DNA of 64,000 bases from Engelhardtia mirabilis (lineage in GTDB: Bacteria; Planctomycetota; UBA1135; GCA-002686595). Below, in pieces: positions 1 to 64,000 of this stretch. Both the position numbers and the translations under genes were made by a program. The notes beneath the pieces were generated by a model that saw only the letters and a list, made by a program, of their open reading frames with translations, searched no databases and was not told the DNA's origin. Each line of letters begins with the position of its first letter. The first letter of the stretch is position 1. The DNA lies in NCBI GenBank assembly GCA_007751255.1, contig CP036296.1, forward strand, positions 3,968,001 through 4,032,000, given 5' to 3'.

Positions 1-278
1 CAGGCGCGACAGGATGCCAGCTCTTGCCTGCCGAGGTCCACTGGCCGCCACCGTCGAGGGCGCCACGCCCCTCGATGCCACGACTCCGGGCGACTCGCTG
101 CAGTGGACCGCTGATTGGGCCCCCACTGCACGAGCCCGGCCCGCGTCAGATCCGGATCCGAAGGTGCCTCGGCCTCGACCTCGTCGCGCAAGACCTGGCG
201 GCTCGGTCCCCCTCGCCACCCCGGCGTTCGAGCGCTGGGCCGACTCCTCGAGGTCCGACTTCCCGGCCGCGCCTTTGC
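1..278. other. no gene recognised at left edge
   Basis: I see no convincing gene here. The open frames on the plus strand are proline/arginine-rich, lack recognisable motifs and run on antisense to the minus-strand gene that ends at 279. The stretch could hold the downstream region of that gene or the edge of a gene outside the window. Confidence 0.4.
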
Positions 279-2150
279 TCAGCCGCTGAAGGCGGCCTCC
301 TCGCTCAGGTCGATCACGGTGGTCTCGCCAGCCTGCAGCTCGAAGCTGCCCAGCGGAATCACCGGACGTCCCGACGTTCGAACCCCGATTCGAACCAAGC
401 CAGCGCGACGGACCTCGCCGGTCAACTCGAAGGCGTTGCTCCCTTCGACGGCCGCCCCTTCGGTGGCGAGTGGAACCCAGATCGAGGCCCTGTCCTCGTC
501 CGACCAGGTCCACAGGACCTCGGTGTTGGGTGCCGTGAGCATGATGGGTTCTGCTCCCCTCCCCTCCGCGATGTGTGGCAGGCGCACCGTGACCCTCGGC
601 CATTCTCGCACCCGCAGCACGACCTCCTCCGAGGCGTCATCGAGCACGACCGTGGTCCGGTCGGGGAACCAGCGCTTGCTCGGGGCCAGGACCACCGGGC
701 CTGCGGGGAGCGTCACCTTGCCGTCCTCTTGACTGGGCCAGACATCGATCAAGGTCCCGTCGTCGATGGCGACCACGCTCGCAGGGGCATCGCTCGGAGC
801 GACCCTCACACTCGCCGCTTCCAAAAGCGACGCTCCGGATTCGTCGTCGACGTACCGCACGCGAGTCGTCACCAAGCCATCGACGGACCAGGTCAAGCGG
901 ACATCCTCACCCGGCCCCAGGTCGACCGTCTCGCCGACTCCCAGACCCGCGAGGCGCAGGTCCCAAGATCCAGGAACCACTCGCAACGGCCCCCATTCGA
1001 GTAATCCGGGCTCGACCCCTCGCAGCCCCTTGCGACCTCGGGGCGTCTCGGCACGGAACGAACTTGAGAACTCACGTCGTGGGCTCAGCGTGTATCGCTC
1101 CAACGACGCCATCTGATCCTCCGGGCAGAGGATCGATCCGGAAACCGTAGCCAAGCCCTCGTCGTCCCCCAGTCGATCGAGGTCCAGCCTCCACCCCTCA
1201 TCGGCATCGACCTCCACGGAACCACTGAACGCCGAGCCAGAGAGAACACCCAAGCGATTCACCCGCTCTCCCACGTTGACGAACCCCCTGCCCGCCATTG
1301 CCGGATAGCGAGCCATGCCCTGCTCGAAGTCCGCCGCGTCGATGGCGTACTCGAAGCCCGGGACGCCCAGCGGCACGCCGTCCCAGCGCTCCGGGTCGCC
1401 CGTGTAGAGCTCGACATGGGCGAGCGGAAACGCCAGCACGTCCACATGGGTACCAGAAGGCGGGGGCACGCGGGCAGGCGCATACCCATCAGCGAGGACG
1501 TAGCTGCGCAACTGCGCGTCGGCGACGGAGACCTCGAGGCAGCCATCAACAGCCTCAGGCCCGTCAGCCTGTTGGGCGAGGTGCTCGAGCACCTTCTGGG
1601 TCGTCGGCGGCGGGTAGGTCTCGCGCCACCAGGCCTCAACCAACTTGAACTCCCGGATCGGGCGACCGTCCTGCTGATCGAACACTCGGACCGCAATCCG
1701 CTCCTCGTCATCGCAGAAGGCCAGGTCCAGATTCCCGGCATCATCGACACTCCGTGACGTTGGCGACCACAACCGCAAGCCCCGGCGGAGATAGAGAGGC
1801 CCTAGATCCTCCGCGACCAACGAATCGGGTAGCGCCACGTCGCCCTCGCCCGTCGCTTGGATCGAGACATCAATGACAGCGCCTCCAACAGCCGACCGCA
1901 GGCCGAGGGAATACTCGCCGCTCGGCGCGGGCCCGCCGCAGATGCTCAGATGAAGCTGAGGACCCGCTGGCGACTCGACGACACCTCGCCTCGCTGGGAA
2001 CTCGGTCGCGAGCGCCACCTCGGACTCCGAGGGCTCGCTGGTGGCCTCGCCCTTGGGAACGCTCGGGATGGCGTCGCCAGGGACTGGAGTGAAGGTCAAC
2101 CAGACCGCGGCGAGAACGAGAACAGCGAACAACAGAGCGCGAATGAGCAT
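279..2150 (-). CDS. secreted or membrane-anchored protein of unknown function
   Basis: This encodes about 623 aa. The ATG at 2148-2150 is chosen because it directly precedes a hydrophobic stretch (LLFAVLVLAAVWLTF), which reads as a signal peptide or N-terminal anchor; the frame is open further upstream but that part is not hydrophobic. The rest is acidic and rich in beta-forming residues, without catalytic motifs I recognise. Segments near the middle and end (for example VRVFDQQDGRPIREF) resemble carboxypeptidase-regulatory-like beta-sandwich repeats, as in other exported planctomycete proteins. It lies 62 bp downstream of the small exported protein at 2213-2683 and may share its transcript. 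The function is unknown. Confidence 0.7.
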   Translation of the reverse strand: MLIRALLFAVLVLAAVWLTFTPVPGDAIPSVPKGEATSEPSESEVALATEFPARRGVVESPAGPQLHLSICGGPAPSGEYSLGLRSAVGGAVIDVSIQATGEGDVALPDSLVAEDLGPLYLRRGLRLWSPTSRSVDDAGNLDLAFCDDEERIAVRVFDQQDGRPIREFKLVEAWWRETYPPPTTQKVLEHLAQQADGPEAVDGCLEVSVADAQLRSYVLADGYAPARVPPPSGTHVDVLAFPLAHVELYTGDPERWDGVPLGVPGFEYAIDAADFEQGMARYPAMAGRGFVNVGERVNRLGVLSGSAFSGSVEVDADEGWRLDLDRLGDDEGLATVSGSILCPEDQMASLERYTLSPRREFSSSFRAETPRGRKGLRGVEPGLLEWGPLRVVPGSWDLRLAGLGVGETVDLGPGEDVRLTWSVDGLVTTRVRYVDDESGASLLEAASVRVAPSDAPASVVAIDDGTLIDVWPSQEDGKVTLPAGPVVLAPSKRWFPDRTTVVLDDASEEVVLRVREWPRVTVRLPHIAEGRGAEPIMLTAPNTEVLWTWSDEDRASIWVPLATEGAAVEGSNAFELTGEVRRAGLVRIGVRTSGRPVIPLGSFELQAGETTVIDLSEEAAFSG

Positions 2151-2212
2151 CTTGTGAAGCGGGCTGTTGCAGTTGGTCAGGGCTACTTCAAGCCCGTCGA
2201 CCGCCACATGTG

Positions 2213-2683
2213 TCAATTGGGATCAGGATCTTCAATGTGGCACAGGGCGCAAGAGATCTTGTAGGGATCCCCCTCAGCCATGCTGGCTTCACCGATCCAG
2301 CTCCCATCACCGCCTTGATAGGCCGAGGCGGTCACCGACCCGAATCTCACCCATATGGAAGTCTCGCATCCCTCGAACCCAGGAGCGCACTCAGGGCACT
2401 CGGCAACCCCGGGTTGGGTCGCGAGTGCCACGTAGAGCGCCTGCTTGGCCGCCTCGATCGCCGAGATCGGCCCAGCGGTTCCTCCCGTACCACTGGTTGG
2501 TTGAGTGACGTCGTAGCTATCTGTGCTCGGGTCGCCATCGTCAGGGACTGTATAGGGACCGTACTTGACACTGTCTCCCGCACAAGTCGGCTCTTGGCTG
2601 GTAGCGGTGGCCATGACGACCGAATCGGGAACAAGCACTGCCGCGACGAGGACAGCGACTACAGACGAGGACCTGCAGATCAT
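2213..2683 (-). CDS. small secreted cysteine-containing protein
   Basis: This encodes 156 aa beginning with a signal-peptide-like segment (VVAVLVAAVLVPDSVVMATA). The mature part has paired cysteines: ECPEC near the middle, a further Cys in GFEGCE, and CALCH close to the C-terminus. That pattern fits disulfide bonds or a metal site outside the cytoplasm. I recognise no family. It lies upstream of the 279-2150 gene on the same strand with a 62-bp gap, so the two may be one transcript. A run of ten G residues sits about 80 bp upstream of its start (2765-2774). Confidence 0.6.
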   Translation of the reverse strand: MICRSSSVVAVLVAAVLVPDSVVMATATSQEPTCAGDSVKYGPYTVPDDGDPSTDSYDVTQPTSGTGGTAGPISAIEAAKQALYVALATQPGVAECPECAPGFEGCETSIWVRFGSVTASAYQGGDGSWIGEASMAEGDPYKISCALCHIEDPDPN

Positions 2684-2764
2684 CTCTCAATCCTGCATGA
2701 AGGAACCAGTACGGTGCAGCCGCGCTGCATCAGCGCGGCGACTAGAACAAGGGTCGAGAGTCTA

Positions 2765-2774
2765 GGGGGGGGGG
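2765..2774. repeat. G10 homopolymer tract
   Basis: There is an uninterrupted run of ten G in the intergenic region between uvrB and the small exported protein at 2213-2683, about 80 bp before the start of the latter. Such tracts are prone to slippage. Whether this one affects expression cannot be told from the sequence. Confidence 0.8.
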
Positions 2775-2932
2775 CAGAAAGCGCAACGGCCGATTCTTGG
2801 GGGGTCCGGTCCGGGCGCATAAGCAAGCTCTTACTCAGTGCTCCATGAGAGGTCCAATGCCTTGTGGAATCGTGCAGGGTCGATTCAGACCTGCCCCAAC
2901 GCGGTTGGTGGCACGCTCCGTGATAGAGCGCT

Positions 2933-4954
2933 TCAAGCCAACTCGAGCTCCCGCTGCTCCAACGCCTTGACCTCGTCGCGCAGCTTGGCGGCGTCCTCGA
3001 AGCGCAGCTCCTCGGCGGCGCGGTACATGTCGCCGCGCAGGCGCTCGAGGGCCTCGCGGATCTCGGCCGGGGTCAGCTTGGCGCCCTCGGCCACGCGGCT
3101 GGCGCCCTCGCCGGGCAGCTCGGGGGCCGAGTAGTCCATCTCGTAGAGGGCCTCGATCGAGTCGCGGATGGGCTTGATGATCGTGCGCGGTGTGATGCCG
3201 TGCTCGGCGTTGTAGGCCTGCTGCACGGCGCGGCGGCGCTCGACCTCTTCGCGGGTGACGCGGATCGAGTTGGTCTCCTTGTCGGCGTAGAGGATCACGC
3301 GGCCCTCGACGTTGCGCGCGGCGCGGCCGCAGGTCTGGATCAGGCTCGTGGCGGAGCGCAGGAAGCCCTCCTTGTCGGCGTCGAGCACCCCCACCAGGGC
3401 CACCTCGGGCAGGTCGAGGCCCTCGCGCAGCAGGTTGATGCCGATCAGCACGTCAAAGGTGCCCAGGCGCAGGTCGCGCAGGATCTGCATGCGCTCGATG
3501 GCGTCGATCTCCGAGTGCATGTAGCGCACCTTGACGCCCAGCTCGGACAGGTAGGTCGTCAGCTCCTCGGCCGAGCGCTTGGTCAAGGTCGTGACCAGGG
3601 TGCGGAAGCCCGCCGCGGTCACCTTGCGAATCTCGTGCAAGAGGTCGTCCACCTGGGTGCGCGCGGGCCGCATCTCGATCGGCGGGTCGATCAGGCCGGT
3701 GGGCCGCACGATCTGCTCGACCACGTGGTCTTTGGCCTCGACCTTCTCGTAGGGCCCGGGCGTGGCCGAGACGTAGACCGCCTGCTTGACCAGCTTCTCC
3801 CACTCCTCGAAGCGCAGGGGCCGGTTGTCCAGGGCGCTGGGCAGGCGGAAGCCGTGCTCGACCAGGGTCTCCTTGCGCGAGCGGTCGCCCCGGAACATCG
3901 CCCCCACCTGGGGCACGGACACGTGGCTCTCGTCGATGAAGACCACGAAGTCCTCGGGGAAGTAGTTCAGCAGAGTGAACGGCGCCTGGCCCGGGGCGCG
4001 GCCGTCCATGTAGCGGCTGTAGTTCTCGATGCCCGAGCAGAAGCCCGCTTCGCGCAGCATCTCGAGGTCCTGGCGGCAGCGCTGCTCCAGGCGCTGGGCC
4101 TCGAGCAGCTTGTCGGCCTTCTTCAGCTCGCGCAGGCGCTCCTCGAGCTCGACCTCGATGCCCTCGACGGCGGCCAGCACGCGTTCCTTGGGCGTCACGT
4201 AGTGGCCTGAAGGGTAGATCGTGACCTTGTCCAACTCGGCCAGGATCTCGCCCCGCAGGGGATCGACCTCGAGGATCGACTCGACCTCGTCCCCGAACAA
4301 CTCGAATCGGATCACGCGCCCCTCCTCGTAGGCCGGGAAGACCTCCACCACGTCGCCCCGCGCGCGGAAGGTCCCGCGCCGGAAGTCGAGGTTGTTGCGG
4401 CTGTACTGCATCTGCGTCAGGCGCCGCAGCAGGTCGTCGCGCTCGACCGTGGCCCCGGTCGCGATCGGCAGCGCCATCTCGGTGTAGTTGCTGGGGCTGC
4501 CCAGGCCGTAGATGCAGGACACCGAGGCCACGATGATCACGTCGCGCCGGTCCAGCAGCGAACGGGTGGCCGAGTTCCGCAGGCGCTCGATGTTCTCGTT
4601 GATGGACGAGTCCTTCTCGATGAAGGTGTCCGACGAGGGCACGTAGGCCTCGGGTTGGTAGTAGTCGTAGTAGCTGACGAAGTACTCGACCGCGTTGTCC
4701 GGGAAGAGCTCCTTGAACTCGGAGAAGAGCTGGGCCGCCAGGGTCTTGTTGGGCGACAGGATCAGCGCCGGCCGGTTGAGCTGCTCGATCACGGCCGCCA
4801 TGGTGAAGGTCTTGCCGGAGCCGGTGATGCCCAAGAGGGTCTGGTGCTGGGTGCCGGCGCGGATCCACTCCGTCAACCGGGCGATGGCCTCGGGCTGGTC
4901 CCCCTGGGGACCGAAGGGGCACTGGAGACGGAAGGGTTGCGAGTTGCGTTCCAT
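2933..4954 (-). CDS. uvrB: UvrABC excision repair helicase subunit UvrB
   Basis: UvrB is the damage-verifying ATPase of nucleotide excision repair; it receives DNA from UvrA and recruits UvrC. At 673 aa it has the normal family length. The ATG at 4952-4954 gives the usual N-terminus, with [11 protein letters not shown] followed by the P-loop GITGSGKT at residues 42-49. The beta-hairpin that inserts into DNA is present ([12 protein letters not shown]), as are the Walker B region [10 protein letters not shown] and the helicase motif [11 protein letters not shown]-terminal UVR domain ([18 protein letters not shown]) contacts UvrC. The gene is divergent from the zinc-ribbon protein gene at 5132, with 177 bp between starts. 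Nothing looks degraded. Confidence 0.97.
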
Positions 4955-5131
4955 GGCTGGCGGCAAGGTTAGCGAGGCCGCCCCGCCGCCCGGGCCCCGC
5001 CTCGGGGAAGCCGTGGCGGCACGAGTCGCCGCATGGGCCCGGAGCCTCTGGTATCTTTTCACGCCCCCGTTCCCGGCGGACCCCACCCCCATGGAGTCCC
5101 CCGCCCAGAAGCCCCCGCGCCAGAGCTCGAC

Positions 5132-6667
5132 ATGCAAGTCCGAATCGGTGTCTGCACCAGCTGCGACGCCAAGTTCGAGATTCCCGTCTCCTTCGACCAG
5201 GCCTGGGCCAAGTGCCTGATCTGTGAAGGGGCGGTCCGTATCGGCGAGCCGGAGCTCTCCGACGCCGCCAAGAAGGCCGAGCGCGCCGCCGCCCGCGAGG
5301 CGGACGTCGCCAAGGGCAAGCAGGCTGCGCCCGCCGCCGCAGTGGCTGCGGTCGCCGGGGCCGAGGCTCCTCCGAGGGCAGCGGCGCCGGCGCCGGTCCG
5401 GGTCACGAAGGCCGAGCCGGTCTCGAAGCCCGAACCGGTGGTGACCTTTGTCCCGGACCCCGTGGCGGAGATCGAGGAGGAGGCCGAGCTGGAGTTGGAG
5501 CCCCTCGAAGAGGCGGTGCTCGAAGCGGAGCCCCTCGCGGACGCACCGCCCCCCTCGCCGAAGATGAGCACCCTGGAGCGGCTCAAGGCCGAGCGCGCCG
5601 CCGCCGCGGCGGACGCAGCGGCCCCCGCTCCGAAGCCCCAGAGCACGCTGGAGCGGATCAAAGCCCAACGTGCCGCCGAGGCCGCAGCAGCCGAGCGCGC
5701 GGTCGCGGAGCCGACTCCCGTCGCAGCGAATCCCAACAAGGCCGCCAGCGCGAGCCGCGGCAGCGGTCGCAAGTCCGCCGGCGACGACGGAGCCGGTGCC
5801 TCCGCCGGCGGCCGCAAGCGCTCGGGCGGTGCCCGTCGGCGCCCCGCGGCCAAGAAGGCCGAGCGCAGCTCCAAGCCCCTGCTGATCGCAGGCGGGAGCC
5901 TGATCGTGATCGGGATCGGCGTGATCGGGATCACCCAAGGCTGGTTCGAGGGCGCCAAGGTCGCCCAAGCCGAGAGCGGCGAGGACCAGGTCGCCGACGC
6001 CCCCGAGGACAAGGTCAGCCAGCCGGCGGTCAACCCCTTCGACCTGGTCGGCGGCACCCCGACCCCGATCGGCAACGCGTCCGCGGCCAGCGCTGCCGCG
6101 GCCAGCGAGGGGAGTTCCACCGATGGGGGCGCAGCAGCAGCCGCCCCCGCGCAACCGGCCGCGCCCGCCGCGAATCCGAAGCACGATCCCGACACCGTCG
6201 ATCTCGCCGCCCTGCCGACTTACGACAAGCTGCCCGAGACCAGCGACGAGGACTGGGCCTCGATCGTGGCCGACGCCGAGAAGTTGGTGGACCCGGCGGG
6301 AACCCGCGGATCGACCACGGCCAGCCAGCGCTTGATCGAGCGCGGCGTCGAAGCCATGCCCGCGATCATGAACGCGTTCAAGACCGTCGACCTGTACGAC
6401 AACGCCGGTCTGCGCACGGGCGGACTCGTCCAGCGCACCCTCGAGGAGATCTGCAACGGCACCAACTACGGTTGGCAGGACGGACTCGAGCGCGACCAGA
6501 TCTGGTTCAACAAGCGCGTCGTCGTCGCTTGGAACAAGGCCTGGGGCCAAGCTGAGGGCAACGAATTCGCCCGCGCCTCGCTCCTCGGCGAGGAGCCGCC
6601 GTCGGCGAACGACGCCGGCGGGGACGGTGACGCCGGCGGAGGCGACGACGAGTCCAGCGACGGCTGA
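5132..6667 (+). CDS. zinc-ribbon protein with Ala/Lys linker and one transmembrane segment
   Basis: This encodes 511 aa. The ATG at 5132 places a CxxC-16-CxxC zinc-ribbon motif (Cys 8, 11, 28, 31) at the very N-terminus. A long alanine, lysine and glutamate-rich region follows, containing two copies of a short repeat ([11 protein letters not shown] and [11 protein letters not shown]). A basic stretch then leads into one transmembrane helix at about residues 248-270. The C-terminal 150 residues form a separate folded domain ([17 protein letters not shown] to [11 protein letters not shown]) that looks conserved in composition but matches no family I know. The topology suggests a cytoplasmic zinc ribbon and an extracytoplasmic C-terminal domain. 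A terminator-like hairpin follows at 6711-6741. Confidence 0.8.
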
Positions 6668-6710
6668 GACGTAGATCGCCCTCCGGCAGATCCGGGCGAA
6701 GAGGATTCGA

Positions 6711-6741
6711 GGGCCGCGTCGACGCGAAGTCGCCGCGGCCC
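6711..6741 (+). terminator. probable terminator after the zinc-ribbon gene
   Basis: An 8-bp GC stem (GGGCCGCG at 6711-6718 pairs with CGCGGCCC at 6734-6741) encloses a smaller GAC/GTC stem and is followed by the pyrimidine-rich TTCTCGTCT. It lies 43 bp past the stop at 6667, between convergent genes. Confidence 0.6.
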
Positions 6742-6915
6742 TTCTCGTCTGGGGCCGGTGTCCTGTGAAGCCGGTGTCACCGACCGGTGTGGGCGCCGGC
6801 TGCCTGAATGGCCCGAGGCCGAGGACCCCGGGCCCCGCTCACGTCGTCGATCGAAGTTGCCGAAAGACCTGGGCCATCGATCGGCGAAGTCGGCGGGCGG
6901 CGGCGGGCGGCTCGC

Positions 6916-8838
6916 TCACTCGAACTCGCCGGGGCGCGCTGCGGGGTCCACCTCGCCGCCTTCGATGCCGGCGGCGCCGCCGCGGCGGGGGTCGCTGAAG
7001 CCGCTGGGCAGGCCGCCGCGCTCGACTTCGATGCCCTGCACGCTGGCCCAGCGTCCGGGCTCGAGCATCAGCACGTGGCCGCGGGCCTCGAGTTCCGCCA
7101 ACACCTGGGGCGACCAACCGGGTTCGACCCGCGTGAAGTCGGGCTTCCACTGCTGGTGCAGGCGCGGCGCGCGGATCGCCTCCTCGAGCGACTGACCGTA
7201 GACCAGCATCCGCAGGAGGACCTCGATCACCGAGGTGATGATGCGCGGACCGCCCGGGCTGCCGATCACGATCGTGACGACGCCGTCCCCGTCGACCACC
7301 ACCGTGGGCGTCATCGACGACAGGGGCCGCCGGCCCGGGGCCAGTTGGTTCGCCTCGGAGCCGACCAGGCCGTAGTCGTTGGGCACGCCGGGGACGATCG
7401 AGAAGTCGTCCATCTCGTTGTTGAGCAGGAAGCCGGCGCGCGGGACCAGCACGCCGCTGCCGAACAGCGAGTTGATCGTGGTCGTCATGCTGACCGCGTT
7501 GCCGTCGCGATCGAGCACCGACAGGTGGGTCGTCTCGTCCCCCGCCTCGCGGGGCGTCGGCACCCAGGGCTGGACGTCGGGGTTGGCGCGCTCGCCGATC
7601 GACGTGCGGCGCTCGGCGATCCAAGCGGAGCTCAGCAGGGCCTTGACCGGCACCGGGTGCTGCTCGTCGGGGTCGCCCAGGTGCTGGGCGCGGTCGGCGA
7701 AGCCCATCCGTAGGGCCTCGATCCACCAGTGCAGCGCCCGCGAGCCGAGGCCCACCGAGAGGGCCAGGCGCTCCTCGTCGTCGCGCTCGGACTCGGCCCC
7801 TGCGCGCACGGTCTGGCGCTCCGCGTCGAGGGGGAAGCCGTCGAGCACGGCCAGGACCTGCAACAGCAGCACGCCACCGGAACTCGGCGGCGGCATCGTG
7901 ATCAGTCGCTGGCCGCGGAAGGTCCCCTGCAGGGGCCGCATCCAGCGCGAGTGGTAGTCGCCCAGGTCCTGGTGGTCCATGACCCCGCCGCCGGCGCGGA
8001 TCTCGGCCACGATGGCTTCGGCCACGTCGCCGGAGTAGAAGCCGTCGGCGCCGTCGGCGGCGTAGCGCTCCAGGGTGCGGGCCAGCTCCGGCTGGCGCAG
8101 CAGGTCGCCCTCCTCGAGGGCCTTGCCGCCGGGATAGAACAGGGCCCGAGCGGCCGGACTGGCCAGCAGACGCGCGCGGTGGGACTCGATCCGCAGGTGC
8201 ATCGCCAGCCAGGCGTCGACCTCGAATCCGTCGCGGGCGAGGCGAATGGCCGGCTCCACGACTTCGCGCCATTCGAGCCGCCCGAAGCGCCGCTGGAGCG
8301 CCTCGAGACCGTCGGGCGAGCCGGGGACTCCGGGCGCCAGGTGTCCGACCAGGGAGCGCTCTCGGACCACCTTGCCGTCGGCGTCCAGGAACAGCTCCGG
8401 GACCAGGCGCCGCGGCGCGGTCTCGCGGAAGTCCAGGGCCCAGGCCGATTGGGGATCGGTGTGGGGCACCCACAGGGCGAAGCCGCCCCCACCCAGGTTG
8501 CCGGCCTGGGGGTAGACGACGGCCAAGGCCAAGGCGGTGGCCACGGCGGCGTCGGCCGCGTTGCCCCCTCGCACCAGGGTCTCCAGGCCGACTCCGGTCG
8601 CCAGGGGGTGCTCCGAGACCACGGCGCCGCGCTCGGGCGTGGGCCAATCGGGCTCGCGGCTGAGCTGCGGCAGGCCGGAGCAGCCTGCGAGCAGGGTCGC
8701 CAGGACGAGGGCCAGCCAGTGCTGGGCCCCGGCGGTCCGTGGGCGAAGCCCAGAGCCCGAAAGGTCAGCTCCAGCAGCCAGGTCGCGAGCTCCTGCCTGG
8801 TGGGCGGACCGAGCCGGGCGCCGCGCGCCGCGGCTCAT
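6916..8838 (-). CDS. ggt: gamma-glutamyltransferase, lipoprotein form
   Basis: This enzyme cleaves gamma-glutamyl bonds of glutathione and related peptides outside the cytoplasm, after cutting itself into two subunits. The precursor is 640 aa. The self-cleavage and nucleophile site TTHLSVLDRDGNAVS is intact, with the catalytic threonine at about residue 436. A lipobox (ATLLAGC) puts the acylated cysteine at residue 53, after an unusually long basic leader. The ATG at 8838 overlaps the stop of the NIL-domain gene by 4 bp (ATGA), which supports this start and points to translational coupling. It is the last gene of a three-gene operon beginning at 9792. Confidence 0.92.
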   Translation of the reverse strand: MSRGARRPARSAHQAGARDLAAGADLSGSGLRPRTAGAQHWLALVLATLLAGCSGLPQLSREPDWPTPERGAVVSEHPLATGVGLETLVRGGNAADAAVATALALAVVYPQAGNLGGGGFALWVPHTDPQSAWALDFRETAPRRLVPELFLDADGKVVRERSLVGHLAPGVPGSPDGLEALQRRFGRLEWREVVEPAIRLARDGFEVDAWLAMHLRIESHRARLLASPAARALFYPGGKALEEGDLLRQPELARTLERYAADGADGFYSGDVAEAIVAEIRAGGGVMDHQDLGDYHSRWMRPLQGTFRGQRLITMPPPSSGGVLLLQVLAVLDGFPLDAERQTVRAGAESERDDEERLALSVGLGSRALHWWIEALRMGFADRAQHLGDPDEQHPVPVKALLSSAWIAERRTSIGERANPDVQPWVPTPREAGDETTHLSVLDRDGNAVSMTTTINSLFGSGVLVPRAGFLLNNEMDDFSIVPGVPNDYGLVGSEANQLAPGRRPLSSMTPTVVVDGDGVVTIVIGSPGGPRIITSVIEVLLRMLVYGQSLEEAIRAPRLHQQWKPDFTRVEPGWSPQVLAELEARGHVLMLEPGRWASVQGIEVERGGLPSGFSDPRRGGAAGIEGGEVDPAARPGEFE

Positions 8839-9083
8839 CCGAAGACGGGCGGGTTCTCGCCCTCGCGCAGCTCCTCGACCTCGACGCCACGCTGGCGCAG
8901 GTAGGCGACCGCCTTGTCGATCTCGGCCGGTTCGCCCTCGATGTCGACGGCGACCATGGCCCGCTGCTCGTTGATGATCGCGGCTCTGATGTTGGGAACG
9001 ACGTCGAACTCAGCCCCCAGCGTGTGGCTGATGATCGGTTCCTGAATCAGGTCCTGTGGGAAGGTGCAGAAGTACTTGCGCAC
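8835..9083 (-). CDS. stand-alone NIL-domain protein
   Basis: This encodes about 82 aa if the GTG at 9081-9083 is the start. That choice leaves only the recognisable domain and a 4-bp gap to the preceding gene; a longer reading from 9194 would overlap that gene and add no sensible sequence. The sequence YFCTFPQDLIQEPIISHTL and the closing EIDKAVAYLRQRGVEVEE match the ferredoxin-like NIL domain, otherwise found at the C-terminus of the methionine-importer ATPase MetN and fused to ferredoxins, where it senses small ligands. The linkage to gamma-glutamyltransferase suggests a sulfur amino acid context, but that is inference. Confidence 0.75.
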   Translation of the reverse strand: MRKYFCTFPQDLIQEPIISHTLGAEFDVVPNIRAAIINEQRAMVAVDIEGEPAEIDKAVAYLRQRGVEVEELREGENPPVFG

Positions 9084-9087
9084 GTGG

Positions 9088-9792
9088 TTACCGGTGGCTC
9101 CTGGCCGCGTTTCGATCCGCCCTGCGAACCCCTGCCGAGGCGAATCCGAGCGAGCATCCCAACACAAGCGCGACCATGGCTGCAAGGGGCCCATGGGGTC
9201 GCCGCCGGTCGGAGAACCAGTCGGTTCCCGCGGGTCCGTAGACGGACGGATGGCGCATCCAATCGACGCCGGCGGTTTCGGCGGCGACCGACAGGGGGGA
9301 GAGATCCAGGAGCGTGGCTGCGAGCTGCGGCCGTCGCTCCGCCCAGCCCCGCTCGACCAGATCGGCGCGGCCCGGTAGGGCGCAGAGAGTTACTGTCAAC
9401 GCCAGGGTCGCCGTCGCCCCCGCCGGCGCCCAGGTGGGCCGCCGGGCGCCCCAGGCCAAGCCGGCAACGGCCAGCCCGAGGGCCGGTCCGAGGCCGAGCA
9501 CCGCCCGAACGAGGCCAGGATCCACCTGCCGCTGGGGTCCCAGTGCCACCGCGCAGGCCACCGCGAGGCTCCAGGCCGCGGACGCACAGAGGGCGCCGAT
9601 GACCGGCCGGACCCCCGCGGCCCCCGCCAACCAACCGGCGGCGCCACCGGTCCAGGTCAGCCAGGCGAGCAGGGCCAGAAGATCCGGCGCCCCACCCGTC
9701 CCCGGCAGTAGGACCGCAGGAAGGGGCAGGATCGCTACCATGAGCGCTCCCCACCACCGACCCGGTCCCTTCGAAGTCGTATTCGCTGCCAT
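9088..9792 (-). CDS. polytopic membrane protein of unknown function
   Basis: This encodes 234 aa with several hydrophobic helices in the first 130 residues and one near the C-terminus. Between them is a polar section with the notable run VDWMRHPSVYGPAGTDWFSD, probably on the outer face. The ATG at 9790-9792 is preceded by GGAG with 4-nt spacing; the frame is open upstream to 9885 but has no better start. It is the first gene of an operon with the NIL-domain protein and gamma-glutamyltransferase, so a role in amino acid or peptide handling is possible. I do not recognise the family. Confidence 0.7.
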   Translation of the reverse strand: MAANTTSKGPGRWWGALMVAILPLPAVLLPGTGGAPDLLALLAWLTWTGGAAGWLAGAAGVRPVIGALCASAAWSLAVACAVALGPQRQVDPGLVRAVLGLGPALGLAVAGLAWGARRPTWAPAGATATLALTVTLCALPGRADLVERGWAERRPQLAATLLDLSPLSVAAETAGVDWMRHPSVYGPAGTDWFSDRRRPHGPLAAMVALVLGCSLGFASAGVRRADRNAARSHR

Positions 9793-10116
9793 GGTGCTCC
9801 GGTCGCGCTCGGTATGAGAAGCGTAGCGAGCGTGCGGCTGCATCGAGCACCCCGTTCCAATTGGGTGTAGCGGCGCGCGCTGCACAAGGGATACGCAAGC
9901 AAACGGATCGAACGGGAACTGGTTCTCGTCAGAGCACTAGATCGGTGAGCTCGCCGTCTCCCACCGGCGAGTTGCGTCGTCAGAGCTCCCGTGAGCCGCG
10001 TCGCAAGGGATTTGAAAGCGCCGGACAAACTGCGACCTCGAGAGTCCATTCTCCAACGCTTCGAGATCCCCCTCCCGACCTCGAAGACCACCACACCGCC
10101 GCACAGGCTTTCCGGT

Positions 10117-12594
10117 ATGTCCCTCTCGTCCCTCTCCATCGGCCCCATTCGTCGCCCATCATCGGCCGCCGCGCACAGGGTGCTCGGGCTCGCGATGGCT
10201 TCAACGGTCTTGATCGCGACGGCGAGCGTATCTGCCGCTGCGAGCCCTGCGGCTGCGCGCCCTGCCGCTGCGAGCCCTGCGGTCGTGCCGCAGACGGTCC
10301 AGGACCACGGCGCCGACCTGCGGGTCACGCCCTCGGACACGGGCAGCTACGTCGCCCGTGGCACGATGCCCCTCGGAAAGGGCTGGACCTGGACCGAGGA
10401 TTGCCCATTCGGCCTGCGTCGCGGCGGCAAGGTCTACCCCGCCCAATGGTCCCCGGTGGCCTGGGATCACAGCGGTTCGGTCGCCGTGGTCGAGTTGGCG
10501 GCCCTGGTCGACCCGGAGCCCACGCTCCCCGCCGATCCCGATCCGATCAAGTTCGACGTCGTGCAGAGCGACGTGCCCTTCGCCTTCGCCTACCCGCCCC
10601 TCGATCCGGCCCTCGTGGATCTGGCCCTCTCGTTCGGGAAGCTGAGGCTGCAGGTCGACGACGCACTGGGGAACATCTACGCCGCGCCGATCAGCCTGCC
10701 CCTCGACTCGCCCCACTCCGAGATCGAAGTTGCGGGCCGCGCGAAGGCCGTCTACCACACCACCGCCAACCTGCAACTGGTGAAGGCCGTGTCGCCCAAT
10801 CCCCTGGCGCAGATCGGCGGCCTGCAGGTGTGGATCACCCTGTACGCCGAGTCGAACGTGCTCGAGCTCGACCTGCGCTGGCACAACGCGACCATGGGTC
10901 ACCAGGGCGAGATGGCCCCCGATGTGCTATTCAAGAACGTCGAGCTCGCCATGCCCCTGGGCTGGCGCGCGACCAGCCGCTGGCCCCTGCCGACTTCCGG
11001 ACCGGTCTACGACCTCAACACCGCCGGTCGCACCAAGTCGGCGCTGCCGATCGTCGTCGCTGGCTCCACGCCCCACGTGCTGCGTCAACGCGGTAATCTC
11101 ACCTGGCGCTTCGTGGTGCACCCCCAGGGGGTCGACGATCAGGTGCAGGAGAACATCGACCGCGTGGGCTGGGGGGCCGTGCGTGGCGAGGTCGGGGGTT
11201 GGCAAGACCCCTTCGCCCGTTCTTGGCTCGCGCAGCGCACCCTGCTGCCCGACCTCTCGGTCTGGGAGAACTCGCTCAAGAGTGAGCTCGAGGGCGATCG
11301 CGCCGAGATCGAGTTCGCCTTCGCCAACGGCACGCCCTACCTCTACACCAGCGGCGGCGTCGGCCAGATGGGTCCGTTCCACAGCATCGGCGTCAAGTAC
11401 GGCGGGATGACTGGCGGCGCCGAGATCTACCAGACCCCCGGCGCCGACCTGATGTGGACGGCGGAGAACGACGGTCTGGTGGCCTTCGAGATGCTGCACC
11501 GCATGGTGCACGACCGCCAGTACGGTTGGTTCTTCGATACGGAAGGCAACCTGGTCAAGTCCTTCGACCTGGTGGATTCGAACGGCGCCCTGCCGGTCAA
11601 CGTCTTCAACAACGAGTTCCTGGACGTGGCTAACCTTGGCGCGCTCGGCTTCGAGACCGTGCCGGACGTGTACGCCAACGTGCAGCCTCGGCCGACCTAC
11701 GAGGACTCGCTGCTCGGGACCGATCCCTACAACGGATTGGAGCAGTACGACGCCCAGCACGGCGCGCGAGCGACCTACGCGTCGAAAGTGCTCGTGTGGG
11801 GCGCCAACGATCGCATGGCCCGGCAGGACCTGATCAACCAAGCTGCCCTGTGGCAGATGGAATTCCACGAGGGCCCCGGCGGTCGCCTGAAGACCCTCTA
11901 CAACTGGGCCAAGCAGAATCCCCACGTGGCCGGCGAGTTCGGCCGCGGCGAAGCCTGGATCCTCGACGCCATGAGCCACTGGTACGCGATCGCGGACACG
12001 GCCGATCGCGCGCGGATGGATCCCTGGTTCCAGATGGTGGTCAAGACCCTCGAGAAGCTGCGCACGCCGATGGGCATCTTCTACGGCAACCGCGACGGCA
12101 AGATCACCAACTACTACCAGTTCCAGAACAAGTACGCGATCATCCAGTGGTACGAGCACGAGATCCTGATGCACACCCTGGCCTGCGTGCTGGAGTCGTG
12201 GGCAGCGGACGTGGCGACGCAGAACAAGCTCGCGATGTGGTTGGTCGAGGGAGTCCTGGCGTGCAATGACGTGGGTTGGAAGCCCGGCTCGGTCGGCACC
12301 TACGACCAGCAGGCCGTGGCTTGGATGGATCCCTCCCTGCCCGCCTTCGCCAACCTGGCCCAGATACCCACTGACGGCGCCGGGGGGGGGCCCGACGCCG
12401 ACCAGATCGCCGGCCCGGTGGGCCTGGCGCTCCCCTATGCGCTGCCCCAGCAGGCGGTCCAGCTGTTCGGCATGGCCCAGGGATTGACGGGCGCCACGGA
12501 TCCCCTGCAGGGCTTCGAGTCGCTCTACACCTACTACTTGGGTGTCGAGAACCGTGCTCCGCTCTTGGCCTGGCTGCAGGTCATCTTGCACTGA
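10117..12594 (+). CDS. large secreted protein, paralogue of 12962-15328 (PcRGLX/YetA-like resemblance)
   Basis: This encodes 825 aa. The ATG at 10117 gives a signal peptide (VLGLAMASTVLIATASVSAAA) followed by an Ala/Pro linker. The N-terminal domain (YVARGTMPLGKGWTW, then PAQWSPVAWDHSGSVAVVEL) resembles the first domain of the exo-rhamnogalacturonan lyase family PcRGLX/YetA, in which a similar PFPKG and PAQ-W-DGSV pattern occurs; this is a weak motif-level match. The remainder has long conserved stretches shared with its neighbour, such as EFGRGEAWILDA and YEQQAVAW-like segments. A run of nine G at 12382-12390 lies in frame in a glycine run. A perfect terminator hairpin follows. A polysaccharide-degrading role is inference. 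Confidence 0.75.
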   Translation: MSLSSLSIGPIRRPSSAAAHRVLGLAMASTVLIATASVSAAASPAAARPAAASPAVVPQTVQDHGADLRVTPSDTGSYVARGTMPLGKGWTWTEDCPFGLRRGGKVYPAQWSPVAWDHSGSVAVVELAALVDPEPTLPADPDPIKFDVVQSDVPFAFAYPPLDPALVDLALSFGKLRLQVDDALGNIYAAPISLPLDSPHSEIEVAGRAKAVYHTTANLQLVKAVSPNPLAQIGGLQVWITLYAESNVLELDLRWHNATMGHQGEMAPDVLFKNVELAMPLGWRATSRWPLPTSGPVYDLNTAGRTKSALPIVVAGSTPHVLRQRGNLTWRFVVHPQGVDDQVQENIDRVGWGAVRGEVGGWQDPFARSWLAQRTLLPDLSVWENSLKSELEGDRAEIEFAFANGTPYLYTSGGVGQMGPFHSIGVKYGGMTGGAEIYQTPGADLMWTAENDGLVAFEMLHRMVHDRQYGWFFDTEGNLVKSFDLVDSNGALPVNVFNNEFLDVANLGALGFETVPDVYANVQPRPTYEDSLLGTDPYNGLEQYDAQHGARATYASKVLVWGANDRMARQDLINQAALWQMEFHEGPGGRLKTLYNWAKQNPHVAGEFGRGEAWILDAMSHWYAIADTADRARMDPWFQMVVKTLEKLRTPMGIFYGNRDGKITNYYQFQNKYAIIQWYEHEILMHTLACVLESWAADVATQNKLAMWLVEGVLACNDVGWKPGSVGTYDQQAVAWMDPSLPAFANLAQIPTDGAGGGPDADQIAGPVGLALPYALPQQAVQLFGMAQGLTGATDPLQGFESLYTYYLGVENRAPLLAWLQVILH
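12382..12390. repeat. G9 tract inside coding sequence
   Basis: Three consecutive GGG glycine codons form a nine-base G run within the 10117-12594 gene. The paralogue downstream encodes glycines at the equivalent place with GGC and GGT codons and has no such run, so the tract is not needed for the protein. It is a likely slippage site. Confidence 0.8.
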
Positions 12595-12961
12595 TCTCAG
12601 GTCCTCGCCGTCGGCGATCTCGACCGCGACGACGGGAGCGCTATTCGGTGGCCCAGAGCGAATGCTCTGGGCCACTTCTCGTTCGACGAGCGCTTTCGAA
12701 CAGAGGCGGGCCACGTGCTGAATTCAAGCCCTGAAGTCCAGCTCCCATGTCTGCTCGACGTTCGAGCTAAGCAAGGCCAACGTCGACAGCGCCCCCAGGG
12801 CCCCTCTCTCGCCCCCTGGTGTGTGCGAGATGGTTCAACCGTGTTCGACCTGAGAAACGGCCCAAACCTGATGGAACCTTCCCGCGTCTCATCCGACGCG
12901 TCCGGCGCGATGCCCCCCGTTGCGTGTCTGGACGTTGTCCCCCTCTCCCACCCCATCATCC
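12595..12961. other. spacer between the tandem paralogues
   Basis: These 367 bp hold the hairpin at 12648-12675 and the leader of the next gene. No protein-coding frame here has a recognisable composition or motif. The separation by a strong hairpin suggests the two paralogues are transcribed independently. Confidence 0.5.
12648..12675 (+). terminator. probable terminator, 12-bp perfect stem
   Basis: GTGGCCCAGAGC at 12648-12659 pairs perfectly with 12664-12675 around the 4-base loop GAAT, followed by TTCTCG. It lies 53 bp past the stop of the first paralogue. Confidence 0.75.
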
Positions 12962-15328
12962 ATGCTCCGTTCCTCCATCGTGAGCGCGGTCGTCGCTCTC
13001 GCGTTCGCTGCCTCGTTCAACGCAGCGCCCGCCGACGTCCAGCACTACGGTCCGACGCTGCGCGTGACGCCATCTGACGCTTCCACCTACGTGGCACGCG
13101 GGACGATGCCCCTGCCGCCGGGCACCACCTGGTCGTTCCACTGCCCCTTCGGACTCCGACGCAACGGCACGGTCTATCCGACCCAGTGGTGGCCCGTCGC
13201 CTTCCACCCCGACGGGAGTGCGTCGGTGGTAGAACTGGCCGCGACCGTGCCTGGAGAGCCGAGCTTGCCGGCCGATCCCGGGCTGGTCGACTTCGAGATC
13301 GTCACCAGCGACCCGCCTTTCGCCCTGACCACGCCCCAGCTCGACTCGGGCCTGGTGTCGCTGCTGACCAAGCCGGGCAAGCTGCGCCTGCGTGTGACCG
13401 ACTCACACGGCAACGAGTACACCGGCGATCTGAGCCAGTCGATCGTCTCGCCGGCCTCCGATCTGGAGGTCCTGGGGCGCGCCAAGCTGGTCTACATCAC
13501 CGACGAGCTGCTGACCCTGACCAAGGGTGCTCCGGGCGCCTTGCCCTACCTGGGCGGGTTTCGGGCTTGGTTCACGGCCTACGACCAGGGTCGCGTGGTG
13601 GAGCTGGATCTGCGCTGGCACAACGCGGTCCTCAATCCGTTCGGACCGATGATCCCCGACGTGGTCTTCGAGAAGGTCGAGCTGCTCCTGCCGCCCGACT
13701 GGACTGCGACGCCCCGCTGGCCGATGCCGACCTCGGGCCCGGCCACCAACGCCAACGTCGACGGCAGTTCGACCAAGGTCTTCCCGATCATCGCCGACGG
13801 GCCGACCCCCCACCTGCTGCGCCAGCGCGGCAACTTGACCTGGCGCCTGGTTCTGAGCCGGGCCGGTGACGGCGGCGAGCGAGACGACGCGATCGATCGG
13901 CGCGGCTGGGGCACCGTCCAGGGTGGACCGAAGGGTTGGAGCGACCCGGCAACCTCGAACTGGCTGCCCTCCCACGTGCCGGTCCCGGACCTGTCGCCCT
14001 GGGAGCCGTCGATCACCAACGAGCTGCGCGGGGATCGCAACCAGATCGAGTTCGCCTTCGCCAACGGCACGCCCTACTACTACGCCGGTGGCCTGGGTGC
14101 GCTTGGGCCGTACCACACCTATGGGGTGACCTACGGGGGCATGACCAGCGGCTCGGAGATCTACCAGGTCGCCGGAACCGACCTGGTCTGGAGCGGTGAG
14201 AACGATGGCCTGGTCGCCGAGGAGATGCGTCACCGGATGGTGCTCGATCGCCAGTTCGGCTGGTTCTACGACCCCTTCGGAAACCTGGTCGACGCCTTCA
14301 TGCTGGAGCAGCCGGACGGATCCCTCCCGGTCAACGTCTTCAACAACGACTTCATCAACATCGCGAACCAGGGCGACCTCGGCTTCAGTGAAGCGGAGGA
14401 CGTCTACGCCGACGTTCTGCCGAGACCGACCTACGAGACGGTCGTGCTCGGGACCAATCCCTACGACGGCCTCGAGCAGCACGACTCCCAGCACGCGACC
14501 CGGGCGATGTACCCGATGAAGACGCTGGTCTGGGCCGCCAACGACCGCATGGCGCGCCACGATCTGTTGGCCCAGGCCTCCCTGTGGCACATGCAGATGC
14601 ACGATGGCCCGGGTGGACGCCTGGCGGCTCTCAACCAATGGGGCAAGGAACATCCCCACGCAGGTGGCGAGTTCGGCCGCGGCGAAGCGTGGATCCTGGA
14701 CGCGGTTGCAACCTGGTACGCCCTCGAGTGGCCCGGCAAGCGCGAGAAGCTCGACGACTGGATGTCCATGGCGGTCGAGACCCTGTTGGAGCTCAAGACG
14801 CCCCTCGACGTCTTCTACGGCAATCGTGAGGGCAAGATCACGGAGTACTACGAGTTCAACAAGCAGTACGCGATCATCCAGTGGTTCGAGCACTCGATCG
14901 CCATCAGCACGATCGCATCGGTGCGCGAGAGTTGGGCCCACGACCCCACCACGAAGGCGGCCCTCGAGGACCTGATCGTCAAGGGCGCCTTGGCCATCTG
15001 GCGCACGGGTTCGAAGCCCGGGACCAGCGGTCCCTACGAGCAGCAGGCCGTGGCCTGGATCGACCCCGACCTTCCGGCCTTCACTACGCCCCAGGAGATC
15101 CCCAGCGACGGCACCGGCGGTGGCCCGGACAACGACCAGGTCGCCGGCCCCTTGGGCTTCGCAGCCCGCTATGCCACCGGTGCCCAGGCCATGGAGGTGC
15201 TCGAGTACGCCTCGACGCTGATGGGCTCCGGCGATCCCTTGGGCGCACTGGAGAACCTGACCACCTACTACCTCAACCTGGAGAACCGGGCGCCCCTGGT
15301 GGCCTGGCTGCAGTTGATGCAGAAGTGA
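12962..15328 (+). CDS. large secreted protein, paralogue of 10117-12594 (PcRGLX/YetA-like resemblance)
   Basis: This encodes 788 aa. The ATG at 12962 opens a clear signal peptide (MLRSSIVSAVVALAFAAS). It is collinear with the upstream paralogue across its whole length, sharing VARGTMPL, the PDV-FEKVEL segment, QIEFAFANGTPY, EFGRGEAWILDAV and the tail YYLNLENRAPLVAWLQ. The N-terminal domain again resembles the first domain of PcRGLX/YetA-type rhamnogalacturonan lyases at motif level only. The pair is best explained by tandem duplication followed by divergence. The protein is exported and probably acts on a carbohydrate or peptide polymer, but no catalytic residues can be named. A 15-bp perfect hairpin follows the stop. 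Confidence 0.75.
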   Translation: MLRSSIVSAVVALAFAASFNAAPADVQHYGPTLRVTPSDASTYVARGTMPLPPGTTWSFHCPFGLRRNGTVYPTQWWPVAFHPDGSASVVELAATVPGEPSLPADPGLVDFEIVTSDPPFALTTPQLDSGLVSLLTKPGKLRLRVTDSHGNEYTGDLSQSIVSPASDLEVLGRAKLVYITDELLTLTKGAPGALPYLGGFRAWFTAYDQGRVVELDLRWHNAVLNPFGPMIPDVVFEKVELLLPPDWTATPRWPMPTSGPATNANVDGSSTKVFPIIADGPTPHLLRQRGNLTWRLVLSRAGDGGERDDAIDRRGWGTVQGGPKGWSDPATSNWLPSHVPVPDLSPWEPSITNELRGDRNQIEFAFANGTPYYYAGGLGALGPYHTYGVTYGGMTSGSEIYQVAGTDLVWSGENDGLVAEEMRHRMVLDRQFGWFYDPFGNLVDAFMLEQPDGSLPVNVFNNDFINIANQGDLGFSEAEDVYADVLPRPTYETVVLGTNPYDGLEQHDSQHATRAMYPMKTLVWAANDRMARHDLLAQASLWHMQMHDGPGGRLAALNQWGKEHPHAGGEFGRGEAWILDAVATWYALEWPGKREKLDDWMSMAVETLLELKTPLDVFYGNREGKITEYYEFNKQYAIIQWFEHSIAISTIASVRESWAHDPTTKAALEDLIVKGALAIWRTGSKPGTSGPYEQQAVAWIDPDLPAFTTPQEIPSDGTGGGPDNDQVAGPLGFAARYATGAQAMEVLEYASTLMGSGDPLGALENLTTYYLNLENRAPLVAWLQLMQK

Positions 15329-15395
15329 GCCGGCCCGCCGCCCGCGCGGGCGACCAGGGCGAGCCCCGTGGCTCGGGTCTGCCGAGCTGAGATCC

Positions 15396-15430
15396 CGGAG
15401 CGCTCCACCGGTCCACGGTGGAGCGCTCCG
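15396..15430 (+). terminator. probable terminator, 15-bp perfect stem
   Basis: Positions 15396-15410 pair without mismatch with 15416-15430 around a 5-base loop (GTCCA). It lies 67 bp downstream of the 15328 stop and upstream of tRNA-Cys. There is no U-run after it. Confidence 0.7.
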
Positions 15431-15522
15431 TCGCTGGCGGGCGAGCGATCCCGCTCCCGGCCGGCTTCCTGGGGGCTGGAGGGCACTCCCGCCCCGCGCT
15501 ACACTCTCCCGCCTGCACGGAC

Positions 15523-15596
15523 GGCGGCATAGCCAAGTGGTAAGGCAATGGATTGCAAATCCATCACCCCCGGTTCGATTCCGGGTGCCGCCTCCA
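15523..15596 (+). tRNA. tRNA-Cys (GCA)
   Basis: The cloverleaf has a 7-bp acceptor (GGCGGCA with TGCCGCC at 15586-15592), the anticodon stem ATGGA/TCCAT, anticodon GCA at 15555-15557 and a TTCGATT T-loop. The discriminator is T at 15593, as expected for tRNA-Cys, and CCA is encoded at 15594-15596. Confidence 0.95.
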
Positions 15597-15716
15597 ACAT
15601 CGTCCGAGGGCCGCGCCGACCCGCCCCATCTGGAGCTGGGCGCACGAGGCACAGACGGATCCCCTAGACTCCACCGCCTGGACTCCGACGTCGGCGCACG
15701 CGCTGGCCGGGCCCAC

Positions 15717-15800
15717 GGGGTAGTGGCGAAATCGGTAGACGCAGCGGCCTTAAAAGCCGCAGTCCCCTGGGACGTGTGGGTTCGAGTCCCACCTACCCCA
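15717..15800 (+). tRNA. tRNA-Leu (TAA)
   Basis: This is a class II tRNA. The acceptor GGGGTAG pairs with CTACCCC at 15793-15799 and the discriminator is A at 15800. The anticodon stem GCGGC/GCCGC holds anticodon TAA at 15751-15753, followed by a long variable arm (GTCCCCTGGGAC) and a canonical T-arm. CCA is not encoded. Confidence 0.95.
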
Positions 15801-15903
15801 CTCCGGTTCAGCCAGCGTCCGGGTCGATCGACGACTGATTGGCTCGAGGACTGATTGGCTCTTGTACCGAGTCACTATTGGACCGGGTCGGTCGAGCGCG
15901 ACG

Positions 15904-17550
15904 TCAGTCGAGGGCGACGACGACTTCGAGGTCGCCGTCCAGGGGCAGGTCGAGTTCGCGCTCGATCGGTTCACGACCTTCGAGCTCGACCACGAGGCGC
16001 GTCGCGGCGGGGTCGATCGGAGTCCAGGAGCGCGCCGGTCGACCGGGTTGCGGCAGACCCTCGCGCTCGGCGCTCGACTGGTCGTAGAAGCTCAGGCGCC
16101 TCCAGCCGCCCGGCTCCAAGACTTCGACAGCGCCGCGCGGTTCCCAGCCTTCCCTGGGAGGCTCCAGGGTCAACACCAGGCGCTGCCCGGACCAGACCGG
16201 TAGCTCGAGGCGACGCGCATCCCCCGCTCGCAACTCGAACTCCAGCTCGACCGGCGCGAAGGGCAGGGACAGGGTCGGATGGCGCGGGTCGCGATCGCCG
16301 ACCGCCTCCAGGCGTAGGCGCCATCGACCGGGCTCCAGCGGACCGATCCAGCCCTCGGCGTCAGGCGCGACTTCGAGCGGATGCTGTGCGCCACCGTCCT
16401 CCAGTCGCCACAGGCTCGTGCTCGCGGCCAGGGCCCCCCCGCCCGGCGCGATCGCGACGGCGAGCAAGCGCGCCACACCCGGCAGGCCCAGGGCCCGCAT
16501 CTCGACCCGCACCACTCCCGTCGGCTCGTCGCCCAGATCCACCTGCGACGCCACACGCAGGCCGCCTGCCCCCTGGGCCTCCAGCTCCAAACGCGCCGCG
16601 GCCGGCACCAGCAGGGTGCGTTGACCGCGGGCGGAATCCAGCGGGCCACCGGTCTCGAAAGCCGAACCGTCGGGGCCGACGCCACGGACCCGCACCCGGC
16701 CCTCGCGCAGCGGCAGGCCGCCACCGTCCGTTGCGACCACCTCGACCAGCAGGGCGTCGATCGAGACGACCTCGCGCTGGCTCCGCTCGCGAGCGGAGAC
16801 GAGCGATGCAGGGTGTGACGTGATCCACAGGCGCGCCCACGACTCGTCGGCGCCCAGCCGAGCCTCGAGCAGGTGCTCGCCAGGTGTCAGGCCCGTCAGG
16901 TCGAAGCGTCCCAGGGGATCGGTGTGGGCGACGCGGACCTCGGCCTCGGCGGCGATCGCTTCCATCCCCGCCGTAGCGATCCCCGACGCGTCTCCCTCCA
17001 GGGCGACCAGCCGCGCCCGCAGCTCGACGCCCGAGACCGGGGTCCCGTCCGGCAGCAACAACTGACCCAGGATGGACGCCTCCGAGGACAGCACCAACTC
17101 GTCGAGCCAGGCGCTCTCGGTCGGAGCCGGCCGCCAGTGGACCGCGCCCTCGTCGGCGATCACGATCACGGCGTCGCGACCCAGGGCCTGGCGCGCGGGC
17201 CGTAGCAGCAGCAGTCCGCCGGAGTCGGTTCGCGCACGGGCCAGGATGCGTCCGCCAGGACCGGCGACAACAGCCGACGCGCCCGCGACCGGACGACCCA
17301 GGGAGTCGAGCACCCGCGCTGCGAGGGCCACGTTGGCGCTGGGCGGCGATTCGTCAGCGGGGGTCGGCCCGTGGTCCTCGGGCTCGACCTCAGGACTCGA
17401 GCCGAATGCGGGCTCCGGCGCCGGGTCAGCCGACTTGGGCGGCAACCACAGGCCCCAGGCCAACAATGCTGCGCCCGCTGCCAAACCCGCGCTGGCCACC
17501 AGTCGCAGTCCGCCCGCCGGTCCGCGGGCGCCGGACCTCCTGGCCTTCAC
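15904..17550 (-). CDS. membrane-anchored protein with carboxypeptidase-regulatory-like repeats
   Basis: This encodes 548 aa. I choose the GTG at 17548-17550 because it overlaps the stop of the preceding small gene (GTGA) and starts directly before an N-terminal hydrophobic helix (LVASAGLAAGAALLAWGLWL). After a proline/glutamate-rich spacer come beta-sandwich segments of the carboxypeptidase-regulatory-like type: VLDSLGRPVAGASAVVAG, LLLPDGTPVSGVELRA, then FDLTGLTPGEHLL. The C-terminal half is more divergent and beta-rich. No enzyme motif is seen, so it is probably an extracytoplasmic adhesion or envelope protein held by its N-terminal helix. It follows the 107-aa membrane protein by translational coupling. 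Confidence 0.7.
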   Translation of the reverse strand: MKARRSGARGPAGGLRLVASAGLAAGAALLAWGLWLPPKSADPAPEPAFGSSPEVEPEDHGPTPADESPPSANVALAARVLDSLGRPVAGASAVVAGPGGRILARARTDSGGLLLLRPARQALGRDAVIVIADEGAVHWRPAPTESAWLDELVLSSEASILGQLLLPDGTPVSGVELRARLVALEGDASGIATAGMEAIAAEAEVRVAHTDPLGRFDLTGLTPGEHLLEARLGADESWARLWITSHPASLVSARERSQREVVSIDALLVEVVATDGGGLPLREGRVRVRGVGPDGSAFETGGPLDSARGQRTLLVPAAARLELEAQGAGGLRVASQVDLGDEPTGVVRVEMRALGLPGVARLLAVAIAPGGGALAASTSLWRLEDGGAQHPLEVAPDAEGWIGPLEPGRWRLRLEAVGDRDPRHPTLSLPFAPVELEFELRAGDARRLELPVWSGQRLVLTLEPPREGWEPRGAVEVLEPGGWRRLSFYDQSSAEREGLPQPGRPARSWTPIDPAATRLVVELEGREPIERELDLPLDGDLEVVVALD

Positions 17551-17870
17551 GATCGGATCGACCGGGTCCCCTCGAGACTCACGACGGCGCCACCCTGATC
17601 GAACCCGACGACCGGATCGATCGAGGGACCCGGCCCGATCGAGGCTCCATCTCGATCTTCGTCCGCCGTCGCCCGGCGACGAAGGCCTCCGTGCTGAATC
17701 TCGCCGTCGGCATCGCTCTCCTCGGTGGCCTCCAATCCCCGGTAGTCGCCCGAGCCGATGTCGCGCTTGGCTGAATCCAGGATCAACCACAGCCCCACCG
17801 TCGCCGCGATCATCAGCGACAACAGGACCAGCAAGATGATCAGGTTCTTCCCGCGCCGCCCCAGTGCCAA
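17547..17870 (-). CDS. small single-span membrane protein
   Basis: This encodes 107 aa. A basic start (MALGRRGKNL) leads into one strong transmembrane helix (IILLVLLSLMIAATVGLWLI), followed by a hydrophilic, acidic and arginine-rich tail with no recognised domain. Its stop overlaps the GTG of the 548-aa protein by 4 bp, so the two products are likely made together and may interact. Eighteen base pairs separate its start from the stop of the citrate synthase gene upstream, so all three could share a transcript. Confidence 0.65.
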   Translation of the reverse strand: MALGRRGKNLIILLVLLSLMIAATVGLWLILDSAKRDIGSGDYRGLEATEESDADGEIQHGGLRRRATADEDRDGASIGPGPSIDPVVGFDQGGAVVSLEGTRSIRS

Positions 17871-17888
17871 GTGCGAACTCCTCGGGCC

Positions 17889-19028
17889 TCAGCCCCGCTC
17901 GCCGATCGGCACGTAGGGTCGCTCGGCGACACCCACGTAGACCTGGCCGGGACGGTAGAGCTTGTTGTCCTGCATCTGCTCGTGCAGGTGCGCCATCCAG
18001 CCCGCCGTGCGCGCGATGGCGAAGATCGGCGTGAACTGGTCCGTGGGGATGCCGAGCTTCGAGTAGACGATACCGCTGAAGAAATCGACGTTGGGGTGGA
18101 TGCCCTTGTCGCCCAAGCGATCCACGACGACTTGCTCGAGCTTGAGCGCCACGTCGTAGATCGGAGTGCTGCCGAGCTCGTCGAAGAGCTTGACTGCGAG
18201 ACTCTGCAGGGCGTGGCTGCGGGGATCCTTGACCGAGTAGACCCGGTGCCCGAAGCCCATGATCTTGCCCTTGTTCGCGAACTGGTCCTGGGCCCAGGCG
18301 TCGACGGCTTCGACCGAACCGATCGACTGAAGCGAAGCCAGGACGCGTTCGTTGGCGCCCCCGTGGAGCGGACCCGAGAGGGCCCCTACACCGCCGCAGA
18401 TCGAGGCGTAGGGATCAGCCTGGGTGCCATAAACCACGCGCGCGGCGAAGGTCGACGCGTTCATCGTGTGGTCGGCGTGCAGCACCAGGGCGCAGTCCAA
18501 GATGCGCTCGGCGATCTTGCTGGGACGGTCGCCGGTCAACTGCAGCAGGAAGTTCCCGGCGGTCGACAGGGTCGGATCCGGCGAGATCGGATCCTGACCG
18601 CGGCGGAAGCGCTCGTGCGTCGCGACGATCGAGGGCACCGCCGAGAGCAGCCGCAACCAAGCGCCGCGGAAGGCGGCCTCGTCCCCGAAGGGCACCCGGG
18701 GCTCGCAGGCTCCGAGCGCGGCGACCGCTGCCTGAAGGACCGCCATCGGATGGGCGTCCTTCGGCATGTCGTGCAGCATCGAAACGAGCGGCGACGGCAG
18801 CTCGCGGTGCTGACCCAGCTCCTTGCGGAAGCTCTCGAGTTGCGCGGCGGTCGGCAACTCCCCCTCCATCAGCAACCAGGCGGTCTCCTCGAAGGTGCTC
18901 TCGACGGCGAGCTCTTCGATCCGGTATCCGCGGTACTGCAGGATGCCGGCAGCGCCGTCGATGTAGCTGATCGCCGACTCAGCCGCGGGAACGCCAGCGA
19001 GTCCGGGAACGAGTTCTTTCTGTGCCAC
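17889..19028 (-). CDS. gltA: citrate synthase
   Basis: Citrate synthase condenses oxaloacetate and acetyl-CoA to citrate, the entry step of the TCA cycle. The protein is 379 aa when started at the GTG at 19026-19028, giving the usual N-terminus of the shorter bacterial type (VPGLAGVPAAESAISYIDG). Upstream residues in frame look non-coding. The catalytic triad is in place: His 222 in GPLHGGANE, His 261 in GFGHRVY and Asp 315 in NVDFFSG. The substrate-binding stretch LHADHTMNAS is also intact. I see no Shine-Dalgarno sequence. Malate dehydrogenase, the preceding TCA enzyme, is encoded at 53889-54881 in this window. Confidence 0.95.
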   Translation of the reverse strand: MAQKELVPGLAGVPAAESAISYIDGAAGILQYRGYRIEELAVESTFEETAWLLMEGELPTAAQLESFRKELGQHRELPSPLVSMLHDMPKDAHPMAVLQAAVAALGACEPRVPFGDEAAFRGAWLRLLSAVPSIVATHERFRRGQDPISPDPTLSTAGNFLLQLTGDRPSKIAERILDCALVLHADHTMNASTFAARVVYGTQADPYASICGGVGALSGPLHGGANERVLASLQSIGSVEAVDAWAQDQFANKGKIMGFGHRVYSVKDPRSHALQSLAVKLFDELGSTPIYDVALKLEQVVVDRLGDKGIHPNVDFFSGIVYSKLGIPTDQFTPIFAIARTAGWMAHLHEQMQDNKLYRPGQVYVGVAERPYVPIGERG

Positions 19029-19371
19029 TGTTCGAGAAGGGACGGTTGGGGAAGGTTTCGTTTCGGCGGGGAGGGCCGGCGCTCTGCCGAGGCACTCGCC
19101 GCTGCGGTTGGGTCGACGGGATCGGGGGCCGGTGTCGCCGCTGCAGGTGGGCCTGGAGCGGCCCGCCGCGACGCGGCCCTCGAGATTGGGCCTGAGATGG
19201 TACGCGCTGGAACCGGTCATTAGGCCGGGCTTGGCGCCGATCGAACCCCTCCGGTCACGGATCGGCTGCTCTGCAGCGGTCCGTCCCGGACTCAGGCCCG
19301 CGCCGGCGCCGACGCTGCGGAGAAACCCTCGAACAGCGCCGGAGACCGAGGGGCGACCGGGGCCAGGCGGG

Positions 19372-20844
19372 TCAAGACTCGGTCAGGTACTCCATCAGCA
19401 GCCGCGGGCCGACACCGGAGCCCATCGGGCCGCCGGTGTAGTCCCGATCGAGGCTGCCCCAGGCAGTTCCTGCGATGTCCAGGTGGCACCAGGGGGTCTC
19501 CCCCACGAAGTTCGACAAGAAGGCCGCGCCGGAGGTCGAGCCGTTGCCCTGCCCGGGGGTGTTGATGTTCCGCAGGTCGGCCACGGTGCCCTTCATCTGC
19601 TCCTTGTGGCACTCCAAGAGCGGCAGCTCCCAGACCGGCTCGCCGGTTGCGTCCCCCGCGGCGCGCAGGCGATCGCGCAGCTCCGGGGTCGACGGGAACA
19701 TGCCGGTCAGCTCGTGGCCCAGGGCGATGATCACCGCGCCGGTCAGGGTCGCCAGGTCGATGATCTCGTCCGGCTTGACCTTGGTGGTGGTGTAGCAGAG
19801 CGCGTCGGCCAGGATCAGGCGGCCCTCGGCGTCGGTGTTGATGACCTCGATCGTCGTGCCGTTCATGGCCGTGTGCACGTCGCCGGGCTTCGTGGCCTGG
19901 CCGTCGGGCAGGTTCTCCGAAGCCGGCACGATGCCGTGCACCTCGTGGGGGCAGCCCAGGGCCGCCAGGGCGTGGAAGGTGCCGAGCACCGCGGCGCCGC
20001 CGGACATGTCGTATTTCATGTCCTCCATCTTCGCGGCCGGCTTGATGCTGATGCCGCCTGCGTCGAAGGTCAGGCCCTTGCCGACCAGCGCCACCTTGCG
20101 GGAGCCGCGGGCGCGCTTGGTGGGCTTGTAGACCAGGTGGATCAGCTTGGCGGGCTCGCGCGAGCCGTTGCTGACGCCGAGCAGGGCGCCCATGCCCAGC
20201 TTCTTCATCTCCGCTTCCTCGATCACCTTGATCGTGAGGCGCGGGGACGACCCGGCCAGCTTGCGGGCGGCGGCGGCGAGCTTGGTCGGCGTCAACGCGT
20301 TGCCGGGCGCGTTCTGCAGGTCGCGGGTGAACAGGTTCGCGTCGGCCAGGGCCGCGCCGCGCTCGACGCCCCGCTTGAACTCGGTGCCCTTGCCGATCAG
20401 CGTCGCGCCCGCGAGGGACGGCTTCTCGGCCTTGGACTTCATCTCCGTGTACTTGTAGGTCCCCATCACCGCGCCCTCGGCCAGGGAGCGCCCGGTGCCC
20501 TCCGCGCCACATCCGACGGAGTCGTCGGCGTCGGACGTCCACAGGGTGTAGCTCTTCAGCCCCAGGCTCTCCGCACGCTTCGACGCGATCGCGCCCGCAC
20601 GGCGTTGGGCCTCCCAGTTGGCGGCGTCGCGCTTGCCCAGGCCGACCAGCAGGACCCGCTCGGCATCGCCGCCAGTGGGGTCGACCAACCGCGCCTCACG
20701 AGCCTTGCCCTTGAAGTCCGCCAGCGCGGTCGCCGGCAGGGTCACGCCCGGCGGCAGGGAGAGCGTCTCGCCCTCACAGCACAACAGCACCAGCAGGGGG
20801 GTCTTGGCGAGCTTGGCGGAGCGGTCCTTGGTCGTGATCTTCAT
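19372..20844 (-). CDS. pepA: leucyl aminopeptidase (M17 family)
   Basis: This is a cytoplasmic dizinc or dimanganese exopeptidase that removes N-terminal residues from peptides. It is 490 aa, normal for the family. The C-terminal catalytic domain has the metal and active-site stretches FDAGGISIKP (lysine and aspartate) and the M17 signature NTDAEGRLILADAL, with a second ligand region at MKYDMSGGAAVLG. The N-terminal third is the usual poorly conserved domain. The ATG at 20842-20844 opens with KITTKDRSAKL and has no obvious ribosome binding site. It lies 141 bp downstream of the ETF-QO gene on the same strand. Confidence 0.95.
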   Translation of the reverse strand: MKITTKDRSAKLAKTPLLVLLCCEGETLSLPPGVTLPATALADFKGKAREARLVDPTGGDAERVLLVGLGKRDAANWEAQRRAGAIASKRAESLGLKSYTLWTSDADDSVGCGAEGTGRSLAEGAVMGTYKYTEMKSKAEKPSLAGATLIGKGTEFKRGVERGAALADANLFTRDLQNAPGNALTPTKLAAAARKLAGSSPRLTIKVIEEAEMKKLGMGALLGVSNGSREPAKLIHLVYKPTKRARGSRKVALVGKGLTFDAGGISIKPAAKMEDMKYDMSGGAAVLGTFHALAALGCPHEVHGIVPASENLPDGQATKPGDVHTAMNGTTIEVINTDAEGRLILADALCYTTTKVKPDEIIDLATLTGAVIIALGHELTGMFPSTPELRDRLRAAGDATGEPVWELPLLECHKEQMKGTVADLRNINTPGQGNGSTSGAAFLSNFVGETPWCHLDIAGTAWGSLDRDYTGGPMGSGVGPRLLMEYLTES

Positions 20845-20985
20845 CGGGGGGAGCGGTGCGTCGGTCGGGGTCGAGGGCGGTTGGTCGGGATTCGCCGCGG
20901 CTGCTCGGCTCGCGAGTCGGGGCCGAGCGCTGGGGCTGGATTCGGGGCAACAGGGGGGCGTCGCGGGGATGAGCCGCCCCCGTGC

Positions 20986-22758
20986 TCACATGTCGATGTA
21001 CTTGGGACCGCCGCCACCCTCGGGCACGGTCCACTCGATGACCTGGTAGGGATCGGCCACGTCGCAGGTCTTGCAGTGCACGCAGTTGCTGGCGTTGATC
21101 ATCACGCCGTCCTTGGCCGAACGCTCGGTCCACTCGTAGACGGCCGCCGGGCAGAAGTTCTGGCACGGATTGCCGAACTCCTCGGTGCACCTGGTGACGC
21201 AGATGTCCGGGTCGGTGATCACCAGGTGACTGGGCTGGTCCTCCTCGTGGACCGCGCCCGAGTGGTACACGTCGGTCAGCTTGTCGAGGGACAGACCGTC
21301 GTCGAAGGTCGGCTTGGTGAGCAGCGACTTGTCGATGCGCTCGGTGTACTGGTAGTCGGGATGCACGCCGCGCCGGGCCTTGAGGCCGCGGCCACCCGTG
21401 ATCATCTGCAGGCCGGCGTCGATCGAGCCGGCGAAGAAGCCCTCCGCGAAGGCCTGGCGGAAGTTGCGCACGCCCCACAGCTCTGCCTTGATCCACGAGC
21501 CCTCGACCAGCTCCTCGTAGCGCTTCAACTTGCCCGCCGAGGTGTCGTCCGCGGCCAGGGCGTCGATCAGCGCTTCCGCCGCGAGCATGCCCGACTTCAT
21601 CGCCAGGTGGATGCCCTTGAGCCGCGCCATGTTGACGAAGCCGGCGCAGTCGCCGATCAACATGAAGCCGTCGCCATAGGTGCGCGGCAGGCTGTAGTAG
21701 CCGCCGCCGGGGATGGTCTTCGCTCCGTAGCGCTCGATCTTGCCGCCCTCGAGCAGCTCCGCGAGCGCCGGGTGCTGCTTCCACTGCACGAACAGGGCGT
21801 GGGGATCGAGCTTCGCGTCGGGGTGGTCGAGGCCCACGACGAAGCCGATCGACAGCTTGTTGTCCTTCTGGCCGTAGATCCAACCGCCGCCGTAGCCGCG
21901 GGTGCCGAGCGGGTGCAGGGCGGTGTGGATCACCGAACCGAGCATCTGCTTGCCGCGCTCCTCGGGGATCGACCAGATCTCCTTGATGCCGGTCTCCCAG
22001 ATCTGCGGGTTCTTGCCAGCGTCCAGACCGAGCTTCGAGATCAAGCCCTTGGTCAGGCTGCCTCGCGTGCCCTCGGCGAAGACCGTGGCGCGGGCCTTCA
22101 CGTTCATGCCCGGCTCGAAGTTGCCCTTCTGGCTGCCGTCCTTGGCGAGCCCTGAGTCGCGGGTCTGCACCCCCACCACGCGGTCGCCGTCGTACAGCAC
22201 TTCACTCGCCGCGAAGCCCGCGTAGATGTCGATGCCCAGCTCCTCGGCCTGGTCCTTCAACCAGCGCACGACCTTGTAGAGGCTGACGATGTAGTTGCCG
22301 TGGTTCTTGAACTGCGGCGGGACCAGGGCGCCCTTGAGGCGGAACTTGCCCCCGCCGGCGAAGAGCACGTCGACGCAGTCGAAGGTGACCTCGCTCTCCA
22401 CCGGGCAGCCCTGCTCGAGGAAGTCCGGGAAGAGCTCCTGCATCGCGCGCGGATCCATGACCGCGCCCGAGAGGGTGTGGTAGCCGATGTCCTCGGCCTT
22501 CTCGAGGATCAGGATCGACAGCTCCTGGCCCTTGGCCTGGGCCAGGCGTTGGAGCGTGATGGCGGAGGCCAAGCTGGCCGCGCCGGCACCCACGAAGAGC
22601 ACGTCGACCTCGAACTCCTCACGCTCCACGCCGCTGGCGTTGAGGTTGACCCCCCCCACGCGGCCGATCCGCGCGGTGCGGTCGGCGCCGGGCAGGCCGG
22701 TCAGGGGGCTCAGGTGCGCGCCGTTCGCGGCGGTCGTACTCGATCCTGCGGTGCTCAT
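20986..22758 (-). CDS. electron transfer flavoprotein-ubiquinone oxidoreductase
   Basis: ETF-QO passes electrons from the electron-transfer flavoprotein, reduced in fatty and amino acid oxidation, into the membrane quinone pool. The protein is 590 aa from the ATG at 22756-22758. Near the N-terminus is the FAD-binding motif (VDVLFVGAGAASLASAI), and GDCAGFVNMARLKGIHLAM marks the second flavin-contact region. The C-terminal ferredoxin-like part carries the cysteines of the 4Fe-4S cluster (CVTRC, NPCQNFCP, CVHCKTC). The first 40 residues before the FAD domain are extra compared with short family members. No etfAB genes are visible in the window. Confidence 0.95.
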   Translation of the reverse strand: MSTAGSSTTAANGAHLSPLTGLPGADRTARIGRVGGVNLNASGVEREEFEVDVLFVGAGAASLASAITLQRLAQAKGQELSILILEKAEDIGYHTLSGAVMDPRAMQELFPDFLEQGCPVESEVTFDCVDVLFAGGGKFRLKGALVPPQFKNHGNYIVSLYKVVRWLKDQAEELGIDIYAGFAASEVLYDGDRVVGVQTRDSGLAKDGSQKGNFEPGMNVKARATVFAEGTRGSLTKGLISKLGLDAGKNPQIWETGIKEIWSIPEERGKQMLGSVIHTALHPLGTRGYGGGWIYGQKDNKLSIGFVVGLDHPDAKLDPHALFVQWKQHPALAELLEGGKIERYGAKTIPGGGYYSLPRTYGDGFMLIGDCAGFVNMARLKGIHLAMKSGMLAAEALIDALAADDTSAGKLKRYEELVEGSWIKAELWGVRNFRQAFAEGFFAGSIDAGLQMITGGRGLKARRGVHPDYQYTERIDKSLLTKPTFDDGLSLDKLTDVYHSGAVHEEDQPSHLVITDPDICVTRCTEEFGNPCQNFCPAAVYEWTERSAKDGVMINASNCVHCKTCDVADPYQVIEWTVPEGGGGPKYIDM

Positions 22759-23022
22759 GTCGGGGGAGCGATCGGGCCGTGCTACCGAGCCCGGCGCGCG
22801 GTCTCGGTCGCGTTGGGGCGGACTGGGCGGGCGGGACGGACGGTCCTTGACGGGCTCGTCCCGGGTTGGATCCGCGCGGACGTGTGGAGCAGAGGACCGC
22901 CAGCGGCGGGCCCCATCACGCCGATTCGCGGCCGCGCAGGGTAGCAACGGCGGGCGGGCGTTTGAAGGCGGGGGCCAGCCGCGGGAGGCCGTGGGAGCCG
23001 ACCCCAGGCGCCCGCACCCGAC

Positions 23023-23754
23023 TCAGGAACGGTCGCCGATCCAATGGTGCCCATCGCCATAGTGCTCTTTCTTCCAGACCGGCAGACGGGCCTTCAGCTC
23101 GTCGATCAGGAAGCGGCAGGCACGGAAGGCGGCGTCGCGGTGGGGACTCGCCACGGCCACCACGACCGAGGGTTCGCCCAGGCCCACGGCGCCGGTGCGA
23201 TGGACGCACAGCATTCGCAGGCTGCGCCCCTCGGGAGAGTCGTAGGCCGGCTCCTCGCTGCCGCCCTCGCCGAAGAGCGCGCGGCAGTCCTCGAACACCC
23301 GCTCCATCTCGGGACCGGCCATGGCGGCGAAGGCCTCGTACTCGAGCCGGTCGACGTCCTGGCCCCGGTTGCGGTTGCGGGTCGTGCCCGTGAAGACCAC
23401 CGAGGCGCCGCAGGACTCGTGGGTCACCCGCGCCAGGCAGGCCCCGGGATCGAGCGGCTCGGACGAGAGCTCGAACAGGCCCCGCTCGAGCAACTCGTCC
23501 TCCCCCGGCTCGCCCCCGGAGACCGGAGGCAAGAGGTGCAGGACCTCGGACCCGTCGACGGCCTGGCCGTCGGGCACGTAGCGCGTGCCGAGCACCCCGC
23601 GCACGTGGTCCAGGTTCCCCAGCTCGGGCCAGCGCTCGGCCACCAGCCGCTTGGCTCCGGCCACGGTCAGGTCGTCGGGGACGCCGTCGAGGGTCAAGTG
23701 TTCGGCGCCGGCCCGCTCGCGCAGGACCGCGTGGAGTTGGATCGTGATCTGCAT
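23023..23754 (-). CDS. fused molybdopterin synthase, MoaD-MoaE
   Basis: Molybdopterin synthase inserts two sulfurs into precursor Z to make the molybdenum cofactor. Here both subunits lie in one 243-aa chain. Residues 1-81 are MoaD-like, a ubiquitin fold ending in LLPPVSGG; residues from about 90 are MoaE-like, with SVVFTGTTRNRNRG, LEYEAFAAMA, VVVAVASPHR and PVWKKEHYGDG. In separate MoaD the terminal Gly-Gly carries the thiocarboxylate, but here Gly 80-81 is internal. The same layout is known from mycobacterial MoaX, which is cleaved after the glycine pair. No other moa gene is next to it. The ATG at 23752-23754 lacks a clear ribosome binding site. Confidence 0.9.
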   Translation of the reverse strand: MQITIQLHAVLRERAGAEHLTLDGVPDDLTVAGAKRLVAERWPELGNLDHVRGVLGTRYVPDGQAVDGSEVLHLLPPVSGGEPGEDELLERGLFELSSEPLDPGACLARVTHESCGASVVFTGTTRNRNRGQDVDRLEYEAFAAMAGPEMERVFEDCRALFGEGGSEEPAYDSPEGRSLRMLCVHRTGAVGLGEPSVVVAVASPHRDAAFRACRFLIDELKARLPVWKKEHYGDGHHWIGDRS

Positions 23755-23862
23755 TCTGAGGAGGCCCGCTATCCCAACGACGGCCGGGTCCGCCTACAAG
23801 GTCCTGTCCGGCCAGACCCTGGTCATCAGGCCAGCGGTAGACTTGGCGGTTCGAATCGCACG

Positions 23863-24930
23863 ATGGAAGACCGCGACACCACCTCCCCCAGCTCCCAGGA
23901 GCTGCCCCTACACCCGTCCCAGGACCAGCCGGCCCTGGGCGGCTCTCCGTCGGAGCTGGACCTGCCCCCCCACCTGGTCGGGGCCAGCCAGGAGGCGATC
24001 TGGGAGTGGGTGCGCGAGACCGGTACGAACCCCCTGCCCGTGCGCGCCCTGCAGATCGAGACGACGTCGATCTGCAACTTCCGCTGCCAGTCGTGCCCCC
24101 TTTCTCTGGACGGCTACGACCGGCCCACCGAGCACCTCTGCCTGGCCGAGTTCAACCGGATCCTCGACGCCTTCCCCGGGGTCGAGAAGGTCGAGCTCCA
24201 GGGCCTGGGCGAGGTCTTCCTGAACCCCGAGCTGTTCGCCCTCGTGCGCGCGGCGCGCGAGCGCGGGATCGAGGTCCACACCTACTCGAACGCCTCGAAG
24301 GTCACCGCCGAGGCGGCCTTCGGCCTGATCGAGTCCGGCCTGGCGTTGATCAATTTCTCCATGGACGGGGCCGACGCGGAGACCTTCCGCAGCCTGCGCA
24401 AGGGCGGACAACTGCGCGTCTACAAGCGCTGCGTGTCGAACCTGCTCGCGGCGCGGCGCGCCCTGGGCTCGACGACGCCTTCGATCGGCGTGATGAGCGT
24501 GCTCTCCAAGCGCAACCTGAAGCAGGTCCCCGAGCTGCTCGCCATCGCCGAGGAGCTGGGCGTCGACGCGATCACCTTCACCAAGCTCAACGGCAGCCAC
24601 GTGGCCGGCCAGGAAGTCCTCGAGCTGGACGAGGCCGACCGCGAGTGGCTGCGCTCCCTGCCCCCCTACGACGGCCCGCTGCAGGTCCACTGGGGCTTCG
24701 AGCCCTGGACCAAGGAGCAGCGCATGGACTGCTACTGGCCGCGGCACATGGCCTACGTGACCGTCGAGGGCGACGTCACCCCCTGCTGCAACTTCTTCGA
24801 CAGCCGCGAGCTGAACCTCGGCAACGTGCACGAGAAGACCGGCCGCGAGATCTGGAACGACGTCCCCTACCGCCAGTTCCGCAAAGATCTGCTGGCCGGG
24901 GACCTGCACGAGAAGTGCAAGCGCTGCTGA
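23863..24930 (+). CDS. radical SAM protein with SPASM-type C-terminus
   Basis: This is a 355-aa enzyme that would use a 4Fe-4S cluster and S-adenosylmethionine for radical chemistry. The cluster motif CNFRCQSCP lies at residues 71-78, after a disordered acidic N-terminus. The following TIM-barrel strands (VEKVELQGLGEVFLNPEL, YSNASKVTAE, FSMDGADAETF) are typical. A C-terminal cysteine set (MDCYW, DVTPCCNFF, then the closing KCKRC) fits a SPASM or twitch domain holding an auxiliary cluster. The peptide or cofactor target is unknown, and no small precursor-peptide gene was found next to it. The ATG at 23863 gives the only sensible start. The gene is divergent from the fused moaDE gene. Confidence 0.85.
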   Translation: MEDRDTTSPSSQELPLHPSQDQPALGGSPSELDLPPHLVGASQEAIWEWVRETGTNPLPVRALQIETTSICNFRCQSCPLSLDGYDRPTEHLCLAEFNRILDAFPGVEKVELQGLGEVFLNPELFALVRAARERGIEVHTYSNASKVTAEAAFGLIESGLALINFSMDGADAETFRSLRKGGQLRVYKRCVSNLLAARRALGSTTPSIGVMSVLSKRNLKQVPELLAIAEELGVDAITFTKLNGSHVAGQEVLELDEADREWLRSLPPYDGPLQVHWGFEPWTKEQRMDCYWPRHMAYVTVEGDVTPCCNFFDSRELNLGNVHEKTGREIWNDVPYRQFRKDLLAGDLHEKCKRC

Positions 24931-25187
24931 GCGCGCAGCCCACGTCGGCGGGTCGGGTTTGGGCCCGGACGCCGAGAGATCGGGCCAAGGCACGGGCGCG
25001 CTGAGGCCCGCCGGCGGGGTCTGGGTGCGGGGAATTGGCGGATGACCGCGCCCGGCGGGTTCGGCGGCGGCTGTTCCCTGGCCCCCTGGATTCACCGGCG
25101 CGGGCCGGACCGCCGCGGCGCACGTCCAGCGAAGGGCCGGTCCCGCGGACGTCCTTCGAGGGCGAGCTCGGTGGCAGGATGGGAGCC

Positions 25188-26288
25188 ATGAAGAACTGGA
25201 CCGTACCCGCCACATCAGCGCTCGCAGCTCTCGCCACCCTCGCAGCCCTGACTCCCGCGTCGGCCGCGCAGACGCCGACCGGCGTCATCACCGTGAGCTA
25301 CTTCCAGAAGGCCTACGAGATGGACCTCGACGGCGGCCCCGCGACGACCCTCGCGACGATCTTCGGCGTGCGCCCCAACGCCATGGCCAAGGACGCAGCC
25401 GGTCGGCTGTGGACGACGGGGAATCCCAGCTCCACCGCCGGCGACCTGATGCTGGTGCGGCTCGATCCGTTCACGGGAGCGACGCTGGACGAGCGCCCGA
25501 TCCTGGGGCTGGAGAGCGTGCGGGGCTTGACCTTCCTTCCGGACGGCAGCCTGCTCGCCGTCGAAGGCGACAGCACCGGCGGCCCCTCGGAGTTGTACGA
25601 GATCGCTGTCGACGGGACCGCGCTGCCGCGGGGTGTCACGGGCAGCCTCGCGATCCAGAGTTTGCACTGGCACGGGGCGCGCCTGCTGGGCGGCACCTCC
25701 TCGGCCGTGGTCGAGCTGGACCCGGCGACGGGCGCCGTGCTCTCGACGCTGATCGCGGACACACCGTCGATGCAATGGATGGCGACTGACGCCTGTGGCG
25801 ACCTGTATGGCGGCTGGGGCAAGTTCCACCGGCTCGACGTCGACGCCGGCACCTGGATCGACCTCGGCTTCCTGCCCTACGGCGACAACCGCGGCTTCGA
25901 GTTCCAGCCCGTGCCGAGCACCGTGGAGGTCATCCCCGGCTCGCCCGCCAACCCGCTGGTCTTCGGCCTGGCGCCGGGGACGGACGCCCTGATCGGCAGG
26001 ACCCTGAAGCTCGCCGTCGACCACACCACCTTCGTCTCCTCGGCCGTCCAGGACGTACTACTGCTGGGCTACACCCAGGCGAACATCCCGACCTTTGCCG
26101 GGACCCTGTCGCTGGTCGCGGTCGGCGGCGGCCCCTACTTCTTCGACCAGGTCGGGCTCTACGCGGTCGACATCCCGCTCAGCTGTGGGCTGTTCGGACT
26201 GGACCTCTACTTCCAGGCCGCCTCGATCTCCCCCGACAGCGGCATCAGCCTGACCAACGCGATCCGCGTGCAGTTCGGCTGGAACTGA
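25188..26288 (+). CDS. secreted beta-propeller-like protein
   Basis: This encodes 366 aa. A signal peptide (LAALATLAALTPASAAQ) follows the ATG at 25188, which sits just after GGGAG; an in-frame ATG at 25179 is also possible. The first two thirds contain NHL/SMP-30-like blades (DAAGRLWTTG, VRGLTFLPDGSLLAVEGD, VELDPATGAVLSTLI). The final 100 residues form a beta-rich domain (LSCGLFGLDLYFQAASI) similar in pattern to the end of the disrupted gene at 56699-58482. It is probably a surface or periplasmic protein whose C-terminal domain recurs in this genome. The actual function is unknown. Confidence 0.7.
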   Translation: MKNWTVPATSALAALATLAALTPASAAQTPTGVITVSYFQKAYEMDLDGGPATTLATIFGVRPNAMAKDAAGRLWTTGNPSSTAGDLMLVRLDPFTGATLDERPILGLESVRGLTFLPDGSLLAVEGDSTGGPSELYEIAVDGTALPRGVTGSLAIQSLHWHGARLLGGTSSAVVELDPATGAVLSTLIADTPSMQWMATDACGDLYGGWGKFHRLDVDAGTWIDLGFLPYGDNRGFEFQPVPSTVEVIPGSPANPLVFGLAPGTDALIGRTLKLAVDHTTFVSSAVQDVLLLGYTQANIPTFAGTLSLVAVGGGPYFFDQVGLYAVDIPLSCGLFGLDLYFQAASISPDSGISLTNAIRVQFGWN

Positions 26289-26415
26289 ATGGAGCTTCGC
26301 GCGGTTGGCGCCGCGGCCTTCGGCGGCCCCGCCCGGGTCACGGGCAGGTAACGGGCTGCGCGGAGCGCCGTGCCCATGGAATCCGAGGGTTAGGGTGACC
26401 GAACGCGGAGAGCCC

Positions 26416-27717
26416 ATGATCACCACGACCTTGCTCGCAGCGAGCCTCCGCGCCGCCGCGCCCGCCGACGCCATCGACCGCTGCCGCAACTCCCTCTGTT
26501 CGCCGGGCGACCTCGACGGAGACGGCGTGTCCGACGTGGTCGTCGCCGGGCGGCTCGCCGCCGAGGTCTTCGGCTGGGGCGGATGCAGCGTCCCGACCGT
26601 GCGGGCCCTGAGCGGGGTCGACGGCAGCCCGCTGTGGACAGCCGAGGGCCAGCCGGGCTTCGGCCTCGAGGTCGCCGCGGCGGGCGATCTGGACGGCGAC
26701 GGGATCGGGGACGTGGCCGTCGCCTCGCCGAGGGCCTCGGAGGTCTGGAGGGTCACCTCCGGCCCCCTGGTGCTGCTCTCCGGCGGCAGCGGCGCGCGCC
26801 TGGCAACCGTCCAGTCGCCCCGGGGCATCGCCGCGTTCGGCACCTCGATCAGCGCCGGACTGCAACTCGTCGGCGACCCGACGCCCGACGTCCTCGTGGG
26901 CGCTGACCGGTGCGTCGTGCTGGTGGACGGCGGCCTGCGGCGGCCCGTGTCCCTGTGGTACCGGACCGAGGCCGCGGTGGTCTCGGCCGGCTTCGAGGTG
27001 GACGAGTCGGGCGCACTGGTCGCGCCGGCGGAGGCCAGATCCCAGTTCGGCAGGTCCTCGTCGAACCTGGAAGTCGCCGGCTTCGGCATCGCGGACCTCG
27101 ACGGCGACGGCCGGGGCGAGGTCTTGATCCCCCGCTTCTCGGGCATCTGGCCCGCTCCGTCGACGCAACCGCTGCCGGAGTTCACCGAGCCACTTGCGCT
27201 GCGACGTGGCCTCCCGTTGCGAGACGGTTGGGCCGCCACCTGGTTGGTGGACGCCTCGGGGGTGCCCGACGCCGTCGTCACCACGACCATCGACGAGAGC
27301 ATCTCGGCCACGGACCTCGAGACCGGGGAGGAGCGTTGGTCCCACGACTACAGCGGCGGCTACCTGCAGGCAGAGGGGGCGACGATCGCCCGCGTGGGCG
27401 ACTTCGACGGCGACGGTCTGGCGGACCTGGCGCACACGGCGAACGAGACGGGCATGGACTGCGACGGGGGATTCCTGGTGATCCACTCCGCGGCGGACGG
27501 GTCGGTCCTGCGCCAGCTCGACGTCGTCGGCCTCGACGACTCGCTGCTCCCGATCGAGGGCGATTGGTGCCGCTCGGGCTACGACGTGACGGCCCTCGAC
27601 GACTCGGACGGCGACGGTTTCCCCGAGCTCGCCCTCCACGCCCCGCGCTACCGCCAGGTGCGCCTGCTCGACGGGCGGACCCTCGAGCCGCGCTGGAACG
27701 TGAACCTCGGCCGCTGA
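26416..27717 (+). CDS. FG-GAP/VCBS-type calcium-binding repeat protein
   Basis: This encodes 433 aa. The ATG at 26416 follows GCGGAG with 5-nt spacing. The protein carries at least five calcium-binding loops of the FG-GAP type at regular intervals: DLDGDGVSD, DLDGDGIGD, DLDGDGRGE, DFDGDGLAD and DSDGDGFPE, matching the blades of an integrin-like beta-propeller. A segment ISATDLETGEERWSHD is also reminiscent of PQQ-propeller blades. The N-terminus is short and only weakly signal-like (TTTLLAASLRAAAPADA). It is presumably exported and calcium-stabilised. It is separated by a two-way hairpin from the convergent ssb gene. Confidence 0.75.
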   Translation: MITTTLLAASLRAAAPADAIDRCRNSLCSPGDLDGDGVSDVVVAGRLAAEVFGWGGCSVPTVRALSGVDGSPLWTAEGQPGFGLEVAAAGDLDGDGIGDVAVASPRASEVWRVTSGPLVLLSGGSGARLATVQSPRGIAAFGTSISAGLQLVGDPTPDVLVGADRCVVLVDGGLRRPVSLWYRTEAAVVSAGFEVDESGALVAPAEARSQFGRSSSNLEVAGFGIADLDGDGRGEVLIPRFSGIWPAPSTQPLPEFTEPLALRRGLPLRDGWAATWLVDASGVPDAVVTTTIDESISATDLETGEERWSHDYSGGYLQAEGATIARVGDFDGDGLADLAHTANETGMDCDGGFLVIHSAADGSVLRQLDVVGLDDSLLPIEGDWCRSGYDVTALDDSDGDGFPELALHAPRYRQVRLLDGRTLEPRWNVNLGR

Positions 27718-27829
27718 CAGCGGGTCCAAGGCGGCGGATGCATCTGGTCGCTCGGGAGTCACCGGCAGTGCGGCACGAGGGCTGTCCAGCCGGCCCAGTG
27801 GCCGAAGGGCGCGGGCTCCGCCGAACGGC

Positions 27830-27853
27830 CGACGGGGCCCGTGGGCCCCGTCG
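27830..27853. terminator. two-way terminator between convergent genes
   Basis: An 11-bp perfect GC-rich palindrome (CGACGGGGCCC at 27830-27840 with 27843-27853) lies between the plus-strand gene ending at 27717 and the minus-strand ssb ending at 27921. It could stop transcription from both sides. Confidence 0.65.
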
Positions 27854-27920
27854 GTAGTCGCGTCAGTCGATGCCGCAGGGTCGAACTCCTGTCGGCACGC
27901 GGCCCGTCGCCGCTCGGATC

Positions 27921-28421
27921 TCAGAAGGGCGTGTCGGACATCTCGTCCTCGAAGGACGGGGAGCCGCCCCAGGCGTCGTCGCCGCCTTGGTCGGAGGAGC
28001 CGCCGGACTGCTGCGGAGGGGCGCTGCGCTGCTGGCTGCTTCCGCCGCCGCCCCAGGAACCGCCGCCCCCACCGCCGCCGCCGTCTTCCTTGCCGCCGAC
28101 GAACTCCCAGTTGTCACCGACCACGTAGAGCTTGGAGCGCTTGCCGCCGCCGTTCTTGTCCTCCCAGGTGTCGAGGCGCAGCTTGCCCTCGATGAAGGCC
28201 GACTTGCCCTTGGTGTGGAAGCGCGCGAAGGCCTCGCCGCGCTTGCCGAACATGGTCACGTCGACGAAGGTCGGGCGGTCCTGCCACTGACCATCCTGGG
28301 TCTGGAAGCGCTCGTTCACGGCCAGGCCGAAGTTGACGATCGCCGTGCCGCTCTGGGCGAAGCGGGTCTCGGGGTCGCGGGTCAGGTTGCCCATCAGAAG
28401 GACTTTGTTGTAGCTCGCCAT
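27921..28421 (-). CDS. ssb: single-stranded DNA-binding protein
   Basis: SSB coats single-stranded DNA during replication and repair and recruits partners through its C-terminal tip. The protein is 166 aa. The OB-fold starts at MASYNKVLLMGNLTRDPETR and covers about 105 residues (FVDVTMFGKRGEAF, KSAFIEGKLRLDTWED). A glycine/serine/glutamine-rich linker follows, and the acidic tip DEMSDTPF matches the usual DDxxPF-type ending. The start is the ATG at 28419-28421; the frame runs on upstream to 28625 but that part has no relevant sequence. Confidence 0.96.
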   Translation of the reverse strand: MASYNKVLLMGNLTRDPETRFAQSGTAIVNFGLAVNERFQTQDGQWQDRPTFVDVTMFGKRGEAFARFHTKGKSAFIEGKLRLDTWEDKNGGGKRSKLYVVGDNWEFVGGKEDGGGGGGGGSWGGGGSSQQRSAPPQQSGGSSDQGGDDAWGGSPSFEDEMSDTPF

Positions 28422-28735
28422 CGTGTCGTGTTGCGGCTCGCAGCCGCCAAGGGGCCGTTGGTACGGCCAGGGAGGAGAGGGAGTCAGATTTCGATTGCTG
28501 CGCGGGCGGCGCCGTGCCGCCGGGAGCGGGAGGACGCCCTGGAGCTCGGCTCCTGGGGTGCTTCCCCGGGCGAGCCGCTGGCCCGCCCGAGCCCCGATCC
28601 TACTCCCGGCGGGGTTGCCGATCACCTCCCGGCAGGCGTCCCTCCAGACGGTCTACCCGGCCTCCGTCGTTGCGCTGGAGGGGGCGGGGTGCCTACCTTC
28701 GGCCATCCCCCGGCCACCACCCAGCCAGCCCCCCC

Positions 28736-29131
28736 ATGAGCGACTCTCCCTCCGCCCCCCGCGATCGTGGCCCCGCCGTCGACGAGCGCCGCAAGCACGC
28801 CCGCGCCAAGGCGGAGTGGTCGGCGCGCATCGCCCTGGAGAAGGGCTTCACCGAGGTGCAACTGCGCGACATCAGCGCCGCCGGGGCCTGCTTCTTCTCC
28901 GATCGGGAGATCCCCGAGCTGACCCTGCTCGGACTGCACATCGACGTGCCCGATGGCGAGGGCGGCAAGCTGTCGATCGACTCGCGCGGCGTGGTCGTGC
29001 GCTGCGCCAAGATCAGCCCGCACCTCGACCACTACGAGGTCGCGGTCTTCATGAACGAGCTCAACGACGAGCAGCGCGCTTCGGTCAATCGCTACGTGGC
29101 CGTGCGCAATGCCGACGGCCCGACGGCCTGA
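28736..29131 (+). CDS. PilZ-domain protein
   Basis: This 131-aa protein fits the PilZ family of cyclic-di-GMP receptors. The N-terminal arginine motif (ERRKHARAK) and the DxSxxG motif (DISAAGACF) are both present and correctly spaced, followed by a beta-barrel segment (VVVRCAKISPHLDHYEVAVFM). There is no other domain, so it would act as a stand-alone adaptor. The ATG at 28736-28738 is preceded by a C-rich stretch with no Shine-Dalgarno sequence. The target process cannot be read from its neighbours. Confidence 0.85.
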   Translation: MSDSPSAPRDRGPAVDERRKHARAKAEWSARIALEKGFTEVQLRDISAAGACFFSDREIPELTLLGLHIDVPDGEGGKLSIDSRGVVVRCAKISPHLDHYEVAVFMNELNDEQRASVNRYVAVRNADGPTA

Positions 29132-29278
29132 CCGCGCTCGTCGAGCCTCGGCGACCGGCGCCTTCAGCTCGTGGCTGCACCCGGTGTCAGGCCCGGTATC
29201 AGGGTAGTTGCCGCCCGCGGACGACGTCGATCGAGGCTCGACGGACGCGCGTGGGCGAGTGGCGCAGGTCCCTAGCGT

Positions 29279-30166
29279 TCAGCTCGCGAGGCTCGGCAGT
29301 TCCAGCACTCGCTCGTGGCCGCCGAGGTCCTTGTGGAACTTGCCCTCGACGCCGCGCTCGGCCATTCGTTCGCGCAGGCGCGGGGCCTGGTCGTAGCCGA
29401 GCTCGATCAACAGCACCCCTCCGGGCCGCAGCAGGGCCAGGCCCTGGTCCATCAGGCGCAGCGCCCAATGGTCCGGATCCCCGGCCGGCGCGAACAGGGC
29501 TTCGACCGGCTCGTGGTCGCGCACCTCACGGGCAAGGTCGCCTGCGTGACCGGGGTCGATGTAGGGCGGATTCGACACGATCAGGTCGAAGCGCGCGGTC
29601 TCGGACCTCCAGGGCCCCAGACCGTCGCCGCGGTGGAAGCTGACGTCCGCACCCAGGCGGGCGGCGTTGGCCAGGGCGCGATTCAGCGCCGGCTCCGACA
29701 CGTCGATCGCATCGACCGTCGAACCCGGCAACTCGAGCGCCAGGGTCACAGCCAGGCAACCGCTGCCAGTGCCCACGTCGAGCACCCGCGCCCCGCCGGA
29801 GGGGAACAGGGTCTGCTTGGCCCAGTCGCGGGCGAGATCGACGATCAGCTCCGTTTCCGGCCGCGGGATCAGGACCCCGGGCCCGACCTCGAAGCCGCGA
29901 CCGTAGAACTCGCGCTCGCCGATCAAGTAGGCGACGGGCTCGCCCTTGGCCCGACGCACGAGGAGCTCGCGCGCCGCGACGACCTCGGTCTCGACGACCG
30001 GCCGGTCGAGCTGCAGGAACAGGTCCAACCGCCCCAGGCCCAACGCGTGGGACACCAGGAGCTCCGCGTCGAGGCGGAATTCCTCGAGCCCCTTGCGCTG
30101 CAAGAACTCCCGTCCCCGCGCGAGCATCTCGCGTGCGACGCGCGGGGGACCCTCGACAGCCGTCAC
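29279..30166 (-). CDS. prmC: peptide chain release factor glutamine methyltransferase
   Basis: PrmC methylates the glutamine of the GGQ motif in release factors. The protein is 295 aa. The SAM-binding motif DVGTGSGCLAV lies at residues 130-140 and the catalytic NPPY at 199-202; GVLIPRPETE is the usual family hallmark. The start is a GTG at 30164-30166 overlapping the TAG stop of the preceding membrane protein gene by one base, so translation is probably coupled. prfA, whose product it modifies, lies about 1.1 kb upstream on the same strand. Confidence 0.96.
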   Translation of the reverse strand: MTAVEGPPRVAREMLARGREFLQRKGLEEFRLDAELLVSHALGLGRLDLFLQLDRPVVETEVVAARELLVRRAKGEPVAYLIGEREFYGRGFEVGPGVLIPRPETELIVDLARDWAKQTLFPSGGARVLDVGTGSGCLAVTLALELPGSTVDAIDVSEPALNRALANAARLGADVSFHRGDGLGPWRSETARFDLIVSNPPYIDPGHAGDLAREVRDHEPVEALFAPAGDPDHWALRLMDQGLALLRPGGVLLIELGYDQAPRLRERMAERGVEGKFHKDLGGHERVLELPSLAS

Positions 30167-30969
30167 TAGCTCTTGCGCGCCGCTCGCGCCGCCTTGCGGG
30201 CCTCGACCGCGGCGGCCTTCTTGGCGTCGCCTTCCTTTTTGGCCTCCATCAGCGCGAGCACCATCGTGTAGACGGCGAACAGGCCCGCACCGGCCGAGAG
30301 GATGCTGCCGAGCAGCGCGGGCACCTTCGAGCCGATGTTGCCGCCGCCGATGGTCTGGATCAGGATCGACGTCCCGGCCAACGCCGGGCCGATGAAGAGC
30401 ATCGGGAAGATCGGCGAGAAGTGCGCGCCCTTGCGGTAGGCGAAGATGTGGACCAGGGTGCCGCCGCCGAGCAGCAGCGAGCCGACCTCGACCATGGCCT
30501 TCAGCAGATCACCCATCTGGGGATCGGCCAGGGGCAGGAGGAAGCCCGCGCCGGCCACGAGGAAGGCGAGGATGTGCAGCGGCGTCGGGATCAGCTGCAG
30601 GATGTGGTCCTTGAAGCCGCGCGTCTTGGTCCCCCACTCCGGGCCCCAACGGGCCTTGCCGAGGGCGCCCAGGCCGGCCGGGACCGGATCGTCGGTTCGA
30701 GCGACGACGCAGCAGTAGAGCAGGAAGCAGCCCAGCGCCACGACCGCCTTGGCTGCCACAGTGGTGACCCAGCCGCCATCGTGGCCGTACCACGGGATCA
30801 GCGACCCGACCACCAGCACCCAGGCCGCCTTGTTCAGCAGCAGGGGCGCGGTCTCGAGCTTGCGCTCCTTCGGGCGGAAGGGAATTTTCCCCTCCTTGAG
30901 CAGCGTGGCGCCCTCCGGGAGGTCTTGCAGGACGGCGGGCGGGGTCGGGGATGCGCTGGCGTCGGTCAT
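30166..30969 (-). CDS. polytopic membrane protein between prfA and prmC
   Basis: This encodes 267 aa. After a 45-residue hydrophilic N-terminus there are about five or six hydrophobic segments ([89 protein letters not shown]), and it ends in a very basic Ala/Lys/Arg tail. I recognise no transporter or enzyme motif. The ATG at 30967-30969 is preferred over an upstream in-frame one because it lies just before the normal-looking N-terminus. The stop overlaps the prmC start. Its position in a translation-termination gene set may be incidental. Confidence 0.75.
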
Positions 30970-31242
30970 GGTCGGGAAGGGGGTCGTCGCGGGTCTCGGT
31001 GGCCAACGCAACGCGTGCCTGGCGGTTCACCGACCGCGCGGCCGGGGACGGAGCATTCTCCACCGAGGCCCCGGCGGTGCAAGCCCCCGCGGCGCCGAGG
31101 TGCCGCCTGGGACCCGTGGGAGGGGCCGGGGACAGGAGATCTGTGGAACTCGGTCGGTCGGCACCGCTTCGGGTGGAGCGAGCCCAGTCCGGCGGGGTGA
31201 CGCTCCGCGAGATCGCTTCGAGGCGCCGAACCCGGCCGCCCC

Positions 31243-32324
<1,082 letters not shown>

Positions 32325-32325
<1 letters not shown>

Positions 32326-32960
32326 CAGCGTTGACCTCCACGCAGCGGCAACGGTGCGCCAGCCGATTCCAGGAGTTCCAGCGTCAAGGCCACCGGCAAG
32401 CCGACGACGTTGTCGAACCCGCCGCCCGTGAGCTCGGTCACGAATCGATCGGCAGATTCCTGGATGGCGTAGCCGCCGGCCTTGTCGCGCCACTCGCCAC
32501 TCGCGACGTAGGCATCGATCTCCTCGGCCGTCAGCTCGCGCATGGTCACTGCCGTGGTCTCGGTGGCGGCGTGGGCGGTCGCGCGACCGCCCGCGGCGAT
32601 CCCCAGGACGCAGACGCCCGTCACGACGCGGTGCGTGGTCCCCGACAGGCTCCGCAACATGCCGGCCGCCTCGCGCGAATCGGCCGCCTTGCCCAGCAAG
32701 AGCCAGCCCTGGCTGGCCGGGACGGCCACGATCGTGTCAGCGCCGATCAGCCAGCGCCCCTGGGCCCCGTCACCCAGGGACTCGCGCACGGCCGCGGCCT
32801 TGCGCTGGGCCAGTTCGGCGGCCGCAGCCTCGGGCTCCGGCGCGCCATCCAACGATTCGTCCACGTTGGCCGCGAGGACGTCGAAGGCCAGACCCGCCTC
32901 CCTGAGGAGGGCGTGCCGTCGGGGAGAGGCCGAGGCCAGGACGATCGCTTCGTGAGCCAT
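32325..32960 (-). CDS. maf: Maf-family nucleoside triphosphate pyrophosphatase
   Basis: Maf proteins hydrolyse non-canonical or selected nucleoside triphosphates to monophosphates and are linked to cell-division arrest. The protein is 211 aa. The signature LASASPRR is at the N-terminus, the catalytic aspartate lies in [10 protein letters not shown], and DKAGGYAIQ and the closing NVVGLPV are the usual conserved blocks. Its stop overlaps the prfA start by one base, indicating coupled translation. The ATG at 32958-32960 gives the expected N-terminus. Confidence 0.94.
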
Positions 32961-33007
32961 GTGGCACTGACGGCCGCTGGTCTCCGCGGACCGCTCGAAG
33001 AGCGGCC

Positions 33008-34429
33008 TCAGCGGGCGCCGGAGCGACTCTTGGTGGACTTCTTCGCCGCCTTCTTCTTGGCGGTCGACTTCTTACCCGCCGGCTTCTTGCTGGCTGACTT
33101 CTTCGCCGCCGTCTTCTTGGCAGTCGACTTCTTGGCGGTCGTCTTCTTCGCCGCGGTCTTCTTCGCCGCGGTCTTCTTCGCCGCGGTCTTCTTCGCCGCG
33201 GACTTCTTCGCCGCGGGCTTCGCGGCCGCCTTCTTCGCGGTCGGCTTCTTGGCGACCTTGCTGGAGCCCGCCTTCTTGGCCGTCGACTGCTTGGCGACCT
33301 TCTTCGCGGTCTTCTTGGGCGCGGACTTCGCCTTGGACGAAACCTTCGCGGTGGTCTTCTTGGCGGCCTTGGAGGCGGCGGGCTTCGCAGCAGCCTTCTT
33401 CGCGGCCGCTGCCTGCTTCTTGGCCTCGGCGGCCTGCTTCTTGGCTTCGGCCGCCTTCTGCTTGGCCTCGGCCGCCTTCTTGGCGTCCGCAGCCTTCTTG
33501 GCCTCGACCTTCTTGCGCTCGGCGTCCTTGATCTTGGCCACGCGCTCCGCTGCCTTCTTCGCGAGGTCGGCGGTCCTGGCCTTGGCCTTGGCGTCGGCTG
33601 AAGCGCGCTTCGACGCGACTGCCTCGGCCTTCTTGCGAGCGCGCTCCTCTTCTTTGCGAACGCGCTCCTCCTCCTTGCGCAGACGCTCGTCCTCGCGCTG
33701 GCGGGCGGCCTCGGCCTTGGCCCGGGCGTTCTCGAAGTCGGTCGCGGCCTTCTTGCCGAAGGCCGTCGAGCGCAGCGCAGCGATGGTCAGGAAGGGCGGG
33801 TTCTCCTCGTCGTTCCAGCGCTCGAGGATGTCGTGCAGGGCGATCGTCAGGGCCAGCTCGCGGCCCTTGGGCACCAGGGGGTCGAAGGCCTCGTGGGCCT
33901 TCTTGACCGACGACGTCTTCGGCCCCAGGTCGAGCTTCTCGAGGAACTTGATCAGCCCCAGGTGCAGCGGCACCTTGCCCTCACCGGCCAGCCACAGCAG
34001 GTAGGACCCGCGCGCGAGCCCCAGGACCTTGAACTCCGACAGTTTCTTCGCGCCCTCGGCGACGTCGTCGCGCAGGAACTCGAGGTCCAGGCCGTGGGTC
34101 TCCTGGAAGACGTCCTGGAGGTACTCCTTGACCGCCATGGCCGGCGCGCGGAGCTCGTTCAGGAGCTCGAAGCCGGTCTTGCGCGAGCTGGTCTTGATCG
34201 ACTGGGCGATCTCCTGGACTTGGCTGACGCGCAACTCGTTCCAATCCACGTAGGTGGACCGCAACGACCGCACGGAAGCCTCGGCCTGGGTGGGCGTCAG
34301 GTGCTCGAGCAGCACCATATACATCCCGTGCTCGAGGAGGTCGAACCCCTCCACCGGAGCCTTCGGCAGGGGGAGGGGAAACTGATGCTCGTCGAGGAGC
34401 TTGACGATCAGGTCGGACTTCTTGCTCAC
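33008..34429 (-). CDS. histone-H1-like protein with a degenerate EndoIII/HhH-GPD-like N-terminal domain
   Basis: This encodes 473 aa from the GTG at 34427-34429. Residues 30-205 follow the layout of endonuclease III-type DNA glycosylases: LLEHLTPTQAEASVRSL, QVQEIAQSIK, LARGSYLLWLAGEGKVPLHL, then VPKGRELALTIALHD. However, the catalytic aspartate (normally VDTHV, here PLHLG), the helix-hairpin-helix lysine and the 4Fe-4S cysteines are all missing, so no glycosylase activity is expected. Residues 232-330 are a charged, probably coiled-coil region. The tail is a long series of KKTAAKK-type repeats like bacterial histone H1. I infer a DNA-binding or nucleoid-associated role; the EndoIII relationship rests on pattern only. 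Confidence 0.7.
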   Translation of the reverse strand: MSKKSDLIVKLLDEHQFPLPLPKAPVEGFDLLEHGMYMVLLEHLTPTQAEASVRSLRSTYVDWNELRVSQVQEIAQSIKTSSRKTGFELLNELRAPAMAVKEYLQDVFQETHGLDLEFLRDDVAEGAKKLSEFKVLGLARGSYLLWLAGEGKVPLHLGLIKFLEKLDLGPKTSSVKKAHEAFDPLVPKGRELALTIALHDILERWNDEENPPFLTIAALRSTAFGKKAATDFENARAKAEAARQREDERLRKEEERVRKEEERARKKAEAVASKRASADAKAKARTADLAKKAAERVAKIKDAERKKVEAKKAADAKKAAEAKQKAAEAKKQAAEAKKQAAAAKKAAAKPAASKAAKKTTAKVSSKAKSAPKKTAKKVAKQSTAKKAGSSKVAKKPTAKKAAAKPAAKKSAAKKTAAKKTAAKKTAAKKTTAKKSTAKKTAAKKSASKKPAGKKSTAKKKAAKKSTKSRSGAR

Positions 34430-34751
34430 GGGCGGCGAACGGGGTTGTTCGGTTCGGCTGCGCGAAGGGCGCGCGGGGCGGAGCTGCACGCGCCGGGGAT
34501 CGGCGCGTGGCGGTGGGGTCGTCGCCCCGGCCGCCTGGCCGAGGGCATCACGCGCGGAACGGATAGGGTCGGCCTATCGGCGCTGGTGAGCACCTGGCGG
34601 GCCACCTCCGCGGGCGCAGCAGACGTCGAAGCGGGCGACGGTCGCGCGGTCTCGTGCCCTCGCAGGGCGTCTTGACCCTCGCAGGGCAGGGGGTCGGGGA
34701 TCGGCACGTCGTCCGATCCAGGCCCCCCGCGCGACCGTCACTCGAGCGGCG
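34430..34751. other. spacer between rpsP and the H1-like gene
   Basis: I see no gene in these 322 bp. Two close copies of CCCTCGCAGGGC occur around 34653-34686, each a short palindrome. They may form a small hairpin downstream of rpsP. Confidence 0.4.
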
Positions 34752-35171
34752 CTACTCCGCGGCGCCAGCAGCCGCCTTGGCCGCCTTGCGAGCGGCGGCG
34801 CGCTCGTCCCGACGGGCCGATTTGGCCGCGGCGAAGCTGGCCTTGCGCTGGGCGCGGTTCGCGCGCTTCTTCGTGTCCTTGGCGCGTCCGGGGCGCTCGC
34901 GCTTGGGCTTCTCGACCTTGCCCTCGTAGACGTTCTCCCGCACGAACAGGTTGTTGACCGTGTGGCTGGGCTTGGCGCCGCGATCGAGCCAGAAGCGGGC
35001 GCGTTCGACGTCGAGTCGAAGTCGCAGGTCCTCGACCGGCGAGATCGGGTCGTAGATGCCGAGGGTCTCGAGGGTGCGGCCGTCGCGCGGGTTGCGGGAA
35101 TCAGCGACGGAGATGCGGTAGCAGGGGGCGTTCTTACGCCCGGTGCGCTTCATGCGGATGACGACGGCCAT
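34752..35171 (-). CDS. rpsP: 30S ribosomal protein S16 with basic C-terminal extension
   Basis: S16 is an early-binding small-subunit protein. The first 85 residues match the family (VVIRMKRTGRKNAPCYRISVAD, then TLGIYDP). The protein is 139 aa, about 50 more than typical; the extra part is an Ala/Lys/Arg-rich tail, a trend also seen in the H1-like neighbour and in the Ffh tail. The ATG at 35169-35171 is the natural start. In many bacteria rpsP sits next to ffh, rimM and trmD. Here ffh is about 3 kb upstream on the same strand, and neither rimM nor trmD follows. Confidence 0.95.
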   Translation of the reverse strand: MAVVIRMKRTGRKNAPCYRISVADSRNPRDGRTLETLGIYDPISPVEDLRLRLDVERARFWLDRGAKPSHTVNNLFVRENVYEGKVEKPKRERPGRAKDTKKRANRAQRKASFAAAKSARRDERAAARKAAKAAAGAAE

Positions 35172-36165
35172 GGTTCGAGTCGGTCGATGTGGTGAGAGTC
35201 GAGAGAACCCACCGGCGGCAGGCCGGCGGACGGTCCCGGCGCACGCGGCGCGGGGACTCACGTTGTCCGCCGCAGGTCCGGCGCCCCCTGGAGACTGAAC
35301 AGAAGACTGATCAGCCGTAGGGGCCGGTTGCGGCGGTCGTCTCGGGCGGACCCGAGGCTTCAGACGACGCGAGCGCGCCGACTGGAGGGCGAGGAGCATA
35401 GCGGCCCGGCCCCCCGGGAGCCAGCCTGGGGGAGCGTCAGGGCGCCCTCGCCCCGACCGAGTCCGGCCATCGGCTCACCTGGGCGCCGCGGCCTGGGCGC
35501 CGCCGGCCCCTCGGGTGGAGGCCCGACCGGCGGGATCGGGGCCAGCGGGCCAGGAGGCTGCGTCACAGGATGCGGATTCGCCGGTGCTCGACCCTGGCTC
35601 GAGCGCAAGGCGCATCAACTTCGCCGTAGCCTCGGCGCCACGGGGTAGTCGGCGCAGGGCCGCGATCGAGTTCGGGGCGAGTGGCGGCGGGTTCGCACTC
35701 TGTGGCGCAGGCTCCTGGTCCGCCGCCCCGAATCCGGCCCGGTTGGGTCACCGGAGGGGCCTGGGATCCCAGCGCCGGGGGTCGGCGCGAGATCCCGGCC
35801 GAGCAGCGAGTCCGGCGGACTTGCTGCGGCGCGAGATCCGGGGGGCAGCCGACCCCGTCGAGTCGTGGATCGTGGCGGGTCCCGGATCCGTGCGGGTCCC
35901 GGATCCGTGCGGGTCCCGGATCCGTGCGGGTCCCGGATCGGGAGACGACCCCCTCGCGGCGACGTCAGGGCTCGGCCGGCGCGCCCTCGCGCCTCCCCGC
36001 GCCCCCCGCCGGCCCGGCCCGGCCCGGCCGCGATGGCGCTCCTGGCGGACTCCGGGCCGCCCGCGACGGAGGGGCGAGGGACACCGGTCCCCCACTGCCT
36101 GGACTGCAGGCGTGGCGGGCGCGAGGGACCTCAGCTCGACGTCGGCGGTGTGGCGCCTTCGCCTG
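35172..36165. other. 994-bp non-coding stretch with minisatellite
   Basis: No frame here has a convincing start, codon pattern or motif; the open frames are rich in Arg, Pro and Ser and change reading across the repeat. It contains the 17-bp tandem repeat at 35875-35940 and a short GGCCC run near 36009-36030. The leader of rpsP occupies its left end. Confidence 0.5.
35875..35940. repeat. 17-bp minisatellite, about four copies
   Basis: The unit GCGGGTCCCGGATCCGT is repeated at 35875, 35892, 35909 and 35926, the last copy incomplete. Each unit contains the palindrome CGGATCCG. As 17 is not a multiple of 3 and all frames read through, it is not a coding repeat. Copies are nearly identical, so expansion is recent. 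Confidence 0.9.
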
Positions 36166-37125
36166 CTACTCCCACCAGAGCCGATCCCAGTGTCCCGGTG
36201 CGCCGTAGGGGAGCTGCTTCCACTGTGACTTGGTCATCCAAGTTGGCTCGTCCACGATGCCATCCTCGTCCGAATCGACGACGAGGACCCGGTAGGGCGG
36301 CTCCGTCGGCGAGTAGGAGCCTCTCAGGTAGGCCACGAGCTGCAGTCCGTGCTCGGCGTCGGACCAGACCATCATCTGACTCAACGTACCGAGAACCGGA
36401 ACCTCCGCCGACGTCACGACCGGCGACGGAGTCGTCAGCTCGTCGTCGAGTGGATCCGCGCTGTGCTCGACCACGCTGCTGTGATAGATCGCCTTCTCGA
36501 GGTGCGAATAGAAGTAGACCTGCTCTCCATCGGGAGTCACAGCGATCTTGGCCGGGAGAACGCCCGGCAGCGTCAGCATCCTCTGGCGTTCCGCCGCGGG
36601 CAGCTGCGTCGATTCGGGCGCGACGAAGGGGCCTCCACCGAGAATGGATCGAACGGCGCTTCCACCCGATATCGCTCCACCCTGGGCCACCCAAGTCACC
36701 GACCAACCACCGGGGCGCCGGTCGAACATCCAGCGCTCCAGGACGCCATTGTTCGCATCGTCGTACCCCGCGACCCAGAGCACATCCCCCCCGGCCGCCG
36801 CCGCAAGGTGGGTGACCGTGAATGACACGGACTCCTCCCCCGTCGCGACGCTCCAGGGCTCCGCGTCCGACGCGCGCTCCTTGCGAGTGCGGACGACGGC
36901 ATGGCCCAGGGCCGTGGCATCGAATCGCTGCCCGAAGAGTCCGCTCGAGTATCCAGTGACGAAGACGGCGTCGGGGTCGAGCTCCTCGAGCGCAATCGGC
37001 TCCAAATCGGCCGCTTGCCCCGTTCGGGAACCCGCTTCCGCCCGGGTCAAAGCGAGCAAGAAGATCACGACCGTCGAACCGACGAGGCGCAACTTCCTGA
37101 ACGACGACTGGTTGATTGCTTCCAT
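36166..37125 (-). CDS. secreted protein of unknown function
   Basis: This encodes 319 aa. The ATG at 37123-37125 opens a signal peptide (LRLVGSTVVIFLLALTRAEA). The mature part has short repeating beta-type segments (AAAGGDVLWVAGYDDANNG, AVTPDGEQVYFYSHLEKAIY, VVDSDEDGIVDEPT), suggesting a propeller-like fold with one calcium-type loop. No catalytic motif is visible. It lies in the disturbed region between ffh and rpsP, downstream of the broken metallopeptidase-like gene on the same strand. Confidence 0.65.
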   Translation of the reverse strand: MEAINQSSFRKLRLVGSTVVIFLLALTRAEAGSRTGQAADLEPIALEELDPDAVFVTGYSSGLFGQRFDATALGHAVVRTRKERASDAEPWSVATGEESVSFTVTHLAAAAGGDVLWVAGYDDANNGVLERWMFDRRPGGWSVTWVAQGGAISGGSAVRSILGGGPFVAPESTQLPAAERQRMLTLPGVLPAKIAVTPDGEQVYFYSHLEKAIYHSSVVEHSADPLDDELTTPSPVVTSAEVPVLGTLSQMMVWSDAEHGLQLVAYLRGSYSPTEPPYRVLVVDSDEDGIVDEPTWMTKSQWKQLPYGAPGHWDRLWWE

Positions 37126-37267
37126 CGCTTCAGACCTCGCAGCACTCCGGCGTTGGTATGTTGCTGAGCGGACCGGGCCAACCGCTCTGCCCGTTGCAGC
37201 GCAAGTTCGCTTTTCGCGCGTCGTAGGTCTTCCCGACCATCGACTGTAGGAACAGGCACAGGGCAAT

Positions 37268-37774
37268 TCAGTCGATGTCCGATTCGACGTCACAAAGATA
37301 GTGTGCGATGAACCAGTTGTAGCTCTTGGAGAAGATCACGGCATGCTCGCAGTAGTTGGCCAACCCCGGGCCGCCGTTGCTGGGATCGTGATGGTACTCG
37401 TGCACCAAGATCAGCACAAAGGCTCCTGTCAGGGCACCAGGTGTCTCGATCGCGACATCTCCGAGCAGGTCCTGCACCACCGCGACATCGATCTGGATCT
37501 CCCCCGTCCCAGCCTCGATGTCGAACTCCCACCGCCCCGGGTTCCCACCGAGCTCGCCCGGCTCGACTTCGACGACCTCGAATCCCGGAGGTGGCGAGAA
37601 CCCACTCGCCGCAAGTTGGGCGACGGCGACTTGCAGGGAGTCCGCCGACGGCTGTGTCACCTCCGCGCTTGCCCATGGCGACGAGGCCAAGGCCAATAGA
37701 GTGGCTCAGATCCGGGCAGCGGTTGCGAGCCACTGACTTCCCACCCGAACACCAAGAGCTGATCTCTCTCGCAT
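37268..37774 (-). pseudogene. exported HExxH metallopeptidase-like gene with an in-frame TGA in the signal peptide
   Basis: A GGGAGGG ribosome binding site lies 6 bases before an ATG at 37772-37774. From there the frame reads MRERSALGVRVG, meets TGA at 37706-37708 (codon 23), and continues as ATLLALASSPWASAEV, which completes a signal peptide ending in ASA. The remaining 140 or so residues are open and include the zinc-binding motif HEYHH in LILVHEYHHDPSNGG, with a possible third ligand in NYCEHAVI. A start at the TTG 37694-37696 would give a protein without a full signal. The parsimonious reading is a recent nonsense mutation; a sequencing error is also possible. Confidence 0.6.
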
Positions 37775-37907
37775 CGACAACCCTCCCTAATGAATCACGA
37801 AGAAGGTCGCGACTTCATTGCTCGGATGGAAGCGTGACCGGGCACAACCTGATCCGAATTTACAGCCCCACCAATGAGGCAGCGGGCCGGCCGGATATGA
37901 ATGCGCA

Positions 37908-37950
37908 CCCCTGGAGCAGGGCAGTGATTCGAATCCACTTGACGGCTCCA
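37908..37950 (+). other. relic of a tRNA 3' half (variable arm, T-arm, CCA)
   Basis: Read on the plus strand this stretch has, in order, a class II variable-arm-like hairpin (CCCTG, GAG, CAGGG at 37909-37921), a T-arm with stem AGTGA/CCACT around TTCGAAT (37923-37939; one A-C mismatch where G53-C61 is expected), a 7-base acceptor strand TGACGGC, a T discriminator and CCA at 37948-37950. No matching 5' acceptor, D-arm or anticodon arm is found upstream. It is not a copy of the tRNA-Leu in this window. I read it as a broken tRNA, possibly an attachment-site remnant. Confidence 0.45.
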
Positions 37951-38074
37951 TTCCGAGTTCGATCCAGACCCTCGATCCAATCGACAAGAACGGATACCCA
38001 GCGTCCTTGGGCGGAGAAAATTGGACAACTGTCGGCTTCGCCCCGCCCCACCACGATCGCTCGATCCGTCGCGG

Positions 38075-38106
38075 CCAGCCATCCGAATAGGAGGCCTGAT
38101 GGCTGG
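38075..38106. terminator. hairpin downstream of ffh
   Basis: CCAGCCATC at 38075-38083 pairs with GATGGCTGG at 38098-38106, a 9-bp perfect stem with a 14-base loop, about 50 bp beyond the ffh stop. There is no U-run, so its role as terminator is a guess. Confidence 0.4.
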
Positions 38107-38155
38107 GCAACGCGCTCCGCGCCCGGACCGCCCCTCGCCCCAACTCGTGACAGCC

Positions 38156-39784
38156 CTATTTGCGCCGGTTCTTGCGCTTCTGCTTGTTCTTGGCCTTCTG
38201 CTTGTCCTTGTCGCGCGCGCTGGTGGCCTTGCGGGTGGCGGACTTGCCGCGAGCTCCGGGGACTCCCCCGCCGGCCAGCATCGAGGGGTCGAAGCCCTCC
38301 GGCAGACCGCCGCCGCCACCGAGGCCCATCATCGAGCCCAGGCCCTTGGCGGCGCCGCCGAGCCCGCGCGCCGCGCCGCCGAGCTTGTCGAGCATCCCGC
38401 CGCCGCCCAGGTCCGCCGCCAGCTCACCGGAGGGCGAGAAGCCCTCGAGGGCGGCGCGCTTGGCCTTGGAGCCCATGCCGGCGCCCATGCCCATCTTCTT
38501 CATGACCTTCATGAGCTGCTTCATCTGCTTCCACTGCTTCAGAAGCTGATTCACGGCGCCCACGTCCTGGCCCGCTCCGCGTGCGATCCTGCGCCGCCGG
38601 CCCATGTCGATCAGGTCCGGCTGCAGGCGCTCGCGCGCCGTCATCGAAGTGCACAGGGCCTCGATGCGCTTGATGTGCTTGTCGTCGATGTCGAGGTTGT
38701 CGAGCTGCTGGCCCACGCCGGGCAGCATCCCCATGACCTTCTTGAGCGGACCCAGGTTCTGGATCATCCGCAGCTGGGCCAGCATGTCCTCGAGCGTGAA
38801 CGAGCCCATCACCAGGCGCTCGTACTGGGCCTGGGCCTCGGTCTCGTCGATCTTGTCCTGGGCGGCCTCGACCAGGCCGACCACGTCGCCCATGCCCAGG
38901 ATGCGGCCCGCCACGCGCTCGGCCGAGAAGGCGTCGAGGTCCTCGATCTTCTCGCCGGTGCCGAGGAACAGGATCGGGCACCCGGTGACCTTCTTCAGGC
39001 TCAGCGCCGCGCCGCCGCGGGCGTCACCGTCGAACTTGGTCAGGATCACGCCGGTCAGGGACAGGCGCGAGTGGAACTCCTGGGCGGAACGCACGGCGTC
39101 CTGGCCCGTCATCGAGTCCACCACCAGGATCTGGTCGTCGGGCGAGGTGCGCCGCGCGATCTCGGCCACCTCGTCCATCAGCTCGTCGTCCACGTGCAGA
39201 CGGCCGGCCGTGTCGAGGATCACCACGTCGTTGCCCTGGGCGCGGGCGTGGGCCACGCCCCGCTCGCAGACGTCGGCCGGACCCAGGCCCTCCTGGTGGA
39301 AGACGGGCACGTTCAGCTTGCGCCCCAGAACGCGCAGCTGCTCCACCGCGGCCGGACGCTTGACGTCGGCGGCCACGAGCAGCGGCCGCTTGGCGTGCTT
39401 GGTCACGAGCAGCCGGGCCAGCTTGGCGCAGGTCGTGGTCTTGCCGGCGCCCTGCAGACCGGCCATCAGGATCACCGTCGGACCCGACTTGGCCATCTGC
39501 AGCCGGGCGTCCTCGGGGCCCATGAGCTCGACCAGCTCATGGTGCACCGCGGCCACGAACTGATCCGAAGCACTGACCCCCTTGTCGGCGATCTTGGCCT
39601 GGCCCAGGGCCCGCTCGCGGACGCTGTCGACGAAGTCCTTAGCGACCTGGAAGTGGACGTCGGCGTCGAGCAGCGCGCGGCGGACGTCCCGCAGGCCCTC
39701 CTCGATGTTGCTCTCGGTGAGCTCCTTCTCCCCGCGGAAGCGGTCGAAGGCGCCGGAAAGGCGTTGGGTGAGACTCTGGAACAT
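38156..39784 (-). CDS. ffh: signal recognition particle protein Ffh (SRP54)
   Basis: Ffh is the GTPase that binds 4.5S RNA and signal sequences and targets ribosomes to the membrane. The protein is 542 aa, longer than the usual 450-490 because of a glycine- and lysine-rich C-terminal tail. The P-loop GLQGAGKTTT is at residues 109-118, with DTAGRLHVDDEL and TKFDGDARGGA following. The methionine-rich M domain includes MGRRRRIARGAGQ and a dense Met/Lys helix (MKQLMKVMKKMGMGAGMG). The ATG at 39782-39784 is the natural start. Usual neighbours such as rpsP are displaced by about 3 kb. Confidence 0.97.
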   Translation of the reverse strand: MFQSLTQRLSGAFDRFRGEKELTESNIEEGLRDVRRALLDADVHFQVAKDFVDSVRERALGQAKIADKGVSASDQFVAAVHHELVELMGPEDARLQMAKSGPTVILMAGLQGAGKTTTCAKLARLLVTKHAKRPLLVAADVKRPAAVEQLRVLGRKLNVPVFHQEGLGPADVCERGVAHARAQGNDVVILDTAGRLHVDDELMDEVAEIARRTSPDDQILVVDSMTGQDAVRSAQEFHSRLSLTGVILTKFDGDARGGAALSLKKVTGCPILFLGTGEKIEDLDAFSAERVAGRILGMGDVVGLVEAAQDKIDETEAQAQYERLVMGSFTLEDMLAQLRMIQNLGPLKKVMGMLPGVGQQLDNLDIDDKHIKRIEALCTSMTARERLQPDLIDMGRRRRIARGAGQDVGAVNQLLKQWKQMKQLMKVMKKMGMGAGMGSKAKRAALEGFSPSGELAADLGGGGMLDKLGGAARGLGGAAKGLGSMMGLGGGGGLPEGFDPSMLAGGGVPGARGKSATRKATSARDKDKQKAKNKQKRKNRRK

Positions 39785-39856
39785 GGCAGGTGGGTTCGCG
39801 GCGGTCGGGCGAGGAGCATAATCGCTCCCGCCCGCTCACCCACCCGTCGATCCGCC

Positions 39857-40942
39857 ATGACCACCCACACCTCGCTGTCACTCCTGGTCCTGACCCTGCT
39901 CGCCGCGCCGGCCCAGACGCCCCTGGAGTGGTCGCCGCCGCCCGGGGCCGAGTTGGCCGCCGACCATCGCGTCCAGTGGAAGCTGGAGTTCGAGGGTGCC
40001 GCGATCCAGATCATGGGCGAGGACCAGGACCCCGCCGACTTCATCGAGGGCTACGACGAGGACGCCTTCTCGCGCGACATCGAGCTGGCCTTCGCGGCCC
40101 GCGACAGCGAGCTGCGGCTGCCCCTGGGCGACACCGCCGATGGCCCCCTGTCCTTCGTGCGCGAGTACGGGGAGTTCACCGTCGACGGCGAGACGCCCGA
40201 CATGGCCGAGGGCCTGACCGAGGGCGCGCGGGTGCTCTTCCGGCGCGACGGGGACGACGGTTGGGAGCGGCGGCTGCTCGCGGCCGGCGACGACGCGACG
40301 GATTCGAAGGCGGGTGAGCCCCTGGAGTCCCTCTCCGCCCTGGCCGAGGATCTGGGCTTCCGACACCTGGTCCCGGGCGAGGCCGTCGAAGCCGGAGCGA
40401 CCTGGCGCGTCTACCTCTCCGGCCAGGACCTCTTCGACCTGGTCGCTGGCGGCCTCGACGCCGCCGGCGCCCCGACGATCGCCGCCGGTCTCGGGGCCGA
40501 GGACGACGAGCGCGAGCTGCTCGGGCGCCTGGGCGAGTTCCTCGACGTGCTCGCCGAGGGAGCCACCGTCGATTGCACCCTGGTCTCCGTCGAGGCCGAC
40601 GACGACGGGCGCGAGCTGGCCCGCATCGGACTCGCCCTGGAGCACGAGGGCACCCTCGAGCTGAGCCAGTATTTCACAGACACGGTGAAGTTCGACGACG
40701 GCAGCGGCGAGGGGCGCACGCCCGAGGTCGAAGCCGAGATGGCGGTGTCGTACTCGGGGACGGGCGAGCTCACCTGGGACCTGGCGGCGGGATGCTTCGC
40801 GGCGTTCGAGTTGACGGTGGAGTTCGAGGCCGAGCTCGACGTCGATCTGGCCGCCGACTTCGACGCCTTCACCTTCGAGATCCACGCGGACCTGGACTGG
40901 ACCGGCGAGCTCACGCACACCGCCGAGGGTTCGGCACAGTAG
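39857..40942 (+). CDS. exported acidic protein, same family as 42065-43138
   Basis: This encodes 361 aa. The ATG at 39857 begins a signal peptide (LSLLVLTLLAAPAQT). The mature protein is strongly acidic. Its layout matches the 42065-43138 product: an early WSP-G segment, a middle region with lysine/aspartate-poor loops, and a closing beta-rich part around SGTGELTWDLAAGCF in which the protein alternates polar and hydrophobic residues. I recognise no named domain. It is followed after 7 bp by an oxidoreductase gene and then by its relative, so the three probably form an operon. Confidence 0.7.
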   Translation: MTTHTSLSLLVLTLLAAPAQTPLEWSPPPGAELAADHRVQWKLEFEGAAIQIMGEDQDPADFIEGYDEDAFSRDIELAFAARDSELRLPLGDTADGPLSFVREYGEFTVDGETPDMAEGLTEGARVLFRRDGDDGWERRLLAAGDDATDSKAGEPLESLSALAEDLGFRHLVPGEAVEAGATWRVYLSGQDLFDLVAGGLDAAGAPTIAAGLGAEDDERELLGRLGEFLDVLAEGATVDCTLVSVEADDDGRELARIGLALEHEGTLELSQYFTDTVKFDDGSGEGRTPEVEAEMAVSYSGTGELTWDLAAGCFAAFELTVEFEAELDVDLAADFDAFTFEIHADLDWTGELTHTAEGSAQ

Positions 40943-40949
40943 TCGCCCC

Positions 40950-41978
40950 ATGCAACCGCTCAAGATCGCCCTCCTGGGGCTCGTCCACGGGCACGTGGAC
41001 TGGGTCCTCGACTCCGCGCGCCTGCGCGACGACATCGAGTTGGTCGGCGTGGCCGAGCACGACCAGGCCCTGTTCAGGCGTCTGACGTCGAAGTACGGCT
41101 TCGGAGACCTGCCGCGCACCGACGAGGCAGCCGAGCTGCTCGAGCGCACCAAGCCCGACGCCGTCGTCGTGATGACCGACATCGTCGGGCACCGGGCAGC
41201 CCTGGCCGCAGCCGCGGACGCGGGGCTCGCGGCCCTGGTCGAGCGGCCCCTCGACTTCGACCTGGACCACGCCCTGTCCCTGGCCCGCGTCGCTCGTGAG
41301 CGCGAGCTGAGCATCCTGACCCACTACGAGACGGCCCACTACCCGGCCATCCGAGCGGCGGCGGACCACCTGCATTCGGGGGACCTGGGTGAGCTCTCGC
41401 GCCTGCGGATCCGCGCCGGGCACCAGGGTCCGGCGGCCCTGGGCTGCGCGCCCTCGTTCCTCAAGTGGCTGTTGGATTCCGAGCGCGGCGGCGGCGCGAT
41501 GGTCGACTTCGCCTGCTTCGGGGTGCACCTGGCCCTGTGGCTGGTCGGCCGGCCCCCCCAGCGCGTCACCGCCTCGACCCAGTCGATCTGGCCCGAGGAG
41601 CACCGCGGCGTGGACGACCAGGCCACGCTGCTGCTGGACTTCGACCGGGTCCAGGCGGTGGTCGAGGCCTCCTGGTGCTGGCCCAATCCGGTCAAGGACG
41701 TGGAGCTGATCGGCTCGAGCGGCTTCCTGCGGACCGGGCGGGCGGGCACCTACGAGATCGGCGAGATGGACCTGGGCGGCCCCAGCGCGCGCCACACGGC
41801 GCCGCCCTTGAGTGGGTCCTTGACCGACGCCTGGACCCAACTGGCCGCCGTGGCGCGGGGCGCGGTGCCCGATCCCCTGTACGGCCTGGACCTGTCCCTG
41901 GGCGTGGCCAGCGTGCTGGAGGCCGCGCGCCAGTCCGCGCGCGAGGGGGTCTCGGTGACTCCCCGTCCCTGGGGCTGA
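40950..41978 (+). CDS. Gfo/Idh/MocA-family oxidoreductase
   Basis: This 342-aa protein has the family fold: an N-terminal Rossmann domain starting LKIALLGLVHGHVDWV and a C-terminal substrate domain. Members use NAD(P) to oxidise or reduce sugars and cyclitols. Two features are off-consensus. The dinucleotide loop reads GLVHGH instead of GxGxxG, and the catalytic EKP lysine is replaced by arginine (VERPLDFD). Both occur in some divergent subfamilies, but they make the substrate and even activity uncertain. The segment GGGAMVDFACFGVHLALWL matches the usual substrate-side helix with its histidine. It starts 7 bp after the preceding gene. Confidence 0.85.
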   Translation: MQPLKIALLGLVHGHVDWVLDSARLRDDIELVGVAEHDQALFRRLTSKYGFGDLPRTDEAAELLERTKPDAVVVMTDIVGHRAALAAAADAGLAALVERPLDFDLDHALSLARVARERELSILTHYETAHYPAIRAAADHLHSGDLGELSRLRIRAGHQGPAALGCAPSFLKWLLDSERGGGAMVDFACFGVHLALWLVGRPPQRVTASTQSIWPEEHRGVDDQATLLLDFDRVQAVVEASWCWPNPVKDVELIGSSGFLRTGRAGTYEIGEMDLGGPSARHTAPPLSGSLTDAWTQLAAVARGAVPDPLYGLDLSLGVASVLEAARQSAREGVSVTPRPWG

Positions 41979-42064
41979 AGAAGCGGGCTGGGGATGGCCG
42001 ATAGCCCGCTCGAAGGCCCTCGGACCACCGCCGAGGGTCGACCGAGCGTCCCGACCCGCCCGCC

Positions 42065-43138
42065 ATGCAGCCCGTCCACCGCATCCTGATCGCCCCTACT
42101 GTCGCCCTGATCCTGTCCGCCGGCGCAGAGCCCACGAGCTACCAGCTCGCGTGGAGCCCGGCCGAAGGCGACCAGTTCGAGCGGCGCTTGGAACTCGAGC
42201 TGGAGGTGGAGTTCCGCAGCGGCGGGTTCGAGGTGGCCGGTCAATCGATGCCCCTGGAGGAGGTCTACAACAAGTTCGACCCCCAGGACGGCGAGCGCAG
42301 CCTCGACGTCGAAGCCACCGCGATCGACACCGTGCGCAGCGTGGAGCTGGGGCAGTTGATGAGCCTCGAGCGCCAGTACGCCGAGGTCCTGGTCGACGGT
42401 CGCCGGGACGACGACGGGCCGGCCCTGGCGCGCTTCAACTGGGACCGCCGCCGCGCGCGCTTCCAGACCGAGGTGATCGACGACGGACTCGATCCGGAAG
42501 AGGCCAAGGCCGCCGCGCGCGTGCTGCGCGAGGACCTCGATTGCCGCTGGCTGCTGCCCAAGGGCGAGGTGCGGAACGCGTCGACCTGGAAGCGCGACCT
42601 GTCACCCCAGCAAGCCCTGGAGCTGGTCGGCATCCCCGGCATGGACATCACCGAGCTGTTCCGCATCGGCATGGAGGACGACCGGCCGGTGGACCCCGAG
42701 CTGTTGCGCGCCTTCGAGCCGGTCCTGGCGGACCTCGGCCGCGAGCGCCACGCCGGAAACGTCGTCGCCGAACTGGCGGGGACGCGCGTCTTCGACGGCC
42801 AGACCATCGTTCAGGTCGATCTCACGATCGAAGTCGAGCTGCACCTGGACCTGACCGACCTGATGCAAACCGCCTTCGACCTCGAAGCCAGGATCCGCGC
42901 CGACCACCTGGTGCCCGAGCACCTGCGCGCGCTCGTCATCATCAGCGGCGAGGGCGAGGGGCGCTTCGAGTGGAACGTCACCGCGGGACGGTTGCACTCG
43001 CTCGAGTCGTCGGTCGACTACGTCTTCGAGATCAACGGCAACTTCGACGCCCCCGTCGACGGCAAGTCGATGCCATTCTCAGGCTGGGGGAGTTGGGGTG
43101 GCGAGTTGACCAGCGCGCGGACCGTGACGAAGAAGTAG
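42065..43138 (+). CDS. exported acidic protein, same family as 39857-40942
   Basis: This encodes 357 aa. The ATG at 42065 leads into a short hydrophobic signal (ILIAPTVALILSAGA). Its layout parallels the product two genes upstream: the early WSPAEGDQFERRLEL segment, a central acidic region and the closing GRFEWNVTAGRLHSLESS beta-strands ending with VDYVFEINGNF. The two are probably paralogues on either side of the oxidoreductase gene. No function can be assigned. It abuts the NtrC-type remnant that ends at 43139 on the other strand. Confidence 0.7.
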   Translation: MQPVHRILIAPTVALILSAGAEPTSYQLAWSPAEGDQFERRLELELEVEFRSGGFEVAGQSMPLEEVYNKFDPQDGERSLDVEATAIDTVRSVELGQLMSLERQYAEVLVDGRRDDDGPALARFNWDRRRARFQTEVIDDGLDPEEAKAAARVLREDLDCRWLLPKGEVRNASTWKRDLSPQQALELVGIPGMDITELFRIGMEDDRPVDPELLRAFEPVLADLGRERHAGNVVAELAGTRVFDGQTIVQVDLTIEVELHLDLTDLMQTAFDLEARIRADHLVPEHLRALVIISGEGEGRFEWNVTAGRLHSLESSVDYVFEINGNFDAPVDGKSMPFSGWGSWGGELTSARTVTKK

Positions 43139-43717
43139 CTACCGGTAGTCATCCTTGCGCAGCTCGTGTCGTTGGAGCTTCCCGTAGAGGCTGCGAGCCG
43201 AGATCCCCGCGGCTTCGGCGACCTTGCCAACCCGACCTTCGTGGCGACGAAGCAGGCCCTCCAAGTAGGCGCGCTCGAATGCCAGAGCCGCCGCCGCGCG
43301 CGCCGGTCGAAGCGGCTGGTCGAGCCACCCCTCCGCCTCCGTTTCGCTCCTCGCCGAGCCCGCCGAGCCGTGGTCGTCCTCGGACGCTGGGTCCCGGCCG
43401 GCCACGGAGTCGGGTAGGTCCGCGAGGGTGATCTCATTGCCCACACAGAGGGCCAGGGAGTGCTCGATCGCATTCAGCAGCTGGCGCACGTTGCCCGGCC
43501 AGCGGTAGCGGATCAGGGCGTCGAGGGCCTCGTCGGTGATGCCGGTCACGCGATCGCTACCCACCCGCTGCACCCTCCGTCGTTGCAACACGCTGAGCAG
43601 GTCGACCTGCAGGTGCAGGGGCATCTCGCCGATCTCGTCGAGGAAGATCGTGCCGCCGTCGGCCAGCTCGAAGCGTCCCTTCATGCGGCGTTGAGCCCCG
43701 GTGAAGGCCCCCACCAT
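43139..43717 (-). pseudogene. remnant of a sigma-54-dependent (NtrC-type) regulator
   Basis: The reading frame has pieces of a bacterial enhancer-binding protein: the sigma-54 contact loop GAFTGA at 43694-43711, Walker B region [12 protein letters not shown], the helix [20 protein letters not shown] and a Fis-type helix-turn-helix near the C-terminus ([18 protein letters not shown]). Everything before GAFTGA is gone, including Walker A and any receiver domain. About 70 residues that normally lie between RVGSD and ITDEAL (sensor I, arginine finger) are also missing, deleted in frame. The product could not hydrolyse ATP. The left break lies 10 bp from the start of the DctP gene. Confidence 0.75.
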
Positions 43718-43727
43718 TCGACAGACC

Positions 43728-44765
43728 ATGAACGCAACCTCCCACGTCCACCTGCCCACGCTTGCAGCGCTGCTACTCTCCATCCTGGTCGCGAGTTGTG
43801 GCGGGGATTCGACCGGCGGCGGCACCCAATGGCGCCTCGCAATCGAAGAAGCACCCGGCTCGGTTCAGGACGCCTACGCCCAGGAGTTCGCGCGTCTCGT
43901 CGCGGAGCGCACCGACGGTGCCGTGTCGGTCACCGTCTACCCCTACGGCGCCCTCGGCACCAGCGACGACATCACCGAGCAGCTCCGCATGGGCGGCCTG
44001 CAGTTCGCGATGTCCTCGCCCGGGCACCTCGGCAAGTCGATCCCCGAGCTGCAGGCCCTTCTGCTGCACTTCCTGTTCACCGACGACGAGGCCACCAACC
44101 GCGCGGCCCTGGCCGATCCGGAGATCCGCGCCGCGGTGGAGCCGCTGTTCCCGCCCCTCGGGCTGGAGTTGATGTCGATCCTGCCCGAGGGCTGGATGGT
44201 CTGGACCACCAAGCAACCGGTGCGTGGGCCCGAAGACTTCGCGGGGATCAAGACCCGCACCATGACCTCGCCGCTGCTGCTGGCGACCTACGACGCCTTC
44301 GGCGCCAATCCCCAGGCCATGCCCTACGGCGAGGTCTACAGCGCCCTGCAACTGGACATGATCGACGCCCAGGTCAACCCGCTCTTCGCCATCGAGGAGA
44401 TGAGCTTCTACGAGGTCACCGACTACCTCGTGCGCGCCAAGCCCGCCCCGTTCCTGACCACCTTCCTCTCCAACCACGACTTCCTGGCCGGGCTCGCCCC
44501 CGAGCTGCGCGCCACCGTCGACGGCATCGTCGCCGACCTCGAGCCCTTCCTCGCCGAGCACCAACGCAGCGTCAACGAAGAGCGCCTGGCCGAGATGCTC
44601 GCGGCCAAGCCCTCCCTGACCGTGATCGAGCTCGAGCCCGCCGAGCGCGAAGCCTTTCGCGAGTTGGCCCAGCCCCTACGCGACGTCTACCTCGAGCGCG
44701 CCGGCCAGGGTGGCCAGGAGGTCCTCGACGCCCTCGAGAGCGCCATCGAGCGCGCGCGGGGCTGA
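43728..44765 (+). CDS. TRAP transporter solute-binding lipoprotein (DctP family)
   Basis: DctP proteins bind an organic acid or related solute in the periplasm and deliver it to a DctQM membrane pair. This one is 345 aa with lipobox LVASCGG (acylated Cys 24). The family core is clear: [42 protein letters not shown] and the signature region [21 protein letters not shown]. No dctQ or dctM gene is adjacent: the NtrC remnant is divergent on the left and murA and its lipoprotein lie on the right. It may work with a distant transporter or as a lone binding protein. Confidence 0.88.
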
Positions 44766-44766
44766 G

Positions 44767-45281
44767 TCAATCCCGGTCGGTGTCGACATCGACCCGTCCG
44801 CTGGCGAAGACGTAGCCCAGGGACCCGGATTCCTCGTAGCCGAAGAGCACGACTTCATGGCGCACTCGACTGCCGCCGTCGATCGGCGTCCAGTGGATCG
44901 AGACCTTGCCGTCGAGGTCGTCGTAGACACTCCAGGTGGGCCCGAAATCCACCCACGTCGTGATCTCGCCGCGCTTGAGGCGACCCGTCGACGCCGGGTC
45001 GATGACGAGTTCGAGGTCGAACGACATGAAGCCGTTCCACTGGTGCTTGTGGAGACGGAGGGGGCCTCCCTGCGGCCATTCGATGTCGAGCGAGGCGTCT
45101 GTCCCTCTGGCGTGACCGAACGGAGTGATCAGCGTCGCATCCGCTGGGCCGCTGAACCGAACGGAGCCGACTCTCTCTTCTTCGCTCAGGCGCACCGATA
45201 CGCGGGGCGCGACCTCTTCTGAGACCGCACCTCCTCCGCACCCGACGATGGCGAACAGAACCGCGAGCGCCCACAGCCGCA

Positions 45282-45282
<1 letters not shown>
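44767..45282 (-). CDS. lipoprotein of unknown function coupled to murA
   Basis: This encodes 171 aa with signal and lipobox at the N-terminus (MRLWALAVLFAIVGCGGG, Cys 15). The mature domain is beta-rich, with WPQGGPLRLHKHQWNGF, ITTWVDFGPTWSVYDDLDG and VRHEVVLFGYEESGS; I know no matching family. The ATG at 45280-45282 overlaps the murA stop by one base (TGATG), so it is translated after murA. A role in the cell envelope is suggested by that coupling and by the lipid anchor only. Confidence 0.7.
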
Positions 45283-46565
<1,283 letters not shown>

Positions 46566-46880
46566 CGGAGGCCGAGGTTACCCCTCGGCGGTCCACCCAC
46601 CAACGGCGCCGGGGACCCAAAGGAGCCCGCCCCGGGGCCGCCGCCGGCCGGCCGCTCGGGGCTCGAGTTGACCGGGATTGGACAGACTCCTACTATCCTC
46701 GGTTCGCGTCGCCCCTCTCAGGGCCTCGGGGAGGCCCCAGAACACCCCGAACCGAGCCCGCTCGCTCGCTCGCGCCCGATCCAGACGTGACCCAAGGATC
46801 GCGACCGCCCCTGGCCGCGACCGCCCCGCCCCGCCCAGCAGCCGCCCGCCGCGGTTGCCCACCGAACAACACGCAGGCAG
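46566..46880. other. 315-bp divergent region between murA and the alpha-CTD/TPR gene
   Basis: This holds a good sigma-70-type promoter for the plus-strand operon (46668-46696) and then a leader of about 180 bp. No open frame in the leader has a credible start and composition. I see no promoter for murA that I would defend. Confidence 0.5.
46668..46696 (+). promoter_or_regulatory. sigma-70-type promoter for the alpha-CTD/TPR operon
   Basis: A -35 box TTGACC (46668-46673) and a -10 box TACTAT (46691-46696) are separated by exactly 17 bp. Transcription would start near 46703, leaving a 5' leader of about 180 bases before the ATG at 46881. Confidence 0.55.
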
Positions 46881-48269
46881 ATGTCGACCGAGACCGCCAC
46901 CGCCGAAGCTCCCGCCCACGAGCACGCTTTCGACCTCTCCCACCTCGAGAACGCGAGCTTCGCGGCCCTGCAGGCCGGACGAGCTGCGATCTTCCGGACT
47001 TCTTCGACTCGCAACGGGTTCGCGAAGGACATCGAAGCCCTCGGGCCCGACGGCGACCAGGGCCGCAAGAAGGGTCTGGGCCTGTGGATGCTCGCGCGCC
47101 ACGAAGAGTCCGTGAAGCTGCTCGCCAAGTTCGAGGGTGACGACGTCGCGGACTACACCCGCGCCCGTTCCCTGATCAGCCTGGGCCGCAACGCCGAGGC
47201 GATCCCGCTCTTCGAGCGTTTGACCAAGGACTACCCGAACGAGCCGCGTCCGCGCGGCGGGTTGATCGAGGCGCGCCTCGAAGCGGCCCTCGAAGGGGTC
47301 GACGAGCTGACCGAGCCGGAGAAGGGCACCGCGGTGCTCGACGCCGAACTCGACGGCGCCGACCCGGGCTTTCTGCAGAGTGCGGATGGTCGCTACCTGC
47401 TCGGTCGCCGCGCCGAACTGAAGCGCGACCTGAGCGAGGCCCTGGACCACTACGCCGCGGCCCACGAGCTCGACCCGACCCTGCGCAACAACCTGCTGCG
47501 CGCCGCCTACGCCGCCGAGCGCGCGGGCCTCGACGACCTGGCGATCCAGTTCTACGAGGAGGCGCTCGAGATGCGCCTCTGCAACAGCTCGCACCTGATG
47601 AACCTGGGCGTGCTCTACGAGGACACCGGACGCGACCAGGACGCGGCGGCGCTGTACGACATCGTCAGCAACTCGAACCCCACCGACGAGCGGGCGCGGC
47701 TGTACCTGGCCGACGCCGTCTCGGCGATGGACATGTACTACGACGAGGATCTGGAGCGCAAAGAGGACAAGCTCAACCAGATCCTGCGCATCCCGATCAC
47801 CGACTTCGAGCTCTCGGTCCGCGCGCGGAACTGCCTCAACAAGATGCAGATCCACACCCTGGGCGACCTGGTCACCAAGACCGAGCAGGAGCTGCTCTCC
47901 TACAAGAACTTCGGCGAGACCTCGCTGAACGAGATCAAGGAGATCCTGCGCTCGAAGGGCCTGCGCCTGGGCATGCCCCGCGAGGAGGCCGTGGCCAGCA
48001 TCGAGGCCCGCGCTCGCCGGCCCGTGGCCGCGGGCAGCACCGGTGCCACCACCAACGACGACGGTGACATCAGCAACCGACCGATCACCGACCTGCAGCT
48101 CTCGATCCGCGCCCGCCGCACGGTCGAGGCCCTGGGTTGCCTGACGATCGGGGACATCACCAAGCACTCGGCCGACGAACTCTTGGGCATGCCGAACTTC
48201 GGCAGCACCTCGCTCCAGGAGCTGCGCGCCAAGTTGACCGACATGAGCCTCAAGCTGGCGGGCGAGTAG
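46881..48269 (+). CDS. TPR protein with two RNA polymerase alpha-CTD-like domains
   Basis: This encodes 462 aa. Residues 60-290 are helical repeats of TPR type (ARSLISLGRNAEAIPLFERL, YAAAHELDPT, YEEALEMRLCNSSHLMNLG). Residues 300-366 and 398-460 each match the C-terminal domain of RNA polymerase alpha (PITDFELSVRARNCLNKM, GDLVTKTEQELLSYKNFG; then PITDLQLSIRARRTVEAL, MPNFGSTSLQELRAKL). That domain binds UP-element DNA and activators in true alpha. There is no alpha N-terminal domain, so it is not a polymerase subunit. Similar proteins are known mainly from planctomycetes. The role is probably in transcription. It heads an operon with ruvA and a serB-like gene. Confidence 0.88.
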   Translation: MSTETATAEAPAHEHAFDLSHLENASFAALQAGRAAIFRTSSTRNGFAKDIEALGPDGDQGRKKGLGLWMLARHEESVKLLAKFEGDDVADYTRARSLISLGRNAEAIPLFERLTKDYPNEPRPRGGLIEARLEAALEGVDELTEPEKGTAVLDAELDGADPGFLQSADGRYLLGRRAELKRDLSEALDHYAAAHELDPTLRNNLLRAAYAAERAGLDDLAIQFYEEALEMRLCNSSHLMNLGVLYEDTGRDQDAAALYDIVSNSNPTDERARLYLADAVSAMDMYYDEDLERKEDKLNQILRIPITDFELSVRARNCLNKMQIHTLGDLVTKTEQELLSYKNFGETSLNEIKEILRSKGLRLGMPREEAVASIEARARRPVAAGSTGATTNDDGDISNRPITDLQLSIRARRTVEALGCLTIGDITKHSADELLGMPNFGSTSLQELRAKLTDMSLKLAGE

Positions 48270-48291
48270 GCGCCGCGGGCGGCGCGATCGC

Positions 48292-48873
48292 GTGTACGAG
48301 TTCCTCCGAGGACGCTGCGCCCGCCGCAGCCCCGCGCGCCTCGTGCTGGACGTGAACGGCGTGGGCTACGACCTCGTAGTCCCCGCCGGCGCGCGCTTCG
48401 CCGACGAGGACCCGCTGCAGGTCTGGACGCACCTGGCGGTGCGCGAGGACGCGCACGTGCTGTACGGCTTCCCCGAACAGTCCTGGCGCGACCTCTTCCG
48501 GCTGCTCTTGAAGGTCAAGAAGGTCGGGCCGTCGATGGCCATCGCGCTCCTGTCGGGCATGGAGCCCGAGGAACTGGTGGAGTGCATCCGCGCCGGCGAC
48601 GCCCTGCGCTTGACGCGGGTCAAGGGCGTGGGTCGCAAGACCGCGGACCAGATCCTGCTCGACCTCTCGGACCAACTCGACGCCTGGGACTCGCCGCCCT
48701 CGACCGACGGCACGCCTCCCGCTTCGGCGGACGGAATCCTGGCCGTGGCCGCCTCGGCACTGGTCTCGATCGGCTTCAGCGAGAACGACGCGCGCAAGGG
48801 CGTGGAGGCCGCGTCGCGCAAGGTCGGCACCGAGGACCTCGAGCTGTTGATCCGCACCGCCCTGCGACCCTGA
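48292..48873 (+). CDS. ruvA: Holliday junction branch migration protein RuvA
   Basis: RuvA tetramers bind four-way DNA junctions and load the RuvB motor. The protein is 193 aa with a GTG start at 48292 (MYEFLRGRC), 22 bp after the previous stop. The OB-fold (LVLDVNGVGYDLVVPAG) is followed by two helix-hairpin-helix motifs (LLKVKKVGPSMAIALLSG and LTRVKGVGRKTADQILLDL) and the small C-terminal domain that binds RuvB (ALVSIGFSENDARKGVEAA). Neither ruvB nor ruvC is next to it. Confidence 0.95.
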   Translation: MYEFLRGRCARRSPARLVLDVNGVGYDLVVPAGARFADEDPLQVWTHLAVREDAHVLYGFPEQSWRDLFRLLLKVKKVGPSMAIALLSGMEPEELVECIRAGDALRLTRVKGVGRKTADQILLDLSDQLDAWDSPPSTDGTPPASADGILAVAASALVSIGFSENDARKGVEAASRKVGTEDLELLIRTALRP

Positions 48874-48886
48874 GGAGCCGCGCGCC

Positions 48887-49612
48887 GTGGGAACGACCGA
48901 CCGCATCGGCGACCTTCCGCCGCCCTACCGCGAGGTGGTCTTCGACTGCGACTCGACCCTGTCGACGATCGAGGGCATCGACGAGTTGGCAGGCGGACTG
49001 GCGGCCGAACTGGCCGAGTTGACCGACCGCGCCATGTCCGGCGAGCTGCCGCTCGAGGCGATCTTCGGCGCGCGACTCGAACGGGTGCGCCCGACCCGAG
49101 CGGGCGTCGAGGCCCTGGGTCAGCGCTACGTGGAGACCCTTCTGCCGGGCGCGCGGGAGCTCTTCGCCGCGCTGGGAGCCGCGGGTGTGGGCGTTCGAAT
49201 CGTCTCCGGCGGCCTGGCCCTGGCGGTTCGGCACGTGGGACGCGAGCTCGGCCTGGCAGCCGAGCGCGTCCACGCGGTCGAGCTCGACTTCGACGAGCAT
49301 GGGAACTACGCGGGCTTCGACGCCACCACGCCCCTGGCCTGCGCCGGCGGGAAGCCGCGGCTCCTGAACGCCCTGGGTCTGGCCCGGCCCGCGGCTCTGG
49401 TCGGCGACGGAGCCACCGACCTCGAAGCCGCGGTCGCCGGGGCCGTGGATCGATTCGTCGCCTTCGGTGGGGTCGTCGCGAGGGACGCCGTGCACTCGGC
49501 GGCGGCGGTGCGCTCCAACGCGACGGACCTGCGCGGGCTCGCGCCCCTGCTCTTGTCCGAGGCCCAGCGCGAGGCCCTGGCCAGCGGTCCCCACGCCTGG
49601 GCTGGCCGTTGA
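48887..49612 (+). CDS. HAD-family phosphatase, phosphoserine phosphatase-like
   Basis: This encodes 241 aa from a GTG at 48887, preceded by TGAGGAG. The catalytic motif DCDSTLS (Asp 20 nucleophile, Asp 22 acid/base) is of the DxDST form typical of SerB-type enzymes. IVSGGLALAVRHVGRELGL supplies the motif II serine, and ALVGDGATDLEAA is the metal-binding motif. It would release serine from phosphoserine, though related HAD phosphatases act on other small phosphates. It starts 13 bp after ruvA in the same operon. Confidence 0.82.
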   Translation: MGTTDRIGDLPPPYREVVFDCDSTLSTIEGIDELAGGLAAELAELTDRAMSGELPLEAIFGARLERVRPTRAGVEALGQRYVETLLPGARELFAALGAAGVGVRIVSGGLALAVRHVGRELGLAAERVHAVELDFDEHGNYAGFDATTPLACAGGKPRLLNALGLARPAALVGDGATDLEAAVAGAVDRFVAFGGVVARDAVHSAAAVRSNATDLRGLAPLLLSEAQREALASGPHAWAGR

Positions 49613-49651
49613 ACGCCGGTTCGACCGTCCGGTCGAACCGCTGCGCGATCG

Positions 49652-52372
49652 TCAGTCCGCCTCGACCAGCCCCTCGTTGCGCGCGACCTCGATCGCCACG
49701 GCGCGCACCTGATCGGCCGTGAGTCGGTGCAACTGGTGCACGAGGTAGCGCTCACCGTCGAGCGCCGGGAAGGCGGCGGGATCCGCCGCGAGTTCGCGGT
49801 CCAGCTCCACCAGGAAGTCCTCCAGCAAGCGCCGGTAGGCGAAGGCGTGGACCGTGTGGTTGCGGGTGTCGACCTCGGCGGCATCCAACAGGTCGATCAA
49901 GGCCAGGCGCGGTTCGCTGACGCAGGCCAGGGCCACCGCCTGGGCACGATACTCCACGCGCCGTTCGATCCCGAGCTCGCCAACGGACTCGCGCAGGAGC
50001 AGGCCGAGCAACCGCGCGAAGTTGCGCCCCAGGGGCAGGAAGCGGCTGCGATCGCAGAGGTGCCCTTCCTCGTGTACCTGCACCACTTCCAACAGGTCGT
50101 CGAGGGACAAGAGCTCCCGGTTCCCATCCGGCGACGCCGAAAGGTGCCGCTCTTGCAGAATCGCGAGGGCGACCCGATCTGACTGGAGCATGGGTGGGAC
50201 CAGGCGCCGACGCTCGACGCGGCGTCGTTCACCTTCGAAGCGCGACGGAACCTCAGCCGTCTCGAGTCCCAGCACCAGTGCCGCGTCCTCGGATCCGTCG
50301 ATGAAGCGCTGCTCGAGCGAGCGCCAACGCTCCAGCCGCGCGCGCTCCGCCTCCACGTCGATCCAATAGCCCTCGTGCAGAGCCGCGCCGCTGACCTCGC
50401 CGGCGCCGCGCGAGCGCGCGCCGTCGGCCTCCGCGCCGCCGCACCAGGTGATCACGCCGCTCCAGGGAGCGCCCAGGTGCTCGCCGGAACGCTCCTCGGA
50501 CCACAGGCGCAGGAGCAGCGTGCCGTCCGGCGCACGACCGATGGCGTCGCCGAACAGGGCGAAACGACCCAGCTCGAGGGCCACCGCCGCCAGACCGGGA
50601 ACCGCGTCGCCGACGTCCCCGAGCCCCAGTTGCTGGTCGCGCACGCCATGGAAAGGCCCCGGCGCGACCACCGCGGCGATCGGCCCGTAGCGCACCCGTG
50701 GTGAGTCGCTCAGTCCCTCGATCAACTCGTCGTCGAGGCCCGCATCGGGACCGAATTCCCTCAGCAACCGCGTCAGCGCGTCGAGTACCCCGGCGATGTC
50801 GTCGGGGTTCGGCGACCGCTCGACGCCCATCGGATCGTCGGGATCATAGGGGTCGAGTGACCAGACGCTGCGACCGCGGAACAGGGCGCCCACGACCTCG
50901 TCGATCTCCCCGGAGATGGCCTGGATGGCGCGCGACGCGAGATCGAGACGCTCCACCTCGGCGGCGTCCACCCGCCCCTCGCGGGCCGCGCTGCCGAGCC
51001 CGTCCAGCAGCACCTCGGCCAGGTCGGCCCAGCCGGCCTCGATCAGCCGGCGACACAGCTCGAGTTGGGATTGGGGCACTCCGGCGTCGGTCACGAGCGC
51101 AGTCGCGAACAGCCGCCGCAGTCGCTCGTCGCGGGGCTGCCCGGACTCGTCGAGCACCACCGAGGGTTGGACCGCCAGCCAGGCCCGCGCGCCCTCGGCG
51201 TAGTCGCCGCGGCGGAAGGCCGCGCGCAGGGTCGACCGCGGTACAGCCGGCGCCGCTTCCCGGGAGAGCTCGAACTGCACCATGAACAGGTCGCGCCCTG
51301 CCATGGCCGCCCGGCCGAGGGCCAGGGCCGGCGGACGTTCCCCGTCCAGCAGCGCGCGCACGACCTCGTACTCGTAGGCCTGGTTCGATCGCCCCTGCTT
51401 GCCCGACTGCAGGGCGCTGAGCAGATCCCCCGCCTCGGAATTCGTCAGCGGGCGCTCGCGCAGCAGCGCCAGGCCGCGCTGGTAGCCGCGCTCGACGACG
51501 TAGTTGTCGTCGGCCTGTAGCTCGAGTCGCGCCAGGCGCAGGGAGGCCGCGTGGGCAGCGGCGCCCTCCGCGTCCAAGAGGTGCTCCTCGAGCACCTCGC
51601 GCGCTTCGTCCCTGTCGCCAGCGCGCAGGGCGAGTAGCGAGACGCGGTTGGCGAAGACTCCGGCCGAGAAGGGGTCACGCGCCAGCTCGAGCGCCCGCCG
51701 CTCGCTCTCCAGGGCGGCCTGTGACCGATTGCGCAGCTCGTGGTTCACCGAAAGGGCGTGGTAGGCCCAGGCCTGGGCCCGGTCGTGCCGCAGCGCGGCC
51801 TCCATGCGCGCGGTCCCCTCCTCGCCCTCGAGCCGTCCAAGCAGGTACAGGGCGGACGCATCGCCGGGGTCGGACTCCACCGCCGCCATGCGCCGCGCCC
51901 AGACCTGGGGGCCGCGCAGGGCGGCCAGGTCGAGCTGGTCCAGGTCGCGCTGGGGCACGATCCAATCCGGAGCCTCCGCTCCGGCGTCGATCAACGCCGC
52001 GCGCAACTGCGGCCGGTCCCCGACCACCTCGTCGCGGACGGCGGCGCGCCCCACGTCCCACGCTCGCTGCATGGCATCCAAGGCCGTTGGCGCCGGCGGT
52101 GGCGAGGCCGTCGGGCGCGCAGTGCAGGCGACCAACAGGAGCGGGGCAAGCAGGGGCCAGCGCGCCGAGCCAAGCCCGGAACGATCCCCGTCGATGCCGC
52201 GCCGAACGGCGTCGCGGCCCCGCCGGACGGCGCCCCCGATTCCCGCGCGGAAACGTCGGATGGCATCACGTCCCGATCCGCTCGAAGCGCGGACACGTCG
52301 GACCGGGCTCGGTCGGCCCGGGGCCGATGACTGCGAGGGCGAGGAATCGGTTCGATCGAGGACGGGCGACAT
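49652..52372 (-). CDS. large TPR-like lipoprotein with a C-terminal HEEGH motif
   Basis: This encodes about 906 aa from the ATG at 52370-52372. A lipobox-like stretch (LLAPLLLVACTARP) comes only after about 90 basic residues, so the true start may lie further in, perhaps at an internal GTG. The middle is built from helical pairs resembling TPRs (ALYLLGRLEGEEG, YHALSVNHELRNRSQAALESERRAL). Near the C-terminus QVHEEGHLCDRS has the HExxH zinc-peptidase signature (about residues 767-771), and a glutamate about 40 residues later in VEYRAQAVALA could be the third ligand. I infer an envelope-anchored putative metallopeptidase; no named family is assigned. Confidence 0.65.
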   Translation of the reverse strand: MSPVLDRTDSSPSQSSAPGRPSPVRRVRASSGSGRDAIRRFRAGIGGAVRRGRDAVRRGIDGDRSGLGSARWPLLAPLLLVACTARPTASPPPAPTALDAMQRAWDVGRAAVRDEVVGDRPQLRAALIDAGAEAPDWIVPQRDLDQLDLAALRGPQVWARRMAAVESDPGDASALYLLGRLEGEEGTARMEAALRHDRAQAWAYHALSVNHELRNRSQAALESERRALELARDPFSAGVFANRVSLLALRAGDRDEAREVLEEHLLDAEGAAAHAASLRLARLELQADDNYVVERGYQRGLALLRERPLTNSEAGDLLSALQSGKQGRSNQAYEYEVVRALLDGERPPALALGRAAMAGRDLFMVQFELSREAAPAVPRSTLRAAFRRGDYAEGARAWLAVQPSVVLDESGQPRDERLRRLFATALVTDAGVPQSQLELCRRLIEAGWADLAEVLLDGLGSAAREGRVDAAEVERLDLASRAIQAISGEIDEVVGALFRGRSVWSLDPYDPDDPMGVERSPNPDDIAGVLDALTRLLREFGPDAGLDDELIEGLSDSPRVRYGPIAAVVAPGPFHGVRDQQLGLGDVGDAVPGLAAVALELGRFALFGDAIGRAPDGTLLLRLWSEERSGEHLGAPWSGVITWCGGAEADGARSRGAGEVSGAALHEGYWIDVEAERARLERWRSLEQRFIDGSEDAALVLGLETAEVPSRFEGERRRVERRRLVPPMLQSDRVALAILQERHLSASPDGNRELLSLDDLLEVVQVHEEGHLCDRSRFLPLGRNFARLLGLLLRESVGELGIERRVEYRAQAVALACVSEPRLALIDLLDAAEVDTRNHTVHAFAYRRLLEDFLVELDRELAADPAAFPALDGERYLVHQLHRLTADQVRAVAIEVARNEGLVEAD

Positions 52373-52421
52373 CGTGCGCGTCAGCCTACGACCTGGAGCC
52401 CGAGCCCGAGCCCACCGGATC

Positions 52422-53609
52422 TCAGCGACGGATCGCTGGCGTGAAGGCCTCGAAGACCGAGTCCGGCCCCACCTCGCGGTCCAGACGGTCCACCAGACCG
52501 CCCCTGGCCAGGATGTCGCCGAGGCCCTCGCCCTGCCCGCCATTGATCGAGCCGGTGTAGACGCGGTACTGGTCGATGAATCCGGCGTCGTAGAAGGCTC
52601 GCACCAGGGTCGGTCCGGCCTCGAGCAGCACGCGCCGCGCGCCGAAGCGCCACATCCACTCCAGGGCTCCGCGCAACTGCACGCGCCCGTCGGCGTCGGG
52701 TCGCAGGCCGTGGACCCGTGCGCCGGCGTCGGTCAGGTCCCGGTGCCGCTTGGGCGAGGCACCGGCGCGGCACAGGATGTAGACGGGGCCGCCGCTCTCG
52801 CCGGGGCCGTCCGGTTGAAACAGCTTTGCGTCCGCCGGCGTGGCCAACTCGGAGTCGAGCACGATCCGCATCGGCGCCATCGCCCCCGACTCCGCGGCGG
52901 CGCCGCGCAGGGTCAGTCGCGGATCGTCGGCGCGGACCGTTCCGACACCGGTCACGATCGCGTCGACGCGGGTGCGAAGCTGCTGCACTTCCTCGCGGCT
53001 GGCCTCGCTCGAGATCCAACGTCCTTCGCCCACGTCCTCGGGCGGCGACAGTTGGCCGCTGCGGGTCTGGGCCCACTTGGCGATGACCCAGGGCCGCGGG
53101 CGCCGCAGGCGCTCGTAGTCGATCCAGCGCAGGAAGTGCGGGGCGACCTCCTCGAGGCGGGTGGCACCGTCGACCCGCTCCACTTCGATACCCGCTTGGC
53201 GCAGGACCTCGAGACCGGCGCCGCGATGGCGCGGGTCGGGGTCGAGCGCGCCGATGACCACCCGGCGCAGACCGGCGTCGACGATGGCCTGGGTGCAGGG
53301 TCCGGTCTTGCCGGTGGTCGAGCAGGGCTCGAGGGTCACCAGCAGGGTGTTCATCTCGTCGCGCGTCGCGCCGGCGAGCTGCGCGGCCTCGAGGGCCTCG
53401 ATCTCGGCGTGGTTCCCTCCCCAGCCCTGCGTGAAGCCGACACCCAGGACGCGACCGTCGGCGCTGAGCACGGCGGCTCCCACGCACGGATTCGGAGCGG
53501 CGTCGAAACGCAGCACGCGCGCGCGCTCGGCCAGCTTCGCCAGCTCCGCGCGCAGATCGATCTCGGGACCGGTCTGGATCAAGTCTCGATACCCCTCGGG
53601 CTGGCTCAT
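52422..53609 (-). CDS. ribD: bifunctional riboflavin biosynthesis protein RibD
   Basis: RibD deaminates the pyrimidine intermediate of riboflavin synthesis and then reduces its ribose. The protein is 395 aa. The N-terminal deaminase has the zinc site HAE at residues 67-69 with Cys 96 and Cys 105 in LEPCSTTGKTGPC. The reductase domain begins near residue 155 (PWVIAKWAQTRSGQLSP) and shows VDAIVTGVGTVRADDPRLTLR and the NADPH-side LLEAGPTLVRAF. The ATG at 53607-53609 fits. No other rib gene is adjacent. It is divergent from mdh. Confidence 0.95.
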   Translation of the reverse strand: MSQPEGYRDLIQTGPEIDLRAELAKLAERARVLRFDAAPNPCVGAAVLSADGRVLGVGFTQGWGGNHAEIEALEAAQLAGATRDEMNTLLVTLEPCSTTGKTGPCTQAIVDAGLRRVVIGALDPDPRHRGAGLEVLRQAGIEVERVDGATRLEEVAPHFLRWIDYERLRRPRPWVIAKWAQTRSGQLSPPEDVGEGRWISSEASREEVQQLRTRVDAIVTGVGTVRADDPRLTLRGAAAESGAMAPMRIVLDSELATPADAKLFQPDGPGESGGPVYILCRAGASPKRHRDLTDAGARVHGLRPDADGRVQLRGALEWMWRFGARRVLLEAGPTLVRAFYDAGFIDQYRVYTGSINGGQGEGLGDILARGGLVDRLDREVGPDSVFEAFTPAIRR

Positions 53610-53888
53610 GTCGGGTGCGAGGACGCCCCTCCGCTACCCCCGATCGACCAGCACAGGTGCCTAGCGTAAGCCACGACCGCCCGCGCTCAAGCTCCGCCCC
53701 CCGACCGTAGGTCCCCGGACCCTGTCCGGGGGCTCCGCGACCTGGCCAGGGCCCGGCGCCGCCGGCACAATGCTCGCCCGTAATTCGGGGGTCCCACGGG
53801 CCCCGAGCACCCTCCGAGGCCCCCAGGGGCCGTCCTGGCCCCCCGGCCGCGCCCCCGCGCAGCCCCCATCCACGCAGAGCCCACTTCC

Positions 53889-54881
53889 ATGAGCAAGGCC
53901 CCCATTCGCGTTGCGGTCACCGGCGCCGCCGGTCAGATCGGCTACGCCCTCCTGCCCCGCATCGCCAGCGGCCAGATGTTCGGCCCCGACCAGCCGGTGA
54001 TCCTGCAGTTGCTCGAGCTCCCGATGGAGAAGGCCATGGCCGCCCTCGAGGGCGTGGCCATGGAGCTCGACGACTGCGCCTTCCCGCTGCTGCACTCGAT
54101 GGTCTTGACCAGCGACGTCAACGTCGCCTTCAAGGACGTCAACTGGGCCCTGCTGGTGGGCTCCAAGCCCCGCGGCCCGGGAATGGAGCGCAACGACCTG
54201 ATCAAGGAGAACGGGCCGATCTTCGTGGGCCAGGGCAAGGCCATCAACGACCACGGAGCCGCCGACGTGCGCGTGGCCGTCGTCGGCAACCCCTGCAACA
54301 CCAACGCCCTGATCGCGATGCACGCGGCCAAGGACGTCCCCGACGAGCGTTTCACCGCCATGACGCGCCTGGACCAGAACCGCGCCACGGCCCAGCTCGC
54401 CGCCAAGGCCGGGGTGGCCTCGACCGAGGTCAGCCACACCCTGATCTGGGGCAACCACTCGGCGACCCAGGTGCCCGACTACGTCAACACCCGCATCGGC
54501 GGCAAGTCCGCAGGCGAGGTCATCACCGACCGCGAGTGGCTGCAGGGTGAGTTCTTCACCACCGTGCAGCAGCGTGGCGCGGCGATCATCAAGGCCCGCG
54601 GCCTGTCGAGCGCGGCCTCCGCGGCCGGCGGCCTGGTCGACCACGTCCACGACCTGGTCCACCCCCAGGCCGAGGGCGACTGGCGCAGCGTGTGCGTGCC
54701 CTCCGACGGCAGCTACGGCGTGCCGGCCGGGCTGATCAGCTCCTTCCCGGTGCGCGCCACGGCGAAGGGCTACGAGATCGTCCAGGGCCTCGAGCTCGAC
54801 GACTTCCTGCGCGCGCGCCTGGACGCCACCGTGGGCGAGCTGCAGCGCGAGAAGGAAGTCGTGGCCGACCTGCTCGGCTGA
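53889..54881 (+). CDS. mdh: malate dehydrogenase
   Basis: Malate dehydrogenase interconverts malate and oxaloacetate with NAD. The protein is 330 aa and belongs to the cytosolic-like type also found in Thermus and many actinobacteria, as shown by [33 protein letters not shown] (substrate arginines) and [10 protein letters not shown]. The catalytic histidine is His 190 in [12 protein letters not shown], paired with the aspartate in TRLDQNRA. The ATG at 53889 is the only sensible start. Two exported proteins with possible metal links follow on the same strand, the first after 14 bp. Confidence 0.96.
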
Positions 54882-54895
54882 AGCCGGGACCGGAC

Positions 54896-55408
54896 ATGAC
54901 CAGGCGGGAGCGCAATCGGTGTGTGCGACGACTCGGGGTCGTCGTGCTCACCGTCGTTCTCGCTTGGCTCGCGCCGCTGAGTCGCCATCTGCACCCGCCG
55001 GACTCCTGCGATTGTGGCCCCGCGTGCGGCACGTGCGTCGAAGCGGGCCACGCGAAATCCAGTGGCGCCGATTGCAGCACGCCGCACAGAGCGCCGAGCG
55101 GACAAGGCACTTGCTGCTCCACGCCGCAGCCCGCCCCCTCCCGTCGACCGGTACAGATCACCCGTCGCGGCTGCGATTGCCACGGCGTGCCGAGCTCCAT
55201 CGCGGGGCGCCTCGCCTGGCCGGCGTTCGACCGCACGCGGGCCCTTGAGGTTCGACACGCGCACCTGCCGGATGCCCACGAGTCTCCGCTCGAGTCTCTG
55301 TTCCCCGACGGACTGATGCCCGCGCCTGAGGTCCCGCCGCCCCGCGCTCCCATGCGTTCGACAACAGCCCGCTCGAGCGACGCTCGCGGCGGGGCGCGGA
55401 CGGGGTGA
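54896..55408 (+). CDS. secreted cysteine-rich protein, possibly metal binding
   Basis: This encodes 170 aa. A basic start and a hydrophobic helix (LGVVVLTVVLAWLAPLS) form a signal peptide or anchor. The mature part is rich in cysteine and histidine: SCDCGPACGTC, then ADC, GTCCS and GCDCHG. A long proline/arginine-rich tail follows. The clustering suggests metal binding or several disulfides. It sits between mdh and a Met-rich outer-membrane-type protein, and the stop overlaps a possible GTG of that gene. A copper-related role is inferred only from its neighbour. Confidence 0.6.
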   Translation: MTRRERNRCVRRLGVVVLTVVLAWLAPLSRHLHPPDSCDCGPACGTCVEAGHAKSSGADCSTPHRAPSGQGTCCSTPQPAPSRRPVQITRRGCDCHGVPSSIAGRLAWPAFDRTRALEVRHAHLPDAHESPLESLFPDGLMPAPEVPPPRAPMRSTTARSSDARGGARTG

Positions 55409-55530
55409 CGCCACCGGCGCCGCCTGGCCGCGGCGTGCGGCTGCGGGCACGGGGTTCGCAGCCCGGAAGATCCAATCTGCGGGAGCGGTGTGTCCTCTCG
55501 GACCCGCCCCGCTCGACGGAGACCTCTGCG

Positions 55531-56613
55531 GTGTTCGACCAAACTCGACTGATCCGGCCCCTTCGATGGGCCGCTGGCTTCTCGTTCTTTGCCCTCTGCA
55601 TGCCGACCACGGAGGCCCAGGAGGGCGCGTGGCTCGGCATCAACACCACGCCCTTCGTGAGTGTCGGCTTCGACGCCGACCACGGGCACTGGACCTCGGA
55701 CCGGCCGGACTCCCACGCGCCGATCGGTGTCATGGGTGACCACGTCCACTCCAAGGGGGGGTGGATGTTCTCCATGCGCTACATGCTGATGCGGATGAAC
55801 GGCTCGCGCGACGGCACCCACCGCCTGTCCGACAGCCAGGTCCTGGGCCAGGGCTACATGGTCACGCCCACCTCCATGGACATGGAGATGTTGATGTTCG
55901 GCGCCATGTACGCGCCCGAGGACTGGGTCACGCTGATGGCGATGGTGCCCTACGTCCGCAAGAAGATGTCCCACCTGACCGGGATGGGCGGAACGTTCGA
56001 GACCGAATCCGAGGGGCTCGGTGACATACGGCTCTCGGGGCTGTTCCCGGTCTGGCGTGGCGACCACGGCGGGTTGGTGCACCTCGAGGGTGGCCTGTCC
56101 CTACCGACGGGCTCGACGAGCGAGCGCGACGCGACGCCCATGAGCGCCAGCGCCAAGCTGCCGTACCCGATGCAGCTGGGCTCGGGCACCACCGACGTGG
56201 TGCTCGGCGCCACGGCCCAACGACAACAGGACTGGGGCAGCTACGGCGCCCAGGCCCGCGGTCTCTTCCGCCTGGGCGAGAACGGCGAGGACTACACCCT
56301 CGGGGACGTGCACGAGTTGACGACCTGGGCGGCGCACCGCATCGCCGACGACGCCAGCGCGTCCCTGCGCCTGGCCTACGTCCAGTGGGACGACATCCGC
56401 GGCGCCGATCCGGAACTCAACGCTGCCGTCGTGCCCACCGCCGATCCGGGGCTGCGCGCCGGCCAGCGCCTCGACGTCGGCCTCGGGGTGAACGGCCGCT
56501 TGGGCAGCGCGCGCCTGGCGGCGGAGGTCCTGCTGCCCCTGTGGCAGGACCTCGACGGCCCGCAGCTCGAGACGGATCTGACCCTGGTCCTGGGCCTGCA
56601 GCTGAGCCTGTGA
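55531..56613 (+). CDS. methionine-rich beta-barrel protein (MetA-pathway/phenol-degradation-like transporter family)
   Basis: This encodes 360 aa from the GTG at 55531, which follows GGAG by 9 bases and precedes a signal peptide (WAAGFSFFALCMPTTEAQ). A longer frame from 55405 adds only basic residues. The mature protein alternates polar and hydrophobic residues as in an outer-membrane barrel. It has a striking Met/His-rich N-terminal half (HAPIGVMGDHVHSKGG, MFSMRYMLMRMNG, SMDMEMLMFGAMYAP), and matches in style the family annotated as putative MetA-pathway transporters, often found with copper genes. It follows the Cys-rich gene on the same strand and is followed by a long hairpin. Confidence 0.7.
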   Translation: MFDQTRLIRPLRWAAGFSFFALCMPTTEAQEGAWLGINTTPFVSVGFDADHGHWTSDRPDSHAPIGVMGDHVHSKGGWMFSMRYMLMRMNGSRDGTHRLSDSQVLGQGYMVTPTSMDMEMLMFGAMYAPEDWVTLMAMVPYVRKKMSHLTGMGGTFETESEGLGDIRLSGLFPVWRGDHGGLVHLEGGLSLPTGSTSERDATPMSASAKLPYPMQLGSGTTDVVLGATAQRQQDWGSYGAQARGLFRLGENGEDYTLGDVHELTTWAAHRIADDASASLRLAYVQWDDIRGADPELNAAVVPTADPGLRAGQRLDVGLGVNGRLGSARLAAEVLLPLWQDLDGPQLETDLTLVLGLQLSL

Positions 56614-56621
56614 GTGACCTG

Positions 56622-56679
56622 GACCCCGCCGACGGTGCGTCGCCCTCGCGGTAGGCGCGACGCACCGTGCGGCGGGGTC
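56622..56679. terminator. long two-way terminator hairpin
   Basis: GACCCCGCC (56622-56630) pairs with GGCGGGGTC (56671-56679), and ACGGTGCGTCG pairs with CGACGCACCGT (56658-56668), around a loop of about 16 bases. It lies between the barrel gene ending at 56613 and the convergent disrupted gene ending at 56699. Confidence 0.75.
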
Positions 56680-56953
56680 TGCCCCCACTCTGGTGGGATC
56701 AGGGGAGGAAGCGCACCGGTGCGGGCGGACTGGCGAAGACCGCCTCCGGGATCGCACCGCTGATGGCGATCCACGCGAACCAGAGATTGGTACCGATCAA
56801 CGCTGGCCCCACCGCGGGCACGTCGATCGAAGGGGCCGCCGAAGCGCCCTCGGCCGAGAGCGTGCCGAGGGTACCGCCGAAGGGTGCCTGACCCGCGCCG
56901 ATCAGCATGGCCGTGGTCAGCGCGTCGGGAACCAGTCCCAGCACGACGCCGTT

Positions 56954-56964
56954 GGGGGGGGGGG
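56954..56964. repeat. G11 tract causing a frameshift in the disrupted gene
   Basis: An uninterrupted run of eleven G lies on the plus strand (C on the coding strand). After ATC the remaining ten C put the downstream frame out by one; nine would keep it in frame with the C-terminal domain ending at 56699. Confidence 0.85.
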
Positions 56965-57005
56965 ATACCGGGCATCCCTAAGCCGACCGAGCCGAGCACC
57001 AGGTA

Positions 57006-57166
57006 GTGTCCTGGATCAGAATTTCGGCGTCACTTCCCGGGCTCCGATCGCCGCTGGCGTCGCCAGCGCCTCCTCCGAGTATCGCAGCGGATACGCGTCG
57101 TCGGCGCGCCTAGCCAGCATCGATCGGACCTCCGGGCAGTGACGCCGAATTTCCGATCCAGGACAG
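57006..57166. mobile_element. 161-bp MITE with 28-bp inverted repeats and TA target duplication
   Basis: The ends at 57006-57033 and 57139-57166 are inverted repeats matching at 25 of 28 positions and sharing the core TGTCCTGGATC. They are flanked by TA at 57004-57005 and 57167-57168. Removing the element with one TA joins GCCACCTA to CCTGGTG, restoring A-T-Y-L-V in the host gene. TA duplication and short, non-coding, inverted-repeat structure fit a Tc1/mariner (IS630)-type MITE moved by a transposase encoded elsewhere. The interior is open on the minus strand through to 57016 but shows no transposase motif. No second copy was noticed in the window. Confidence 0.88.
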
Positions 57167-58557
57167 TAGGTGGCGCCAGCCAGGCTCGGCGGTCCGTCTA
57201 GGGCCAGGTCGAGCGTTCCGGGCAGGGCCGCGACGGAGAGTTGATCGGGGTGTGGCATGAGCGCCGAACACAGGTTCCCGCCCAGGTCGACCACCTCCAC
57301 GAAACCGGCGTCGGGGCCAATCAGGAAGCCGGCCTGACGTGCGCCAACCAGGACTTGGGAGAAGGCGGCGTCGAACTCGATCGCCTGTCCGAAGTCGTCG
57401 AAGGCCTCGGGTGCGACGCTCTCGAAGACCAGAGTCGGCTGGACCGGTGCCGTGGGCTGGTCGAAGCGCGCGACGGATCCTCCTCCGAGATTCAGGCCGA
57501 CCATGGTCGTGTCGCCGTCGATGGCGAATCCGGTCTTGGTCCCGGCACCGGTGATCCCGAATGTCGCGAGGGGTACCAGGCCGACCGGGGTCACGTCGAA
57601 GGGCCATAGCCTGACCCGCGGGAAGGCCGGGTGGAGCGGGTCGGTGGCGGCCGAGAGGGCGACCAGCCGTGGGCCGTCGAGTTCGAGCTGCAGCCCGAAG
57701 TCGCCCCCCGCGAACACCTGCGTGGCGTACGCGAGCTGCCAGGCTCCGGTGCCTGTGGCGTCCTGGAAGGCCTGGATCTGGCCGTCGTCGCTGGAAACGA
57801 ACAGGGTCTGACCGTCGAAGACCAGGTCGCCGGCAGTGGGTTGAGCGGTGATCGGGATCGTGGCCCCCTCGACCCAAAGGCCGCCGGCGCGCTGGAAGGC
57901 AACCACCCGGGCACCGCTGGCCGCGGCCGGGGAGCCTCGCACGCGCAAGAACAGCCGGTCGCCGACCACCTCGATACCGTCGAACTGGGCCGACGCGCCG
58001 GGAGCCTCGGCGACGGTGATCGGCGGCTCCGACTCGACCTGGTCGACCGACAACAACTCGAAGGGATAGACGGTGTCCCCGAGCCCGGTGCCGATCACCG
58101 CGAGGCCGCCCGAGAGCCCTCCTTTGCGGCCGAAGAGACCTTCGAAGGGCAGGTCGGCGGGCGGTTCGATGCGGATCGCGCTGACCCAACGCCCAGAGGC
58201 GCCGCGCTGGAACAAGTAGGCGGCACCATCGCGCCCGAAAGTCGCGCCAGTGACGGCGTCGAAGTTCTCGGCCCCGGGCGCCGTGACGAGGAGCAGGTTG
58301 TCGGAACGCTCGATGGCCCAGCCGAAGCCGTCACCGGGAGCACCGTCCGGCGCGCCCAAGCGCTGGAAGGAACAGACCTGGGCCCGAGCCGCGTCGGCCA
58401 ACAGCGCCGCACCAAAGAGCCCGGCGGTGATAGGTAAGGGCGAGATGCGGGACCATTGGAGCGGCGAACTCATGCTGATCATGGGTTGGCAATGTCCAAG
58501 CGGTTCGGGTGCTGCCCGATCCATGTTCGTCGCAACCTCGGCCCGCCACGGGCTCGG

Positions 58558-59169
58558 TCATTCGAGCGCGGACCAGTCGGTGCAACGCCCGTCGGCGCCT
58601 TCCGAGAGCGGCGCGAAGTTGAGCGTCTCGGCGTGGATGCGGTCGATCGCCGCCAGGATGTTCTCCTTGACCGCGGCCTCGACCACACCGTCGAGCACTT
58701 CGATACCACTCAGACTGAACTGGGTGAATTCGACCTTCGAGGCGTAGACGCACTTCTCGCCGCCGTCGTTGGCGAGGGCGCCCTGGTAGTCGAGCTCGAA
58801 GTCGACTCGCAGGGGGCCGATCGTCACGCCCTGGATCGGCGTGCATGTGATCGGTGCCAAGGTCTGGATCGTGAAGTCGAAGCGACCGTCGGTCAGTTGG
58901 ATCGAGTTGAGGCCGAAGATGCCCCCGGCATCGAGCTCGATCGCCAGGGTGGCACGTACCCGCTGGCCCGTCAGGTCCACGTCGCCGACGGTGCACAGTC
59001 CGGGAATCATCCGAATCGGGGTGTCGGCCAGGATCTGGTCGAGCGGGACCGCGTCGAAGGTCGGAGTGATCTGGGGCGAACCGCCCGTCTCCCCCGTGCC
59101 GGTCGACTGGCAGCCGGCGGCGAGCACGGGAAGGGCGAGCAGCGAAGAATTCAAGAGTCGCGCGAACAT
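58558..59169 (-). CDS. lipoprotein of unknown function
   Basis: This encodes 203 aa. The signal and lipobox are clear (LLALPVLAAGCQS, acylated Cys 20), and the ATG at 59167-59169 is preceded by AAGGAG at good spacing. The mature domain alternates beta strands (VRATLAIELDAGGIFGLNSI, RFDFTIQTLAPITCTP, LRVDFELDYQGALANDGGE) and has four further cysteines that could pair. It ends with a helix (VVEAAVKENILAAIDRIHAE). The family is not recognised. It is on the same strand as, and upstream of, the disrupted propeller gene. Confidence 0.75.
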   Translation of the reverse strand: MFARLLNSSLLALPVLAAGCQSTGTGETGGSPQITPTFDAVPLDQILADTPIRMIPGLCTVGDVDLTGQRVRATLAIELDAGGIFGLNSIQLTDGRFDFTIQTLAPITCTPIQGVTIGPLRVDFELDYQGALANDGGEKCVYASKVEFTQFSLSGIEVLDGVVEAAVKENILAAIDRIHAETLNFAPLSEGADGRCTDWSALE

Positions 59170-59527
59170 GGGGGGCTCCTTCGTAGGGACAGGGGCTGGA
59201 CGGCACCAGCCCGGACGTCGACCCTACATCAGGGCCCCTGGACTTTGCAGCTGCTGGGTCGAATCCCCCTCCCACCGAGCTTGAATGGCGAAGCGGGCGC
59301 TCGGAGCAAGGTCCGATGTCCGTCTCGGCCCACCGGCTGAAGGCGCCGTGTGTTCGGAACTTGCACCACCTCTCGCGCTGGCCGATCTCAGACTCGTTCT
59401 GACACCAGGACCGAGCCCGGAGCGCCGGGTTGCCGGGAGCAGACCTGTTCCCACGTCACCGCTACCTGGAGCCTCGGCACTGGCTCTTGGCCTAGCACGG
59501 CTCGAGGCTGCGGATCATCGGTCGCCG
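59170..59527. other. 358-bp spacer without recognised gene
   Basis: It contains the leader of the lipoprotein gene (its ribosome binding site is at the left edge) and downstream sequence of the metallophosphoesterase gene. I see no strong hairpin and no credible short gene. Confidence 0.4.
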
Positions 59528-60619
59528 TCAATCGGGCAGGACGTCGATGACCACCAGCTCCGGACGGCACAGGAAACGCAAGGGCGGCGCGTCCACCCGC
59601 TCGAGGCCTACGCCCCGCGAGACGCAGAGGAACCGTCCCGGCGCGATCTCGTGCAGGCCCGACGACCATCGGCGCGGGATCTCCGAGAGGATCAGCGGCG
59701 GCCCGAACAGCGGCAGACGCACCTGACCCCCGTGACAGTGCCCCGCCAAGAGCAGGTCGGCGTCGATGTCCCCCAGGGCGAAGTCGGGGTAGTGCCCGAG
59801 GACCACGTGAAAGCCGGGGACGTCGTCGAGCTCGCGCAGGTGGTCACTCTCGTCCGGTGACAGGGTGGTCACCGTCACCTGCCCTAGGGTCACCTGCCCG
59901 CGACGGGCCAGCGCGCGCACGCGCGTGCCCTCGAAGACGCGCGTCCAGTCCAGACCGTCACAGTTGCCGGCGACAGCCACCGCTCCGACCGCGCCGCCCA
60001 CGTCGAGGTCCTGCATCAACTGGCGCAGCCTCGCGATCTGCGCCACACGCTCGGGTCCGGCGCGCAGGTGGATGTAGTCGCCTGCGAACAGGAGCAGGTC
60101 CGGCTCGGCCTCCATCGCCGCGCGCAGGGCGCGTTCCTCGTACTCGCCGACCGCGTCGGTCTGGAGGTCGGCGATCAATACGATGCGGACCGGAGTGTCG
60201 ACTTCGGACGAACGTAGCTCGTGGTGGGTGATTTCGAGCCAGTGGGGCTCGATCCAGAAGGCGTCGACCGCCACGGCGACCAGGGCCAGGGCGCCGGCCA
60301 GCTCGAGCGCGGCCACGCGCCGCGCGCCCGCGCGCCAGGCTCCTCGACCGAGGAGCACCAGCAGCAACGGCAGGTGCAGGAACAGGCCCCAGCTCATCAG
60401 CTTGACCGCGCCGAACAGCCTCCAGCTCGACAATTGGCACAGGACCAGGGCCAGGATCCCGTAGGCGATCGGTAGCAGGACGAGGGTCAGGGCCACGCCG
60501 CGCAGCGAGAGCGGGCGGAAGGCCTTGTCCCCCGCCGACGCTCCGCGGCCAGTCCGCTGGACTGCGAGCACCGCGCCAGTCAGCAGGAGCGCGGCGAGGT
60601 GGAACGTGACTTCGGTCAT
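59528..60619 (-). CDS. membrane-anchored metallophosphoesterase
   Basis: This encodes 363 aa. About 120 N-terminal residues form four hydrophobic helices (LVLLPIAYGILALVL, LMSWGLFLHLPLLLVLLG and others). The C-terminal domain has the calcineurin-like order of motifs: DLQTD (151-155), GDYIH (180-184), GNCDG, GHYPD and GHCHGGQVRLP. Two usual metal-site histidines are altered: DxH reads DLQ and GNHD reads GNCD. Gln at the first site is a known variant in YkuE-like relatives. It probably hydrolyses a phosphodiester or lipid phosphate at the membrane. The ATG at 60617-60619 is preceded by no clear ribosome binding site. Confidence 0.85.
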   Translation of the reverse strand: MTEVTFHLAALLLTGAVLAVQRTGRGASAGDKAFRPLSLRGVALTLVLLPIAYGILALVLCQLSSWRLFGAVKLMSWGLFLHLPLLLVLLGRGAWRAGARRVAALELAGALALVAVAVDAFWIEPHWLEITHHELRSSEVDTPVRIVLIADLQTDAVGEYEERALRAAMEAEPDLLLFAGDYIHLRAGPERVAQIARLRQLMQDLDVGGAVGAVAVAGNCDGLDWTRVFEGTRVRALARRGQVTLGQVTVTTLSPDESDHLRELDDVPGFHVVLGHYPDFALGDIDADLLLAGHCHGGQVRLPLFGPPLILSEIPRRWSSGLHEIAPGRFLCVSRGVGLERVDAPPLRFLCRPELVVIDVLPD

Positions 60620-60905
60620 GGTTGGGTCGATCGGTCACGGGGGCGGTGCGACCTCAGTTGCGTACCCGTGGAAAGTCTGCCCCGCACCTCGCTCGGGAAC
60701 AGGATGCTGGCGACCTGTTACCGCGGCGATATGCGCGATCGAGCGCCGCTCGCGCCGCGCGGAGCGATTTGGGCCGTCGCCCGCTCAGCCGTGCTCGTCG
60801 ATGACCCGCTCGTCGACGCGCGAACTCCCGCGAAGAACAAGGCGTCCGATCCTAGGCCCTAGCGCGATCAAGGCGTCCTGCGCCGAGTCCCCCACCACCG
60901 TCGGC

Positions 60906-62387
60906 TCAGGAAGCCGCGACCTCGACCAGCTCGCCGGTGAGGCCGAAGGGCGTCGACTCCGCGGCGCGCACCCGCACGGACCTCCCCACCAGCTCCGCAT
61001 CGCCCTCGAAGGCGACCGGCAGGCCGTGGTGGCTGCGACCCTTGAGGAAGCCCGGGTAGCGATCGGAGACCTCCTCCACGAAGACGTCCAGCTCGCGGCC
61101 GACCCAGGCCTGCAGCCGGTTGAACTGCGTTCGCTCGGCCTGGGCGAGCAGGCGCCGGTTGCGGTCCTTCTTCTCCTGCGTGGAGACGTCGTCCGCGCGT
61201 TCGTGGGCCGCCGTCTCCGGGCGCGGGTCGTACTTGAAGACGTAGTTCTGGGCGAACCCGATCTCGTCCAGGAAGTCGAGGCTGGCTTGGAAGTCCGACT
61301 CGCTCTCGCCCGGGAAGCCCACGATCCAGTCCGAACAGAGCTCGATGTCGGGGACGATCTCGCGCAAGAGCGCCACGCGCCCCCGGTACAGGTCGGTCGT
61401 GTAGCCGCGCTTCATGGCGCGCAGCACGTCGTCGGAGCCCGCCTGGGCCGGCAGGGGCAGGAAGCGATCGACCTTGTCGCAGTCGCGGATGGCCTCGGCC
61501 AGGGCGACGGTGACGTAGGACGGATGCAAGGTGATCAATCGGATGCGCTCCAGACCGTCCACCTCCTGCAGGGCACGCATCAGGTCGGCCAGGGACGGGC
61601 GGCCCCTGCGCCCGGTGCCCCGGGGCTCGCCAGGGGCCGGCTCGGGCAGGTCCTCGCCGTAGCTGTTCACGGTCTGACCCAAGAGGGTGATGACCTTCGC
61701 GCCCTGCCCGACCATCCAGGTCGCTTCGTCCACCAGCGCCTGGACCGGGCGGCTCATCACCCGCCCGCGGGTCTTGGGCACGATGCAGTAGGTGCAGTTG
61801 AGGTCGCAGCCACGCATCACCGCCAGGTAGCCCTGCAGGCCCCCGGTGTAGGTCTCGCCCGCGCGCGGGACGGCCACCGCGTCGTCCATCTCGACGTCGA
61901 GCACGCGCTGGTCCCGCGGCCGGCCGCGCTCGGGGTCGGCGCGCCGCTCGCGCAGGTCGCTGACCAGCTCCGGCAGGCGGTGGAAGCGGCGGGTGCCGAC
62001 CACCAGGTCCACGTGGCCGGCGCGCTTGAAGACCTCTTCCTGGGCGCGCTGGGCCAGGCAACCGAGCACGCCGATCAGGAGCTTCGGGCGCCGCTCCTTC
62101 TCGCGCCGCAGCTCGCCGAGCCAGGAGTAGACGCGCTCCTCGGCGTGTTCACGCACCGAGCAGGTGTTGAACAGGATCACGTCGGCGTCCTCCATGGACG
62201 CGGTGATCCGATGCCCCGCCTTGCGGAAACGCCCCTCGACCAGGAGCGAGTCGTACTTGTTCATCTGGCAACCGAAGGTCACCAGGTGCACGGCGAGGTC
62301 GCCGGTGGCCGCCTGCGAGTCTTCACCAGGGGGGCCCGCGACGGGTTCGGCGCCGGCGGCGCGGGATTGGGTGCGTGACGTACTCAT
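60906..62387 (-). CDS. miaB: tRNA-2-methylthio-N6-dimethylallyladenosine synthase
   Basis: MiaB adds a methylthio group to i6A37 of tRNAs reading codons that start with U. The protein is 493 aa. The N-terminal domain binds its 4Fe-4S cluster through Cys 40 (FGCQMNKYDS), Cys 76 (NTCSVREHA) and Cys 110 (VLGCLAQRA). The radical SAM motif RGCDLNCTYC has Cys 194, 198 and 201, followed by IVPKTRGRVMSRP. A TRAM domain closes the chain. HVDLVVGT and GQTVNSYG support MiaB rather than RimO. The first 30 residues are extra and disordered. The ATG at 62385-62387 is divergent from the antiporter gene. Confidence 0.95.
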   Translation of the reverse strand: MSTSRTQSRAAGAEPVAGPPGEDSQAATGDLAVHLVTFGCQMNKYDSLLVEGRFRKAGHRITASMEDADVILFNTCSVREHAEERVYSWLGELRREKERRPKLLIGVLGCLAQRAQEEVFKRAGHVDLVVGTRRFHRLPELVSDLRERRADPERGRPRDQRVLDVEMDDAVAVPRAGETYTGGLQGYLAVMRGCDLNCTYCIVPKTRGRVMSRPVQALVDEATWMVGQGAKVITLLGQTVNSYGEDLPEPAPGEPRGTGRRGRPSLADLMRALQEVDGLERIRLITLHPSYVTVALAEAIRDCDKVDRFLPLPAQAGSDDVLRAMKRGYTTDLYRGRVALLREIVPDIELCSDWIVGFPGESESDFQASLDFLDEIGFAQNYVFKYDPRPETAAHERADDVSTQEKKDRNRRLLAQAERTQFNRLQAWVGRELDVFVEEVSDRYPGFLKGRSHHGLPVAFEGDAELVGRSVRVRAAESTPFGLTGELVEVAAS

Positions 62388-62567
62388 CTTGGACGGCGTC
62401 GCAAGGCGACCATTCTGCCAGTTGGACCCCAGCGGGGACAGGGGGCCGAGGGCGGGCTCGAATCGCTGGCCCCCGACTGCTCAGTCCCGGTGGACGCTCC
62501 CCCGGACGCCCCGGCGCTGCTAGCTTGTTGCGCCGAACGGTCCAAGGCCCGCGGTCCCGCCCCCCAC

Positions 62568-64000
62568 ATGTCGTCCATCCTGGCCACGCTCCCCATCCTG
62601 CGCGACCAGCCCCTGATCCAGGACGCATCGCCGATGCTCGTCCTGGGCGTGGTGCTCGCGCTGGGCATGGTCTTCGGCGCGGGCGCGAAGAAGCTGCGGC
62701 TGCCCGGCGTCACGGCCCAGATCCTGGCCGGATTCCTGGCCGGGTCCTCCGCCTTCAACCTGCTGGACGGCAAGGCCGCGATCGCCGACTTGGCGCCGCT
62801 GAGCAAGTTCGCCCTGGCGGTGATCGCCGTCGCGGTGGGCTCGCACCTCAACCTGCGGCGACTTCGCAACGCCGGCGCGCGGCTTTCCCTGTTGCTGATC
62901 GGCGAGCTGACGGTTCTGCCCGCTTTCGTCTTCGCGGCGCTGATGCTGCTCACGCCCCTGGGCACGGGCGAGGTCGTGCTGGGCACGGCCCTGGCCGGCC
63001 TGATGGCAGCGACCTCGATCGAAACTTCGCCCGCCACGACCCTGGCCCTGGTGCGCGAGGCGCGGGCGCGGGGGGTGATGACGAAGACGCTGCTCGCATC
63101 CGTCGCCCTATCGAGCATCGCCTGCATCCTCGTGTTCGAGTTGGTGCACAGCGGAGTCACCGGCGCGAGCGGCTCTGGCGCAGGGCCAGGTGCGGTCTTG
63201 CTCTCGGTCCTCGAGACCTTGGGATTGGCGATTCTGCTCGGCGGCGGAATCGGGGTCGCGCTGACCGTCATGACCAGGCGAACCACCAAGCCCGAGCGCC
63301 TGGTGACCCTGTCCCTGGCCGGGGTCGTGCTCTGCAGCGGACTGGCGAGCCGCCTGGGGACGTCGGACCTGCTCGCGTGCCTGATGTTGGGGCTGGTGCA
63401 AGCCAACCTGCTGCCGGCCCGGGAGAAGCTGATCGATTCGGTGCTGGTCAACTTCCAGCCGGCTATCTTCGCGGTCTTCTTCACCCTGGCCGGGATGAAG
63501 CTGGACCCGTCGGTCCTGCTCGATGGCGGTCTGATCGCACTGGTGCTCTTCGGCGCTCGAGCCGTGGGCAAGCTGGTCGTCGCCGACGTGGCCATGCGAC
63601 TGGCTCGAGCTCCCGACGGCGTGCGACGTAACCTGGGCCTGGCCCGCCTGCCCCAGGCCGCGATCGCCATCGGCCTCTTGCTGGTCGCCCAGTCGGACCC
63701 CGTGTTGCAACCGGGGATCGACCTGCTGGTGGCCGTGGTCCTCGCCGTGGTGACCTTGAACGAGATCGTCGGCCCGGTGCTGACCCGAATGGCCCTGGTG
63801 CGATCAGGCGAGTCCAACATGGATCGCATGCGCCTGATCGACTTCATCCACGAGGAGAACATCACCACGCGACTGTCGGCCGAGACCCCCGAGGAGGCGA
63901 TCAAGGAGCTGACCGAGCTGCTGGTCGAGTCGCACCACCTGCCCAAGGCCACCCTGGAGCCACTGCTGCAATCCGTGCTGGATCGGGAAGCCCAGGTCTC
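62568..64000 (+). CDS. CPA2-type cation/proton antiporter with C-terminal EIIA/PtsN-like domain (cut by window end)
   Basis: The frame opens at the ATG 62568 and is still open at 64000 (477 codons seen). About twelve hydrophobic segments cover residues 20-400, with the antiporter-like stretches LRLPGVTAQILAGFLAGSS and LAGLMAATSIETSPATTLAL. The latter has T-S-I-E-T where some family members carry the ion-binding acidic residues. From about residue 425 a soluble domain begins (LIDFIHEENITTRLSAETPE, EAIKELTELLVES) that looks like the EIIA-Fru/PtsN fold; its phosphorylatable histidine may lie beyond the window. Such fusions suggest control of ion exchange by phosphorylation. No counterpart gene is visible downstream. 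Confidence 0.82.
   Translation, partial: MSSILATLPILRDQPLIQDASPMLVLGVVLALGMVFGAGAKKLRLPGVTAQILAGFLAGSSAFNLLDGKAAIADLAPLSKFALAVIAVAVGSHLNLRRLRNAGARLSLLLIGELTVLPAFVFAALMLLTPLGTGEVVLGTALAGLMAATSIETSPATTLALVREARARGVMTKTLLASVALSSIACILVFELVHSGVTGASGSGAGPGAVLLSVLETLGLAILLGGGIGVALTVMTRRTTKPERLVTLSLAGVVLCSGLASRLGTSDLLACLMLGLVQANLLPAREKLIDSVLVNFQPAIFAVFFTLAGMKLDPSVLLDGGLIALVLFGARAVGKLVVADVAMRLARAPDGVRRNLGLARLPQAAIAIGLLLVAQSDPVLQPGIDLLVAVVLAVVTLNEIVGPVLTRMALVRSGESNMDRMRLIDFIHEENITTRLSAETPEEAIKELTELLVESHHLPKATLEPLLQSVLDREAQV

Follow-up and report, generated by a model that had tools for sequence, protein, structure and literature searches.

How a 159-bp hairpin came to lie within a minus-strand gene of Engelhardtia mirabilis, which transposase could have moved it there, and whether its interior had any part in its success are the questions raised by this locus. 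The window, ie the whole stretch of DNA that was analysed, comprises 64,000 nucleotides (G000:C1:3968001-4032000). The genome is 6.95 Mb in size and is assembled as two contigs.

The element and its host gene

Between two copies of GTAG lie 159 bp, TGTCC...GGACA, which form an almost complete palindrome. In a repeat search the inverted arms reached a length of 59 nt, with 78% identity, and RNA folding of 161 nt gave -105.9 and -117.5 kcal/mol for the two strands. There is no transposase gene in the 159-bp element, and the ORFs that overlie it enter from outside and run through. The features of the locus are as follows, in window coordinates.

57007..57165, plus strand: MITE of 159 bp, TGTCCTGGATC...GATCCAGGACA, defined by sequence, repeats and genome copies
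57003..57006, no strand: left copy of the target repeat, GTAG
57166..57169, no strand: right copy of the target repeat, GTAG
57007..57034, plus strand: left terminal inverted repeat, with an IS630-type tip
57138..57165, minus strand: right terminal inverted repeat
57052..57122, plus strand: conserved hairpin core (model R2, 75.9 bits, E 3.7e-16)
57110..57113, no strand: internal CTAG, a site occupied in sister copies by other MITEs and by one IS630 copy
57170..58524, minus strand: 5' part of the host gene with one FG-GAP_2 match, from the ORF list and the profile match
56699..57002, minus strand: 3' part of the host gene past the insertion, from the sequence and the ORF list
56954..56964, no strand: G11 tract, with an offset of the likely C-terminal frame after it

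The first-pass annotation had described a MITE with 28-bp termini agreeing at 25 of 28 positions, TA at both flanks and a length of 161 bp. Recomputation gave exactly 25 of 28, and the interior from TA to TA is 161 bp.

The product of the minus-strand host gene gives one FG-GAP_2 match, of 26.8 bits against a cut-off of 23. It had been proposed that excision of the element restores this gene in frame. By eye, the A-T-Y-L-V frame does run across the junction, but the G11 tract lies about 40 bp further on, and even without the element the gene lacks a continuous reading frame over its full length. The plausible C-terminal frame is the ORF at 56699-56944, which in this assembly is offset after the tract, so that the host gene is broken, or misread, there too. 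The homopolymer may itself be an assembly error or a frame-variable tract. The host protein was matched in 20 of the 81 genomes of the family, own included, at E<=1e-3; apart from the gene itself, the matches listed are all partial and at most 45% identical, and the 81 yielded no orthologue similar enough to serve for an empty-site comparison.

Copies and target sites

The central 21-mer of the element occurs 73 times in the genome with up to three mismatches (35 forward, 38 reverse), 58 times exactly, and the reversed pattern gave no match. The hairpin is therefore not a chance structure, and the element is confirmed as real. The surroundings of all 73 copies were inspected. Both ends are present in 67, at a length of 157-159 bp. 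Of these, 58 measure 159 bp; they depart from their consensus by a median of 3 differences (mean 1.8%), the window copy by 2. The MITE family is young, and it has spread to about 73 places recently. Scattered copies had been suggested as a check of mobility, and these 73 near-identical ones, at unrelated sites with CTAG-type flanking repeats, bear out the MITE reading. MITEs are also found nested in one another at the internal CTAG.

The flanks read CTAG/CTAG in 46 of the 67 complete copies. Because CTAG is its own complement, such flanks cannot separate a 2-bp from a 4-bp duplication. Three copies at deviant targets have a matched tetranucleotide (CTAC/CTAC, CTAA/CTAA and the GTAG/GTAG of the window copy), which favours 4 bp; three others are mismatched at an outer base (TTAG/CTAG, CTAG/CTAA and GTAG/CTAA) and fit a duplication of TA only, or later mutation. 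One copy is flanked by CCAC/CTAC, and in 14 an inner T or A alone is changed, on one side in 13 and on both sides in one. TA is present on at least one side in 66 of the 67, the CAAG/CCAG copy having it on neither. On balance the duplicated sequence would seem to be NTAN (4 bp) and not TA alone, with three copies in disagreement. The TA duplication read originally at this locus thus stands as far as the TA flanks go, but the GTAG repeat of 4 bp, with an interior of 159 bp, is the better reading.

Outside the elements, CTAG was counted at 365 per Mb over 350,647 bases, compared with 2,726 expected from composition, and the 184 CTAGs within the 73 copies amount to about 7% of the estimated genome total. 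The flanking CTAG changes at roughly three times the rate of the element itself, mostly to CCAG or CTGG, as fits a strong avoidance of CTAG.

The source of the transposase

A PF13358 profile search of the genome gave seven near-identical IS630 genes and one weak match, and no further IS630-type gene was found by this profile. The genome's protein matches NCBIfam NF033545 (IS630 family transposase) with E 1.2e-79. The resident IS630 is about 1.2 kb long and reads CTAG-TGGGGCGAGTC...GACTCACCCCA-CTAG, with ends that are related to, but different from, those of the MITE. A transposase with matching ends had been named as a further check; related IS630 ends were found, but none of exactly the TGTCCTGGATC type among the PF13358 matches. 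Locus L046 was considered as a further IS630 and set aside, its match to DDE_3 being weak; by its look the ORF is presumably an IS3-type transposase.

The tips of the MITE resemble IS630/Tc1-mariner ends; an IS630 of a relative ends with CTAG-TGTCCTGAGTCAGAAGTTCG. The first 23 bases of the MITE tip were compared with IS630 ends of this and other genomes. The closest was the single readable end in the relative G027 (17/23), followed by the two ends in G068 (16/23 and 15/23) and the resident ends (13/23); the presumed ends in G001 (11/23) and in G065 and G033 (10/23 each) are within background. A set of 254 CTAG-adjacent 23-mers taken outside complete elements included 19 with at least 13 matches to the tip; after removal of 19 as family tips (at least 9 of the first 11 bases), none of the remaining 235 has more than 11. 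This likeness above the controls would place the MITE in this class of IS630, with the exact partner either missing or cross-acting.

The 4-bp repeat could also be the mark of another DDE family, since IS5-type elements duplicate YTAR. The MITE would then have been moved by an IS5-like transposase with a YTAR/CTAG duplication, and the likeness of its tip to IS630 would reflect a shared target context. The matched repeats of the three deviant copies suit such an origin, as does the failure to find a same-ended IS630 in the own genome, but the likeness extends to base 20 (..TCAGAAATTCG), above all 235 CTAG-adjacent controls, and TGTCCTG begins one readable IS630 end each in G027 and G001. A preference of IS630 for TA within CTAG is also reported, by Tenzen and Ohtsubo in 1991. 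We regard the IS5-like origin as quite unlikely and retain IS630.

Six of the seven resident IS630 copies adjoin a MITE, at a MITE CTAG, with different outer flanks at the seven loci. Under even insertion into all CTAGs, the probability of six such copies would be 6e-7. In part the adjacency follows from the rarity of CTAG; the rest could be attraction of the transposase to related ends. Both IS630 copies of G068 (2/2) likewise adjoin MITEs whose ends are related, one copy having a MITE on either side, and the MITEs concerned contain a diverged core (R2 E 0.0003 and 0.0019).

Among 299 genomes the exact 14-base tip was found in the own genome and in G023 (3), G061 (1), G103 (2) and G168 (1), and the reversed control gave two matches. 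A separate search for the tip with up to one mismatch gave 176 matches, 100 of them listed. An autonomous TGTCCTGGATC element was found neither by the PF13358 profile nor behind the 14 solo tips inspected in the own genome (CTAGTGTCCTGGATC; L053-L056, L059-L067 and L043), which pass into different sequence some 11-15 bases on. At half of them (7 of 14) an ORF ends at the TAG of the tip (crude calls), and in L066 a decayed core lies behind it. These solo tips may be scars of single-ended joining, or old deletions. For ISY100, single-ended joining is reported as the commonest product in vitro (PMC2170065). Some solo tips are joined to another dispersed repeat, around GGATCCGCGCCCAGCACGCCCAA or variants of it (L040, L043, L058, L062, L067). 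A coreless palindrome made up of two MITE left arms was also seen (1666234-1666346; L058:4238-4344), which points to fold-back copying. Locus L075, in G103, contains tandem 15-base units, TTAGTGTCCTGGATC, which may be coding and would read as IQDTK repeats on the opposite strand.

A core shared by elements with different ends

When four other genomes were searched with the DNA of the element, G023 was matched at the loop of the MITE and not at its ends (best E 2.6e-7), and the G023 cores sit inside palindromes with TGGGGTGACGC ends. The loop pattern was present in 11 of 161 genomes, all among the 81 of the family (own included) and none among 80 others, with a control of zero. With model R1, and at most 13 candidates scored per genome, the core was detected at E <= 1e-3 in 49 of 392 Planctomycetota genomes, in 45 of 267 genera and under 33 family labels. 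A scan of a species collection yielded at least 69 stretches with the core pattern; among the matches listed, 68 are from MAGs labelled Planctomycetota or, in the case of Bpl_4, 'bacterium', and one is from Rhodococcus rhodnii. The latter (L248) has no inverted arms and was taken as a chance match.

Among the matches listed, 24 lie at contig edges and were excluded from the comparison of flanks. Of 46 distinct cores with sufficient flank, 44 fall in five end classes, the exceptions being L214 and the Rhodococcus match.

Class A: IS630-like, CTAG-TGnnnYG
Class B: CTAG-CAGCCCGTGGTGAAACTCAC
Class C: TAA-GGGCCCGTCCG
Class D: TAA-GAGCACGTCC
Class E: GAGCCTGTGAAG, one copy

Different classes occur in the same genome: N075bin59 has classes A and C, plus a single copy in which one end is of type B, Bpl_4 has A and C, and S-RSF-IL-06 has D and E. 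A direct repeat of TAA is found on both sides in four of the seven class C/D copies (L187, L198, L217 and L237, and not L200, L206 or L253), a duplication different from that of class A. By eye, each end class tends toward its own core variant across genomes, so any exchanges of ends are not recent.

In the own genome R2 found 75 cores, 72 of them within the MITE family. The remaining three are found at 5166313 (with GGGGGATCAGCGGGC ends, by eye), at 5745242 (CTAG-GGA..) and at 5532280, where the copy is decayed. The window also holds an older element of another end type.

35552..35716, minus strand: older core-bearing palindrome with ends AGGAGCCTGCGCCACAG (core 35597-35668, R2 E 0.0016)

This palindrome aligns with its relative at G000:C1:5745242 with a score of 128. 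It lies upstream of a minus-strand ORF, 34752-35399, which by eye encodes ribosomal protein S16.

A phage origin of the core was considered and rejected on scans of viral contigs. The strict pattern occurred in no viral contig and the medium pattern in one (L300), a true core; the loose pattern gave at least 120 viral stretches, and among the 80 listed none held a core by R2. BLAST against plasmids and phages returned 31 and 13 records, weak and partial among the matches listed, and five plasmid matches scored with R2 reached E 0.043 at best.

Structure of the core and its interpretation

The 70-nt core is an imperfect hairpin in which two asymmetric internal loops, GCGTT/GCCTT and TCCTC/CGTCG, are nearly constant and three stems vary. 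Alignment A1 contained 35 of 37 non-redundant cores, L192 and L211 being excluded for an incomplete left arm. RNAalifold of these 35 rows returned a structure near-identical to that drawn by hand, and the named pairs are 92.8% paired. Two-sided changes numbered 79, compared with 30.7 in shuffles and at most 16 in slid structures; A1 was gathered by a pattern fixing 21 columns, and the nine pairs with such changes sit in the free columns. Alignment A2 (42 rows, at least 16 from the family, fitted to the model) contained 142 two-sided changes, compared with 42.6 when shuffled and at most 23 in slid structures. In a palindrome, covariation of this kind is also possible by homogenisation of the arms, without function. 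Inverted arms continue past the core in 28 of 41 core matches (40 of the 42 A2 rows, L187 and L278 being excluded, together with L300) at p<0.01 relative to arms of different loci; of the remaining 13, eight lie at p 0.01-0.055 and five are without arms even at p<0.1.

The near-constant loops, the covariation and the company of different ends are observed, and they suggest, tentatively, that the core is an independent hairpin module under selection for its fold. Framed by the ends of a resident DDE transposon it would become a successful miniature element, its fold being read by a common factor. On the same tentative footing, one module would have been re-clothed across the phylum with IS630-type, TAA-duplicating and other ends.

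A functionless core can be argued from the same elements. It may be a remnant of the inside of a single ancestral MITE, maintained through descent and copying, whose ends were swapped when other elements inserted at CTAG. Nested copies at the internal CTAG, IS630 inserted at MITE CTAGs and the palindrome of two left arms demonstrate rearrangements of this sort, and the end classes keep their own core variants. Asymmetric loops that stay near-constant while the stems covary, under 33 family labels of one phylum, are less readily explained in this way, and a single coreless palindrome was noticed among the loci inspected. We consider descent without function a real possibility, short of the probable.

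Selection by the host on an RNA, either a 3'-UTR hairpin or a small RNA merely spread by transposon ends, was also weighed. Its support comes from the gene context of the 73 copies, counted with crude gene calls and nested copies included: 24 are flanked by convergent and 6 by divergent genes (p 0.0014), and where a single gene reads in, it does so from the 5' side of the core in 26 of 39 cases (26 vs 13, p 0.053). The copies thus appear to prefer convergent gene ends, and the bias of orientation is a hint. The mismatches, on the other hand, carry no RNA signature, with no excess of GU pairs on either strand (GT 3 vs AC 9 in A1, 6 vs 7 in A2), and in Rfam 15 no match on the core reached a family's gathering score (4 + 15 loci, E up to 1). 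Matches below the cut-off, on or beside cores, were MIR2084 in L272 (E 0.0017, 33 of 100 bits), Dictyostelium_SRP in L279 (E 0.77) and AaHKsRNA41 in L290 (E 0.2). An RNA element is, in our judgement, unlikely.

Relation to described systems

IS630-type MITEs are already known, and RUP of Streptococcus pneumoniae is the nearest described system that we met. By its description, RUP is 107 bp long, is present in 108 copies, has terminal repeats like those of the resident IS630 and is thought to ride on IS630-Spn1 (PMC2229807). Our MITE resembles it in being a short palindrome with IS630-like terminal repeats, at TA-containing targets and near IS elements. Unlike RUP as described there, it targets CTAG with an apparent 4-bp repeat, and its interior is a motif common to elements of other end types. 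The likeness to IS630/ISY100 (PMC2170065) lies in the TA-centred target and the presence here of a DDE transposase of the same family; the differences are that the MITE carries no transposase, that the tips of the resident IS630 differ, and that the repeat seems to span 4 bp instead of the TA alone.

REP/BIME sequences and CGTC-tagged palindromes, reported from several phyla (PMC3733652), are likewise short multicopy hairpins, often downstream of genes and sometimes inside longer palindromes. On one reading the core is a REP or REPIN, mobilised by a RAYT (tyrosine) transposase, which came to insert within palindromes; REP dimers within palindromes are described in A. variabilis and H. neapolitanus (PMC3733652). 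Set against the features given in that source, however, the core lacks a GTAG tag in A1 and A2, and its CGTC stands 3' of the apical stem and not before an AT-starting stem with a CCA tail. The rules for tag, stem and tail thus differ, the hairpin here occupies the constant middle of elements whose duplications are of the DDE type, and those duplications are specific to the ends. We find a REP origin very improbable. Among the papers listed by a literature search, none deals with a core common to elements with different ends.

Proposed mechanism

We consider it probable that the element is a non-autonomous MITE of the IS630/Tc1-mariner type, moved in trans; more tentatively, its core may be a selected structural module. 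The copies, their sites, the repeats and the likeness to IS630 ends are the observed basis. An IS630-family DDE transposase, supplied in trans, would cut the MITE at the CTAG boundary; the excised MITE would then be pasted into other CTAG-like sites, presumably by cut-and-paste, leaving the target tetranucleotide on both sides. The folded core would be recognised by some factor, and the palindrome might then succeed whatever transposase family reads its ends.

The common view of bacterial MITEs is that of transposons reduced by internal deletion, with an interior of no consequence. A constant structured centre in elements with different ends would imply that the success of a passenger depends in part on its interior, and a 70-nt sequence with two fixed loops provides a concrete object for testing this. 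A shared core could explain why the MITEs of one phylum, derived from different transposon families, have a common size and shape.
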